Below, piece by piece: positions 1 through 64,000 of a DNA stretch of 64,000 nt. Position numbers and translations under genes: made by a program. The first letter of the stretch is position 1. Each line of letters starts with the position of its first letter. This stretch comes from Apoderus coryli (lineage: Eukaryota > Arthropoda > Insecta > Coleoptera > Attelabidae), in assembly GCA_911728435.2 (NCBI GenBank), contig OU452203.1:20480293-20544292 (forward strand), in the 5' to 3' direction. Below the pieces are notes generated by a model. That model saw only the letters and a program-made list of their open reading frames with translations, was not told where the DNA came from and did no database searches.

Positions 1-433
1 TCAATGCACTGCCTAAACGTTGGGTTTGGTGCAAATCCGTCAACATTTTTGGAACCCAACGTGAACACAATTTCCGGTAATTCAAGTTCTCGGTCACAAT
101 ACGATACAAAACACTACGAGAATATTGAGGAAAGCAGTCGCACATTGATGAAATTGTAAAGCGTCTGTTTTCTCTCACCATTTCCTCCACTTTCTGCACC
201 AAATCTTCATTAACGACCGAAGGACGCCCACTCCGTTCTTCATCATGCACATTTGTGCGGCCATCTTTAAATGCTCTCACCCATTTCCTTACCATTCCAT
301 CACTCATAATGTTTTGTCCGTAAACTTCACAGATCTCACGATGAATATCGATCGGTTTTACGCCTTTAGCACTAAGAAATCGTATAACATCCCGTACTTC
401 ACAATCGGCGGAACTCACGATTGTCGGAGGCAT
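1..433 (-). CDS. mariner transposase, N-terminal 144 residues (partial)
   Basis: This is the DNA-binding half of a mariner transposase, which binds the terminal inverted repeats and moves the element by cut and paste. The start at 431-433 begins MPPTIVSS. Two helix-turn-helix regions follow: one around residues 10-55 (IDIHREICEVYG and MVRKWVRAFKDGR), then RSGRPSVV, then a second around residues 85-120 with SRSVLYRIVTE. The family signature KLCSRWVPKMLT is at about residues 123-135. The catalytic Asp triad would be further downstream and is not in the window. No stop interrupts the frame. The assignment to mariner is firm; whether the full copy is active cannot be told here. Confidence 0.85.
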   Translation of the reverse strand, partial: MPPTIVSSADCEVRDVIRFLSAKGVKPIDIHREICEVYGQNIMSDGMVRKWVRAFKDGRTNVHDEERSGRPSVVNEDLVQKVEEMVRENRRFTISSMCDCFPQYSRSVLYRIVTENLNYRKLCSRWVPKMLTDLHQTQRLGSAL

Positions 434-691
434 CTTAAACACTCAGTAAACAACGTATACAATGAGGAATCAGATTGTAACGGCGTCAGTGCGTAGACAA
501 GAGATGTAGGTAACCAGCGCGCATGCGCGGAACGCCGACCGTAGCGCTGCGGCGGCGGAATCGCAAAACGGTATTTACTAAAAAAACGTGCCTCGTATTT
601 CGACAACTTTTCGATCGCTGTTCATAGAAACCTGTAAAAGTCTAGACAAATTTGCTTACTTCAGTTTGCAGTGCAGTTTCGGGACACCCTG
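1..691 (-). mobile_element. mariner transposon, 5' half, running off the left edge
   Basis: On the minus strand the element starts at about 691 with a terminal sequence reading CAGGGTGTCCC next to a TA dinucleotide, the usual mariner target. A GC-richer untranslated leader follows, and a transposase start codon lies at 431-433. The frame is open to position 1, so the catalytic half, the 3' terminal repeat and the right TA lie outside the window. The lack of stops or frameshifts makes this the least decayed transposase in the window. Confidence 0.85.
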
Positions 692-1026
692 TATAGTTTT
701 CAATACGTTATACTTCCCGGTGAGACAACTTCTATAATATACAAAAATAATCGAAAAGTGCACAAATTTGCTGACCATAAACTTATTTCTTGACTTAATT
801 TTAATTTCAAATTCACACAGTTGTCGGCCTGCGTGGTCAGTTCGTGTCTATTGCTAACTCAGATAGAAATATATAATCTGCAGTTGATATCGATTTTCTA
901 ATAAGCATTTTGAAGTACAATACAGGAATATTTATATACCTACATAAGTACCTAATATTGCTTTTGGGCTATCTAGTTATTTTACGTGGAATTTTAATAA
1001 AACTCGCAATATCCCTAAGCACATAC
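692..1026. other. AT-rich spacer and probable intron
   Basis: No gene is seen. From 1026 down to the mariner the sequence would be intron if the 1027-1214 exon is real. It starts with a good donor (GTATGT, read on the minus strand). Confidence 0.4.
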
Positions 1027-1214
1027 CTTGCCACAAATTGCCGGTCCCCACTGCCTGCAAAATAGTTGTACGCCCTTTGCAATAATCCAGTGGCAGCTGC
1101 ACCAGTCTCTTCAACAACAGTAGTAGTTGTAGTCGATCTGTAGATTGGATTTTCCTGACCTACCGTGACAAGGGTGCGGCAGCTGCTGCCAGTAGCCGCG
1201 TCGGAGGCGGGCAT
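1027..1214 (-). CDS. First coding exon of an unrecognised gene (62 residues plus 2 nt)
   Basis: A minus-strand open frame starts at ATG 1212-1214 (MPASDAATG) and runs 62 codons to a strong donor, CAAG|GTATGT, at 1027/1026, leaving phase 2. Base composition is clearly higher in G+C than the flanks, as expected of coding sequence. The peptide has a run of six threonines (residues 28-33), the stretch EETGAAATGLLQRAYNYF and ends GSGDRQFVA. I recognise no domain. The remaining exons are not found between the mariner and this exon and may lie left of the window. A minus-strand donor near 1893 (AAAAG|GTAAGTTGG) could end a 5' UTR exon, but that is a guess. Confidence 0.5.
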
Positions 1215-2725
1215 TTGTTACAAAAACATGGACAATTTTTTTTTATAAAACAGCCAACATAGACGTGCGGACAGGCAGCAACACGTGATGCTTTTAACAG
1301 AATATTGTTGTGAAGAACATGCAAAAAAAAATATGAAAATAGGTATAAAATAGAAAGACAAAGGCATACAAATTCCTTAAACAGAAGAAACTCATGCTGT
1401 TTTAAAATATAAATTAACTTTGTACTTTTCAAAGTGACCACATATCTATTGTTGCCCTATGATACCCGTTTTCTCTTAAAACTCCTTTAAGTATATACCT
1501 ATAGATCGGTAAGTACCTACAAAATATCATCCTTACTTACCTACCATTGTCTTTAAAATGCACCTACTAATTATCATGCAAATTTCTTTCAAACCAAAAA
1601 CTAATGTTCAGTGTTCAATTTGCAATCACAACAATTTTACGTAGGCGAATTCAGGTGGACTGCGTCCTTCCAAAAAAATACTAAATTTTCCTTCCCTAAA
1701 TGTTTAAAACAAAATCCTGAATTCGCCACGAAACTACGTGTATAAAAATGTGGTGCCGTGAAAATATTACCTAAAATTAACTTCCTAAATGATTGATAAT
1801 AAATACTAAAGCTACTCTAGTTGTTTTGTAATACTAAAAAATCGATTTCTAACTAAAATAGTTATAATGGTATTAAAACTTCTTTACCAACTTACCTTTT
1901 AAAAAACGATTTCTTCAAACAGCTCCACTAATTTCACACAAAACACTCCCGATTGTTATATACTTGAGGAATTTAAATGTACATTTAGTTTAATAAGTAA
2001 ATTGTTAGACTTTTAGTCAATTAAAAAAAAAGACACCGGAACTAGGTATTATATCAGCTCAATTTTATTTCTACTCTGCCTTTGACGTTAATCAACTGTT
2101 CTCGTTCCCTTTTCACCAAAGCAAGATGGACTTCTATTTTAAGCGATTTTATTGGTTGGCAGTGTTGACACTGTTTTGGTTGTCATGGCAACCGATGTTA
2201 GAAATAATATAAAAATTTTGTTTTGATATGAGAACGGAAATTAAATTTTAAATAAAAATGTAATCAAAGAGAGAAACCACAATGTGTGATAATATAGTTA
2301 AAGTTTAATTAAATGTAAATAGAATAATACCACAAATTTTGATAATCAATAACAAACCAAACGCGTGACATCTAGTGGTAGTAGACATTGAAGCAGATCG
2401 CCGCCTGTAACTTTTTCGTATTTGTTCGTGTTTATTTCAAAAGATGGACACGCTGTCATTGAAAGTATACGAGGTGTTATAGAAAGGTAGTATAGATCAT
2501 TACTTTTTACAGATAATAATTATTGAAATACGAGCATTTTTTATTCGTATTTAGAGACTAAAGATATTAGCAATTGGATAATTAAATAATAGGAAAACGA
2601 CATATTTGTACTACAAATGAAATAAAAAAACCGAATACATAATCTAATGGATATTATCGTGAATAGAAATCAATGTAGGAAAACATTAGTCAAAATGTTT
2701 GTTTGTGAAATTAAAAAAAAACTGT
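1215..2725. other. Gene-poor AT-rich stretch with a small foldback
   Basis: No coding frame is supported. At about 1640-1740 a foldback pairs TAGGCGAATTCAGG with CCTGAATTCGCC, the arms lying about 70 bases apart, resembling a remnant of a small palindromic element. The bases 2120-2210 are locally GC-richer but carry no convincing frame. Confidence 0.4.
2713..2721 (-). terminator. Pol III T-run terminator of tRNA-Ile
   Basis: Nine consecutive T on the minus strand begin 5 nt after the tRNA 3' end, the standard Pol III stop signal. Confidence 0.85.
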
Positions 2726-2799
2726 TGGCCCATGGGGGGATCGAACCCGCGACCTTCGCGTTATTAGCACGACGCTCTAACCAACTGAGCTAATGGGCC
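2726..2799 (-). tRNA. tRNA-Ile (anticodon AAU)
   Basis: Reading the minus strand gives a full 74-nt cloverleaf without intron. The acceptor stem pairs GGCCCAT with ATGGGCC, with discriminator A at 2726. The D arm contains TAGCTCAGTTGGTTAGA (A box). The anticodon loop is CTAATAA, giving AAT, which decodes isoleucine AUU (and AUC after A34 to inosine). The T arm contains GGTTCGATCC (B box). A run of nine T on the minus strand (2713-2721) just past the 3' end is a good Pol III terminator. All positions look intact, so this should be functional. Confidence 0.97.
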
Positions 2800-3400
2800 A
2801 GATACCGTAAATATGCTTTTTTATGATAAATTAATGTTGTCAGCAATCAGGAAAAGCAATTATATTTAATACAGTAATTTAATTAGGTGAGGAAGATTAA
2901 AAATTTGTAATATTTTACCCCACTTAACAAAATAAATATAAAGGAATTGAATGAATGCAAGGAAATAAGAAATATTGTATGTTATACCTAAATAAATGTT
3001 ATAAATAAATCCAGCTTCGGTAGGTAGGGAAAATCTTTCGCTGGTGTTTCGGTCATAAAATTGTTCAAGCACCCATCTGGGAGTTGTTCAACTCCCTTTT
3101 TCAAAAGTCAACTTCCCAATCTTACAGATGCGCTTGAACGTATATCTTTTACTAACCATAAATATGGTGAAAATTTATACAAGCAAGGTTAGATAAGAAA
3201 TATGTTAAACATATTTTCAGCAAAAAAATACAACTGAAAAAAATATCTAAACGTGTTATTCAAAAGATTTATCTCTAAGAAAAACTTGTACCTATATAAG
3301 TATATTATTTCGCAATAAGATTTAGCCAGGGATGTATCCAGGCAAGATTTTTTGAGGAATAAAATGAATGAAGATTTAATTTAAAAACTCTTTCACTTAC

Positions 3401-3922
3401 CCATCAATATCCACAAAAGCCATATTCAGTTGTCCACCATCATAAATAAATTTTGGCATTTTTCTAGGAATATTAAATCCAGAACCCCTCCTCGCCCTCG
3501 GTACTAAGTCGCTATTCCTCGAAGTACAAATTTTTTGTTGTAACAAATCCTTTAAATGTAGTTTTTTCGAATTATGTTGATGCCTATAGTTTGTACACTT
3601 CAGGAATTGTACTCTAAAAATTTACACGATATCAAAGACTGCAATCATTGATTGAGCTTAAAATAGTTTAATTAGTTGTTTTGTGATCGTCTGGTTCTTC
3701 GAACATTTTGAGTCCATGCTATAAGGGCAACGTAGAATTGTTGTTAATTCTAAATAGTACAGAATAACTAGTCTGTCAGATGGAAATAGGCCTAAATTAT
3801 CGAGCTCTTTTTACGCTCCGAGGGTTTAAGAAATTATTTTGAATCTACATTGTATCAAGACAAAATAACACTTACCCATATTCCGATTCTAGCAACTCTG
3901 CTGCACTAATTTGCTTCAACAT
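3401..3922 (-). CDS. Unrecognised gene, two 5' coding exons (3876-3922, 3401-3613)
   Basis: Exon 1 starts at ATG 3920-3922 (MLKQISAAELLESEY) and ends at TATGG|GTAAGTG (3876), phase 2. Exon 2 begins after TTTTTAG at 3613 and continues the frame (GVQFLKCTNYRHQ) for 70 codons to GATGG|GTAAGTG at 3401, again phase 2. Both donors are near-consensus, and the joined frame of 86 residues has no stop. Exon 2 is basic (PRARRGSGFNIPRKMPKF) and ends LNMAFVDID. No domain is recognised. Further exons should exist at lower coordinates; I could not find the next one. The splice pattern makes chance unlikely, but expression data would be needed for certainty. Confidence 0.55.
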
Positions 3923-4226
3923 TTCGATAAATAATTAAATAATAATAAGAAATATAAATCAACAACTACCAATAAACAACCAAACTGTTTGTTAGTTGTT
4001 TATGCATATTGTAAACTCCAACCAGCAACAATATAAAATTCACAACAAAATTGCTTCTTTTGTTAATCCGCTAGCAATTGTTAGATATTTAGATAGACGT
4101 AATAAAAGGGATAGGTTCCATTATATGGAATATTCTACCTATGCTATCCAATATTTGTTCTATAACAGCGGACGAAGTTATGATGATTTTTATGTGAAAA
4201 CTATTATTTCAATTTTTATAGTTTAA

Positions 4227-5100
4227 CAATAAATTCTGTCATGGTATAATATTTAATAAAATACGTGCGAATTCTTATTTGTATCGGAATACGTTTGAAA
4301 AAGAATGTATTTATGTATACAAAATTCAGTTGGAAGCAGGTATTTCAAGATATTTATTGAGCAGGAACATATAATTCAAGAAATGAGATCAAATGAAATG
4401 GACGCCCAACCTATCTACTATTACAATTGCGTTCTTAATATCTATTTTTAAAGTTGTAATACACATCTTTATTACAACCTTTTCTCCCTAAATTTCACTC
4501 TTGCCTAAAAATTTGCAGATAATTTTGCATTTTGTAAAATTTCCTTTAAAGTCAACATTCGTTAATTTCCAAACACACTAGTGTAACCTCCTCCGAAGAA
4601 TTTGTTGTAAACAGCGAGCGTTGAATTATTTAGATATTTATTATTAATAGTTTCTTAGTTTTATCAATTTTGGTGCTTGTTCATCTAGCGTCAGCTAGTC
4701 TTTTTTCTTCTGCTTATTTGATGTACTATCCTGTCCTTTATTTTATCAAAGCATTCGACACAGTGGGATTTATAATATATAATATACAATATATAATACA
4801 TAATATATAATTTCAAAGGTTTGTAACTTACCTAGCCATTCAAAAAATATACATTTGCATGTCAATAATATAATAAGTACAAACCTTTGAAATTTTGTTC
4901 ACAATAATAGAAGTAAAAACAACCTAAAAAATAAATGCAACTACAAGCACTAAAATAACTTACAACAAACATTAAAGCAACTTATAACAAACAAATACAA
5001 TAGCGTTGATAAAATCAAAAATAAACAGAAAATATCAAAAATAAATAGAAATGCAATAAAAATGTATACAAATATACATAATATACAGTAACAATCCAGT
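4227..5100. other. AT-rich spacer with short foldback
   Basis: No gene is seen. A stretch rich in TATAATATA at 4769-4810 runs into a foldback whose arms TTTCAAAGGTTTGTA and TACAAACCTTTGAAA (about 4811 and 4877) are exact inverted copies, a likely miniature element remnant. Confidence 0.45.
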
Positions 5101-5104
5101 AATT

Positions 5105-5300
5105 TGACAGACTCAGACCAAGAAAGGATTACTCCTCCACAGCGTACGTCAAAATTAACCGATGAAACTGAATCAGTGATGTTTTACTGTGGTTGACCAT
5201 CAAGCGGTTATCGAAGCACCAGGAGTCGAAATCATGCAATGTCGAAGATATTTCACCTTGCAGAATCTTCGGATCCTTATCAATGCCGTATCGTCGGTAT
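5105..5300 (-). mobile_element. LINE reverse transcriptase relic
   Basis: On the minus strand one frame reads DKDPKILQGEIS, then HDFDSWCFDNRLMVNHSKT and IQFHRL. This matches the segment that follows the catalytic FADD box in non-LTR reverse transcriptases (D.W...NRL.VN..KT). The catalytic box itself is not intact, and both sides lose similarity. It is a short fragment with no function. Confidence 0.55.
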
Positions 5301-5799
5301 CCATAAAAGCTTTTGCAAAGGATAAGTGTTGAGGCAAGACATTATTGGTGTATAAATCGTTGATTTTTTATTATTTCTTCACATATTCTATGCCAATATA
5401 TTTATCTCTGTGTATCAAATGTTCAGATTTTCATGCCTATACATATAATAATATCAAATCAAGTAGTTGGCATTGACTAAAAGTAGAAAATGAATGAAAC
5501 ATTTTATTAGATATACCAATAAGTCAATCTGATTTTAACAAGAGTGCGATACAAGAAAAAATTATGGCGGTCACAATTATTAGATGTTCATATTGGGTAA
5601 ATGACGGCCTACACGGTTGTTTATAAAATGGAATGTTGTCAATAGTTTTGGAATATAGCAATGTTGGAAGAAAAAGAAAACTAATATTTATTTTGTATTT
5701 ATGACGAAAAACGTTGGCTACGGAATAAATCAAGGTGATCTAGCAAATATTGGTTTTGAATCATTTAAAATTGGTTGCTTTTAGGCGTGTAGCTGTGAA

Positions 5800-6080
5800 A
5801 ACGTGTCAAATAATACGAACAACAACAGGTTGAAGAATCATGGAAAAGTGGTTCGCAATCAGAACAAAATGTTTTCCCTTATCATTCAATTCTGACTGGT
5901 ACACATGAATTTGTTTGCTCGAAGTCTTTCGTGAATAAGGAAACCAAAAAATCGTCAGCAGATCATTCGGCAATGGAATATTTGAATGCTCAAAAAGTCG
6001 AATTGACACCCAATGATTACATTTTCTTCCCAAAAATCGAGAACAAATTGCGTGGACAATAGACAGCAATTTTCGTGGGC
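5800..6080 (+). mobile_element. mariner transposase relic (C-terminal part)
   Basis: A decayed plus-strand frame contains ELTPNDYIFFPKIENKLRGQ, the region around the third catalytic residue of mariner transposases (LTPND.FLFPKIKNKLRGQ). Upstream codons are disrupted by stops and shifts. The LINE tail abuts it at about 6088. Confidence 0.55.
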
Positions 6081-6087
6081 AGAAGAA

Positions 6088-7560
6088 ATAAATAAATAAA
6101 GCGTTTATTGCCCAACAGTTTCCCATTTAAAGGACAATATTACAAACTAAAAAATTAAATGCTTAAATAAACTAAAATACTAATTTATAAATCCTAATTA
6201 CTTCCGCACACATACACACACCTAAACCACAAATCTCTCTGCAGCTACCATTTTCAAGTGATTGACTGTAGTTGTTTGTCACACCTATCAGAAACTCTAT
6301 TAAAATTAGAACACATGACATGAACAGGCGATCTTAACAGTACATTGGTCCTAGCTCTGTGTAAGTGAAATGTTACATTCGATCTGGTATTTAACCTAGG
6401 AACTAACAAATTCAAGCAAGATAGCAGAAAAGAGCAGTCGATTTTTTCTCTAAGTAATTTATATAAGATGGTTAATGAGCTCTGAATTCTTCGGTACTCC
6501 AGACTCTGAACGTCAAAACGTGATAGTAACAATTCATGATCGAAACCTCTTACTGGATAAGCACCATCGGTTCTAAAAACTAAATATTTCAAAAATCTAC
6601 GTTGAATTTGCTCGACCTCTAGCTTATGAATATTATACTGAGGAAACCAGATGATGGAAGAATACTCCAATTTTGACCTCACATAGGCATTGAACAAGGT
6701 GATAAGGGCAGAGGTATTATTGAAGCCTTTGCAGTTACGCATTATAAAGCCATACATGCGAGATGCCTCACCAACCATTTTTTACATATGCTCCAAAAAC
6801 TGGAACCTCTGATCGAAGCTAACACCAAGATCCGTGAATACCCGACATCGTTCAAGTTTCTTTGTGGAGATTGCATACGGATAGTCAATAAACGTTGTTT
6901 GACGTGTAAAACTCAGACATGTGCATTTACGAATGTTACGAGACAATTTGTTACTGTCGCACCACCTTTCTAGAGCACACAAATCATGCTGCAGGTTTAT
7001 GCAATCTGCTACTGAATCTATGGAGGCGAAGATTTTCAAGTCATCTGCGAAAAATAGAGTACGCTGAAGTAAACACGCGTCCAGGTCATTGATGAAAAGA
7101 AGGAACAACAATGGACCTAAGTTAGAACCCTGGGGTACTCCTGACGTGGCCGAGTAAAAACAAGATTTAAAGCCGTTGTAAAAGACATATTGTTTCCGAT
7201 CATTCAAGTATGAGTTGCATAAAGATATCAAGCCCGAAGGAAATCCATCATACGTATGCAGTTTACACAGCAATATGCCATGGTCTAGCCTATCGAAGGC
7301 TTTGGTGAAATCAGTATAGATTACATCCAGTTCACCGTTGTGATCAAGAGTTTCAGAGATACAGTGGGTAATAACTGACAGATTGGTGACAGTGGAACGG
7401 CCACACATAAAACCATGCTGGTTAGGTGAAATCTGACGTCTCACAGCTGTATAGATCCGATCATATAAAATTGACTCAAATAATTTAGAAAAATTGCACA
7501 ATAGAGAAATTGGTCGATAATTATTAACATGAGACTTTTCGCCGGATTTAAAGACGCCGG
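6088..7560 (-). mobile_element. Jockey/CR1-like LINE, 5'-truncated
   Basis: A minus-strand non-LTR retrotransposon runs from about 7560 (5' truncation within the reverse transcriptase) to a TTTA-repeat tail at about 6088-6102. The reverse transcriptase frame is nearly continuous, with one in-frame TAA at 6782-6784. The 3' UTR covers about 6103-6253. A related 3' end (GTTTATTGCCCAACAGTTTCCC-like) is found at 27360-27430, so at least two copies of this family are in the window. Confidence 0.85.
6254..7560 (-). pseudogene. LINE ORF2 reverse transcriptase, broken by one stop codon
   Basis: The frame opens inside finger motif VNNYRPISLLCNFSK. It continues with NQHGFM.GRST, DVIYTDFTKAFDRLDH (motif A), [20 protein letters not shown] (motif B region) and the catalytic box FFADDLK (motif C). 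A thumb-like region follows, KLERCRVFTDLGVSFD. At 6782-6784 a TAA stop interrupts, and the same frame resumes (MVGEASRMYGFIMRN) with the usual C-terminal segment RSKLEYSSIIWFP to a natural stop at 6254. The endonuclease domain is missing because of the 5' truncation. All catalytic Asp residues are present, so decay is recent, but the copy cannot move by itself. Confidence 0.85.
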
Positions 7561-9254
7561 AACTGTGTCTAAAGTCATGTTTTGGACGTGTCCGAAACAG
7601 ATTGGAAAAAATATTTTGACCGTTGGTTCAGGACAAATGAGTATAGCGTTTGAAGATTCGTACTAAATAAAAATCATAACGAAAAAAATCTAGTAAGGTC
7701 ATCTATATGTCATCCTATGGCCGTTTTGTAATAATATGTCAGAATTTTGTAATAATTTCAGAAAAAAAAACTTTTTTCTGCATTTATAATTTGACAACGT
7801 TGCTTACACAAGTAAATCTAAATTTTTCTTCACTTTTCCATGTTTATTTCATATTAATAAACCGTGTCATTGCAGATGAAAGAAAATTATGTGTTGGCTA
7901 ATTTGTTCATATAGTGTATCTAAGTAAATGATTTTGTATTGTTAAAATTAAAAAGTGAAATCGAAAGTAAGTGTTTTTCAAATGTTGTTATTTTCAGTGG
8001 AATTCGTTTTCGTCACTTTAAAGTACTTGTTATTTAACGACATTGCAGGCAGAGGTATGATGAAAATCCAATGTTAAAGATGAGACGTGAACGAACATTG
8101 CAAAATAACTATCGTCAGAGGAACTTTCACTTTAATTAAGTACCTACATATTGTGCACTTTAGACGCGACACTCATAGCCAAATAAACAACTATCTAATA
8201 ATGTATAAAGAAAGGACTTCTTTGCAATTTATGTTTGTAAGTATTGGGTAATGTTTTAATTTAATAACTTGCTTTTTTGCATAAGTATTCACGATTATCA
8301 CAAACTATCTTTTTGCCAGCTTAAGAGAGAAGCTTTCTTTATAATGGAAGGTCTACACGCTCCGACCTTGTATAATCGTTGTGAATTCCAAGTCCTTATA
8401 GCGGGAAATCTGGGAGTTGCTTTACGTATAGAGTTATCCAGCAATTCGTAATGAGGCTCAAAAACAACAATGGCGGTACTTCAAATAGTTTATAAGGGCA
8501 AAGAATAATTTACACAAATATCATCAGCTTTAATATGAATCAATTCGATAAGGCTGTGTCATGAAATAACTTAAATTTTTCTACGAAATTATATTTGTTT
8601 TTACAAACCCTAAGAAAAATATTTCACCACATTGTATAGCAAACCACTATCACCACCAGCAAAATCCAAAATCCATCCGGTTAGTGTTATAAAAAATTTA
8701 TAAACCACTAGTATAAAACCACCAAAGATACTAGGGAAAAGTATAGTAATTTCTAATTTTATGTTGATTTAGCTCTGCATCATGACTTTACCGCTCATGA
8801 AAAATTTAAAAGATACCACAACACCGGGAAAGTACATTATAGGGGGTTTTAGAAGAGAAAGTGTGGCTTACATATTTATTTAACCTTTTTTTTTTTTAGA
8901 CCTGGATAGTTTGACTTTATTAGGTTTTACTGAAACATAAATACGTTCCGGGTGCTCAATTTAATAGGGAAATACATCGATTTTATATTGAAGGGATGAA
9001 TGGAAACATTTTGTTTGTAAGGAGATTCGAATTACCTTTAAAATCTTAAAAGCGGTTTTATATAATTTCATATAAACAGCAAAATATCAATTTTATCGGG
9101 TTCACGGTCTGTAAATTATTGATGTTTATGACAAACACTGATTCAATTACAACCTCTATATTTCCTTGATAATTTCTCGACTTCCTCAGGAGGAAACACT
9201 AAAAATTACAAAATTCTGTTTCAAATACATAGGTAATCATCATTGAAACAATTT
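7561..9254. other. AT-rich stretch without recognised genes
   Basis: Nothing codes convincingly in either strand. Short open frames here have no splice context and coding-unlike composition. Confidence 0.4.
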
Positions 9255-10597
9255 ATAATTTACTGATATTAAGAACAACCCCAAGTGCTGTGATGAGAAT
9301 CGGTTGATCAGTCTGATGAGTCATACCTTAAAAGTACTCTTAAAAATAATCCAAGAGAGAATATATCGAAAATGCGAAGAACAACTGGATGAGACGCAGT
9401 TTGGCTTTAGAGAGGGTTTAGGAACTAGGGAAGCTTTATTTGCCATCACAGTACTGCTACAGAAATGTAGAGAATACAATAAAGATGTGTACGTCTGTTT
9501 CATTGACTTCCAAAAGGCCTTCGATAAAGTCCAACACGACAAACTCATAGAGAACTTAAAGAGCATCAAATTGGACCCAAGTGATATACAATTAATAAAA
9601 AATATCTACTACAATCAAACGGCAGTAGTTCGAGTTGGGGACATCGAGACTGATGAAGTCGAAATTCAAAAAGGAGTTCGTCAAGGCTGCGTTCTATCCC
9701 CACAACTGTTCAATCTATACTCTCAGTCTGTATTTTAAAAAGCACTTTACGAGAGACCTGAGGGGGTAAACATTGGAGGGACATTGGTTAACAACCTAAG
9801 GTTCGCCGATGATACTGCCATAATGACGGAGAGTGCAGAAGATCTTCAAACCCTGTTGGAAAGAGTCAGTCGAGAGTGTGAAGAGGTGGGACTCACTATA
9901 AACACGCAGAAAACTAAAATGATGGTCATAAGCAAAAACCAAAATATTAACCCTATTCTCACAGTAAATGGAAACCGAATAGAGCAGGTCCAAAAATACA
10001 AATATCTCGGCTCTGTCATAAATTCTGAAATGGACCCTGATCAAGAAATTAAGATCAGAATTGAAATGGCTCGAAAGGCATTTATGAAATATTCCACAAT
10101 GCTTACAAACAGAAATCTAAATCTTGGCATCAGATTGAGATTCGTGGAGTGTTATGTGTGGTCAGTGTTAATGTACGGAGTGGAAACTTGGACGCTAAAG
10201 ACTCAAATGATTAAAAAGCTCGAAGCATTTGAGATGTGGCTCTATAGGCGCATTCTGAAGATACCTTGGACTGATAGGATAACCAACGACGAAGTGTTGA
10301 GACGCATCGGCCGAAAACGAAACCTGCTCACAATCATTAAGATAAGAAAAACATCGTACATAGGACACATATTACGCAATGACAAATATCTACAGTTACA
10401 AAATATTATGCAGGGCAGAATTGAGGGGAAGAAGGGTATCGGCAGAAAGAGAAAATCCTGGCTCCGAAACATTAGAGAGTGGACAAATCTCAGCGTTGGA
10501 GAACTGTTCCATGTTGCAAAAGACAGAGAAGAATTTAGAAAAGTGGTCGCCAACCTTCTGTGAGAAGACGGCATGAAAAGAAGAAGAAGAAGACATT
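9255..10597 (+). mobile_element. RTE-clade LINE, 5'-truncated
   Basis: A plus-strand element begins within the reverse transcriptase (IKNNPKCCDENRLISLMSHT) and runs to a stop at 10561-10563. A very short 3' UTR follows, ending in an AAG-repeat tail (about 10576-10593). A short 3' UTR plus a trinucleotide-type tail is typical of RTE/BovB-like LINEs. Only one stop codon breaks the remaining frame. Confidence 0.85.
9268..10563 (+). pseudogene. RTE reverse transcriptase, one nonsense codon
   Basis: Reverse transcriptase motifs appear in order: LISLMSHTLKVLLK, TQFGFREGLGTREALF, VYVCFIDFQKAFDKVQHD (motif A), KGVRQGCVLSPQLFNLY (motif B) and NLRFADDTAIM (motif C). Next come QKTKMMVISK and YKYLGSVIN, and the RTE-type C-terminus YGVETWTLKT...LEAFEMWLYRRILKIPWT. 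The only break is TAA at 9736-9738, where relatives have a sense codon; the frame continues unchanged. The N-terminal endonuclease is absent because of the 5' truncation. It could still be transcribed, but it is not autonomous. Confidence 0.85.
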
Positions 10598-10704
10598 AAG
10601 AGCAAATCACAAAGAGAATATACTTACATAACATGATCAAAACAAGATCAATAGTTTGATATAAATTTAAATTTCGGGATTAGAGAACAAAAACATATAT
10701 TAAT

Positions 10705-11040
10705 CATCGAAAATCACTTTATAGTTTTTCAAAATATTCCCCATGAAGATCTATACACTTTTGGATGCGTTTGAACCAATTGTCGAAGCACTTTTGCTAC
10801 TTTGATTGAGATATCTCCAAAACATGCATTCTGAATGCAGCAACCGCTTCTTCAGATGTCGCAAAACGTTGACCTCTCAGTTTGTTTTTTACGTACGGGA
10901 ATAAAAAGAAGTCATTCGGTGCCAAGTCAGGACTATACGGCGGATGACTCATCAAATCGATGTTTTGGGTGCTCAAAAATGCGTATGTCAAAACGTTCTG
11001 AGTACGGATAACCTCAAAAATGTCCAACTTTACGATAGAG
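10705..11040 (-). mobile_element. mariner transposase relic, C-terminal third
   Basis: Minus-strand frames show HPPYSPDLAPNDFFLFPYVKN (around the third catalytic Asp, DD34D-type context) and KLRGQRFATSEEAVAAFRMH. After a frameshift near 10797 comes CFDNWFKRIQKCIDLHGEYFEKL and a stop. The upstream two thirds are missing. Confidence 0.8.
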
Positions 11041-11429
11041 CTGTCAGTTGCCAGATTGCAACACCAGGGTTGCCAAATCCCAAAATATAAAAGGAAACCC
11101 TCGTATTATGAAATGATAAAGACGGCTTCAAGAAAAAAAAATAAATACATAAAAATTATCCTTATTATGACTTTATTATCCATTTAAACATCAGTATTAA
11201 ATACAGTTATACAAAATTTATCAGGAATCAGTGTCATTGCCAAAATCAATAAGTCAGGAAACTACGAAGCTCATCTATAAGCAATAGAGATCGTCAATGA
11301 AGTAAAAACTTTGAAAGATAAAATGCAGATGTTCTCTTTTGGTGTAATGCATAAATTGGAAACTTTTGCCTCTGCCAAATCGAAGTTTTATTTATGTAAT
11401 ACCAACTTTTGAGAAATAGGTGAAACATA

Positions 11430-11720
11430 TATATATACCTGGTTGGTTCGGAAATGCATTGTTTCAAAAATGCGGCGTGTTATTTGAAATACTTATTACT
11501 TCATCATTGGACATACATTTCTTTCCAGCCAGCATTCTCTTGAGATCTGAAATCAAGAAAATGTCGCTGGGGACTAAATCTGAAGAATACGGTGGGTGGG
11601 TAAGCAATTAGAAGCCCAATTCAGTCAATTTTGCCATAGTTTTCATCGATTTGTGAGACTATGCATTGTCTTGGTGAAGCAACACTTCTTTATTTTGTAA
11701 ATGTGGGAGATTCTTTGCGA
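11430..11720 (-). mobile_element. second mariner relic, different subfamily
   Basis: The minus strand reads EVLLHQDNA, a stop, then HKSMKTMAKLTELGF, a stop, then THPPYSSDLVPSDIFLISDLKRMLAGKK. This spans the second and third catalytic Asp regions of a mariner (consensus HQDNAPCHKS ... PPYSPDLAPSDFFLF). It has several stops and is clearly dead. Confidence 0.75.
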
Positions 11721-12439
11721 TTTCAATCAGTCTATATGCACTGCGTCCAGATCTTGGTAATATTATTTCTCGAGTCCAATCATCTGGCATTTACCCATGT
11801 GTTGTGTAATTTTGTTAGCGTCAACAGAAATCAAACGGCAATAATTTTCAAGTAAACATACATGGAATATATGGAAATTATTGTATAAACACGAAACTGT
11901 CTTTGCATCTCTGTCTATCACATATGCTTTACTATAAACTTGTATTGCCTTGAGTCCATATTAAAACAATTATTCTGCATAATATGAAGTTAAGCATCTA
12001 CGTAAATCCATAACAGGAGATGAATTATTATCGTTATTATCAATACAAGCTTATAAACAGTGGCGTTTAATTATCATCACTTCAGTATTATTTGTGGTGT
12101 TTGTTCATTGATTCAAATGTAATTAAAATCAAAATTTAGAACAATTTTTTTTTGGTTTTTGAGTTCCTAAATTGAAGGAGAGTGTTGCTCAAATTGTTAA
12201 TTAAAACAGGTCTGCTCCACAAATTGAGTGCTACAATTGTTTAGTATTTCGAATGCCAAACATGTTTAGGAATGTAAGGATAATAACAGTAAATTCAAAT
12301 ACTCGTTAAACCCAATAATAATGTGTAAGGATAATAACATTAAATTCAAATAAAACCCGAAAATAATACAAATAATTGAATTTAATCCGTTAAATACAAT
12401 AGCTTTTTCTATCCTCGACTATTCTCTAACAATACAATC

Positions 12440-13000
12440 ATCTGACTAACTAAAAGTTCACTTCCCTTTCGGCATCCAAATTAAAACTTGTACATTCAGC
12501 CTTTTTTTAAAATATTAGTCGTTGACATGTTTAGAGAGTTAACATAAACAAAAACCAAACAGAAAGCAATCTTGGGTTATATGATATAATGATTGAAATA
12601 CAATAACACACCAAGTAGAATATGAAGTGTGTTAATATAAACAAGTTGCAGGCCATTGAATAGTACAATGCCCTTATATACCAAAATATTACAACAAATG
12701 CAAATAATTCTCTAAGAACATAATTATTTAACTAAAAGATCACTTCTCTTTCGGCGTCCAAATTGAAACTTGTACATTCACCTTGTTTTAAATCTTAGTC
12801 ATTGACATGTTTAGAGAGTGCTAATATAAACAACTAAAGAAAGTGCAGTGCCCTCACTGTTTATATGATATAATGATTGAAATATAACTAATAACATATT
12901 AACTATTATTGGAAGTGTGTTAAAATAAACAGTTGCAGGCCATCGAATAGTACAATGCCATTTCTTTACTAAAAATAGTATAATAGGAACCTCAACGTTC
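12440..13000 (+). repeat. Diverged tandem duplication, period about 282 bp
   Basis: Two consecutive units start near 12451 and 12733 (TAAAAG.TCACTTC.CTTTCGGC). They share GACATGTTTAGAGAGT, ATGATATAATGATTGAAATA, GAAGTGTGTTAA.ATAAAC, and GCAGGCCAT.GAATAGTACAATGCC. A third copy of the 3' half lies inverted at 14030-14190. The family is probably a mobile non-coding element. Confidence 0.7.
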
Positions 13001-13050
13001 CATCATCAGTGGCTTAACATTATTTCTCAAAATCTAAAACCTTCCTGGAC
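12985..13050 (-). other. Hammerhead-like relic (Penelope-type core)
   Basis: The minus strand has CCACTGATGATGGAACGTTG followed by AGGTTCC. This is a CUGAUGA box and a stem II (GGAAC/GUUCC). The expected GAAA box after the stem is replaced by UAUU, so the ribozyme would be dead. Layout matches the core at 31849-31877. Confidence 0.4.
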
Positions 13051-13096
13051 TGGCTCAGCAAAAATCATGACAGTTGAAATTTTGTAGAGGCGAAAT

Positions 13097-13285
13097 ATTA
13101 CGTTGCGATTTGACCCCGTTGGACTATTTTTTGTGGGGAACTGTCAAGTGCTACGCTAACCATGCAGAAACGATTGCCGACCTAAAGTACGAGATTGAAG
13201 TCGCCTTGCAGCCATTGAGGGCCACACAATCGAAAATGTCATGAAAAATTGGGTCGACAGAATGGACTACTGCAAATGAATGAAG
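13097..13285 (+). mobile_element. DD41D-type mariner transposase C-terminal relic
   Basis: The plus strand reads DLTPLDYFLWGTVKCYANHAE, then a frameshift, then NVMKNWVDRMDYCK. It is the same family as the element at 63245-64000 (CDLTPLDYYLWGAVK ... VLKNWTDRVGYC). Only the last 60 or so residues remain. Confidence 0.7.
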
Positions 13286-13920
13286 TTGTCTTTCACAATT
13301 AAACCGCAATGTTGGGGCTATTCAATAAAAAATAAATAATTGAAAACTATCCACGCGTCTCTTTTTTATAGCAATTCTAAAATGCAACTTTTTCGTGGGA
13401 CACAACATATTTTACGGGCCCCTAATTAGATACACCACTGTAAGACATGTTATATATGGAGTGTCATCCACAGTAATCATAATAAGAGTAATCCCATTAT
13501 TTTAAACAATAACAAATGCGCATAATACATCATATTATAATAATAGTACAAACCATAGAGACTGTTATCTCAATCGCAAATTGATATACTTAGATAAGAG
13601 CTGTCAGCCAGCCATGGACCAATATTGTCAATACGTTTAGAGCATCACCGTAGTAAACAGGCTTTGTATCAAAATAAATTTTATAGAACAATATTATTAT
13701 TATGTTTCCAATGTTTCCGTATTATCAATTATAGAACAATAGTCCAGTGTTTTTGTTTCTGCAATTTAGCAAAAGTTTTATTATTGTTGGTGGACAAATA
13801 AAACAAAAACATTATGAAGTGAAATAAGTGAATGTAAATATTTGATTCAGTTTTATCTTTATATAAAATATAACAGAGATTACCAAGGACTCACAATATT
13901 AATTATTAGAGTTTATGATA

Positions 13921-15735
13921 ATGGCTTCTGCGGATGTTTCTGATGATACTATTAGAAAGTAAGTGATATTAGTATAATACGGCCAGATAAGACAGTACAG
14001 GGCGTTTTCTTATGGGAACTGTTATAATATTTTAAGTATAGAAATGGCATTGTACTATTCCATGACCTGCAAGTGTTTATTTTAACACACTTCCCATAAT
14101 AGTTAATGTGTTATTAGTTATATTTCAATCATTATATCATATGACACAAGATTTGTAAACAGTGACTGTGAACTGCACTTTGTTTAGTTGTTAAAAAAGT
14201 ATAGCTGTCAATATATTGTCTTACTATTAGAATTCACAAAGAACTGCCCTCCGAAATAACTAAATAAAACACCCTTGAGATACTCATGCACAAACATATT
14301 TAATTTACAATTACAAACGTTAAATTTTTTATTGAAATCGTCTTCTTCTTTGCAATAATCGACGAGTTTCTTAGCCGATATTGTCATGGCGACAAAAATT
14401 AGAATTGAGGCCAACACCACTACTACCGAGTAGTAAGAACATTTCATTGGTATCTCTGTATGGACCAGGGTATCGACTCCAAACCAATTCAATAGGTTTT
14501 CGTAATAGCTTGGAATATAGTCTTCCTCGATGATGTCAGTATTGAAATACGCACCCGTTGAGAGACATTCGTAGACCTATATTTAAAAAAAAAAGTCTTT
14601 ACAAGGTGAATCTGGTTATTTTTGGCCAAGGTTTTACAGCTAGCTTAAATTTTACTTACTCACCTCTTTAAAATTGGCATAAACATTACAAAACCCATCT
14701 TTCATTGGCACGAAAATATTGTTAACGATAAATTCGGATAGAATAGCTTCATCTGTTACTTGCGGTGATGTTTGAACTATAATTTCATCTTTTTTGGATT
14801 GACCAGCACAATTTCCACAAATGGGATAAATAAATGCGAAACATTGTTGTAAAAATAATGTATAAAATGTGAGTAAAAACTGGTAAAAAACGCTGTTATT
14901 CATCACCGATTTTGTTGAAAAATTCGTCTGACATTACATATTTAGAAATTTGAAATATCATGTCAAATTGACAGGCAGTATAATATAAATTGTTGTAATG
15001 CGTGCTTGTGCTTGTTACTTATAGAGGACGGTGAATAAAAAATGAATATCTGATTGTATTATTGTAGATTTGCAAATGATTTTATAATGAATACCGAATG
15101 TCAAAAATATGGTGTTCCGGAGAATTATAATCCAGCAGATCATCCACCAGTAAAATTAAGGAATCACCACAATTCATCGTAAGTAGTATATTGTGCTTTT
15201 TGTTATTGCGTACTATAAACACAGCATAAAAACAAACAGCATTCCGAGTCTCCGGTTGCGAGGCGATATGCGCATATCGTTGCGCATGCCGCCATTTTAG
15301 GAGAGAACGTGTCAATAATCGCATAGACCTAGGTAGATACCGTTCAGTATAGAGTATGATTTGCATTTAAGTATGCAGAATGCGCTCAACAACAACCTCA
15401 GAAATTGTTTGTCGTTTAGTATAAAATAAATACAATTATGATGGTACTCCGGATAGCTCATAATAAGAGCGAAACGAACTCCATACATCGGTCTCATGCT
15501 ACTGAGACTGAGGCTCTGATAAATAAAACAAAACCCCGTCATTTAAAGTCGTATTTTTTTGAATCATTTTAGTGCCGACCAGAGTGAAACGCAAAGGAAA
15601 CGTCGCTCAAAAAATAGACTGTCAAATCGCAGGAGCACTGGATATGTACCACATGAATTGGTTGAGGAAGCTTTACAAATGGGTCCACAAGCTGGTGAGC
15701 AATCAGAAAACCCACAAGATAATTCCAATGTGTAA
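13921..15735 (+). CDS. Unrecognised three-exon gene, 103 residues
   Basis: Exons 13921-13958, 15068-15178 and 15573-15735 join in phase (38 + 111 + 163 = 312 nt). Junctions are AGAAA|GTAAGTG, TTGTAG|ATTTGC, TTCATC|GTAAGTA and CATTTTAG|TGCC. The protein starts MASADVSDDTIRKFANDFIM, has a proline- and histidine-containing middle (NPADHPPVKLRNHH), and a strongly basic stretch QRKRRSKNRLSNRRS at about residues 55-69 that could be a nuclear localisation signal. The tail is acidic and polar, ending NPQDNSNV. No known domain is recognised, so no function is assigned. The 1.1-kb first intron contains a complete antisense gene (14208-14906). No exon is long enough to show as a long open frame, which is why such a gene is easy to miss. 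Confidence 0.75.
14030..14190 (-). repeat. Inverted third copy of the 12.4-13.0 kb repeat
   Basis: GGCATTGTACTATTCCATG, CACACTTCCCATAATAGTTA and TTCAATCATTATATCATATG are the reverse complements of segments of the two tandem units at 12440-13000. Confidence 0.7.
14208..14906 (-). CDS. Antisense nested two-exon gene, 203-residue predicted membrane protein
   Basis: Exon 1 (14664-14906) starts at ATG 14904-14906 with a hydrophobic N-terminus (FYQFLLTFYTLFLQQCFAF) that looks like a signal peptide. It ends at AAAGAG|GTGAGTAAG in phase 0. Exon 2 (14208-14576) follows AAATATAG and continues VYECLSTGAYFNTD, stopping at 14208-14210. Total 81 + 122 residues. A strongly hydrophobic segment SVVVVLASILIFVAMTISA lies at about residues 131-150 and is followed by KK and acidic and Cys-containing sequence. 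The simplest reading is a type I single-pass membrane protein with a Cys-containing ectodomain (ICGNC near residue 29). I do not recognise the family. It lies wholly inside the first intron of the 13921-15735 gene on the opposite strand. Confidence 0.7.
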
Positions 15736-17039
15736 ATAGGTGTACAACTAATTTATTAAATACACATAAATATGTTAAGATTAGTCATAGTTAATAGTAT
15801 CTCATAAAATATGTACGAGGCTACAAAGAAATATATTTCAAAATTTGGTCCAAATTCCATATCATCATCACGTAAGTAGGATTCAGGAGATTTAGCAAGA
15901 TTCAATATGGAGTAGACGTTGTTTAATATGTGTCTTACACATTCAACTCCTCTCTAATATGGATTACTTCAGGAAATAAATTCAATATCATTGGATTTGC
16001 TTTTGTAAATCGATTATGTATCGATTTCTGAAATGAAATTACAACGAATTGCAATTTGTTTGCAATAAATTAACGAATAATTGTAAACAATGTGTATGGT
16101 TTTGTGGAATTGGTATTCTAACTTAATTTTGGTAGTAATTAATTTTTTAAATTCTGACGATTGACTTACTGTATATTTTTTTTTTAGATTAAGATATAAA
16201 TGTGCCATATATTTATTAATTTTAAATAAATAGTATTGTACGCTATTTTAGAATAAAGTTTTTTTAATACAAAATATTCATTCAATTCAAAATTACTGGA
16301 GTTCAGAGTTCATTTGATTTTTTATTTTAATGATATGTTTTGGCAACTATAATGCCTCGGCAAGAAAAATGGTGCAATTAGTTTTAAAATTACTACCTGT
16401 GAATCTTTTAAACATTTATTTATATATTTTTAATTGTTTATCTCTCACAGCTCTTTTTTGTTTTCGTTGATTCACAACCCATCACTGATCACTGGTGATC
16501 GGCAGGCAATGCGATTCAAATATGTATGTGGCCACATCCATTGTGAACTTTGTTTCATCGGATATATTGCCTGCTCACACTAGATGTCGCCACATACATA
16601 CTGTTATTATGTTATTGACAAATTTGAGTTTTCTAATTTTATCCATGCTGGTGCCAAATTTGCAATTAAAGCCGCTGGTGAAAGTCAAATAAACGGTCAA
16701 ATTTTTCTTTGTGATATGTTTGAAATTGAAAACGAACCTTTGCAACTGAATGCCATCGGGATTTTCTTATTTACTCGTCGGTGTGAAATAAAATTGTTTC
16801 GTTATGATTTGATACTATTATAAAATGCATAATATGTTTCCGAATTAATCTATTTTTATCACATATTGATAATGCAAGGTTAAACAGCCCAACCCATATT
16901 TAGTTCGCAGTTAAAATAGACGCAATTTATTAGCTCTTGCTCAAAAATAGTATTGCCCTTTACACTGGTCTATCGACTGAAAAATGTTTTTTACAGCTGT
17001 CTCTATAGAATCTAAATAATTGTAGATTGTTTTTCGGAG
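15736..17039. other. AT-rich stretch, no gene seen
   Basis: It holds the 3' flank of the 103-residue gene, including AATAAA at about 16253, and AT-rich sequence. At 16576-16588 the 13-mer CTAGATGTCGCCA, also part of the hammerhead retroelement unit, occurs alone. Confidence 0.4.
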
Positions 17040-17560
17040 TCGTTTAGGCGGTTTGGCCTCCCCTCACTTCGACCTGCAGAAGATCTTTTGTGAATGACTC
17101 TAATCTATGAATTATTGCCCAGCTGTCCCACACTTTTCATAAAGTTGATGATTTCTCTGGGGGCTAAATTCCTTGCCTCGTTAGGGCCACCCCTCCAAGG
17201 TGTTTTAGCCTTTTGCAGAAAAGTGCCATGCATTCACAGAGCACGTGTTCTGTTGTCTCTGTTGCGTTTTCGCAAAACCGACAAGTGTCGTCCTCGGTTA
17301 GGCCCATCTTTTTGAGATGGTACTTCACTGGGTGGTGTCCCGTAAAAAGGCCTGTAATTCGCCTTAGGTCGCTTTTTTCCACTTGGATAAGCTTCCCTGC
17401 GTTGGCCTCTGAAGGTTTGATAAACCTTTTTGATTGTCCTAGGCCTGGAGTGTTTCTCCCGTAAAACTTAAGTTGTTCCTTGTCCCATCTCCATCTTCCC
17501 CTGAGCTGCCAGTTGCTTTAGGGTCTGTTTGCATTCCCATGCTAGCTTTGACGTGAAATC
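17040..17560 (-). mobile_element. LINE relic: RNase H-like C-terminal part
   Basis: A minus-strand frame includes LTGHxPVKYHLKKMGL-type sequence (LFTGHHPVKYHLKKMGLTED), DTCRFCENATETTEHVLCEC and RLKHLGGVAL. This is the hallmark RNase H/zinc-like tail of Jockey- or R1-like LINE ORF2 proteins. No reverse transcriptase domain is present. Confidence 0.75.
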
Positions 17561-17836
17561 TAAATAATAATTAACATAGATATAAAAATTTTATTAATTA
17601 TTATATTTCATAGGTATTTCAAAATCCGCCATAATTTAATTCAAAAATATTTAGGTGTTCTACTTAACTACATTTTTCGCGTCGTATACGATTTTTTCTC
17701 TCTAACAAGTACTAATTATTAGTACTACATGTAAGTATAATAGTAATTATTTTGATTCGTAATAATAAACATTGAAATTACTGATAACAAAACTCTAATA
17801 TTGTTTAGTTACAAATTATAATAATAATAATTCAGT

Positions 17837-18113
17837 CACGTGGGATATAAATTTAACCCAATCACCTGTAGACCTGTGGCTTTCCAGTGTGACTATCTCG
17901 CTTTCATATACCAAATGGAAAGGAGACAACAAAACATTCGTTTGTATGTATGGAACGACTAGTTCCCAGCGTGGCAAAGTCTGTCTATTCGTTTACGTGT
18001 TTCGTGGCAAGGAGGCAGCGAACAAGAGCAGCTCTGACGCTTTGTATTAATACGTACCATCAGAGTGTCAAATACATTACAGTGACATTTAATTTTTAAT
18101 TGTAAATTTTAAA
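17837..18113 (+). promoter_or_regulatory. FKBP14 upstream region and 5' UTR
   Basis: An E-box-like TCACGTGGG at about 17836 is followed directly by TATAAAT (about 17846). The stretch from about 17870 to the start codon is GC-richer than its surroundings, as expected for a 5' UTR. CACGTGG resembles the core of unfolded-protein-response elements, which would suit an ER chaperone, but the match is short. Transcription start is not defined. Confidence 0.35.
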
Positions 18114-18310
18114 ATGAAGTGCGCGTCAATAGTTCTTGTATGTCTTGCAATAATTTCAGTTGGTTTTGCTGAAGAATCGAAAAAGAACGATGAACTTAAA
18201 GTTGATGTCATTAGTAAGCCTGAAGTATGTGAAATTAAGTCGAAAAATGGTGATATGTTGACGATGCACTATACTGGTACTTTAGCTGATGGTACTAAGT
18301 TTGATTCAAG
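18114..18310 (+). CDS. FKBP14: FKBP14 exon 1 (signal peptide, start of FKBP domain)
   Basis: The start ATG lies at 18114-18116. The exon ends GATTCAAG|GTAAGTT in phase 2. It encodes the signal peptide and the first strands of the FKBP domain up to KFDS. Confidence 0.95.
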
Positions 18311-21300
18311 GTAAGTTACGGTCTATGCATCAATCAATTAAAAGGAGAATCAACAAGTTAACAATGCTTTTATCATCTGATAATTTAAAATAAATTATAT
18401 ATTAATTTACTGCTAACTACTTTAATAATTTTATCGTGCTAGGTATAATAAAGCGTTTTGTACGGATGCTACTACTAAAGTTAGATATTTAGATGAATTC
18501 AAAATGTTTCCCGAATATTTGTTTCTGCAATCGCCTAGAGTCATTTTAAAAATGTAAAACATTACCTATCCTTCTAGATAATTCTAATATTTGTAATAAA
18601 AGTATGAAAAATGATATAAAAAAACTCCGAACTCCATACTTCACGATTTGCTTTTATTATGCTTCGAAAGTTTCACGGTTAGATAGTCAGAATGAAACTT
18701 GTTTTATTATTTTATTTGCTGGTAGCTGTTTTCCCAACAAAACAAAAAATTTATATCGGAAATTTTAAAGTTAAAAAGAGTTCTGTTCTTCTTATACAAA
18801 ACAGCCAATTTTTCAGTCAGTAAAAGATTTAATTTGCAATATCCAACAGGAACCGAAAAACCCAATCTTCATTCTTTAAGTTAAAGAAAATTTAACTGAA
18901 TAGTACACTACTCGTATTAAATATGTAAGGATAGTAATGATATGCCGTTATTTAACTGTTATTTGCATTGCGTTAATGCTTAAATTATAGGTGTTAATTT
19001 AATGGCCGTTAGCTTGAAAAAACTGCAATTTACTTAATCTTATCTTTATTTTTATGTAAGTATTTTAAAATAAACTTATTTTTTTAGTACTTACTCTCAT
19101 TAATATTATTGATAATGGTATCTCTTATAATTTGACATCATTTTGATAACTTTAAACAATATGAAATCTTTTTTAATATTTCTGTGTACTTAAATTTGAA
19201 TAATAATTAAATATTTTTGAAGACCCCTGCCCTGCGATAAACCACGTGAACGCAGTTTCATCATGATAAAACCAGACGGTGTTCAAAGAAACCTAATTGG
19301 CAAAATTATCAAAAAATTTGAAGAAAAAGGATTAAAATTAGTAGCGTTAAAATTCATGTGGGCAAACGAAGACTTGCTTAAAACCCACTACGCTGAACTG
19401 GCTGATAGACCATTTTTCGAAACACTTGTCAAATACGTTGGGTCTGGACCTGTAGTTCCAATGGTTAGTAGATAAAATCTTTCCTCTCTAGAAATATAAA
19501 TAAATTAGTAGTTAGTTGGTATGTAGTTTGCTATAATTCCAGCTTCTAACATGTTGGCTAAGATGGTTCTTTTTATATTTAGGTTTGGGAAGGGCCCAAT
19601 GTAGTGAAAATCGGTAGGAAATTGATTGGAGCTACGAATCCTCTAGATAGTGATCTCGGAACTATTAGAGGTGATTTTTGTCTTCAGCCAGGTCGAAATG
19701 TAATTCATGGTTCAGATTCTGTTGATTCTGCTGAACGAGAAATTAAGTTATGGTTTAAAAAAGAGGAAATGACTGCCTGGCGGTCTTCCAATGAAATTTG
19801 GAAATATGAAGATTAGAAATAATTAGTTTTTATATTAGTTAATTACAAATAAATATAGTATGTTACTTTTTGATATTAAAATTTCGAATTGCGACTTTTA
19901 TACGTTTTATATTAAACTAAAATTCGTCAAATAAAACTGTCTCTTAGCCAGTAATCTACGAAAAAGTTTGTTAAATCTTCCTTGATTCCTATTAAAGAAG
20001 TTTTAGTAATCTTTTGAATGATTATTGGTGAATAACTAGTCTTTTTTTTTTTAAATGCATGCAGTTCAAATTCATGTTTCTCTTTGAAGAATTAAGTATT
20101 TAATTCGTCGTTTTTCCTCTTTTTTCACTGTATTTTCTTAGATATGTAGCTGTCTGTTAGCTACGAAAGAATAACGTCTGTCATGAATAATATTTTTATG
20201 TGGAATATGCACGAATTTAAGGCAGAAAAAAGTGCTACGCAAAAAGCTGGTGAATGACATGAATGAACACTTTTTCAGTTGCATATATTTTTCATGCTGT
20301 CATGTGCGAGGTGCGATATACTTTAGAAGATTTTATTTTAAGCATTTGAATCTATAAGCTTTATTTCCACAAAATATAATATTAAATAAAAATTCTTATA
20401 TGAATAAAAGGCGTCTACGAATCTCAACTCCTCGCTGGATAATTTTCTAAAAAAAATAAATAAAAATGATTAGGTTAAAGCGATAAATCGTTGCAAACTG
20501 GGAGTTAACAAAGTCTGTATAGCTATAAAAACAAACAAATTAACCCCAAAACTTCAACAAAAAAATATAATAAACTCTCTAAAAGATTCCCTAGAGTGCC
20601 ATAGATACAAACTATAGTAGAACAAGACTTGAACTTATGCTACATGAAATTTTCGGCGTTATCTGAAAAACTTTTCGTATATTCCAGCTAGTATCACTTT
20701 GAAGTTTTATCACTATAATATGGAAAATAAATAATACCTGATATTACCATTATATTATGGTAATTAAATTTAAATGAAAAAGGAGAATTCTTATTTATTA
20801 CTGAGGAAAAGCAGCAAAGTTCCATTAGTTTTGTGAGTGATGACATGTAATACATGCCTTATTGAACACGAAGATTATACAGCTTAAAGCCAAATAAGCT
20901 TTATAATCTCATCATAATATATAAAATAAGTAGAAGGTAGAAGAACTTTGAGAATACTGTCTCTATATACCACTATTATAAAGCTTCTATCGAAAACATG
21001 AAAGGAAGTTCAATCAATAATTTATAGGCAATGCCTTTTTTAAAAATTTACAATAAAATGGGATAGTATCTTATTTTACATCAATGATTTGGGCAGTGTC
21101 GGACCGGCATGCCGGACAACGCGACCAAAACCGCCTCGAAAAATATATTAAATATTTTAATGATGAAGATTTTAATTTTAATGATATGCGGCGGAACCCG
21201 CTGAAGTATCTGCTGCAAGAAATGATTTAGTTAGATGTTGAAAATGTATTGAGGTGGGTGGACCAAATTTCAAGCAATTTTTGTGATTTTACCTTTAATT

Positions 21301-24300
21301 TTATTATTGTGGTTGAAAGCCCCTCATTAAATTTCTTATTTTAGTTTTTGTCCAAATTTTTTTCCAGGAATCAGAAGGTATTTTAATTTTTTCCTTACAA
21401 ACGGTGTGTAAAAAAATAAAGAGCCTTTTTCTGTTATCAATTGAACAAGGATTCTATAACTATTTTTTTCTTTTAAAAAAATCAGTGGCATATAAAATTT
21501 TTCATTAAAATTGTGGGAAGGTGTGTCCGTGCGTACGCCACAGGTGAAAGTAAAATAATATTTTTTGCGTAGAAAGATATGCATCTAAATTATCTATCCA
21601 AACCGACACTGGATTTGGGTAAATGTGCATAATAACGGAAACAGTGTTTTTAAATGATTCCGGAATTGCATTTTGTTATCAACTCATTTCCAAATTAGGC
21701 AAATTTAATAGATACTTTCGTAAAGTTCTTATACCTAATAGTTGCTATTTAACTTTAAATTTTAAGTTCTTCATCGTCGAACGTCGGCATCTTGAGACAA
21801 ACTCAAAATTTCGGAAATTCTTGTTTAGGATATAAGCAGCCATTATTATAATAATTACAAATGTGTGTGTAGGTTGAAGTTTTAAGAACGCGTTGATATC
21901 ATATCGTAGTGTATTCGTTTAAAGGGACAATGGGAAGGAAGTCTAAAATTATTAGATACCACGGGAGGATCAAAAAGCATATTGTTTTGAAGCTAATTCG
22001 ATCCTTTTTACAATCATTTAATTGTGTTAAAAAGTTGTAGGTAAAATAAATCGATAGACAAAAGATTTCTAAAATCTTTGTCCAATATTTTTCCAAATAC
22101 TTACCTATCTAAGGCTTTTCGGGGGTTACTTTACAACATTCCACCACTATTCGGTGACGAAGGTGTGGTAGATTTAGTTAGATTCTTGAGGGGGTTGCCA
22201 GATTTTGTAATAGGATATTATTATATTAATGAATCTGGTATATTAACATCGTCCATAAGATAATAATACAAAAAACACATCTCATGTGACAGACAGTGTT
22301 CCAAAAGTACATTGGCATTGGTGTGAATTCAATTTTCTCAGTTACCTATACATATTCGTGTACAAGACACACATCCTCTCTTTCAATTAAATTTGTGTGA
22401 GCTTAAGACTAACCCTGTAATAATAGCACACGGTCCAAATGAAAACGATGATTAAAATTTCAAACTTCAGTAGTCGCAGCTGAAATACTTACACGGAGAA
22501 AAATAAAGATCGCTGCTGCTTCTAAGTTCTAGACTGTTATTTTTCTTATGCAGTAACTATTTTAGGTTTAACGAAAACTTAGGTAGGAGATTTACCAAAT
22601 GCTTTGGCATGGTAAAATTTTTTTGTATCTTAATTATTATTAATTATACTTTTATGTAATTGCCATAAATATATAGTTTATGGTTTATTTACATTTTTAA
22701 GAATGTTTTTAACTAAACTCTTTTCCGGTATTAATACAAAATAATGCCAAATTTGATTATTAAGAAACTTACAACAACTACAGTTTCTTTAAACAGCTAG
22801 AGATTGCTTTTAAAAACATACGTTAATTGTAAGTTCACCAGTAGTTTTTCAGCTCAATAGCATCGGTATTGGCAACCTTTTGTAAAATTTGTATTAGTTA
22901 TCTATACATAAATACATGTTCAGCTTTACTGACCCGTAACATAGTAGACTCTAGGGATAGCAATTCCATATATCACAAGGGTATATGTTTGATTCTATCT
23001 ACCTACGCAGTTCAATGGATATTTAGTGTAGATTTGTGTTTCATAATGCAATTTGCATGCAGTAAAAATACATAATAAATAAATTGTATATACATTAAAA
23101 TCAGAATTATTTATGATCAAAAATTATTTTGTCGACAAATTCATAATTACAGTTCATCAGTTGAAACAACTCTCTTCTACAGGTCGTTAATGAGATTTTA
23201 GTGAACTTTTATAAGTAACTTTTGACCCGTGGGTCTATCTAAACTACTACCAAAATATCAAGCTGTTAGAGACTTTTTGATAGAATCAGAATATTTTAAA
23301 TCGATAGAACAGCTAGGAAAAATGCCTGCGTTTTGTTTTCAAAAACATTTTACCTACCTATACCATCCAGCGTGAAGCACGTTGTATATAAAAAACATTC
23401 GTCCAAAATTCTATTCGTAAAACTTAACGAAACAAGAAAAACAACAAGACAAGGAAATGTCATACATAATTTTCCAGACATGAATATAAAACTGTACACG
23501 GTTTACCGTTGAACAAGAAAACTTTGGGAAAACTGCACCAATACTAATCCTAAAAACTTTTGCTACAGAATGTAATGTCTCTATTTTTATCGCTCTTCTT
23601 TCCCTCGGTACGTTGTTTCTTCTTTTCGTTATGTTTTTTTAGATACGAGTAAATTCAAATATTTATCTGTGTACCGTGTGTTTCTACAGGAAAGCACAAG
23701 GGAACTGTTACCGCTGATTTAGCCTTAGAAACAGCTAAAACCCACAAAATTGGGTAATAGTTTTGACCTAGCATTCAGGGACGGTACACAGTTTTTTTAG
23801 TTTGTGATGAAGTTGGTGCTGCAGATGATTGGAATGATCAGTTTTACGATCAAAAGAAGAAAATCAACTCGGCCAGGAACTACTCAATTTAACCACTCCA
23901 AAGTTAGCTCTATTTATTGTTTAATCGTGAAGGACAACTTTTAGAAATTGAATCGTATTTGGTTTTAATAAATTTGTTTCCTCGACTATTCGGAAGACAA
24001 AGTTACTGTGTTAACGGTATATTAAAAACTTCTGTGAAACTCTGTCATTTTGAGACTTATATTGATTCTTTTGAGACTTAACACAGAGCACAATAATTGG
24101 GGGATCATAATTCGGACTCACTATACATAGTAGTCTACGACACACGGGGCGTTGATATGAATAAGACATAATATTAGGTTTTGTGCTTCGTAGGATTGAC
24201 CCGAAATAAAATATAAAACCCAACAAATACAGTCAACCCTTATTATTGAATAGATGTAACATACAATGGGTCAAAAGGAAATACAAAATTAAGATAATAA

Positions 24301-27300
24301 AAATAAACTAAATTAGATTTAGAACTTTTTGTAAATTCACATATTATAGTCAAAATTTGTAGAGAGAATTTTTATCGTCTCTAAAGTTAGAAGTTGTTAG
24401 AGTTGAGTGCTGTAAGTTATACTATCATCGTCTATCTCTAAAAACTTTCTGAGGCCCTTTATTTGCATTTATTACGTTGTCCATAGGGTCATACGTTTAT
24501 TCATGACATTTTCACAAGACGAATTATTTGAATTTAGAACTAAAATTAGTTTTAGATATCACAGAGAGATGATGTAGTTTTCTATGATACCTCTTATACT
24601 TTAAATATTTAAATTAAAAAATAATTTCATTAAAACCAAGTTAAACTCAAATGAAATCACGGTTTCTACAAATCTCAACTTTCTCCAAATCACAAATGCT
24701 CTTACAGTAAAGCCATATACCTGAAACTAATTTTGGGAGTAAGTATAAAGTTTTGTGTAAATATCAAACGACAACTTTGAAATTGTATGACGTATAAGTT
24801 GTAATTATACCAATAATATAAATTGAAAATGTCTATTTAGATACGTGGTATGGTAAAATAACAATTTTCTGATATTCATTACGTTAATGGAGTTTACAGA
24901 CTTTAATAATATGAAAGTTGATACAAATATTTAATTTTAACATAATGAAACAGAAACAAATGAGTCTATAAAGTTTAAAACATAGTTCTACTATATCTAA
25001 ATTCGTACAATTGTAACATGAACAAACTTAAAACTTCTTCTTTAATAATTCTGAAAAGTTTTATTAAAAAACTTTAGTGAAAATTATCTAAACGCTTCCG
25101 TTAAAAAAATATGGTTGAAGATACCCCTTTATAGCGACCCAGCGGCACTTAATGCGTAAATTAATATATCAAAGAGCATGAAAAAAAGCCCTACCTTTAA
25201 ATTGAAACAGTTTCTGCTGCTGGTTTACGGAAAACTTTACCCAGTATTTTTATGAATGAATAAACTGACGATGACAATTTTAAATCTACTTTTATAAATT
25301 AGGATTACGTAAAATATGATGTCGTAAATATACGACACAAGATAATATAGTTGTTTTATCGGGATTATATAATGCTGTTGAGAAAGAAAGCTTGGAAAGC
25401 TTGCTGCAATTTATTAAAAAAAAATAGAGACGTATAAAACTGTTAAAGTACAAGATTAGTGTGTTCTGTTGTATATTACTTCAGCATGTGTCGCTATGGG
25501 TTTACTGCATTATTTTTTTCACAAAATAAACTGTGTTTAGGTATTCCTAGAAAAACAGCTCATTGTAAATTAGTATTGCAGTTTTTCAATGAATAACACG
25601 GGCTATTCATGCAGGGAATCATGTGGTAAGAGCTGAGTATTGTGATGTATTACAGTAAATCCTCTGGCTACCCCCACATGTTCTATAGTGTTTCCTATAT
25701 CACTGTTCCACATAACTTGAAACCGCCAATTTATCGGTACATTTCATACAACTATGGAGAACTAAAGCATAAATTAATGAATACACATAATAAGGGTATT
25801 AGGCAGTCGCGTATGAACGGGTTGTGTAAACGGGTGTAGAATTTTCTCAATAAAAAAAAACACTATCAAAGCACACGTCCAATCCCATAAATGGAATTAC
25901 GCTTTTTATTGTCTATAACACCAATATTTGCTTTCACTTTACAGTATTAAATGTTTCAATTTCCTAAAAGTCGTAAATTGATAGAACCTCTACGTACAAA
26001 CTACAAATTAAAATAATTAAAAATTTACTGATCCGTATAGGATTTTTTTAAGGAGAAAAAAATCTTGAACCACACATCACATTCATAGCAAACGCCAAAC
26101 CCTCTGTAAGACAATTTAGTTTCTTATTTGAAGATTAAATCTTTCAGCTGTTTTTAACTCAATTTCCTCCATTAATAAATAGCAAAACATAAGACAATAT
26201 TTTAATAGGTGGTCACTAGGGACCCCTATATTGTGCCTCATATAATAGGGAAAAAGATAAATTGGATACAGATCCACATATACTGGATTAACTTCATCCT
26301 TGGTAAAGTTAATGATGATTTATCACAGCTGAATTAATAAAAACATTTCTCTATTTATCTTTCCCATCTTCGGCAATAAAGTTGGGTTTTGGAGCTAGAT
26401 AATATTAAAGTCGAAAGAAGTTGTCAAAGTTCAGTACAACATAAATCTCTTGAGTCCATAGTGAATTTTAAGCAACTACTATTATTGGTCAATGTGTTTC
26501 ATAAATTCATTGTTAGATATGAGCTACAATAGAGCCTCGGTGGTCGCAATCGAGAGTCCGGTGCAGACTTACTCATTTTGAACCTTGAACCAGTTAAAAT
26601 CCACATAATAATTTTATTTAAATTAAAAATTGTTAAAGTGTTTATTAGCATTTGATAGAGGCTCGCAAATTCAGTGTTAAAAACACATACCCAAATTTGG
26701 ATTCGCACATGGATGTCCCAAAACATAAAAAATTCAATTTTAATTCGTTTTTTGTTGTTGTGTTCATCCTCTCCCTGTTCTGTATATCGCTTTTTACAAG
26801 TTAACTAGGTATACGGATAACAATAATACCATGTACCCTATGTTGTTTGTGAAATGCAATATCGAAATAAATTGGTGTATTTTAGAGCTCCCATCTACAC
26901 AACAAACCGAATAAACAATATTGCCTATATAATACTAGATTGTCTATTAATTATTTAAAATTTACAATCGTTTTTGGAAACGCCGTATTTCCATATTATA
27001 CAAAAATTTACTATTTATTCGGTATACAATATATATTATGGATGTGATACCTTCCCACTTGTCATATAATTACTTATTATTATTTATTTTCTCTGGTTAT
27101 ACAAGGAGTTTCACAGGACGCACACTTATTTAGGGCTAAAACCACACATATTTCCGGAGAAATTCAAAAAAATTAGGAAACTACACATAAATATTTTAGT
27201 TTTTTCAATAACTAAAATTTCAAATGTTATAAAACTTCTCTGTAGTCTTCTAAATTTCTTTGGTTTCATCGACGGTCATTTGGGGAACATAGTCCATACA

Positions 27301-30300
27301 TTTGAAATGAATAATAAGTTTAAAATGTATGTTTTTTATTTAATTTTGTCTAATTTATAACAATAATAACAGCATTTATTAGCCAACGGTTTCCCCATAA
27401 CAGAGCAATATAATAATTAGAAAATCATTAAACGAAAAAATAATAATAATTATAACTAATTCGAGAAAAACAATGAATATAAACAAAAATTTAAAAGAAA
27501 ATTTATATGAAATGGGCTTGTTTAACAAAACAAGACTTAAAATCCGAGAGTTTGTCTGTCAACCACTATACTTTCACCAGACAGCCGTTTCGCCGATCCA
27601 CGACTCATCAGTGGTGATCGGTCTGTAGTTGACAGCCAAACTCTCGTAAATAATGTGGTATATACCCCACACGGTACAGAGATGTAAAAGGATGTGTTTG
27701 GCGACATCTAGTTTTATCGTTGGTAGTACGCCGAGTGAACAACAGTTCCTATATCGGCTGTCTGGGAGGTCTCTGACCCCATAAAGCAACTACCAACACA
27801 TAGACGCGCCGATACTCCCTTAAGCGGGATCGCATATATTTGAAATGGGCTTGTTTAACAAAACAAGACTTAAAATCCGAGAGTTTGTCTGTCAACCACT
27901 ATACTTTCATCAGACAGCCGTTTCGGCGATCCACGACTCATCAGTGGTGATCGGTCAGTAGTTGACAGCCAAACTCTCGTAAATAATGTGGTATATACCC
28001 CACACGGTACAGAGATGTAAAAGGATGTTTTTTTTTTTTTAGAAAATTTATAACCTAAAATGAACTTACACCAGAAATGTGTCGAAACACAATAAACGAC
28101 TGTCTCCTTGTGTAAGAAACTCATTCGCATTTCAATATAATCAAATGCAAGTTATTAATGTTACACCAGTTTTGAATGCTTGTCAGATCTTCCTGCAACT
28201 GTTCACAATCTCTCTGCGTTTCCCAATAAAATAAATTTTAACGTCATCAACGAAAAACAACCCAACCCAGTTCAGGTACTCATCAAGATCATTAATAAAT
28301 AATAAGAAAAGGAGCGGGCCCAAATTAAACCCTTGTGGAGCCCAAAGTTGCCACAAAAGATGATGATTTAAAAGCACCATATTATGAAACCCAGAGGTAT
28401 GCGCGCAGTAATAGAATATTGTACAACGAACATGAAATTACATATATTTCCTACGAGTATGATCGATCGCAAATCATACGAGTAGGAAATGGTCATTTCA
28501 TGTGAGTTTCACACTATACTTTTTCTACGACGGTTTTTAATGCTTTTGAATAAATTTAACATAATTTTTAGGAACATATTTGTTTTTCGAAACTTACCCT
28601 TGTTAGCGTATAAGCCTAAATACGATAAATTAGAAGTATTAAATTGACTAGGTGGTGTTAAACTATATTCACTATCACTGTTTATGTGTTTTGAAATTAG
28701 CGAAATACTTAATTATAATTATTATTAATTATAAATACCAAAACTGTCAATTTGGTGTTTGTATTTTGGGCGTTGCTATGGTGATTTTTCATGCCCGCCG
28801 CTACTTTTGTCATTACCGGGAAATTTTATAATAATAATAATATTTGCCTAGCAACTAGTGGGAAATATTATTACGCACGGATAAAATTTCCTGGTAATGA
28901 CAAAAGGTAAATGATAAACAGCATTACAATGTACTACATTTTCAAATCATGATTGAACATATAATAAAGGCATTTAAAGACAGTCGTAGAAAAACAAATT
29001 TATGGTTGACAAGTAACTACGATGTACCTATTTGGCATATCTGTCAATTTTTGAATGTACAAAATTCAAAATATTGAAGAAATGGTATATTTTTGTTAAA
29101 AAGGATATTTTTTTCTCTATCAAACGGCATAGTCGAATATATACCATTCGATTTAAAAATATTTACTTTTTTTAGTAATCACGTGGTTCAAGATCAAATT
29201 CGATTAAATCTCACAAAAAATGTGTAGAGAAAGCTGTTAGTTTTAGATAATAGGAAATGCTTAACAAAATGACGTTTAAATTTTACAGGAAATCTGAAAA
29301 TAAAAATAAAAAATGTGGTAATGCCATTTAAAATGACGAAGTAGATATTTAATAATAATATAAAAATAATAATAAATGACTTTATTGGCATAAAAAACAT
29401 ACATACAAAAATGGAGAACAAATAAACTAAGAAAAATCAGATGCCAAAAAGCACAAACTCAGCAAAGCTCATTTAACATTATAATACATTATAATTATGC
29501 CAATAAATAATTGAATCGAAAATACTAAACATAATAATAGATAGATGAAACACGTGGTTACAATTTCCAACATGAGTAACACATCTCAAACATCAGACTC
29601 CATTAATATCATCTGCTCATGAAATAATTTACCATATAAACAGTGAGAATGTTTTCATCTCCGGAGACATCTCATTATATAATTTAGCTATATTGTAAGT
29701 CAAAAACCTCTGATTTAGGCAGTTCTGTGCTGAGGAATGGTATAACCGGAAGTAATATAAACCGGTAAATAGTACATACATATAGAACTTTCCCGATAAT
29801 ACCGAACCCCTAAGTTTCGAGTTACATGTTAATAAAATTAAATTAAAACATTAATACATTGATGTAAAAGGATGTGTTTGGCGACATCTAGTTTTCGTTG
29901 GTAGTACGCCGAGTGAACAACAGTTCCTATATCGGCTGCCTGGGAGGTCTCTGACCCCATAAAGCATAAAGCGCGTCTATGTGTTGGTAGTTGCTTTATG
30001 GGGCCAGAGACCTCCCAGGCAGCCGATATAGGAACTGTTGTTCACTCGGCGTACTACCAACGAAAACTAGATGTCGCCAAACACATCCTTTTACATCTCT
30101 GTACCGTGTGGGGTATATACCACATTATTTACGAGAGTTTGGCTATCAACTACTGACCGATCACCACTGATGAGTCGTGCATCGACGAAACGGCCGTCTG
30201 GTGAAAGTATAGTGGTTGACAGACAAACTCTTGCATTTTAAGTCTTGTTTTGTTAAACAAGCCCATTTCAAATTAATAAATTGTTTGAATCCTAATTCTT

Positions 30301-33300
30301 AACATTCCAAATATTAATATGCAATAGATGGCCCAGGTTTTTATCATTTTGTTGTTTTATCCAGATTTTTATCCAGTGCTGATAATCGTACAAACTGGAT
30401 ACGGTCTGAAAGGTACGATGTAAACCGGGATTTTAGCTTTAAAGAAATAGAGGTTGTAAAATACTGCTATAGATAATTTTACAAGAACTCTCCGCCATAG
30501 TTTCAGTATATAAACCTGCTCCCAATCGGCACTGAGTATTCTGGCATACAAAAAAGGCTAATCTGCATTTCGAAAGTTGAACATTCTAGTCAAAGATTCA
30601 TTTACTTTTAAGCTATACGCACGTGCAACGTGCACGAGTATCAGCAGTAGTAACGTTCGTAAATATTCCTACTCCTAAGTCCAATTAGTGTGTAATCCAG
30701 CAGCTTTTATGTTAAAGAACTTTAGGATTCAAACTTCTATTATTTTGGTAGTAATTTTTTTTTTGCATTGCACTGTAGTTCAACAAAGCAAACATTTTAT
30801 TTATTGGAGTAGGTATTTTATTTTTATCAGAGAATGTTATGAAGCTTGGTAATATCATAAATTCGCATATTATATAGGTTTGTTTTGTATTATTTGTTGT
30901 AAATTAATTAATTTTCATTTGCTCTGTGAATTATGGAAAAATTGTATTGTTTTTCAAAAGTTATTACGGATCAGCGGTTTCATAAATTTTAAATTCATTG
31001 AAAAACAATGTACCTATGTATAACATTTTTTAAATTATTTGAAAATACATAATTCTATAGGTCTTTTCATTATGCACGTGGTAACCCACCACTGTGTTCC
31101 CTAAAAATATTTATAGTCGATAAAAAACCCAAATTTAGCATCCCACTCGGCTATATTTATTATTTACATAGAACCCAATCAAGGTAAAGTATAGCTGCCA
31201 GCACTTTACTACTTCCTGTCATTGCGAGCGTGGAACATCGCTACCTCTAAAGTAGCCAACAGAAAGTATAGACAGATAAATAAATAATTATATAAAGGAG
31301 TTGCAGTCAACTCCTTTTAATTTTTAATGAGGCTCATACAAAAACAATTATCAAATAGGTAGTAAAATAGGTTTCGGCATCTGGAAGAGCTAAGAATTTT
31401 TGCTCGATAACATATTATTGTTGTAGTAGGAAATAAAAGTCTGACTCCACAAAATCAATTTAATACGTTACACTCAATGTGTTACATCCAAACATTTTTC
31501 GAAGCTCACTAGCTTCATCATCAGTGGTAAATTTCGAGAGAAAATTGTATTTGCAAATATTACATATGACTAGGTTGAGAGTAATGCGCTGAAGTCACCT
31601 TGAGGAAAAAATTTTTGTTAATGTTATTAAAATAAAATCATATTAACATATGTTATATCTGGTTTTTCTTTTTTGTGATCATTGCAGAATAGAATTTTTT
31701 AACAGAGTTAAAAATAAAAAAAAAAAAAAAAAAAAAAGATAAAAAAAAACATTAAAAAAAATTTTTTCCTCAAGGTGACTTCAGCGCATTACTCTCAACC
31801 TAGTCATATGTAATATTTGCAAATACAATTTTCTCTCGAAATTTACCACTGATGATGAAGCTAGTGAGCTTCGAAACATGTTTGGATGTAACACATTGAG
31901 TGTAACGTATTAAATTGATTTTGTGGAGTCAGACTTTTATTTCCTACTACAATACATTCACTCCACTTCAGAATGGACTACTTCTTTAAAACATATTATT
32001 GTTGTTATACAGAGTGTTTTTGACAATTCTTAATGGAACACCCTATATAAAAACTCTTCGCGTGTTTTAAACTTAGAGGTAATAATATAAAGAAAGAAAC
32101 GTATCTAGAAAACTAAATTAAATTCCTTTACATGTAGTATTGTTGTTTCGTATTGTGTTAAAATAAATTGCAATTCTATAGGTATTTTTGAAATTCGACT
32201 AAGATTTAGAAAAAAACTTCAAATAATTCTAAGGTATACGCGTCAGATAAGTTTTTGTTGACAATGTATAATTACCTATACGTGCTTAATCCAAGTTTTG
32301 AGAGCTTAATCCTGGATAATATGCTTATACAATTATTATAAACCAATATTTGAATATTATATTGTTCTTATATACGGGGTGTGGCATTAAAATATCGAGT
32401 CTAATGCTTTTATAGAAGACGTTCTGTTTATCTATTATTAAAAGAACGCTTTCAAGATGGGCCTTTCCATACTAAAATCGAACAAACAACTTCGCAGACA
32501 AAGTCTTATTTCCTCTGTCACACTTTCAAAATTCGTTTTTGTAGATTCAAACTTGAAGTTTCAGTGTTCAGTGAAAGAAAAAGGCATTGCATTAATTAAT
32601 ATAAATGTACGACTGGTTCCACAAAGCAGATATCAAAAATTTTAGTCCAACCAAACAAAAAACTGCCTTCAGTTTTGGCCAAGTTTGTTTTGTATTATAA
32701 TTATTACAAAATTTAAACAGCGTATAAAATAGTTATTTTCTAATATCATGTAATTCTATTTGGAAAACAATTAAATTTTAATGGTAAATTATTATTATCA
32801 TACCATCGATAGGTATATCATATTCATATGATTCTATATTCATTATCCTGTGTTATTTATTTATTTATAAATTTTATCGTTGATATAGATGCAATAATAA
32901 TTATTATTTCCCATTCTAACAATTCCAGTTATCACCAATATTAGTTTGGTGTATCTAGATTTATACAGAATGTCCAATAAATTTCTAAATGACTAGAAAT
33001 TGTACGTAAATTCTTTTTTGGTTTTAATTACAGTGATTTTGATAATTAATTTCATGTAATTAATGTGTGGAGACCTGATTTTAATTCAGGTTAGAAATTA
33101 GTCGAATAGAACTCTAGATAGGGTATTTTTTTCATATAAATATTTGATATACAATAGAAACTTTATTAAATTAAAACAGTAGTTTTGTAGAATATCTCTT
33201 TGAAGTTAAGCTTAAATTAGTAAAATGACATTCTTAACAATTTTTTAATATGTTGTCTCTTATCGCTAGGTCATTTTTTTTTTAAATTGCCATCATTCTC

Positions 33301-36300
33301 GATTTCATAAATCAAAACAAATTGCTGATTGTTTGATTTTTCTTTTTGATACCATAAACAATTTTTCTTTTATTTGTTATAAGGACCTGAAACTGAGCTT
33401 TTTTAATGTCGTAAATTATTTTATTTTTTTTTCTGACGTAATCCATAACGACGGTGAGCGGGTTGTATTAATATAATAATATTTTTAAAATCCATCTTTT
33501 ACTTTTATAGATTTTGATAATAAAACAGTGTTTGTTAAAGAAATCCATCATTGTCAAGGAACAAATATATATTCGCACAGATATGTAGCATAAAATAGAC
33601 TACCGTATATTTAAATATTTATTATATAAATTTCTCCAGTTGGCTGCCTGTACTTTACTCTTGAGAATATTTTCGTGCGGTTTTCATTTCCATGGTCTTC
33701 TTTCGTCACGTAAAAAATTAAATTACCTCTCAGAAGAAAAATGTCCTGCATGTGCTTACTATAAGACATAATAATAATACTACAATTGCATGTTCTAATT
33801 TTTGTAGCTCTCCATGATTTTTTTATTTGACTGTAAATACTAGCCTTTTCGGTCATTTTTTACGTAAATAAATACTTTTAAACAAATGTTTGTCTGTCTA
33901 TGATAGCGGAGAAGAGCCATACCAAATATGGCAGAATTCTGTAAAAAAATCTTGACATTTTTGCAATTTTGACATTTTTCACAAAATTATTTTGTTGAAT
34001 TCTGTAAAAAACAACTCGGAATTTTCTATCATTCTGATTTGTTTTAGAGAATTCTATTTTGATAGATGATAGAAGTTTTTGAACTTGGCATTTTTCAATT
34101 CTTACTTTTATGATTATGATAAAACACAACTTTTTGTTCAACCCTGTATATTATAGACTGTGTCTCAAAGTTATAAAAAAAAGAACTTTTTGTTCAATTC
34201 CGATTGGAATTCATTGAAAATTTACATCAATCGATTTTGGCGGTGAGGGTATATGGTGCAGACAGACGTCGAATTCGGCCTGTGGCCAATATAATTAGAC
34301 ATATCGCGATATTTGTCCATACTAGATAGACCTGATGACGAAATTTGGCATCAGACTAACTTAATTTGGGCATAGCTACTGATTTTAAGATCCAACCGTG
34401 TTTGAATTCAGTGATCATGTTCTTTCGCTATAAATGTATGTTCTGATTCAGTACTTAAACGCCAATCGCAAACCGGATCCGTAATCTCCTTGCCTCTCCG
34501 CAAGGAAGGGTTTCGAAACAAAAGTAAGTTTCTAGAAAAATGAGATTATTTCGATGTATGTATTTTATTTAGGTAGCCATAAAACGTCACGAAACATTCC
34601 AATCGTAATAATCTGACATTTAGTTCATTTGTAAAAAATGTCCGAATTCAAAAATTTTGAGTTTTTTGACAGAAATCGGTAAAAAAAATCAGAATGCTTA
34701 AAAATTCCGAGTTTTTTACAGAAGTCGTCAAAAAAGCCAGAATAGTAATAATTCTTTAAAAAAAGTCAGAATTATAAAAAATTACGAGTTTTTTACAGAA
34801 GTCGTCAAAAAAGCCAGAATAGTAATAATTCTTTAAAAAAAGTCAGAATGATAAAAAATTCCGAGCTTTTTACAAAATTCTGCAAAAAAAGTTAGTATAA
34901 TAATAAATTCTGAGTTTTTTACAGAATTCTGTAAAAAAGAGTCAGATGATAAAAAATTCCGAGTTTTTTAACAGAATTCTGCAAAAAAAAAATAAAATTA
35001 TGAAAAATTGCCACTTTTTATACAATTCTGCAAACAAAGTTAGAATAATAAAAAGTTTTTTTACAGAATTCTGCAAAAAAAAGTCAGAATTGGAAAATTT
35101 CAAGATTTTTAACAGAATTCTGCAAAAAAAGTTAGAATAATAAAAAATTCCGAGTTTTTTTTTTCAATTCTAACTTTGTTTGCAGAATTAATTAGTATTA
35201 GTTAATTAGTATTAATTCTGCAAACAAATTCCGAGTTTTTTTTTACACAAATTCTGCAAAAAAAAGTCAGAATTGGAAAATTTCAAGTTTTTTTACAGAA
35301 TTCTGCAAAAAAAACTCAGAATTATGAAAAATTGTAACTTTTTACTAATTAATTTTGCAAAAAAAGTTAGAATAATAAAAAATTTCGAGTTTTTTACAGA
35401 ATTCTGCAAAAAAAAACTCAGAATTGGAAAATTTCAAGATTTTTAACAGAATTCTGCAAAAAAAGTTAGAATAATGAAAAATTCCGAGTTTTTTTACAGA
35501 TATTTGCAAAAAAAACTCAGAATTATGAAAAATTGTCACTTTTTACTAATTAATTCTGCAAACAAAGTTACAATAATAAAAAATTCCGAGTTTTTTTTAC
35601 AGAAATTCTGCAAAAAAAAGTCAGAATTGGAAAATTTCAAGTTTTTTTTACAGAATTCTGCAAAAAAAAGTCAGAATTGAAAAATTTCAAGATTTTTAAC
35701 AGAATTCTGCAAAAAAGTCAGAATCCTAAAAAAAATATGTTGTACGACCTTCTGCGCTTTCGAGTCTACTAACCAATATACAATAAAATAGTTCCTAAAG
35801 GCTGCTTATTGTGAAATTTATGACGCGGGCCTGATCCCGAGCCCTGTGTGACTGATATTATGGTTGAGTACGTATTTATAATAAAGAGTTTTATCGAGTT
35901 AGACGTATTTTATTTCCTATCCAAACCATTTGATATTTTTTAATTACTCCAACACTAAATCGTTATATTGGAAAACTTATAAAGTAAATATCCACTTCCG
36001 TATCTTCAATAACAGTACAACGTTGGTATTATATTAAGTTACATCACTCTTTTTCCGAGACATGCGAAAGTGAAATCTTGTTGTTTTTTTTTGTTTAAAA
36101 CCACTTAGATAACAATATAGTTACTCATAAAACAAAACTTTCACATCGACGGCGACGTGCTCTTTATGTAGTTTTCTATAATATGACATCCAAACGGAAG
36201 TAAAAACCAGATTCATCATAATATAAATATACAAATTGTCCATGAACAAACCTGAAAGAATGAAAGATCATACAGAAGAGAAGATAAAACTCAGATATTC

Positions 36301-38292
36301 GTCGTTTGGAATTCATTCGTACGATATTAGGCGTTATTCTTCTACAAATTCAGATAAGCAGGGCTGATGACACTTGATTTTGTTATAAAAGAAAGGACAC
36401 CCTGTACAAAATTATCAATCTTTATGAAACATATAAAGTTCTACAGGTTATGGGTCCAGGAGAAGTATAGCCGACTAGACTTAGGAAGCATTTTCGGAAG
36501 TTCATTTTTTAAGTTTTTGTTTGTGGACATCCTGTATATTAAAAAGTTCAGTATTCCTTCGAAAACATCCATAAATTATCTTACCACGCAGTTCATTTTA
36601 AATTCAATTTCGCACACACGTCCAGGTTAAAGATATTTCTTGGTTGTTGTGTTTTGTTACAAGTTACCCATCAAAATGTTGTTTTACCGTTTTGTGCGGT
36701 ATGCTATAAAATTATATGTTTATGACTACTATTTTAATACACCTACCGGTATATTTTGCTACATATTTAAATAGTTGCTGTATTTCCTATAGACTATCTC
36801 CAAAATCATATTTTTAAAGTATACTAAAGTTGTACTTCTTAAACAAACTTTGCCTTTATTTCTTCATAAGAACAAAAAGCACACGTACATACCCATTCAG
36901 TTGCTGTACCCAAACGCAGTATTAGATTATTAACATTCCAACTTGACTTTTACGTTATTTATAATGCGAAACTCCTAATTACGTGAAGAAAGTTTTTTTA
37001 GGCACAACTCCTGAAGTTTCAACTCACACTTTCGGGAAATGTAAACTTTTAGCATGTACGATTAACTCTGGTTTGAGTTTGGGGGATGATGGTAAGCATA
37101 GAGAGAAAAGTTTACAACTTTAGCATTTCTAAAGTTTCTCTGTTTGTTTTAATGACGTTTTATAGAGACACTGTATTGTAGCACTCATCATAATTGTTAG
37201 TGTTAGATATAGCTTGGCAAGCTCGAATTGTGAAAATAAGGACTTGAATTTACTTCTACTTATGTTTTCTTTTTCTTTTCCAGCCTTGACCGAGATCAAC
37301 CATTCACCTTCCAACTGGGTGTGGGACAAGTGATCAAAGGCTGGGATCAAGGACTAACTGATATGTGCGTAGGCGAAAAACGTAAACTCACAATTCCCTC
37401 AAGTTTGGGTTACGGTGATCGTGGTGCTGGAAATGTCATCCCAGGTGGTGCTACATTGATGTTTGAAGTTGAACTGATTAACATCAGTGATTCCGCACCA
37501 ACTACTAATGTGTTCAAAGAAATCGATGGGAACAGTGACAAGCAATTGAGTCGTGAAGAAGTAAGCGAATTTGTAAATGTCACTTGTCATTTGTTTTGTT
37601 GTGTTATGCTTAGTTTTGTTGTGATTTTTTGTTTTTTGTTAGATTATTTTTGTGGTGATTTTGGTTATTGTTTTGTAGTGCTTTTATTGTTATCCTTGTA
37701 TAATAGTATTGGCTAATAAACTAATAATTGACCAGGGTAGTAACTCAATACAATATTCTTTAGCTCAGTTAGATTTAGATAGATCTATATTTTGTTTCAA
37801 TTTGATTTAACTCCGTGTATCTCGAAAAGGAAGGCCTGTTCTTTCTGAAACAGCATGTATGTTTCTATTGATTTTACATTAAACAAGTATTAAGAATTCA
37901 TTCATAAAATTTGAATAAGGGTAACATTTTAGGGGTGTCATTTGGTTTAATTTTCCTCAATTATTAAAGTATGCTGTGAAAGTTCAGTATATGTTATATT
38001 TATCATAAATGAAATCCGATCAAAATGATCTTTGCAAAAAAACTCGAATCTCAACAAACACATAACTCGCACATATCAAAATATCTACAAACCGTTTTTA
38101 TTTTTTCAGGTAAGCGAATATCTTAAAAAACAAATGGTAGCAGCCGAAGGAGAAACTCCTAGCGAAGAAGTGAAAAACATGCTCGCAGACCATGACAAAC
38201 TCGTCGAAGAAATCTTCCAACATGAAGATAAAGACAGAAATGGATTCATTTCGCATGACGAGTTTTCCGGTCCAAAACACGATGAACTTTAG
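18114..38292 (+). CDS. FKBP14: FKBP14-type ER peptidyl-prolyl isomerase with two EF hands
   Basis: Three exons (18114-18310, 37284-37560, 38110-38292) join in phase to 657 nt, encoding 218 residues; human FKBP14 is of similar length. The N-terminus ([19 protein letters not shown]) is a signal peptide. The FKBP domain follows, with [42 protein letters not shown], holding the aromatic and acidic residues that line the proline-binding pocket. Two canonical EF-hand loops follow: [12 protein letters not shown] and [12 protein letters not shown], with Asp/Asn at 1, 3, 5 and Glu at 12. The C-terminus is HDEL, an ER retrieval signal. The family catalyses cis-trans proline isomerisation in the ER lumen and helps fold extracellular matrix proteins. 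Intron 1 is 19 kb and full of transposons, plus a nested NDP kinase. The gene converges with FHOD. Confidence 0.95.
18311..19222. other. Intron 1 of FKBP14, first part
   Basis: It is AT-rich with no coding exon identified. A missing first exon of the nested NDP kinase might lie here, but no ATG followed by an in-phase donor stands out. Confidence 0.4.
19223..19816 (+). CDS. awd-like: Nucleoside diphosphate kinase nested in FKBP14 intron 1 (start exon not found)
   Basis: Two exons, 19223-19463 and 19583-19816, join at CCAATG|GTTAGT and TTTAG|GTTTGG to give an almost complete group I NDP kinase. Motifs seen are [70 protein letters not shown] and the active site NVIHGSDS, with the phosphorylated His. 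The family transfers gamma-phosphate between nucleotides through this His. Family members usually start a few residues before ERTFI. Here the frame extends upstream without an ATG to an acceptor TTTTGAAG at 19222, so a small first exon must lie upstream, or the copy has lost its start. ATG 19263 would cut the first beta strand. The intron argues against a processed pseudogene. The C-terminus ([12 protein letters not shown]) diverges from typical relatives. Confidence 0.85.
19817..27359. other. FKBP14 intron 1, long AT-rich part without genes
   Basis: About 7.5 kb with no exon, transposase or reverse transcriptase fragment I could identify on either strand. The open frames here are short, AT-rich and lack splice signals. 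Confidence 0.4.
27360..27507 (-). mobile_element. LINE 3' end (left part of a split LINE relic)
   Basis: GCATTTATTAGCCAACGGTT and following bases match the 3' end of the LINE at 6088-7560 (GCGTTTATTGCCCAACAGTT). The relic appears to continue at 28041-28385 after the inserted hammerhead element. Confidence 0.55.
27556..27635 (-). ncRNA. Type I hammerhead ribozyme, copy 1 (intact core)
   Basis: On the minus strand: outer stem I CUGUCAACUAC pairs with GUGGUUGACAG; after an internal loop, inner stem I UCACCA pairs with UGGUGA. Next come the conserved CUGAUGA box, stem II GUCG/CGGC (one G-U pair) with loop UGGAU, the GAA box, a very short stem III within ACGGCUGU, and GUC at the cleavage site. 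Cleavage is predicted between 27580 and 27579. The internal loops in stem I are where type I hammerheads make their tertiary contact. Confidence 0.9.
27889..27968 (-). ncRNA. Type I hammerhead ribozyme, copy 2 (weakened)
   Basis: It has the same architecture as the copy 333 bp to the left. CUGAUGA, GAAAC and GUC are intact. Stem II (GUCG/CGCC) has one mismatch, and inner stem I (UCACCA/UGAUGA) has one. Predicted cleavage is between 27913 and 27912, exactly 333 nt from the other site, so double cleavage would release one unit-length RNA. Confidence 0.8.
28041..28385 (-). mobile_element. LINE reverse transcriptase relic (right part of the split relic)
   Basis: Minus-strand frame: [21 protein letters not shown] and [10 protein letters not shown], the motif B and motif C regions; the catalytic box reads FVDD rather than FADD. 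A shifted continuation holds [20 protein letters not shown]. It is broken by shifts. Confidence 0.65.
28428..28503. repeat. Palindromic foldback
   Basis: The arms CATGAAATTACATATATTTC and GAAATGGTCATTTCATG, with CCTACGAGTATGAT and ATCATACGAGTAGG inside, form an imperfect hairpin around GATCGATCGC. Confidence 0.6.
28514..28998. mobile_element. MITE-like element with nested foldback
   Basis: Terminal inverted sequences TTTTTCTACGAC (about 28518) and GTCGTAGAAAAA (about 28983) and their imperfect extension enclose some 480 bp. Inside, CTTTTGTCATTACCGGGAAA and TTTCCTGGTAATGACAAAAG (28803 to 28908) form a second inverted pair. No coding frame is present, so it is a non-autonomous DNA element or a nested pair. 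Confidence 0.55.
29350..29790 (-). mobile_element. LINE ORF2 C-terminal and 3' end relic
   Basis: The minus strand reads [20 protein letters not shown] and [13 protein letters not shown] before stops, resembling LINE ORF2 C-termini. A 3' end GACTTTATTGGCA (reverse strand, near 29370) precedes an A/T-rich microsatellite. Confidence 0.45.
29861..30271 (+). mobile_element. Hammerhead retroelement copy with inverted 5' arm
   Basis: The right part (29992-30271) is a 5'-truncated unit of the 27.5-kb family in plus orientation, ending CCCATTTCA like the other copy. The left part (29861-29966) is an inverted 106-bp copy of 29992-30097 with one mismatch that I can see. Direct repeats ATTAATACATT (29850-29860) and ATTAATAAATT (30272-30282), 10 of 11 identical, flank the whole as a target-site duplication. 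An inverted, truncated 5' part fits twin priming or Penelope-like insertion. No protein is encoded. Confidence 0.85.
30146..30219 (+). ncRNA. Type I hammerhead ribozyme, copy 3 (complete, palindromic stem III)
   Basis: Outer stem I UCAACUACU pairs with AGUGGUUGA over nine bases (one G-U). Internal loop GACCGA faces AAGUAU. Inner stem I UCACCA pairs with UGGUGA. Then CUGAUGA, stem II GUCG/CGAC with loop UGCAU, GAA, and ACGGCCGU followed by C. Predicted cleavage is between 30198 and 30199. ACGGCCGU is fully self-complementary. One molecule can form only a two-pair stem III, but two molecules can form a strong one, as known for dimeric hammerheads. Every conserved core base is present. Confidence 0.93.
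31425..31989. mobile_element. Foldback retroelement with hammerhead-like cores
   Basis: Two arms of about 195 bp (31421-31619 and 31755-31952) are near-perfect inverted copies, starting TAGTAGGAAATAAAAG. They flank an AT-rich centre with an A run (about 31708-31738). A 38-bp unpaired tail (31953-31989) follows the right arm. The direct repeat AACATATTATTGTTGT at 31409-31424 and 31990-32005 is a 16-bp target-site duplication. No protein is encoded. Variable-length TSD, inverted partial copies and a hammerhead-like core point to a Penelope-like non-autonomous element. Confidence 0.75.
31842..31890 (+). ncRNA. Minimal hammerhead-like motif (candidate)
   Basis: CUGAUGA (31849-31855) is followed by U, stem II GAAGC/GCUUC with loop UAGUGA, then GAAAC and a tiny stem III within ACAUGU. 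Stem I is short (CCA with UGG) and interrupted, so activity is uncertain. The left arm carries the same motif on the minus strand, with GAAAA in place of GAAAC. Confidence 0.5.
32006..33850. other. FKBP14 intron 1, AT-rich, no gene seen
   Basis: No exon or transposon protein is recognised. Short stretches such as GAACACCCTATAT near 32037 and ATACGGGGTGTGG near 32372 resemble ends of small mariner-like or MITE elements. Confidence 0.35.
34640..35725 (+). repeat. Minisatellite, about 48-52-bp period
   Basis: About 20 variants of a unit containing TTCCGAGTTTTTTACAGAA, TTCTGCAAAAAAAGTCAGAA and TAATAAAAAA are joined head to tail. Each unit has the palindrome CAGAATTCTG. Unit lengths differ because of homopolymer changes, and some blocks are duplicated as pairs. 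Diverged units in the opposite orientation appear at about 33930-34030. Confidence 0.85.
35726..37283. other. FKBP14 intron 1, last part
   Basis: It is AT-rich, with end-like sequences GGACACCCTGTACA (36398) and GGACATCCTGTATA (36526) that resemble mariner or MITE termini. The intron ends with a strong polypyrimidine tract TTTTCTTTTTCTTTTCCAG before 37284. Confidence 0.5.
37284..37560 (+). CDS. FKBP14: FKBP14 exon 2 (rest of FKBP domain, first EF hand)
   Basis: It begins after TTTTCCAG with the one base that completes the serine codon, and ends CGTGAAGAA|GTAAGCG in phase 0. It encodes the catalytic core from LDRDQPF to EVELINI and EF hand 1. Confidence 0.95.
38110..38292 (+). CDS. FKBP14: FKBP14 exon 3 (second EF hand, HDEL tail)
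   Basis: It begins after TTTTTTCAG with VSEYLKKQM, contains EF hand 2 and ends GPKHDEL before TAG at 38290-38292. Its first ten bases repeat the first ten bases of the preceding intron. Confidence 0.95.
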   Translation, partial: VSEYLKKQMVAAEGETPSEEVKNMLADHDKLVEEIFQHEDKDRNGFISHDEFSGPKHDEL

Positions 38293-39394
38293 GATTAACA
38301 ACAAATCGATATCTTCAATTGACTGAGTTTCATTTATTTTTTTATACTGTTATAAATAATTATTTATTTTACACTTTTTTAATGTTTTTTTTTTATAAGC
38401 AGTACCTAGATGTAATTAAATAATCATACATAACTACTTAACAGTCAATTAAAAACACGTTCAAAGTTTTGAAGTAGATAACTTATAATTGTTGTAAAAT
38501 AATACCAAATACGTTTATTAAATTAATTTATTTAGAGATTGAAACCTTTTAGGGATACATTCCATAAATATTTTTTTTATAATTAATTTCATTTAACAAA
38601 ACTTCTTTTATATAATTGTATCTCTGATTTATTGTTAATAGATTCATAATGATCCATTGTTAAGATAGGAATAAACAACGTTTTTCTATGAAAAGTCTAT
38701 TATTTAAAAAACTAACAACACTCTAGAGGTGTTTAAGAGCTGCAACTAAATAATTCAGGAACAGTTTAGATATTAAATAAAACACATACAAAATCTAACA
38801 AATTTTAACTTATTTATTTAAAGTATATTTAAATAATTATTTATACATACCAAGTTTCAACAATAATTTAAAAAATTGTATTTGGATATTAAAATAATAA
38901 TATCCACATATACAAAATTAAATTAAAAAGAAAATGTAAACTAAAAAAAAATTCTAATAATAAATAAAAATTATACAGTCTACAGATTAAGTTGTTGGGC
39001 AAGTCATTATAAAATTAATTCTATAACAAATCAAATACAAAAAAAGATAAGACTAGTAGTCAATCTTAAAATAAAATAATATGGAAAAAATAATAAATTA
39101 GAAATTTAATAAATAATTCTAGTGCATAATTAATACAAAAAAAAATTGAAAGGAAATTCTTATTTAGTTTTTTTAAATAGTGAAGTCTTAGTAAAAAAGA
39201 AATTAATGAGCAGCCACAAATTTATCACATTATTAGAAAATATAATAATAATTAGTTTTATCGATAACAAAAATGAATATCGAGAGAACAATTGATTTAT
39301 TTACATTAATAATATTTCATCTAAGAATATGTCAACAAAACAAATTAGTTTAGTTTTCTTAAAACTATGCAACAAGAGCACATTCATTTTGGTC
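38293..39394. other. Convergent 3' UTRs of FKBP14 and FHOD
   Basis: About 1.1 kb of AT-rich sequence lies between the two stop codons. AATAAA-type signals occur on the plus strand (about 38670 and 38776), and TTTATT, the reverse complement, recurs. Transcript ends cannot be fixed from sequence. Confidence 0.5.
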
Positions 39395-40188
39395 CTAGTA
39401 TCCCTTAATATAAGCTGAGAGGTGTTTCTTCTCTTCTTCAGAGAGTCCATTTTTTAAAGTTCTTCGCACTGTAAGTTAAAAGAAAATACGATGAATCCTC
39501 AGCAGAAAAGGTTATTCAATTAACTTTTGGATTTAGAGATTTTGAAAAAAACGATGAAGAAACAAAATTATTACATTTTCCCAAAGTTAGCTTTTCTGAA
39601 TTACAAAATAACGTAACAAGCAGCACAAACTATAAAAAAATCTATTAAAACATGCAAAATCAGTAAATAACAAACAAAAACTCCAAAATTCCTAAACAGA
39701 AAACGTACCACTAAGGAACAGTTTTAAGGTGAATCTCGATTTCCAAATGGATTGTTCTCACGTGTTCGAGATCGTTTCACTAGATTCAAATAAATTTTAT
39801 TATCAGAAATTCATTTATTACTTGCAGAATGCAAAATATTTCCTTGATATTTGCAATCAATGAAATATTTCGGATAATTTATCAATGTGTCCGTTCTTTT
39901 CATCTACTTACATGATTTTCGATCGGCATGCCTCGTCCGTTTCCGTTCTCTCGGTGCCGTCCTAACACTCGGTCCTTTCGTAGCCGTTTTCACAAGACTC
40001 TCCAAGATCTCATCATCGCCATCAGTCAGATTGCCGGGACTAGCAAACGCGCGATGATTATCTATATTCCGACGAGTCCGTCGCCAAGGTAATGTACCCT
40101 GCATACTTTCCACGTCAGAAATGTCACTACCTAGCAACTGACGCAATTCTGCGTCTGCACGGTCTTCTTTAGATCGAAACTTTCCAAC
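39395..40188 (-). CDS. Fhos: FHOD exons 13-14 (DAD autoregulatory tail)
   Basis: Exon 13 (39912-40188) ends AAATCAT|GTAAGT and encodes [15 protein letters not shown] and a basic [15 protein letters not shown]. Exon 14 (39395-39468) completes the leucine codon, then [16 protein letters not shown], ending GY and TAG at 39395-39397. Human FHOD1 has the same order: DEIMDLLV, then RERKR, then RRTLK. In the family this segment binds the N-terminus and is released by ROCK phosphorylation near the basic cluster. Confidence 0.92.
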
Positions 40189-43100
40189 CTACAATACACG
40201 AACGAGAATAGTGATATTAATTTTTAAGTTACTAATCCTAAAGTTGTCTTACGTCTGTAATCATTTTGCCTCGAGTCTTATTCCGTTCTCTATGGTTTGC
40301 TTTTTTCTCCAACTGCTGTAATACTCTTTCTCTAGTTGTTCGATACTCCAGTGCGAATTCTGATACAATTCTGCAAAATTCGTTTGGTTTTGTATCGCCA
40401 ATTTGATGCAAAGGTATGCCCAGCCATAAGAGAAATTTGTGAAACCTAAAATTTAAATAAGTACCTAATATATTAATTTAAAATAAGTTTGTTTTTATCT
40501 AGTCTAGTTAAAAGTTTGCTTAAGCAGCATTTTAGTCAACTTCTTTTTCGTCCAAAATGGCACCCACAAACTGTGAAGTTGTAAAAGGTTGCTAAATACA
40601 ATTTCATTAGTGTTTGCGTCTCCGTCTTTTGTTGAATTTTGTGTTCGCTATTGTAAAAATGTACACATTTGTGTTACTAGCTGATCTTATTGAAAATTGC
40701 ATAATAAACCTGCAAATCTGTGTTTCCAAGCTTTCCATATCTGTTTGTCTTATTTGCACTTATTCCTAAAGCCATCAAAATTTGCTTCTCCGTCTTGTTA
40801 AGGTTCATGTGACTATTTTAACATATAAAAAATAATTTTCATACCGATTCATTATTCTTCTATGGATAATTCCTAAAAGTATGATACGTTCAGCGCAATC
40901 CGCTAAAAAATCAGACATTTTAACTTTCATCATTGTAGAACCATCGTGTTTAGCAATAAATTTCAAATGATCCCATGAAGCTTTACAATCCGCCTCTAAC
41001 CGATGAATATTCAGCGTTAGTTCATCAAAATCAATCTTAGATGCCCGTGTAATAGCTCCAATCTAAAATAAAATAAAAATTATATTGCGGAAAGTGTTCT
41101 TTAAATGGATTTCTTTTATAGTTACCTCAGAATACAAATCTGTAGCTTCAGGAAACTTTTCCATAACAATATGACACAAGTGATGCAGCAACGAATGCTT
41201 ATGCACAGTATCTTTAACTTCAGGTACTTTAGACAAATACTCGATTTGAAATCCTTTGACCTCATTACCATTAAGAAAATTACCAACAGAAAGTAATGTA
41301 CTTAAAATTCCACGAAACGTTTTGTTAATTTTCAAAACTTCAAAGCCTTGCTTCAGATCCATGAGTGGTTCTGCGATCTCACGTTCAGAGTTTTCGAAAT
41401 CGAGTTTAAACGCCCACAACTTCAAACGGGCAGGCAGTTCCGAGATAGAGGCGAGGGTTAGGAGGAACTGTTCAGCACTACCTAAAATACCAAAAAAGTT
41501 TATTTCGAAACAAATCGCTAGTTTTTAGAATGTACCTAGTGGTAAGTCAGGATTTGCAGCTTGTGCTTCCTGAATCTTGGTTCGTTCTTCTTCTGTTGGT
41601 AACATGGTCAATAATTTTTCAATTCCCTCTCGATTCATGATTGTTGCGTCCATTTTCAAGATAGCTGTCTTAATGGATCGTGGAGGTGGGAGTTTGGTCA
41701 TACCGATATTAATGGCGTTTGAACGTTTAGGGTCTAATACGATAATTTCCTTGTTTTTATTCATCTCTTGTTGTTTCTATAAGATACAAAGTATAATTAA
41801 TAATAATTTTGGTATAATTTAAGATAAGTATTTAATAGAAGAACGTGTAACTAAAGGGGTCCACTACCATGCAAAATAATTAGCATGCTCTTTAACCGGA
41901 AGTTATATACACAATACATCAATGAAGTAAGAGATATCCCAGGTTTTTCAATAAAAAAAAGCTAGTAGTCTCAAAAATATCCTACAACGCTCCTTCGCAA
42001 CCGAGAATCTGGCTATCAACTCCACTGATGAGTCGTGAAGCAACCAATACGACCGTCTGGTGAAAGTACAGCGTATGACAGACAAACTCTCAAGTTTTAA
42101 ACCAGCCCGAATAAAAATAGAAAAGATATCTTATTATTATAAATGTACTCTTCTTTTAGTTTCGCGTTTACTACTAAACCGGAGCCGAGGGCGGATATTT
42201 TTGGGACTCTTCTAGGTATTGATTTCAATTAGACATTAATGTTGGAATATAGTAGATTTTAAGAGGCAGGTTAAAAAAGTGGATTCTACAAAGGTGGATC
42301 GACTTATAAATAAAGTTCAAAAACAAAAAGATTGGTTAAAAAATTATTTGCGTGAAAATAATCTACAGGTGGGTTTGCTTGAAGAAAAACAAACGTATAA
42401 ATTGAATATTTAGTATTCCAGGAGCAAATGATAATATGTTGGAGACTGAAGAAAGATCGTACGATTTGACCAGATTTACTGTTGATTTTTAAGGTTTTTA
42501 GCAAATTTACCAGACTATTATTTTATGTTTATGTCAGAAATAATTTTCTAGAACTTTATCTTTCGTCATGTAGTAAAACAGTATTTTAAACTTTAATTGA
42601 GACTACCTTAATGTTGCATATTTCGGAGAATTTCGATTATACTAGTGTTTTACTATTTTGGCAACTCTATCTATAAAAGAATTCTTTAGACGTTTTGTTC
42701 CAGAAGATTTTTGTTTCAAAACTCATAAAAAAAAATAAACCGAATAGTTCAGTTTTGTTTAATGAATTAATTATTATAATATTTGAATGTTGTGATCCAC
42801 CCTGTAGGAACAATATAAAGATAATCACCACCACCACTAAAGTAGAAATATAGGACCACTAAAGTAGATAGTATAGGACTGAAATAACTCACCTCCTGTA
42901 TCAGCCAAATGCCACAAATGGATTTTCCCCAAAAAAAAAAAATGAAGAAAACAAAATAAGAAAGAAAATAATAATGAAAAAAAAAAAGAAAAATGTGAAA
43001 AGAAGTATGTGATTAAAAAAATAAACATTTACCCTACACCTACAAATTAAATAACTGAACAAACAATAACTAACTAGGGGCGGGCAAAAATACATTTGTA

Positions 43101-46100
43101 AGGGGTTTTTCAATAAGAGTGATATGATTTCTATAATCAAACTTAAGTTTAGTTTTAATTTTCAAGAGTGCTGTGTACCATCCTCAATGCTTTTGAGGCT
43201 TCTTGTCCCTCTAAAATCATCATTACAAACTACAGAAGCCATAACGTGGAAATAAGGGAAACTGTGAAAGGGAAACGTGTGAAGATTGCACCCAAACAAC
43301 AAGTTCTTTCAAAAGAGATAGTTTAGGAACTACGATGGACAGATGAAGATGAGCTTTTTAATAAAATAAAGTTTAGCTTTATGCCCGCCCCCACTATAAT
43401 ATGCTAGTTATTACCCCAATGAATGAATAGTAAACTAATTTATCACCGAACTATATAACTAGGAATACAGTAAATTTTAATCATAGCTTTAGATCTAACC
43501 TTTGTAATTAGATCCTTGGCACGACTTTCAAATAAATGCTCCAGCTTTTGTGTGTCCACTGTTACCGGACATAGTTCATCCCAAATAGATCCGGTTTTCA
43601 ATTTGGAGTGACTCAAGGGATCCTCTCGGACTTCCTTCCAAAATAACTTAACAGTTTTCTTGGTTTTCTTCATCGGTATTTTACTATCATTTGATTTATT
43701 ATTGCGTTGAAATAACGGTGCACCGAACAACGGTGCACTAGGAACTGGGGGTGGTATACGAATATTACTGTTTAAGGGTGGTGGCGGCGGCGCGGTACCG
43801 CCTAAATCTAGGAGTGGAGGCGGTGGAGGTGGAATACCATTAGTAACAGCAGCCGGTGCTAAAGCGTCGATTTCATCGTCACTACCCAAATCAGTAAAAT
43901 CCATATCACAAAGATTCAGAGATCGATTCAAATTTATTACTAACTCCTCCCATCGCAGTTCGTTTTCCGATTTTTTTGGTTCAGTTTTTGGTATATTTTC
44001 ATTGGTGGTTGTCGATTTTAAAACGTCAGCTTTTGATTTCGATTTGGCAAGACCCTCTTTCGCTTTTGAAATTAATCCTGACATATTTTCAAACCTAAAA
44101 TATATTTATTACGAATTTTATACAGAAATTCATGATAATATACAACAATACTAACCTATTGTTAATTTTATTGTCTTCAGTGGCTCCTAAAATGTTCTGA
44201 TTAGCTAGTTTTTGTGTTAAATCCTTAACGGTGTTTTCTCTTTTAATTTGCATCAGCAAATTCTTTTCGTTTTCGTTCGTAATTTCTGCATCTTCGACAT
44301 TTTCTCGATTTTGCAACATCGAATAGATCCAGGGTTGCTGTTTAAGACTGTCTTCTGAATCGAGTTTATTAGCTGCATTCAAAAGTGATGTCAAGTCCTT
44401 TCTACTAGGATTTCTGTTCAGATTTAGACTGCCGTTTGATATCCTCTGTTGCAAGCCATTGTTAAAGGTACCTAAACAAGAAACATGAATGAAAATAATA
44501 TTCTGGCTGTATTTTTTATAATTTAAGAACAAGACTCTGTTCTATATCGTCCACTTACCATTATTTTCATGATTTTGGTCTTTGTCATGATTTGACTCTT
44601 TGAAAAAATCAGCATTCTCTTGTTGCTCCTTCATAAAGCTCCGTTGTCTTTCAGCTCTTTCCCTTCGGCGTTTTAGTGCAGGTGTTACGCCAGCTTCATT
44701 AGCTAAATAGCAAGCGCATAAGCAATATTAGAAAGCAACAAATACAAAATTTAACAAAAGGCAATTTGCTTTTGATGTCAAGATGTCGATCTGTATTTCT
44801 ATAATGATTTAGAAATATGTAGAATTCAAACTTAAATTTTGATCAGATAAAATTGTCATTTTTGACAATTTTTCAGATAGTGTAATAACTAGCATCCATA
44901 AAAAATCTCGAAGGTATTAGAAGCAGCTTAGTTGCTCACAATGTTATCAAAAAAGAGAAATTAAAGAAATCAGTAAGTCAAAAGTAGTTTACCTTTATTG
45001 CTCTCCTTATAACTACCATTCAGATGAGTATTATTTACACCAGAGGATTGCGAACTAGACGATTCATCAAAATCCTGATCTTCATTGGTTGAATTCTTGA
45101 TTTTCGTGCCGTAAACTGGTGCAGTCCCCGTTGAATGTCGTCGACTCTTTCGTCGCTCAATAGTATCACCAACAGATTTGCGATTTCGTAACGTTCTGCG
45201 AATATTCTCATCCAAATGCCGAATACGATTACCGCCAAGTTCTTCCCCATCCTCGTATTGCAACACTGCTTCATAAATTTGGAATTGCTGAAGCAGTTCG
45301 AGATCTGTACCAGGCTTAGACATGTACCTGAGGAGGATAATCAATCAATTCCATCAATTTAAAAAATATAACGTTATGTACCTTTGAATAATCGTTTCGA
45401 TTCCCTGTTCTTCTAATGCATCAGCTTGATCATAGTACGTGTCCTGATCCGGTACGCCATTCAAAATTTTATTGATCAAGGTCGTAGCATAGATCAATAG
45501 TTCCGTATCAGCTGAATCAAAGTCTTTCAACAATGTCATGACGTTATGATATGGTAGAAGACCTTGAGAATAATCTACAGCACGAATCGCTTTGACAAGC
45601 AACATACAGTTTGATTCAGTGTATTCAACAAAAACTAGTAGAAGTTTTAGAGCCGTTTTAACAACCAGACGAAACTAGAAAGATTCATTGTTAATGAAAT
45701 AAAATTTTAACGTTGGATTTACTTACTTTGGATGAAATTAAACTGTACAACCATTGAATCGTTTGGTTGTGCTCCATAACTCCATTCATACCATCCACAT
45801 ATAACATAACTTGACCCAAAGCTCGTAGAATGTAGTTCTGATAGTTTTGATCTGCTTCCGAACCAACTTTGATGAGACATGATAAACCATCATTCTGGAC
45901 GAATTCGTGGACGAGATCTTTGTCTTCTTGGAAGATTTGTTTAAGGGAAAAAAGTGCACGACGGAGTTCTCGACCTTCTGATGTTAGAAGCTTCTCTGCA
46001 ATAAATTAAATAAGTACTTGTTGAGTATCCTGTACGTATCGTCTTTATTATAACAAATAGAGAAAATAGAAAATACAAAAGGTACTACAGAGAAAAAAAA

Positions 46101-49100
46101 ATAACAAGATATAAGAAAATTCATCATTGCTATCGCAAAAAAAAAGTTTTTCAAATACATATTGTATATTCAAGTATACAACCTCTCGCTATCTCTTGTT
46201 GTGGTAATTGCCAGTCTCTGCTTCGTAATCTTTGGTAGAAATCTGCATGATCACGAAGTTACTTAGACATGGCGCTTCAAGTCTGATGATTTATGACCAC
46301 AACACAATAGGAACCAGTGACGGGTAGTACGAGATTTTTTTCACAGAAGCAACTTTTGTTAATGTTAAACGGTTAATGAATGAATAATGATCAGTATTAA
46401 ACTCTACGAACGAGCAGCTTTAAAAAACTTTATTTGTAATTTGCAAAAAGCTCTGTTTCTCGATAATAAAGCAATTTTTGAAAACTACTTGATTATTGAT
46501 TTGGAGCTTGATAATTTTCTCATTCTAATAGCTTTACTAGACGAGTATCTTTAAAAAGCTCTATTGTGGAATGTACAAAAAGCTTAATTTCTAGTTCATC
46601 AGGCTATTTTAAGTGGATCTTGAACATCTTGCTTGCTGTTTGATTAAAAGCTTCTTATTACTAAGCCTAAAATCTTTATCGATGATAGTATTGCCTTGTG
46701 TTTGATGATAAGTCAGACTTAAACTTAAAAAAGTTAAAATCCTTTATAATAGAATAATCTTTGTGCTCTATATTTTAATTAAAAAAAAGCTTCATTTCTC
46801 TATAATAAAACAATAAGAAGAGTTTGTTTGTTGAAATTTTTGAAGTAAACCTAAAAATTCTATACGCTGGAAGTACCTCTAAAATGCTTTTTAATTTACA
46901 ATAAGCTCAATTTCTCGTTAATAAAACATATTCCTGCATATTTTTCTCAGTAATAACCTGAAAGCTCTATAATAGGAATACATCTATAATAAAGCTTTTT
47001 AAAGCTGTTTTTGACAACAAATTCTTTTTTATTTCTGTGAAATAATTTATCCATTTACGTTTGTATTAAAAAAGGCCAGAATAAGAATACCTCTAAAACA
47101 CTTTAGCTCAAATTCTCTATAATAAAGCTCAATCCACATAATCCTCTGAGACTCGTAAATAATCGAATGCGAAAGATGCGTGATTTTTGATAATTCCTAA
47201 TGATTTTGAACATCTGTAAATACCTATGGAATGAGGGACCTCGGAAGCTGTTAAAAAATGAAACGACCGTTAATTATGACTTAAGAGGAATTAAACGAAA
47301 TGAGGAAAGTAGAATAATTTAGTGTAACGAATGTATGTAAAAGAAATCGTTATTTGCATTTAGCAAAATAACTACTCGCCACCACTGGTAACAATAGAAC
47401 ATTGACACAAGAAAACCCATTGTTGTGTACTGTCAATTTTCTAGATACTTTGATGTCGGTAAGGTCGTCAATTTACACTGTTCATAACAATAGTATTTAT
47501 TATAAATATAAGAATATGTGGCTAATAGAAATTTACAACAAATCCGAAAGAACCTAACTTAATTGTCTAAATTGGATTATTACAACCAATAAAGTATTTA
47601 ATTGAATTATTTCTACCCTTCTTAATCCGCAGAATTAAAAACCGCGTCATACTTCTCTTAGTGTCGTAATCGTATTGTAAAATCCAAACACTTACCGATA
47701 ATTGTATGGACCCGTACTGAGAGCTGTGTTCGCAAAACGATTGAATTCTTTTTGCTGAAATAAAGAGAAAATATTCGTCAATACTATTATAGTGTTTATA
47801 AACTTAGTTTAAAATGATATAAAAAAACAGCAGGAAATTGGGACAACCTATAATGTATACGAATTTATAGGGTGTCCAAATGTCCATGCTTTGCTGATAA
47901 AGGAAATGCTAATCATCTTATCAAGCAAGCCCTCAATATTCAAATAATCATTGTGTCAAGAAAAACAACAAATTCAACCATTCAACTGACATGCGGTTTG
48001 CATAATCTATGTCTTGAACAAGAAATCCCTAGCGGGATTTCCCAGTCGTTTTGTGGTAGTCTTATCTATGACAAAAGTCATTGAGGGTTATAATAATAAT
48101 AATAATCGCACCCAACCCAATAACAAGACAAAATCTTACATAACCAAAAACAATTGCCTAGCATTAGCATACAAAAATACCCAACTTAGAACTAACTGAA
48201 AAATAGAAAAATACAAAAAAAGAAATACACGCTTCAAAACGAAAGAAAATTGGGAGGATTACAAGAACAATTAATAAAGAACAATAAATAATTAACACAT
48301 GCACATAATTCATCAAAACATGTCTCTAAACTTTTCTTAAAAGAATCAAGCGATACATTAAAAAAATCAACATTTTCATCAATAACTAATCGGTTGCTGT
48401 ATTTACAAGCCCGAAATAGGGGTGCTTTAGATTCATAATTAGAACGAATCTGTGGCACCCAACATAAACTAGCGCTTCTAGAGTGAACCCTAGGGATACG
48501 AAACCATAGCTGCTGAAGCAACCGAGGACAATCCAACATATTGTTGATCAACTTAATAAGAAAGATCTGAGACGCGAAGATGCGTCTATCGGCTAATGGC
48601 CGAAATCCGAACCTTGTCAGTAACAGGCTTGGATCACACCCACGAGGAGGAAAATATCCATCAATTTTAAATGACAAATATTTTAAAAACTTACGTTGGA
48701 TACTCTCCAATCTCTGTATATGAACACGGTAGATGGGCGACCAAATGATTGTAGCGAATTCCAAAATATACACAACAAAGGCGAAATAGAGACTTTTCAG
48801 GCAGTCCATTTTGTTGAATTCTCTGGTCTGTCTAAAAATAAATCCTAACATTCGCAAAGCATTAGCAGAAACTTGCTCAATGTGGTAGTTGAAAGATAAA
48901 TCACCATCCAAGTATACACCAAGTTCTTTGATTAAAGCGCAGCGTTCCAAATTTGAATGATCGATGGTGTAGTTTCGCAAAAACGGATCTTGACGTCTTG
49001 TAAATATCACCGACTTACATTTGTTCAGATTAAGAGGAAGTCTATTTAGATCACACCATTCTGAGAGCCGACACAGATCTGTTTGAAGCTGGGCGCAATC

Positions 49101-52100
49101 GTTCTCACAAACAACAGTGCGATACAATTTTAAATCATCCGCAAATAACAAATAATTGCTATTGACACTAGAGCCAATATCGTTTACGAATATTGCAAAG
49201 AGAAGAGGAGCCAACGTACTGCCCTGCAGAGTTCCACTTGAGGCTGTGAATGAACTTTAACTGAATCCATTGTATTGTTGCCTTGTTTCCAGATAGGATT
49301 GAAAAAAATATATCAGATTCCTGCCGAAGCCAATGTCGCACATCTTCTGTTGAATCAGGGAATGATCAATCTTATCGAACGCCTTGGAAAAGTCAGTATA
49401 GATTGCGTCGACTTGCAAACCTCGACCAACAGCCGGAATGACATCCTGCAGGAAAGTGGTTAGATTGGTCACCGTAGAACGACCCTTAATGAACCCATGT
49501 TGCTGGTAAACTAGCCTATGTTTTATTTGCCCAAATAAATTATTGTGCAGAGCAATTTGAAAAACCTTTGCGAAATTAGGAAGAATTGAAATAGGCCGAT
49601 AGTTTTCGATTCTGTTAATATCTCCCGATTTATGTATATGACATATACGAGCTTCCAGTAGTCAGGAAACAAGTTGGACTACAGGGATAAATTAAAAATG
49701 TAATACAATGTTTCCACAAATGCATAAGCACAATCTTTAACCACCATCGCGGGTAGGTTATCTATACCTGCAGTCATCTTCGGTTTTAGACTTTTTAGAG
49801 CACTTAGAATATCTTCCATATCCAAGCTCCCCACATCTACCAGATCAGCACGGTTAAAAGTCTCAGTAAACTCCTGGTTTATCGACTCAACATATACACT
49901 ACGAAAATAATTGGCTAATCCGGAAACGATATTTATATATATATATATATTAAATTAACTTTGGATAAACTATACCTATTATTACAAATATAACAGAAGA
50001 AGTGAAAGAATCTTCATGTCACTTACTTATTCTGTATACATAATATATCTATTTGAGACAATTTTCCTAAACGTTCGATGTAGCTAGTTGAATATAATTT
50101 TCTAACAAGTATAAATGCAAATATTATACACTACCATATATGAATGTATAAGATAAACTGACTTCCGTGAGAAATTTTATGAGTTAAAGACAAGTACAGG
50201 GCCTAATATTAATAATATTATATCTTGACACAAATTTTTCTAAACATTTGCCTTCTCGATCTTTAATATTAAAATATTATTAACCGCAAATGGTAGCAAC
50301 AACCTGTTTAGGTATTCAACCAGCAGATTTATTGTTACGAGATTATAATAATAGTATATTGCTACAATAAAATATTAATGTAACCACATATATCTTCTTT
50401 ACAGGGGCTTGTCGGTAAGTAAGGATCTCGTAAAGGTTTTAGCTGCCATACCGCTTTATCGCGTGTAACAGACCACATATTGGATAGTGGTGGGGCTGTC
50501 ATTTTGGTTCTGCTTGATTATAGTAAAGCTCAATCAAGGCATCCTTTTTGCTATGTTTAATTACGTGGCTTCCGTGAAAAATCACATATAAATTGAAATA
50601 TTCCTAATAAACCCATTATTATTATCAAAACTAATTTTTAATTCCAAAAATTGATATAAAAATATTTTTTTACGTACCAATAAAATTAAATTGTATTTGT
50701 TTTTGTATAATTTATAATTTTTTTTTGGTATATTTTAAGTTTTAAGTTGAATTTGTTTTATAATTTCGACAAAATCAAGAAATAAATTTTAATTTTACTT
50801 GAGAAAATGTGTTTTTTGCGAAATTCACTTTGTGTAACTATAATTTGTATAATTTTCTATAGTTGAAGAGTTATATTTTTAAAACTGGTCATAATATTCA
50901 GAGTCAGCATATGTTTTCACAATCGGCAGAATATATACTTTCGTTATTTACAAAATCACCCCCTTAAATATTGTCGAGACTTTTTGAAAAACCCCGTATG
51001 AAATCTGGTAAATAAATGTATTGCTGCTGTTGTTGTTGAATTTGATTTTCTTTATAAAAACATACAGAAGAACAATAGACGTACCAAAACAGTTACATTG
51101 TTATAATCTTTTCGGTGATATAGTTGAGATAGTTATTGTTTGAAAATTCTAAAACAAACTACATTACACGGGTACATTACCTACTGATGTACTGTATACT
51201 AAGCAGTTTCATGAATGCTCCCTGAATAAATCATTACAATATTTCATAACTTACAACAATTTTCATACCACTTGTACATATTATTTAAAAAAATGGTTCA
51301 ATAAAATGATATTGCGATACAAAAACAGAATTTTATTATTGTAATATACAGAGTGTCCCAGAAAATGTGGGAATGCTCTCGGATGCAAATATAACATGAT
51401 TTTTTCCTACGGAAGGTTTTTCTTTAATAACTTTTAAAGTACTTTTTCTACTCCTGTTTTGTTAAGCCGTCTATTGCAAAACTGTTAACGTGACACGTAA
51501 ATTCAATCTTACATAAGTGTTACGTAATGATCACCAAAGTGTTACGTAATGAATATTACATAACACTTTGGGGATTTTTATTTTTTATTATGGAATTATG
51601 CCAAACACAAATGTCAAATATTTAAATGTCATAATTATCTTTTCTTCTGTGTGAAATATTTTTGCCTAAATTTTAATTCTGAAATGGATTCTGATTCTGC
51701 AAAGTCGTAGAAAAAGTACAGTACATAACTCGAGCTGTAAATAATTTTCCATGCTCGAGACTATTGCCTCACTCGCCGCTTCGCGGCTCGTGGGCAAACT
51801 AGTCTCTCGCATGTAAAATATCATTTACAGCACATGTTATGTAATATACTATTGTATAACATGACAACAATTTTATATGAAGGACACAACTAAAATCCTC
51901 TTAAAATAGTGTTCTTGAATTCTGGATAGGTATTCTAGGTATCTGACATCTAGTATAGTAAATACAAAATTCGTTATATTAAAACTAATTTTAACTAAGA
52001 ACATTCCTTAAAATGTTTACCAATTAAACAACAAAATTATAATATAGAAGCAGTACCAGAAAGAGAAAAAGGTTATCTGTGCTTCAATTTATTTCAAGAA

Positions 52101-52526
52101 ATCATCAATTAATTCGCTACTGTTCAATAACTGAATATTTGATAATAATAGTTACCTGCAAAAGTAACATACAGGTCCTAAAGTACAATTCTCGCCTAGG
52201 GCTACCAACAAATCAGATTCCCTATGCGCAATACTCCTACAAGGTTGTGACGAAAACACATCATCTGATTCAGGACTATCGTACTCCAAACACTCATCAT
52301 CACTATCACTGATAGTATCCTCATTCGATTCCAAAGAATTTGCACGTTTTTCGCTAGCAACATCATCGCTGAAGTCGTTTTCGATATAATGAAGCCAAAA
52401 CAGCGATGATCGTTTCTCCAAAGAATTCAACCACTGGTTTAATAACAGTGAGTTTTTTTGTTGAAAGCAGGTTTCTCGATAAGTTAAATCACTTTTTTTA
52501 ATCACTATTCTATCGTCACTATCCAT
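39395..52526 (-). CDS. Fhos: FHOD-family formin (Fhos), 14 coding exons, 1,246 residues
   Basis: Exons (transcript order): 52156-52526, 47696-47754, 45727-45995, 45382-45674, 44993-45327, 44559-44702, 44156-44471, 43500-44094, 41536-41776, 41126-41481, 40845-41062, 40253-40445, 39912-40188, 39395-39468. They total 3,741 nt with every junction in phase and GT/AG ends. Order of domains: a unique N-terminus; an FH3/armadillo-like regulatory region ([45 protein letters not shown]); FH1 proline runs at about residues 685-720; FH2 from KKTVKLFW at about 740 to 1130, including [21 protein letters not shown] and VGNFLNG; and a DAD with DEILESLV and a basic RERKRTR tail. Formins nucleate or bundle actin and cap barbed ends; FHOD proteins act in muscle sarcomeres and stress fibres. 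The DAD/FH3 pair implies autoinhibition. Confidence 0.95.
40253..41776 (-). CDS. Fhos: FHOD exons 9-12 (FH2 domain)
   Basis: Exons 41536-41776, 41126-41481, 40845-41062 and 40253-40445. They carry [18 protein letters not shown] (holding the conserved Ile of the actin-binding knob), [74 protein letters not shown] and [16 protein letters not shown]. Spacing matches FHOD1 without gaps in the core. Confidence 0.93.
42003..42109 (+). mobile_element. Decayed hammerhead retroelement fragment
   Basis: GAATCTGGCTATCAACTCC, ACTGATGAGTCGTG, GACCGTCTGGTGAAAGTA and GACAGACAAACTCTC line up with copy 3 at 30131-30231. Part of stem I is deleted, and the GAAAC box reads CAATACG, so the ribozyme is dead. The 3' end CAGCCCGA resembles the family end AAGCCCATTTCA. 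Confidence 0.75.
43078..43397. mobile_element. Short DNA transposon (hAT-like MITE candidate)
   Basis: The ends GGGGCGGGCA (43078) and TGCCCGCCCC (about 43384) are inverted copies in an otherwise AT-rich intron. No coding frame lies between. Target-site duplication is not clear, so superfamily assignment is tentative. Confidence 0.5.
43500..44094 (-). CDS. Fhos: FHOD exon 8 (FH1 region and start of FH2)
   Basis: The longest exon, 595 nt. It begins [20 protein letters not shown], then an acidic [14 protein letters not shown], then proline runs [14 protein letters not shown] and [10 protein letters not shown] (profilin-actin docking), then [14 protein letters not shown] and [15 protein letters not shown]. 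It ends ACAAAG|GTTAGA in phase 0. Confidence 0.95.
44156..44702 (-). CDS. Fhos: FHOD exons 6-7 (linker between FH3 and FH1)
   Basis: Exons 44559-44702 ([20 protein letters not shown], likely helical and highly charged) and 44156-44471 ([36 protein letters not shown]). The composition suggests coiled-coil or flexible linker. Alternative splicing is common here in the family. Confidence 0.88.
44993..45995 (-). CDS. Fhos: FHOD exons 3-5 (FH3 armadillo-like region)
   Basis: Exons 45727-45995 ([37 protein letters not shown]), 45382-45674 ([50 protein letters not shown]) and 44993-45327 ([19 protein letters not shown], then Ser/Arg-rich [11 protein letters not shown]). They align end to end with FHOD1 through the helical repeats. 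The last exon is a variable linker. Confidence 0.93.
46400..47130. repeat. Diverged tandem repeat in FHOD intron 2
   Basis: Variants of AAAAAGCTC.ATTTCTC followed by ATAATAAAGC recur at about 46447, 46568, 46783, 46902 and 47104, with spacings alternating near 120 and 210 bases. This suggests an old two-part repeat unit. Confidence 0.5.
47696..47754 (-). CDS. Fhos: FHOD exon 2
   Basis: A 59-nt exon encodes [19 protein letters not shown] between TTTATTTCAG and TTATCG|GTAAGTG. The matching human segment is [16 protein letters not shown]. It accepts phase 2 and ends in phase 1, consistent with both neighbours. Confidence 0.92.
48018..48089 (+). repeat. 72-bp repeat with hairpins, copy A
   Basis: It is nearly identical to 58773-58844. 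It has a GAAATCCC/GGGATTTC hairpin and a second ATGAC-AAAA-GTCAT hairpin near the 3' end. It directly abuts the TAA-repeat tail of the LINE on the other strand. Confidence 0.75.
48093..49945 (-). mobile_element. Jockey-like LINE in FHOD intron 1, decayed
   Basis: A minus-strand element runs from about 49945 to an ATT-repeat tail at about 48090-48106. The 5' remnant reads [20 protein letters not shown] and [20 protein letters not shown]. The reverse transcriptase follows in two frames: [19 protein letters not shown] (motif A) and [12 protein letters not shown]..., [11 protein letters not shown] (motif C). A C-terminal part follows ([30 protein letters not shown]). Breaks include stops near 49510-49690 and a shift at about 49215-49257. 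It is a different subfamily from the one at 6-7.5 kb. Confidence 0.85.
51715..51845. mobile_element. Palindromic MITE-like element
   Basis: The arms ACATAACTCGAGCTGTAAAT and ATTTACAGCACATGTTATGT, and ATGCTCGAGACTA with TAGTCTCTCGCAT further in, fold around GCCGCTTCGCGGC, a perfect inner hairpin. It stands out as GC-rich within AT-rich intron. Confidence 0.65.
52156..52526 (-). CDS. Fhos: FHOD first coding exon (isoform-specific N-terminus)
   Basis: ATG at 52524-52526 opens 123 codons plus 2 nt, ending TACTTTTGCAG|GTAACTA. Phase 2 fits exon 2 exactly, completing a serine codon (CYFC-S-KKNS). The peptide starts [18 protein letters not shown] and includes [20 protein letters not shown]. It is then strongly acidic ([20 protein letters not shown]) and ends LGPVCYFC. 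It does not resemble the ubiquitin-like GTPase-binding domain that begins vertebrate FHOD proteins, so it probably marks an alternative promoter. A longer isoform may start outside the window. The link to exon 2 is inferred from phase, strand and a fitting donor. Confidence 0.7.
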
Positions 52527-52970
52527 TTTAACTAATAGGTTTACACATTTATAGTTTTTTTAATGCTTTAAATTGTTTTATAACAAATAATATTGAATAC
52601 TTTTGTACACTGTAATCCTAAGATTGGTTCAGACAAGTAGGTACACCCTAAATAGCATAATGTCATGAGAGGTTGCATGCAGGTTTTCATCTAGGGATAC
52701 AACAAAACTGTATAGTTTTTAAAGACGTTTTTATTTTTCGAAACGCACGGAGATTAGTGCATCTTTACATATACCTTCAAAATTTACTTCGTACGTCAAT
52801 TTTTGCTCAAGGTTCTCGTCAAAAGAGCTGGAACTAGAAGCGATAACCATTAAGGCATTCTACTTGTGTAAAAATTGATTATATTAAGTTGAAAGTGAAT
52901 AAAATTAAAACAATCCGAACACCAACTGTTCTCTTAAGTGAAATATGAGTGTAGAAAATGGCAAATGATG
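52527..52970 (-). promoter_or_regulatory. Putative promoter and 5' UTR of the short FHOD isoform
   Basis: The 5' flank of the first coding exon is AT-rich; no TATA box or initiator can be singled out. Confidence 0.25.
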
Positions 52971-53199
52971 AATTTTTTTATCTCTTTAAAAATTCTTGTG
53001 TCTGTTTTGCCTCGTTGTCGCCACACAATCCGTGTCCATCGTTCCAACAGAGAAGAAGATACGAAAGAAGAAGCAGGAGAAGGAGAAGAAACTGCACATA
53101 AGTACGCAGCATTTTATAGAGAAAGAACTCTTTTTCGGTATCGGTCAGTGGGTTACCTATGCCTGCTGGCCTGATCAACCAGCAAAGATATATTTATAA
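52970..53199 (+). pseudogene. Signal-peptide-like frame lacking a start codon
   Basis: The plus strand reads KFLCLFCLVVATQSVS, a good signal peptide except that the expected ATG before it is absent (an in-frame TAA precedes it). Then come IVPTEKK, a Lys/Glu-rich run, and HFIEKELFFGIGQWVTYAC to a stop at 53197-53199. There is no splice acceptor directly before it. It could be a decayed small secreted-protein gene or chance. Confidence 0.3.
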
Positions 53200-53519
53200 T
53201 ACGAAGTATATCTTACTTCTTATTATTGGAGAGAGAATGAATCGCGGCAGTAAATAATGATCTCTTATTATACTGTACCAACAGCCTATTATAGACAATT
53301 CCACGGTCGTATAGATATCAAATTGATAATTATTATTGTTTATTACTCTATTGATAGTTTTAAAATTATACGTAGGGATTATTATTATGACTTTAAGGAA
53401 TTTCTTAAACTGAGTTTTTGCCTAAAGAAATGCTATTTTCTAAAACAAACAAAACTTCCACCCAAAGTATTGTATAGGACTACAGCTGCAAATTATTCAG
53501 TATGGATGTGTAAGGTCTA

Positions 53520-54117
53520 AGATCCAAAAACTAGTACCCAAAAATGGTGTTGCTGGGTTGCTTCAAAGAGAAGAGAAGCTGTCTAAAATCATCCATTTTC
53601 GAAGGGTTTCTAATAAGGTCAAATAGCAACAGTTTCTCTGCAAGATCAAAGAACTCTTACTGTCGATAGGCATAGCACGAATTATTTGGCTAAGTTTCGA
53701 AAAATCAACCCCCAACGACACACACAAGACAATGCAAGTTTTCAGACCATCTGTCGACCTTAAACTCTTCAGTTTTACCAAGCCAAAAGAAGCAGTCTAC
53801 GCCTTCGAATGTGCCCGATACGTCTCTGGGGCTGGTGGTCTGGTCAAAATTGCGCACTTTGCGACACCAAAGGTCCTGTATAGCTGCGGGCTTCACAATA
53901 TGAGCCACCACCTTCTTTTTATAGTGCCCTTTCCTCTAAGTGCATATGCCAAGCAAAAGTGCATGAGAGAAGCTATTAAAGCAGTTCTCAGTGTTTTGAA
54001 TGCACTAGCCACTACTGTTTCACCGCTGAAAGAGGAGCAACCAGGGGTTGTACAGGATAATGGCAGAGATCTGGGCGAAGGGACATACCGAAGGTCCAGG
54101 TGATCTATGACCTTCAA
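53520..54117. other. GC-richer stretch of unknown origin
   Basis: About 600 bp has coding-like composition on both strands (for example FSFTKPKEAVYAFECAR on plus), but with no start, splice frame or family I recognise. It may be an old transposon or gene fragment. Confidence 0.3.
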
Positions 54118-57100
54118 GGACTACTAAAAAACGGAAATTGTTATTTTTGAACAAACCATGTATATATGCAAAAACTTTTTAGATAACGCTCGTAATGCGC
54201 GTATTCTACGTTAAACAGGTGTTATTGTGGTTATTTTGTGGTTATGCTATGTTATAATAATAATAAATCAGTAAATGATCCAGATGATTATTTCTTCAAT
54301 CATATGATACCACGTCTCGTTCTAGATTTTAAATCTCAAACGAGCATAAAACCTAAATTGCTATACGGAAGTGAATTATCTAAATAAAATTACCATAAAC
54401 TATCTACCTATACATCGCAAGTATTCTTTGTCTCTCAAGAAACGTAAAGAAAAGTTAAGAAGTTTGTATAGATTTCAAGAAATATCTCATACCAAACATT
54501 CAAATCCAAATCATCATCTTGGAACACTATAGCTGAAGGCTAGCTGAAGTAATCTAGTATTTTTGAAAATATACACATCGGTAAATTCTTTTTTGATTTT
54601 CAAATTCCTGAACCTTTATATATTTATTTATTTAGGCTCCAAAAGCAAAAGTATTATGTTAAATAAGACATACATTCTTACAATTATCACAAACAATACA
54701 TATAATTAATTTAATAATTTTTAAACAAAAACACACATCAATAAGATATAAAACAATAACGTCGTCCGGCATATATCAGAATTTCTGCAGTTGGATAAAG
54801 ACATTTAATATTTTTCAATGTAACAAGGATGATTTAAGGTACATTGTTTAAACAAACTGACAAAAAATATTAAATTAATTATATGTAATAAAGGAAGCAG
54901 TCAAAATTGTTTAAAATTAATAAACCGAATTGGAAGATTCTTAGTCGAAAATTCTGTCAAACTTTCCATATCAAAATTTCTATGAAATCTGATACTACAT
55001 TACATTTAAATCGCCGAATTATTCATAATGTAAACCAAAATTATATAGGAAACTAATTGCTCTAAAAATATATTGGGAAATATCTGATTAAAATTAAAAA
55101 AACATCTAGTATAATAAAAATAGTTTTGTACATCAAACTTTCGCGTCAAGATGATAACGATATATTGCAATACATTTTTATTTTAACTTGAATGAATAAT
55201 TTTTAATTAACAGATGTTAAGTGATTTGACGATTCAAGATCTGCGTGGTTACAATCTGTTTCAGTTTCTGTAGAACTAGAATAAATAAATTAAATAGAAA
55301 ACTAGAGTAAACCTAGTCGACCCGGCAACGCAAAATTGAGGCTTCTGCTTTGGTGAGGTGGATATTCTTTGACAGAAAGTAAACTCGTCAAATCTATTGG
55401 ATTGGTACATAAAGTGGTTTTCTGATGCCTGAATTTTTTTCTACAGCTTTTAAGAAATAAAATGGAAAATGTTCAACTTTTTGCTAGATTGAACAGTAGA
55501 ACTGTCGATTGGTTACGTGAAAATGGAAAAACCAGACTTTTTAAAGCCTAAACCCACTTTAAATCAAAGAATATATTTGGATTTGAATCCAGAAGCCTAG
55601 CCTAGTGCTCTTTCAACAAAAAGATAGGAAGAATTTTTTGTTTGTTTGGATTTTTGGATGCGATATTAAAAGTTTCTGATTTTTTTTATTAAATTTACTT
55701 TTTAAATAAAATATTAATAAATACTAATATTTTGCAAATCTTACTTAATTTTAAATGACGTTTAACGTCCTTCCATAATACCGGAGTGTATGAAAATAAA
55801 ACCGCATTCCTTTAAAGTTAAAAATCTGTTATCATCCCTATTGCTACCCTTTTTAACATTTACCTACTATTTAGTATAACAGCAATTATTAAAAAATATA
55901 AACATTTAAAGCGTTTTCAAATTGTTATATTATAAAAAAGACACACTGAACGTCCACGTCAATTAACAAAACTATCAGTTATTTCACTCAATAATTTTAA
56001 TTTAATTACACTATAATTATTACGACGCGTAAACTCATTTTCAGGTAGCGAATAATCTACACAACATGAGATGATAATTATTAAAATAAAGAACATTAAA
56101 AAAATAAAACTAAAAACATACGGAGAGTAGACGCGAAAATCGCTAAACCATATCGTGAAAAACTAAAAACTGATCGCGTACGGTGAATATTTTTGTTATG
56201 AGAGACAGGTGTCTGGGGCTGCTGCAAGAACCAGTAATCAGAAACAGTCAATGGTACCGTGTGAGTGTAAATACTACGATATGGGAAAAACGGTAACTCT
56301 AATAGAATGAATATAAGAGAGACTGAGAAACGGCTCTCTACGGGTGGCGGTCAAAAAGCCCCAAATATTAACTCATATCTTTTGTTATAACAACAAGTAA
56401 CAAATCGAACAAATAATTTGATTTTGCAGTAGTGTATCCTTCAAAATTTTGGTCTGACAATTACTCCACACCATACTCTAATTGTTTCATATCCAATATC
56501 TCGTATTTTGATTATTATTATTTACTTTATTGAATGTTTTTTAGATGTATGTGTTGTTCTTATCTATTTTTTTTATTTATTTGTATATATCTTTTACCTT
56601 ATTTACAAGTTGACTGTTTCTTCAATCAATAATTGACTTGTCAATTGCACAATGTTTGTATTTGTGATGGCATTCTCTTCTTGTTAAAAACAAGCGTTCG
56701 TCGGTCAAGAAAAGGTTTTTTTTTTAATTAGATTAAACACACCCGATAGACCTCAGTCACTTTCTGAACATTACGATATTATGTACATCAGTATTAGTTA
56801 TCACATATTACATGAACAGATGAAGCCTATCTCTCAAAATGCAAAAGAAAATCCACTTGAAATCTTTCATCAAAGTCCTCTTGACAAAAAAGTGTAACTG
56901 TTGACTTACATCAGCCATTGATAGAGGCTATGCATCTCCATAGTTGCAAAATAAGCACGAAGGAATTGAAAATATGTTTTTTTGTGTATAATAGAGCACA
57001 TTGACCAAATAATAATTCTTGTGGACCAAGAGAGACTGATCTTAATCCAGCAGACTACTACAGAAATTAAAGGGTAGTATTAGGGAGCAAATTATTTAAG

Positions 57101-58772
57101 GCTATTGAAAAACCAACTGTTATTCGGCACATTTTAGAAGTTTATTGGCACTGAAGTGTGAATATCGATGTGAAACCGAAAATCGAGAACAAAACATTTT
57201 GAATAGTAAAATATCGTTTTGAAAATACGAAATTAAAGTTGAGATTGGCAACATTGTAACTCAATCGCATTACTTAAACACTAAGAAGTCGTAATATTTC
57301 TGTTGACACAGTTTACATGGCATTAGCACCAGTCAACAGTATCCAAAAGGTATAACAGAGACCCAGATACAGGTTTTTCTTCTCAACGATGCTGTTGGCT
57401 ATCTTACATCAAAAATAAATTATAATGTGGCCAAAAAGTACTTGTACCAAATCATTAATTAAATTATGCAAAACTAAGAAATAAAAGCAACCAAGGTATA
57501 CCAAACAGGATCAATAAATTCATATGTATATATACGGGGGAAAATAAAATAAAACATAACGAATATAATATACAGTGTGTGTCACAGAATCAAGGTGAAA
57601 ACGACAAGAATTTGATTGTTAAAATGTCAGATTTTGGCGTTCAGTCCTGTTTGGATAGAAAATGTATCCAAAAGTCATTTTCCACCTTAGCAAAGTGACT
57701 TATCTCGGCTCTGCTTAGATATGCTACACTAATTTGAGCTATTTTATTGATTTTGCAAATTTAAAACAAAAAAAAACGCAAACACACAAAAATGCAACAT
57801 GGCTCATAATGTCAATACATCTAGGGAACATACCAACAATTATGACTAAATTGAAGAGGCACAGAGATTGAAAAAGTTCTACGGGACAACGTCGACTATA
57901 GTTTCCTCTCAGTACTTAATAGTAAGACATGAGGGTCCCGTATAACCATGGCTGACCTTTGTTTTCTTTACTTATAACATTGTTATCCAACGAATAAAAA
58001 AATTATACAAAATGCTGCTTTACGATATCGAAATAATAAAGATCGTTTTACCAAAGCACTGACTGACCTTTACCTTTTCCAGTGAAATTGCCCATGATAT
58101 ATCATAAAATATAATAATACCAGTAATTATTTTATGTAACATTTACGTAAATAAAAATAGTTTCAGTTGTTAAATATCACAGCAATTTATATTCGATTCA
58201 ATTCAAATTCTAAATAGTGTTAAACCAGAAACTAAATCAGAATATTTTCGTTTAGACTCGAGCAGCAGTTTTAATTCACAGATTAATGGAAGTCTAGTCT
58301 ATTAAACGTAATGGTTCTTCTGAAGTACTTACATATTTTTCCTTCATAATTTTTGAATAAATCAAGTTTGATAGGTTCGTAACACTTTTGCTGCATATAA
58401 ATTAACAAATAACAACACTTAATAAATGCAGCATTAAATATATTATGACCTGTATAAAAACAAAACCTTATTTACACATATCCTAAGAAACTATTTAACA
58501 GTTATAGGGGTCTCGCATTCATTTGTAATTTTGTCTCTGTTATAGTGGAGCCATTCTTGTTTTACTAACTTTGTATCACCCGTCTATAGGTTAATTAATT
58601 TATTTGATAAAGAACAAATCTAAGCAGAAGCCTAAATTCGCAATCAAGACAGTGTACAAAATTTATTTTAGTAGTAGGTGTGTCACAAGGTTCAAATGTG
58701 AACCCCATATCATTTTTTTCCGTGTTGTTCTAAAAACTGTCTGTCTGATGTTCATTATCTATTATTAAAAAA
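54118..58772. other. Gene-poor AT-rich region with scattered relics
   Basis: No gene is seen. A TTTA-repeat and GGCTCCAAAAG at about 54618 may be a LINE 3' end. At about 57030 the plus strand reads CGPRETDLNPADYY, reminiscent of a Tc1/mariner third catalytic region. The segment 56100-56350 is GC-richer without a clear frame. Confidence 0.35.
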
Positions 58773-58844
58773 ACAAGAAATCCCTTGCGGGATTTCCCAG
58801 TCCTCTTGTGGTAGTCTTATCTATGACAAAAGTCATTGAGGGTT
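58773..58844 (+). repeat. 72-bp repeat with hairpins, copy B
   Basis: It differs from 48018-48089 at about four positions. Here CCTC and GAGG additionally pair around the ATGAC-AAAA-GTCAT hairpin. It is followed by a long A-rich tract (58849-58962). Confidence 0.75.
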
Positions 58845-58969
58845 GTAAAAAAAATTTAAAAAAATTAAATTTCAAAAAAAAAACAAAAAAAAAATTCAAG
58901 AAAAAAAATAAAAAAAAAATTAAGAAATAAAAATTCACAAAAAAAAATTAAAAAAAAAATCATAAATAG

Positions 58970-59041
58970 TATTGCCAGAGCTGGGATTCGATCAACCTTT
59001 CGCATGCGAAGCGAATGCTCTACCAATGACGCCACAGAAAC
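58970..59041 (-). repeat. tRNA-Ala-like SINE head or tRNA pseudogene
   Basis: The minus strand shows an A box TGGCGTCATTGG, an anticodon arm TTCGC-TTCGCAT-GCGAA (anticodon CGC) and a B box GATCGAATCC. The acceptor and T stems do not pair, so it is not a working tRNA. Together with nearby A-rich sequence it looks like a tRNA-derived SINE remnant. Confidence 0.6.
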
Positions 59042-59250
59042 CTTATAACAAATATTGTATTTTAATTTTAATAATATATAAAAATACTGTAAAACTTAAA
59101 AAAATATACAAAAAACTTCAAATTAAAATTTTCTTCAAACTTTTTTTAACCACCCTGTGCAATAATTTCATAACCAATCCAAAAAACTAAAAAAAATCTG
59201 AAAATGTTTCTATCTATGACGAACTACCATACCTAAAAATATTGAAAATA

Positions 59251-59388
59251 AATAGAAACGTGTTTGTCTTACCCCGTAGATCACCTCTAGGAGCTTGATT
59301 TCTTTAAATTTCAATTCAAGATTTCTTTGAAAGTTAAACTATCAGCTCCTAGAGGTGATCTACGGGGTAACTCAAAAACGTTTCTATT
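59251..59388. mobile_element. Foldback MITE
   Basis: The arms include AATAGAAACGTGTTT with AAAAACGTTTCTATT and the exact 26-base inverted pair TTACCCCGTAGATCACCT.. / ..AGGTGATCTACGGGGTAA. The loop is about 50 bp. No coding frame is present. Confidence 0.7.
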
Positions 59389-59479
59389 AGTATGTATTTC
59401 TTTATTTTGTCAATAAAGAAATACTTTTTTGGACTCACCCCGTATATAAATTTAAAGTTTATGCTAAAAATTGACTACC

Positions 59480-59640
59480 GTATCTTTCTATTTTGAAATT
59501 CGTTGGTTTAACCAGATGTTAAAATAACGTGGACGTCATTTTTTAGAACTACCATATCTCTCTATTTTGAGATTCATTGGTTGCAGTTTTGATTCTACCA
59601 TATCCCTCTATTTTGAAATTCGTTGGTTTGTCATAATAAT
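59480..59640 (+). repeat. Three short tandem-like repeats
   Basis: TACC.TATC.CTCTATTTTGA followed by GATTC.TTGGTT occurs three times at irregular spacings of about 60-75 bp. Confidence 0.65.
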
Positions 59641-59699
59641 AAATGTGCTAAAATGATTCCATCGTACAAAAATGCTCCAAAATCGTTCTATGCTAAACA

Positions 59700-60480
59700 C
59701 ATCTCCACAACAACAATCAAGTCAAGTGTTACAGCAATTGAAGTCTGGACAAAATAATATAGAAATTGAAGCCTTAAGGCTGAATTGAGACGATGACACA
59801 CGAAGCTGATGTGTCTTTTTTGTCCCAAGTGGTAATTGGTCCTTTTCTTTTCAATGACCATGTGGAGAACGCAGCTGAATCGATCATCTCTGGTTTCTAC
59901 AAGATTTCGTCACCTGCGATACATTAGGAGAAGGGAAGTGACTATCGTTTTCGCAAGACGTTTGCGTATTGAAGGCACATGATCATCAAATAAAGATTTC
60001 ATACATTTCTATAAATTTTATGTTCTTAAAAAATCTACCAATTTTATGGATATTGAAAACATTTTTCTGCATTTTATTGTAAATTAAAATTCTCCGCCTC
60101 TACATCTATTCTGAACTAAATCTCCACAACAACAATCTCAAAGTATTACAGAAATTGGAGCCTTGACAAAATAATATAGAAATTGAAGCATTAAGGCTCA
60201 ATTGAGACGATGACACACGAAGCTGATGTGTCTTTTTTGTCCCAAGTCGTAATTGGTCCTTGTCTTTTCGAAGACCATGCGGAGAACGCAGCTGGATCTC
60301 TGGTTTCTACAAGATTTCGTCACCTGCGACACAGTAGGAGAATGGAAGTTTCTAGGTGACTATCATTTTCGCAAGACATACATACATACATTTCTCTAAA
60401 TTTTATGTTCTTAAAAAATCAACCAATTTTATGGATATTGATGCATTTTATTGCAAATTAAAATTCTCCGCCTCTGTGTC
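59700..60480 (+). repeat. Tandem duplication, period about 417 bp
   Basis: GAAATTGAAGC.TTAAGGCT at 59762 and 60179 begin two copies sharing GACACACGAAGCTGATGTGTC (itself palindromic at its ends), TTGTCCCAAGT, and CTGGTTTCTACAAGATTTCG. The second copy has small deletions. Confidence 0.8.
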
Positions 60481-60707
60481 ATCTATTATGAACTAAATTA
60501 TGACGAAATAATCCAAAAATGGCTAATAGTTAATAATTATTTGTCCTACACTTAAAAATCCACCATATAATTAGCTCTCCATATCATATATGTAATATAT
60601 GTATATATGGAGACTATTAGTTTCATGAAAAAAAATTTTTTTTTAATTTCACCGGAAATACTTGTTTTTGGTCATTTTATACATAAATAAGTAGTTTAAA
60701 AAAAAAG

Positions 60708-60733
60708 TCTGTCTGTCTGTCTGTCTGTCTGTA

Positions 60734-60768
<35 letters not shown>

Positions 60769-60770
60769 AT
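60708..60770 (+). repeat. (TCTG)n microsatellite
   Basis: About fifteen TCTG units with one TATG variant. Many insect Helitron-like elements carry such arrays; it is prone to length change. Confidence 0.95.
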
Positions 60771-60999
60771 CCACGAAAACGCAAAAACCGCTTAACAGAT
60801 TTTAACCAAATTTGGTACAAAAATACTATTGGACATGGCAAGGAACTGATTAGATTTTGGGAAACATTGAGCGTAGGCAAAGGGTTTAAAAGAGGGTTCA
60901 AAAATTAAAAAAATTCATAGTTCTTAAACTTATCCGACATACTGCATAATTTTTTACGCATTTAATTGGATATAACCTAAAATATTGAACATAAAATAT

Positions 61000-62215
61000 T
61001 AGACCACATTGGCGTTCGAAAATAGTGTAAAATGGGGTAAAAAAGATTAAAAAAAAACGTATTTCTTAAAAATAGCAGAAATATTAACTAGTTATTTATA
61101 GTTTTGATAGAATATAACCTATAAAATGTGTCATGAATAACTTACGTTCATAGGCGTTCGTAAATAGTGGAAAAGGGGTCAAAACATAAAAAATATATAT
61201 TTCCTAAACTTATTCGAAATATGGAATAATTTTTCATAGTTGTGATACAATATAAGCTAAAAAATATTCCATAAAAGAATTGGTTCACACAGGCGTTCGA
61301 AAATAGTTTAAAAAAAGGGTCAAAAACGAAAAAAAAATGTTTCTCAAATATACGAGAAAAATTGGCTAATTATATATAGCTTTGATATAAGATAACCTAA
61401 AAAATGCAGCATAAAATTTTTATTTACATAGGCGTTCGTAAATAGTAGAAAAAGGGGTAAAATAAAAAAAAAATAAAATGTAAAATTTTTTATATTTAAC
61501 TAGATGAATTGGTATTAAAAATACACGACAAAAATTAATGTACCATAGGCGTCCGTGAAAATTCTATAAAAGGGTCAGAAAAAATTTGTATCCGTGATAA
61601 CTCAAAAACCACTTAACGGATTTTAATTACATTTGGTACGAAAATACTACAGGATATTTATAGGTGGTGATTAACATTGAGCGTAGGCAAGGGGTTTAAA
61701 AGAGGGTTAAAAAATTTTAAATATCATAGTTTTTAAACTTATCCGAAATATTGAATAATTTTTTTATAGTTGTGATAGAATATAACCTAAAAAATGTTAC
61801 ATAAAAGAATTAGTTCACACAGGCGTTCGAAAATAGTCTTAAAAAAGGGTCAAAAACGAAAAAAAAATGTTACCCAAATATACCAGAAAAATTGGCTAAT
61901 TATATATAGCTTTCATATAAGATAACCTAAAAAATGCAGCATAAAATTTTTATTTACATAGGCGTTCGTAAATAGTAAAAAAAGGGGTAAAATAAAAAAA
62001 AAATTAAAATGTAAAAAATTTTATATTTAACTAGTTCAATTGGTGTTAAAAATACACGACAAAAATTAATGTTGCCTAGGCGTCCGTGAAAATTCTATAA
62101 AAGGGTCAGAAAAAATTTGTATCCGTGATAACTCAAAAACCACTTAACGGATACCCTACAACATGCAGCATAACAATTTTGTTTACATAGGCGTTCGTAA
62201 ATAGTAGAAAAGGGG
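61000..62215 (+). repeat. 140-bp repeats in a 530-bp higher-order array
   Basis: AGGCGTTCGTAAATAGTA-type cores lie at about 61012, 61153, 61291, 61431, 61548, 61821, 61962, 62078 and 62190. Cores at 61291, 61431 and 61548 recur at 61821, 61962 and 62078, a constant 530-531 shift, so a block of several units was duplicated as a whole. Confidence 0.85.
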
Positions 62216-62483
62216 GCAAAATAAATTTTATAATAAAACTAAAAAAAATCAATTAATTTGCATTGAAGAACTTTTCCTAGATCTGAAATATAAAATATCT
62301 GCGTATAAATAGTGCCTCCAAAGAGAAGAAAAAGGCACAAAACCCGATACTTAAAAAAAAATAGCTGATGTCTAAAACAAAACAAAAATTTATTAAATTT
62401 AGATAAATGACAAAAAGGTCATAAAATTATTACTTTTACACTTAAATATGGAGAGCTATTCGTGCCTCGAGGGCAACAGCTAG

Positions 62484-63244
62484 TTTTTATTTGGTTACGT
62501 TATTTAAATTTCTAAATTAAATTAATATTATATACCCACAATAATAATTTTTTTCATTTCAATTAAAATCAAATATCAACTATCCAAATAACCAACAAGT
62601 TCTGTAGGTTTAACTTAATTGTATTTTACCAGCAATGAAAGTAAGTTATTGTTGGACTTGCTCGCAATGTACTTATTAAGATCTAACACAGAAAATAATT
62701 CGTAGGTGTTTCTTATAATAATAATAATAATTATTGGCTGTTGTTATAAAGCTTTTACTAATTATTTATATTCTCTAAATATCTCTATTATAGGTATTTG
62801 GAAACCTACAACCAACGCAACGTCAGATTGAAGATATGGAAACGAAAGTGGATTTTAAAATAATTGTTATTGTACCATTCCTTTTTTAATTAATTCAATT
62901 CAATTATTATTATTAAGCACATTCTAATTAGGTTAACAATTAATTATTGATAACATTTTCGTATTTGGATTCCTAGGCAAACATGTTTTGTATTCTCAAT
63001 TATTCAATAGTCCACAGCAATCAGATCTAAACATTTTAGCAAAGATAAAAATTTAAGAACAAATAATTTGCACTATATTTAAAATGAGACAGAAAAAAGC
63101 TGAGACAATATTTGTTTTCCGTCAATATACATTGTAGACTTCATTTCATAAATTTCTTAAAATACTTTGAGTGCCAAGATGTTTGATTTATTAGACTTTA
63201 AGATTCCACGTCAGTTTTTCTTTCTTTTTTTTTTTGTATTGTAT
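62484..63244. other. AT-rich spacer, no gene seen
   Basis: Short TAA-type microsatellites and AT-rich sequence. No frame is supported. Confidence 0.4.
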
Positions 63245-64000
63245 TGGGTCTGCCAGATAACTTTTTTTTTTTTGAAAATGGTATAAAAGAAAAACTGCTG
63301 AATATTTTCTCAAATTTCTTTTTTTATTTGAAAGTACAATCCTTCTGGTTAATAATGACAAATAATTTCATTCAAATGGTTGCCTCGGCTGGCCATGCAG
63401 TAGCCTACACGATCGGTCCAATTTTTAAGCACATTATCGATTGTGTGCAGCTGTATTTCACCAATGGCTTCACGAATGTTGTCCTTTAAAGCGTCAATTG
63501 TCTTTGGCTTGTCGGCGTAACACTTAGCTTTGACGGCACCCCACAAATAATAGTCCAACGGTGTCAAATCACAGCTCCGAGGTGGCCAAACGACATCAGC
63601 TCTGCGGCTGATGATGCGATCTTCAAAAACAGGACGCAAAACATCAAGTGTAGCTTCGGCTGTGTGACACGTAGCGCCGTCCTGTTGAAACCAAATGTTG
63701 CCAATATTCTTCAATTTTTGTGAACAAAAATTCGTTCAACATGGCCCGATAACGATCGCCATTGACTGTAACGGCCACTCCTTGCTCATTTTCGAAGAAA
63801 AATGGCCCAATTATGCCTCCGGACCAAAATCCGCACCAAACAGTGACTCGTTTTGGATGCATCGGCTTTTCAATGTATGCGTGCGGGTTTTCTGTGCCCC
63901 AAATGATGTCTCCGAAATGTTCAATTGTTGAGACCGACGGTGAATTGATGTTGATGGCGCTTCACGCACACTTTCTGCCACAGCAGCAATATTCTCGGGT
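63245..64000 (-). mobile_element. DD41D-type mariner, internally deleted, running off the right edge
   Basis: The minus-strand element has its 3' UTR from about 63245, stop codon at 63349-63351, and transposase sequence to the right edge. It is missing a central part of the gene and carries a frameshift, so it is non-autonomous. Confidence 0.8.
63349..64000 (-). pseudogene. Tc1/mariner transposase with deletion and frameshift
   Basis: From the right edge: an N-terminal helix-turn-helix part (PENIAAVAESVREAPSTSIH, RRSQQLNIS), then an abrupt join to the mid-catalytic domain (GTENPHAYIEKPMHPKRVTV, WCGFWSGGIIGPFFFENEQG). The segment that would carry the first catalytic Asp is missing. A frameshift follows at about 63705 (NEFLFTKIEE / NIGNIWFQQDG). 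The last part has QQDGATCHTA with catalytic Asp 2, and CDLTPLDYYLWG with Asp 3, separated by 41 residues. It ends LKNWTDRVGYCMASRGNHL. The spacing assigns it to the DD41D group rather than classical DD34D mariner. Confidence 0.82.

Follow-up and report, generated by a model that had tools for sequence, protein, structure and literature searches.

At positions 27496-28052 of the window, the whole 64-kb stretch of DNA analysed here, a short tandem element lies between two copies of the 12-mer AGAAAATTTATA (27496-27507 and 28041-28052), which is the longest exact match between the searched flanks and which we read as a target-site duplication (TSD). The element comprises 1.57 head-to-tail units of 333 bp whose hammerhead sense is that of the minus strand. 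A full unit (27508-27840) is followed by a partial one of 188 bp (27841-28028); 185/188 bases are identical at an offset of 333 from 27508 on, against 37-60/188 at the other offsets from 325 to 341. A run of 13 T (28028-28040, plus strand), absent from the preliminary description of this DNA, stands between the last unit and the right TSD. Each unit carries one predicted type I hammerhead on the minus strand that matches Rfam family RF00163: copy 1 at 27617-27574 (27.2 bits, E 0.00023), with cleavage between 27580 and 27579, and the more diverged copy 2 at 27950-27907 (18.3 bits, E 0.2), with cleavage between 27913 and 27912. The 333-bp tandem unit, the 12-bp TSD, the single hammerhead per unit and the 333-nt spacing of the predicted cleavage sites, all put forward in a preliminary description of this DNA, hold on closer analysis, though the second unit is only partial. 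Both hammerheads score below the RF00163 gathering score of 34, and an Rfam scan of the whole window at that level reports none.

The right flank (28053-28420, minus strand) contains, in six-frame reading, a reverse-transcriptase (RT) motif ending FVDD, which bears out the older LINE relic inside which the preliminary description had placed the element; this relic has matches of 77-81% at other places in the genome. A paralogue of the flank (L098, 79% identical) spans the insertion point without an insert and holds the TSD region once, with a 9-nt indel. This empty site supports the reading of the element as a real insertion, and as one younger than the LINE relic, as had been proposed. No stop-to-stop frame of at least 110 aa overlaps 27496-28052, and the RT plus GIY-YIG endonuclease by which a Penelope-like element (PLE) is recognised was not found there. 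Elsewhere in the window we find decayed LINE-type RT frames at 6254-7627, 9259-10563 and 48234-49661 (RVT_1 matches in three scanned frames) and a fragment with a zf-RVT match at 17164-17517 (27.8 bits, cut-off 27.5). The window also holds a tRNA gene on the minus strand (2726-2799, 62.5 bits), a minisatellite-like, AT-rich block whose repeat periods are about 50, 77, 92 and 201 bp (34650-35724), an exon of an insect FK506-binding protein (FKBP) gene (37240-37716) whose named matches come mostly from insects, beetles being among the best, a (GTCT)n microsatellite (60707-60768) and a 138-bp tandem repeat (61007-61462). A frame at 63349-63735, which gave no Pfam match at E 0.001, resembles what we take to be the C-terminal part of a mariner-like transposase.

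A search of the 428-Mb assembly (129 contigs) with the unit, which had been named beforehand as a possible refutation of a mobile, retrozyme-like element, instead supports that proposal, with many copies sharing ends and TSDs. We obtained at least 142 matches, from the best 40 of 1369 first-look candidates scored, and grouped them into 40 loci that include the window copy and represent the best-matching copies rather than a random sample. With the unit numbered in hammerhead sense from the first base past the cleavage point (nt 1), 26 of these loci have the arm order '-+', 7 '-', 5 '+', 2 are complex and none is '+-', so that in two-armed loci the hammerhead-sense 3' ends point outward; a 3' end is found on both sides in 28/40 loci, whose arms are therefore inverted. 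These outer ends are fixed: out of 68, 33 fall at a site A (nt 68-82) and 31 at a site B (nt 225-236), with 4 elsewhere, so 64/68 lie in two windows for which chance predicts 5.5, whereas inner ends fall there in 3/64 cases against 5.2 expected. Site A lies at about nt 72 and site B at about nt 229 after the cleavage point, 157 nt apart, and the left edge of the window copy (27508) is nt 72, that is, site A. The 28 two-ended loci divide into 23 with A and B, one with A twice, none with B twice and four with one end elsewhere, an anatomy that departs from the SINE-like one of a single fixed, tailed 3' end and a ragged 5' end.

TSDs of 11-15 bp accompany 27/40 loci, 21 of them with 12 or 13 bp; a scripted search for TSDs of at least 10 bp had returned 28/40, from which L037 was dropped because its match lies inside the element. 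Among the 12 loci without such a scripted TSD, L043 has duplications differing by one base, seen against the same-flank locus L123/124. The longest arm measures 12.27 units. At 30 junctions between arms, the mean number of shared bases is 2.2, where chance predicts 0.7, filler being scored as 0. A second search with another copy gave 15 new places, with one ladder of short fragments on contig C101 left out and the ends of the other 14 read by eye: 12/14 pair an A end with a B end, and TSDs measure 12-17 bp in 11/14 and 8-9 bp in two, L117 showing neither. Flanks are shared between the two sets by L105 and L107 with L035 and by L123 with L043; leaving out L105, L107 and L123, A and B ends are present in 10/11 loci. 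On C101 (152 kb), several arrays (L035 and L105-L108) have one target flank in common, a sign that the entire locus was duplicated after insertion, and one copy retains both arms where the others have lost one. What these loci add to the preliminary description is that most of the copies read are inverted double arrays, that their outer ends lie at two fixed sites inside the unit, away from the cleavage site, and that their layout matches that of the PLEs in the same genome.

With tandem units bearing predicted type I hammerheads and with TSDs longer than 4 bp, the family is, judged by its sequence, a metazoan non-LTR retrozyme. Compared with the family majority, the full unit of the window has other bases at nt 152, 289, 320 and 330, the last two inside the hammerhead; these four differences mark the window copy as a diverged offshoot, with weaker predicted ribozyme scores. 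The hammerheads of L016, L018 and L030 reach 33.8 bits each, just short of the RF00163 gathering score of 34, and a scan of five loci at this threshold found no hammerhead that passes. Between the 40 locus consensuses, 0/15 positions of the hammerhead core differ, compared with 44/318 other positions, and 7/15 core positions carry private variants; about two differing core positions would be expected, and the difference is not significant as a sign of selection on its own.

Comparison of arms and units bears on the form of the template. Both arms are comparable in 23 loci, and in 15/23 their consensuses are identical over 243-333 nt, where divergence between loci has a median of 1.8% (1929 pairs); six of these 15 belong to a subfamily with 14-15 identical arms elsewhere, which leaves nine loci fully telling. 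The arms of the other 8/23 differ, by 0.3-0.7% in six loci, by 1.3% in L013 and by 3.0% in L028 (over 164 nt), and in 6/23 (L013, L020, L024, L028, L034 and L038) an arm elsewhere is nearer than the partner. Units within one arm diverge by a median of 0.5% (53 arms). Of 162 within-locus variants, 151 are confined to a single unit and 11 occur in several, one being present in both arms; another locus shows the same variant for 15 of the 144 distinct ones. Variants that nearly all sit in single units indicate that most arrays started out with identical units. Copying of a circle predicts this, whereas a linear multimer used as template should pass on the differences that its units already had. 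We take this as evidence from the genome sequence for an RNA circle as the putative template of insertion, while noting that gene conversion within a locus could also make units and arms alike. Folded as a circle, the 333-nt RNA has a predicted energy of -111.5 kcal/mol, against a mean of -84.4 for 100 shuffles (SD 5.4, lowest -102.6), and in this single predicted fold A (helix end at nt 75) and B (nt 226-227) border one junction at the foot of an arm formed by nt 92-226. The two PLE sites likewise flank a short tail, and we take the folding evidence as no more than suggestive.

We examined the PLEs of the same genome through their GIY-YIG domain, scoring the best 150 of 1260 candidates, all above the cut-off; among these 150, neighbours within 8 kb are arranged '-+' in 19/19 pairs, again with 3' ends outward. 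Four loci were read whole, including L074 with open frames for RVT_1 and GIY-YIG, and ten at their ends. Both ends are resolved in 9/14, with TSDs of 12-14 bp, and in 9/9 of these one end is 35 nt longer than the other, a tail thus being present at one end only. L073 has a TSD, but one of its ends lies near the hammerhead-like motif; of the remaining loci, one shows the tail end only and three gave no resolved ends. By eye, a hammerhead-like motif is seen in L071-L074, 50 nt ahead of one of the two ends and 85 nt ahead of the other, where an Rfam scan (E up to 1) reports no hammerhead. A strict hammerhead pattern finds none in L051-L074, and a looser one gives four matches in L051-L070, those in L052, L062 and L063 looking like minimal hammerheads. 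These three represent other PLE families, with the minimal hammerhead (CUGANGA ... GAAAC GUY) downstream of the endonuclease. MicroRNA matches in the loci scanned with Rfam lie inside palindromes where checked and were set aside as artefacts.

At the inner junctions of the PLEs, with the left arm of L074 as reference, the template positions at which the two arms stop are separated by 7, 20, 398 and 7 nt in the four whole loci. The midpoint windows of the remaining 15 endonuclease pairs show a palindrome through the centre in 5 cases and offsets of 225 and 413 nt in 2, and 8/15 have no usable inverted repeat. Many PLE arms, though not all, stop near the same point, as expected from run-off on one linear RNA, unlike the retrozyme arms, which stop at scattered points. 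Long near-perfect palindromes through the centre occur in L071, L074, L127, L132, L133, L136 and L139, and in L071, L074 and the loci of L127, L132 and L133 the outer ends nonetheless differ by the tail. Fold-back alone should not yield palindromic PLEs with unequal ends; they would be expected if both arms were copied up to the 5' end of the same RNA.

The retrozyme has the insertion anatomy of the PLEs, with outward 3' ends, two alternative fixed ends and a TSD, and this anatomy, shared with the larger PLEs of its genome, points to PLEs as borrowed helpers. Target choice is also alike: counted from the nick, bases two and three are TT at 31/54 first-set retrozyme nicks, at 9/22 second-set nicks (11 loci) and at 7/18 PLE nicks, over a background of 13.6%. 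The two differ in that site B lies 228-231 nt past the cleavage point in the retrozyme as against about 85 nt in PLEs, that A and B are 157 nt apart where the two PLE sites are about 35 nt apart, and that the retrozyme arms are many turns of a short unit without recognised coding, whereas PLEs code for an RT and an endonuclease. The link is drawn from shared anatomy within one genome; shared sequence was tested for and not found, the unit giving no significant match to PLE loci L051-L074. A motif common to sites A and B looked suggestive by eye (p 0.14) and was rejected, as was one common to retrozyme sites and PLE ends (p 0.12, 1.0, 0.55 and 0.27 for four pairs).

From these observations we consider it probable that a metazoan non-LTR retrozyme is inserted here by PLE machinery, which would copy one RNA circle from both ends of the cut target. 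As in known retrozymes, a tandem copy would be transcribed in hammerhead sense and cut by its ribozymes into 333-nt monomers, to be ligated into circles. A PLE enzyme would then cut both strands of an AT-rich target, beside TT and about 12-13 bp apart, a distance that the end anatomy displays. The two DNA 3' ends would prime cDNA on the same circle, one at A and the other at B, as the end positions and matching arms suggest; the arms would run round it for up to 12 turns, stop at scattered points and be joined, often via the few shared bases seen at the junctions. Two tandem arrays in inverted orientation, bounded by TSDs, would result. The T run of the window copy would be all that represents its B arm, interpreted as a bottom-strand A run that grew from the TSD by RT slippage on UUUU (nt 224-227) at B and then stopped; a similar run of A is found on the B side of L033, and the slippage reading is based on these two loci. 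More tentatively, and with slightly more doubt than belief, we suggest from the fold model that a two-headed PLE enzyme holds one circle, in which A and B, as neighbours, would each feed one RT.

Other routes to these arrays seem less probable. We think it unlikely that the unit, instead of being a retrozyme, descends from a PLE as a non-autonomous derivative, reduced to an end piece with the hammerhead, that would insert as proposed here: the insertion anatomy is the same, three PLE families (L052, L062 and L063) have minimal hammerheads and a hammerhead-like motif precedes two PLE ends by 50 and 85 nt by eye, and against such descent the unit lacks significant similarity to the loci compared (L051-L074), which are part of the PLE families of the genome. 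It is quite unlikely that a LINE enzyme inserted a linear multimeric transcript in the manner of a SINE, the inversions being ordinary LINE twin priming. Twin priming is known for L1, LINE relics with RVT_1 matches lie in the window and the window copy, taken alone, has a homopolymer adjoining its TSD, but this route would not account for two alternative fixed internal starts, one per side, in place of one tailed 3' end, for arms with as many as 12 units that started out identical, or for the matching layout of the PLEs in this genome.

If the arrays were ordinary satellite DNA that spreads through unequal crossing-over or DNA circles, this would explain why 333-bp units are alike within an array and why some loci share flanks through later duplication, as on C101, yet the TSDs, fixed outer ends, inverted arms and empty site make it extremely improbable. 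We also regard as very improbable that the inverted arms arose by self-priming (fold-back) on an antisense template, as the available text of PMC3846280 infers for inverted Penelope structures of rotifers from palindromes at their inverted junctions. Some PLE copies of this genome are near-perfect palindromes; fold-back, however, predicts the same start at both outer ends, where we observe A against B and tail against no tail, and in 2/26 retrozyme loci the unit positions at which the two arms meet agree to within 20 nt, with 3.2 expected. Copying of one circle by PLE machinery remains our preferred reading, and to explain why PLEs are inverted, twin priming at two sites is offered in place of self-priming.

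The retrozyme class is already known, and the new part is the insertion mode of this family. In the available text of PMC7229834 (2020), PLEs are a strong candidate helper, and PLEs or LINEs are proposed without a test; the end anatomy provides genomic evidence for PLE-type insertion of animal retrozymes, and it narrows the helper question to one circle, two start sites and two strands. If the two-headed reading is true, both strands of one target cut would be extended together, one from each site, over repeated turns of the circle. Retrozymes would then live as parasites of PLEs, and rolling-circle reverse transcription at the chromosome would count among the normal routes of insertion in animals. 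In the open-access literature as available, we found no account of retrozyme arrays in inverted arrangement or of retrozymes with PLE-like ends.

Metazoan non-LTR retrozymes, as presented in the available part of PMC7229834, have one type I hammerhead per 170-400-nt unit, range from dimers to long arrays, are flanked by TSDs of >4 bp and lack an enzyme of their own. The present family resembles them in its 333-bp unit, type I hammerhead, TSDs and absence of recognised coding; the same text has tandem copies, and does not have inverted double arrays, two fixed end sites or a tested helper. Plant LTR retrozymes, in that text, have type III hammerheads in their LTRs, a PBS and PPT and a 4-bp TSD; our family shares with them the supposed intermediate, a hammerhead-processed circular RNA, and is set apart by a hammerhead that matches type I.

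For PLEs the closest comparison is the Anolis element, whose enzyme, as reported in the accessible sections of PMC11167929, cuts and extends both strands in vitro, starts RT at two internal sites and prefers ATT on each strand. Its hammerhead cuts at +26 and its main RT start is at +111 to +118, 85-92 nt apart. Its start site does not differ between the two strands in vitro, whereas the retrozyme uses a different site on each side. Hammerhead mutants insert normally, with unprocessed RNA as the main template (PMC11167929, same sections); a processed circle would thus be unnecessary for the Anolis enzyme, a point against the circle model. The extra 35 nt of the PLEs in this genome match in kind the PLE tail described in the published text at hand (30-40 bp, optional). 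Movement in trans is also on record, a host gene having been moved between pLTRs (available text of PMC3846280). Taken with these sources as far as they are accessible, the family is like GIY-YIG PLEs in its inverted copies, TSDs, two internal sites, upstream hammerhead and AT-rich target (PMC11167929, PMC3846280).
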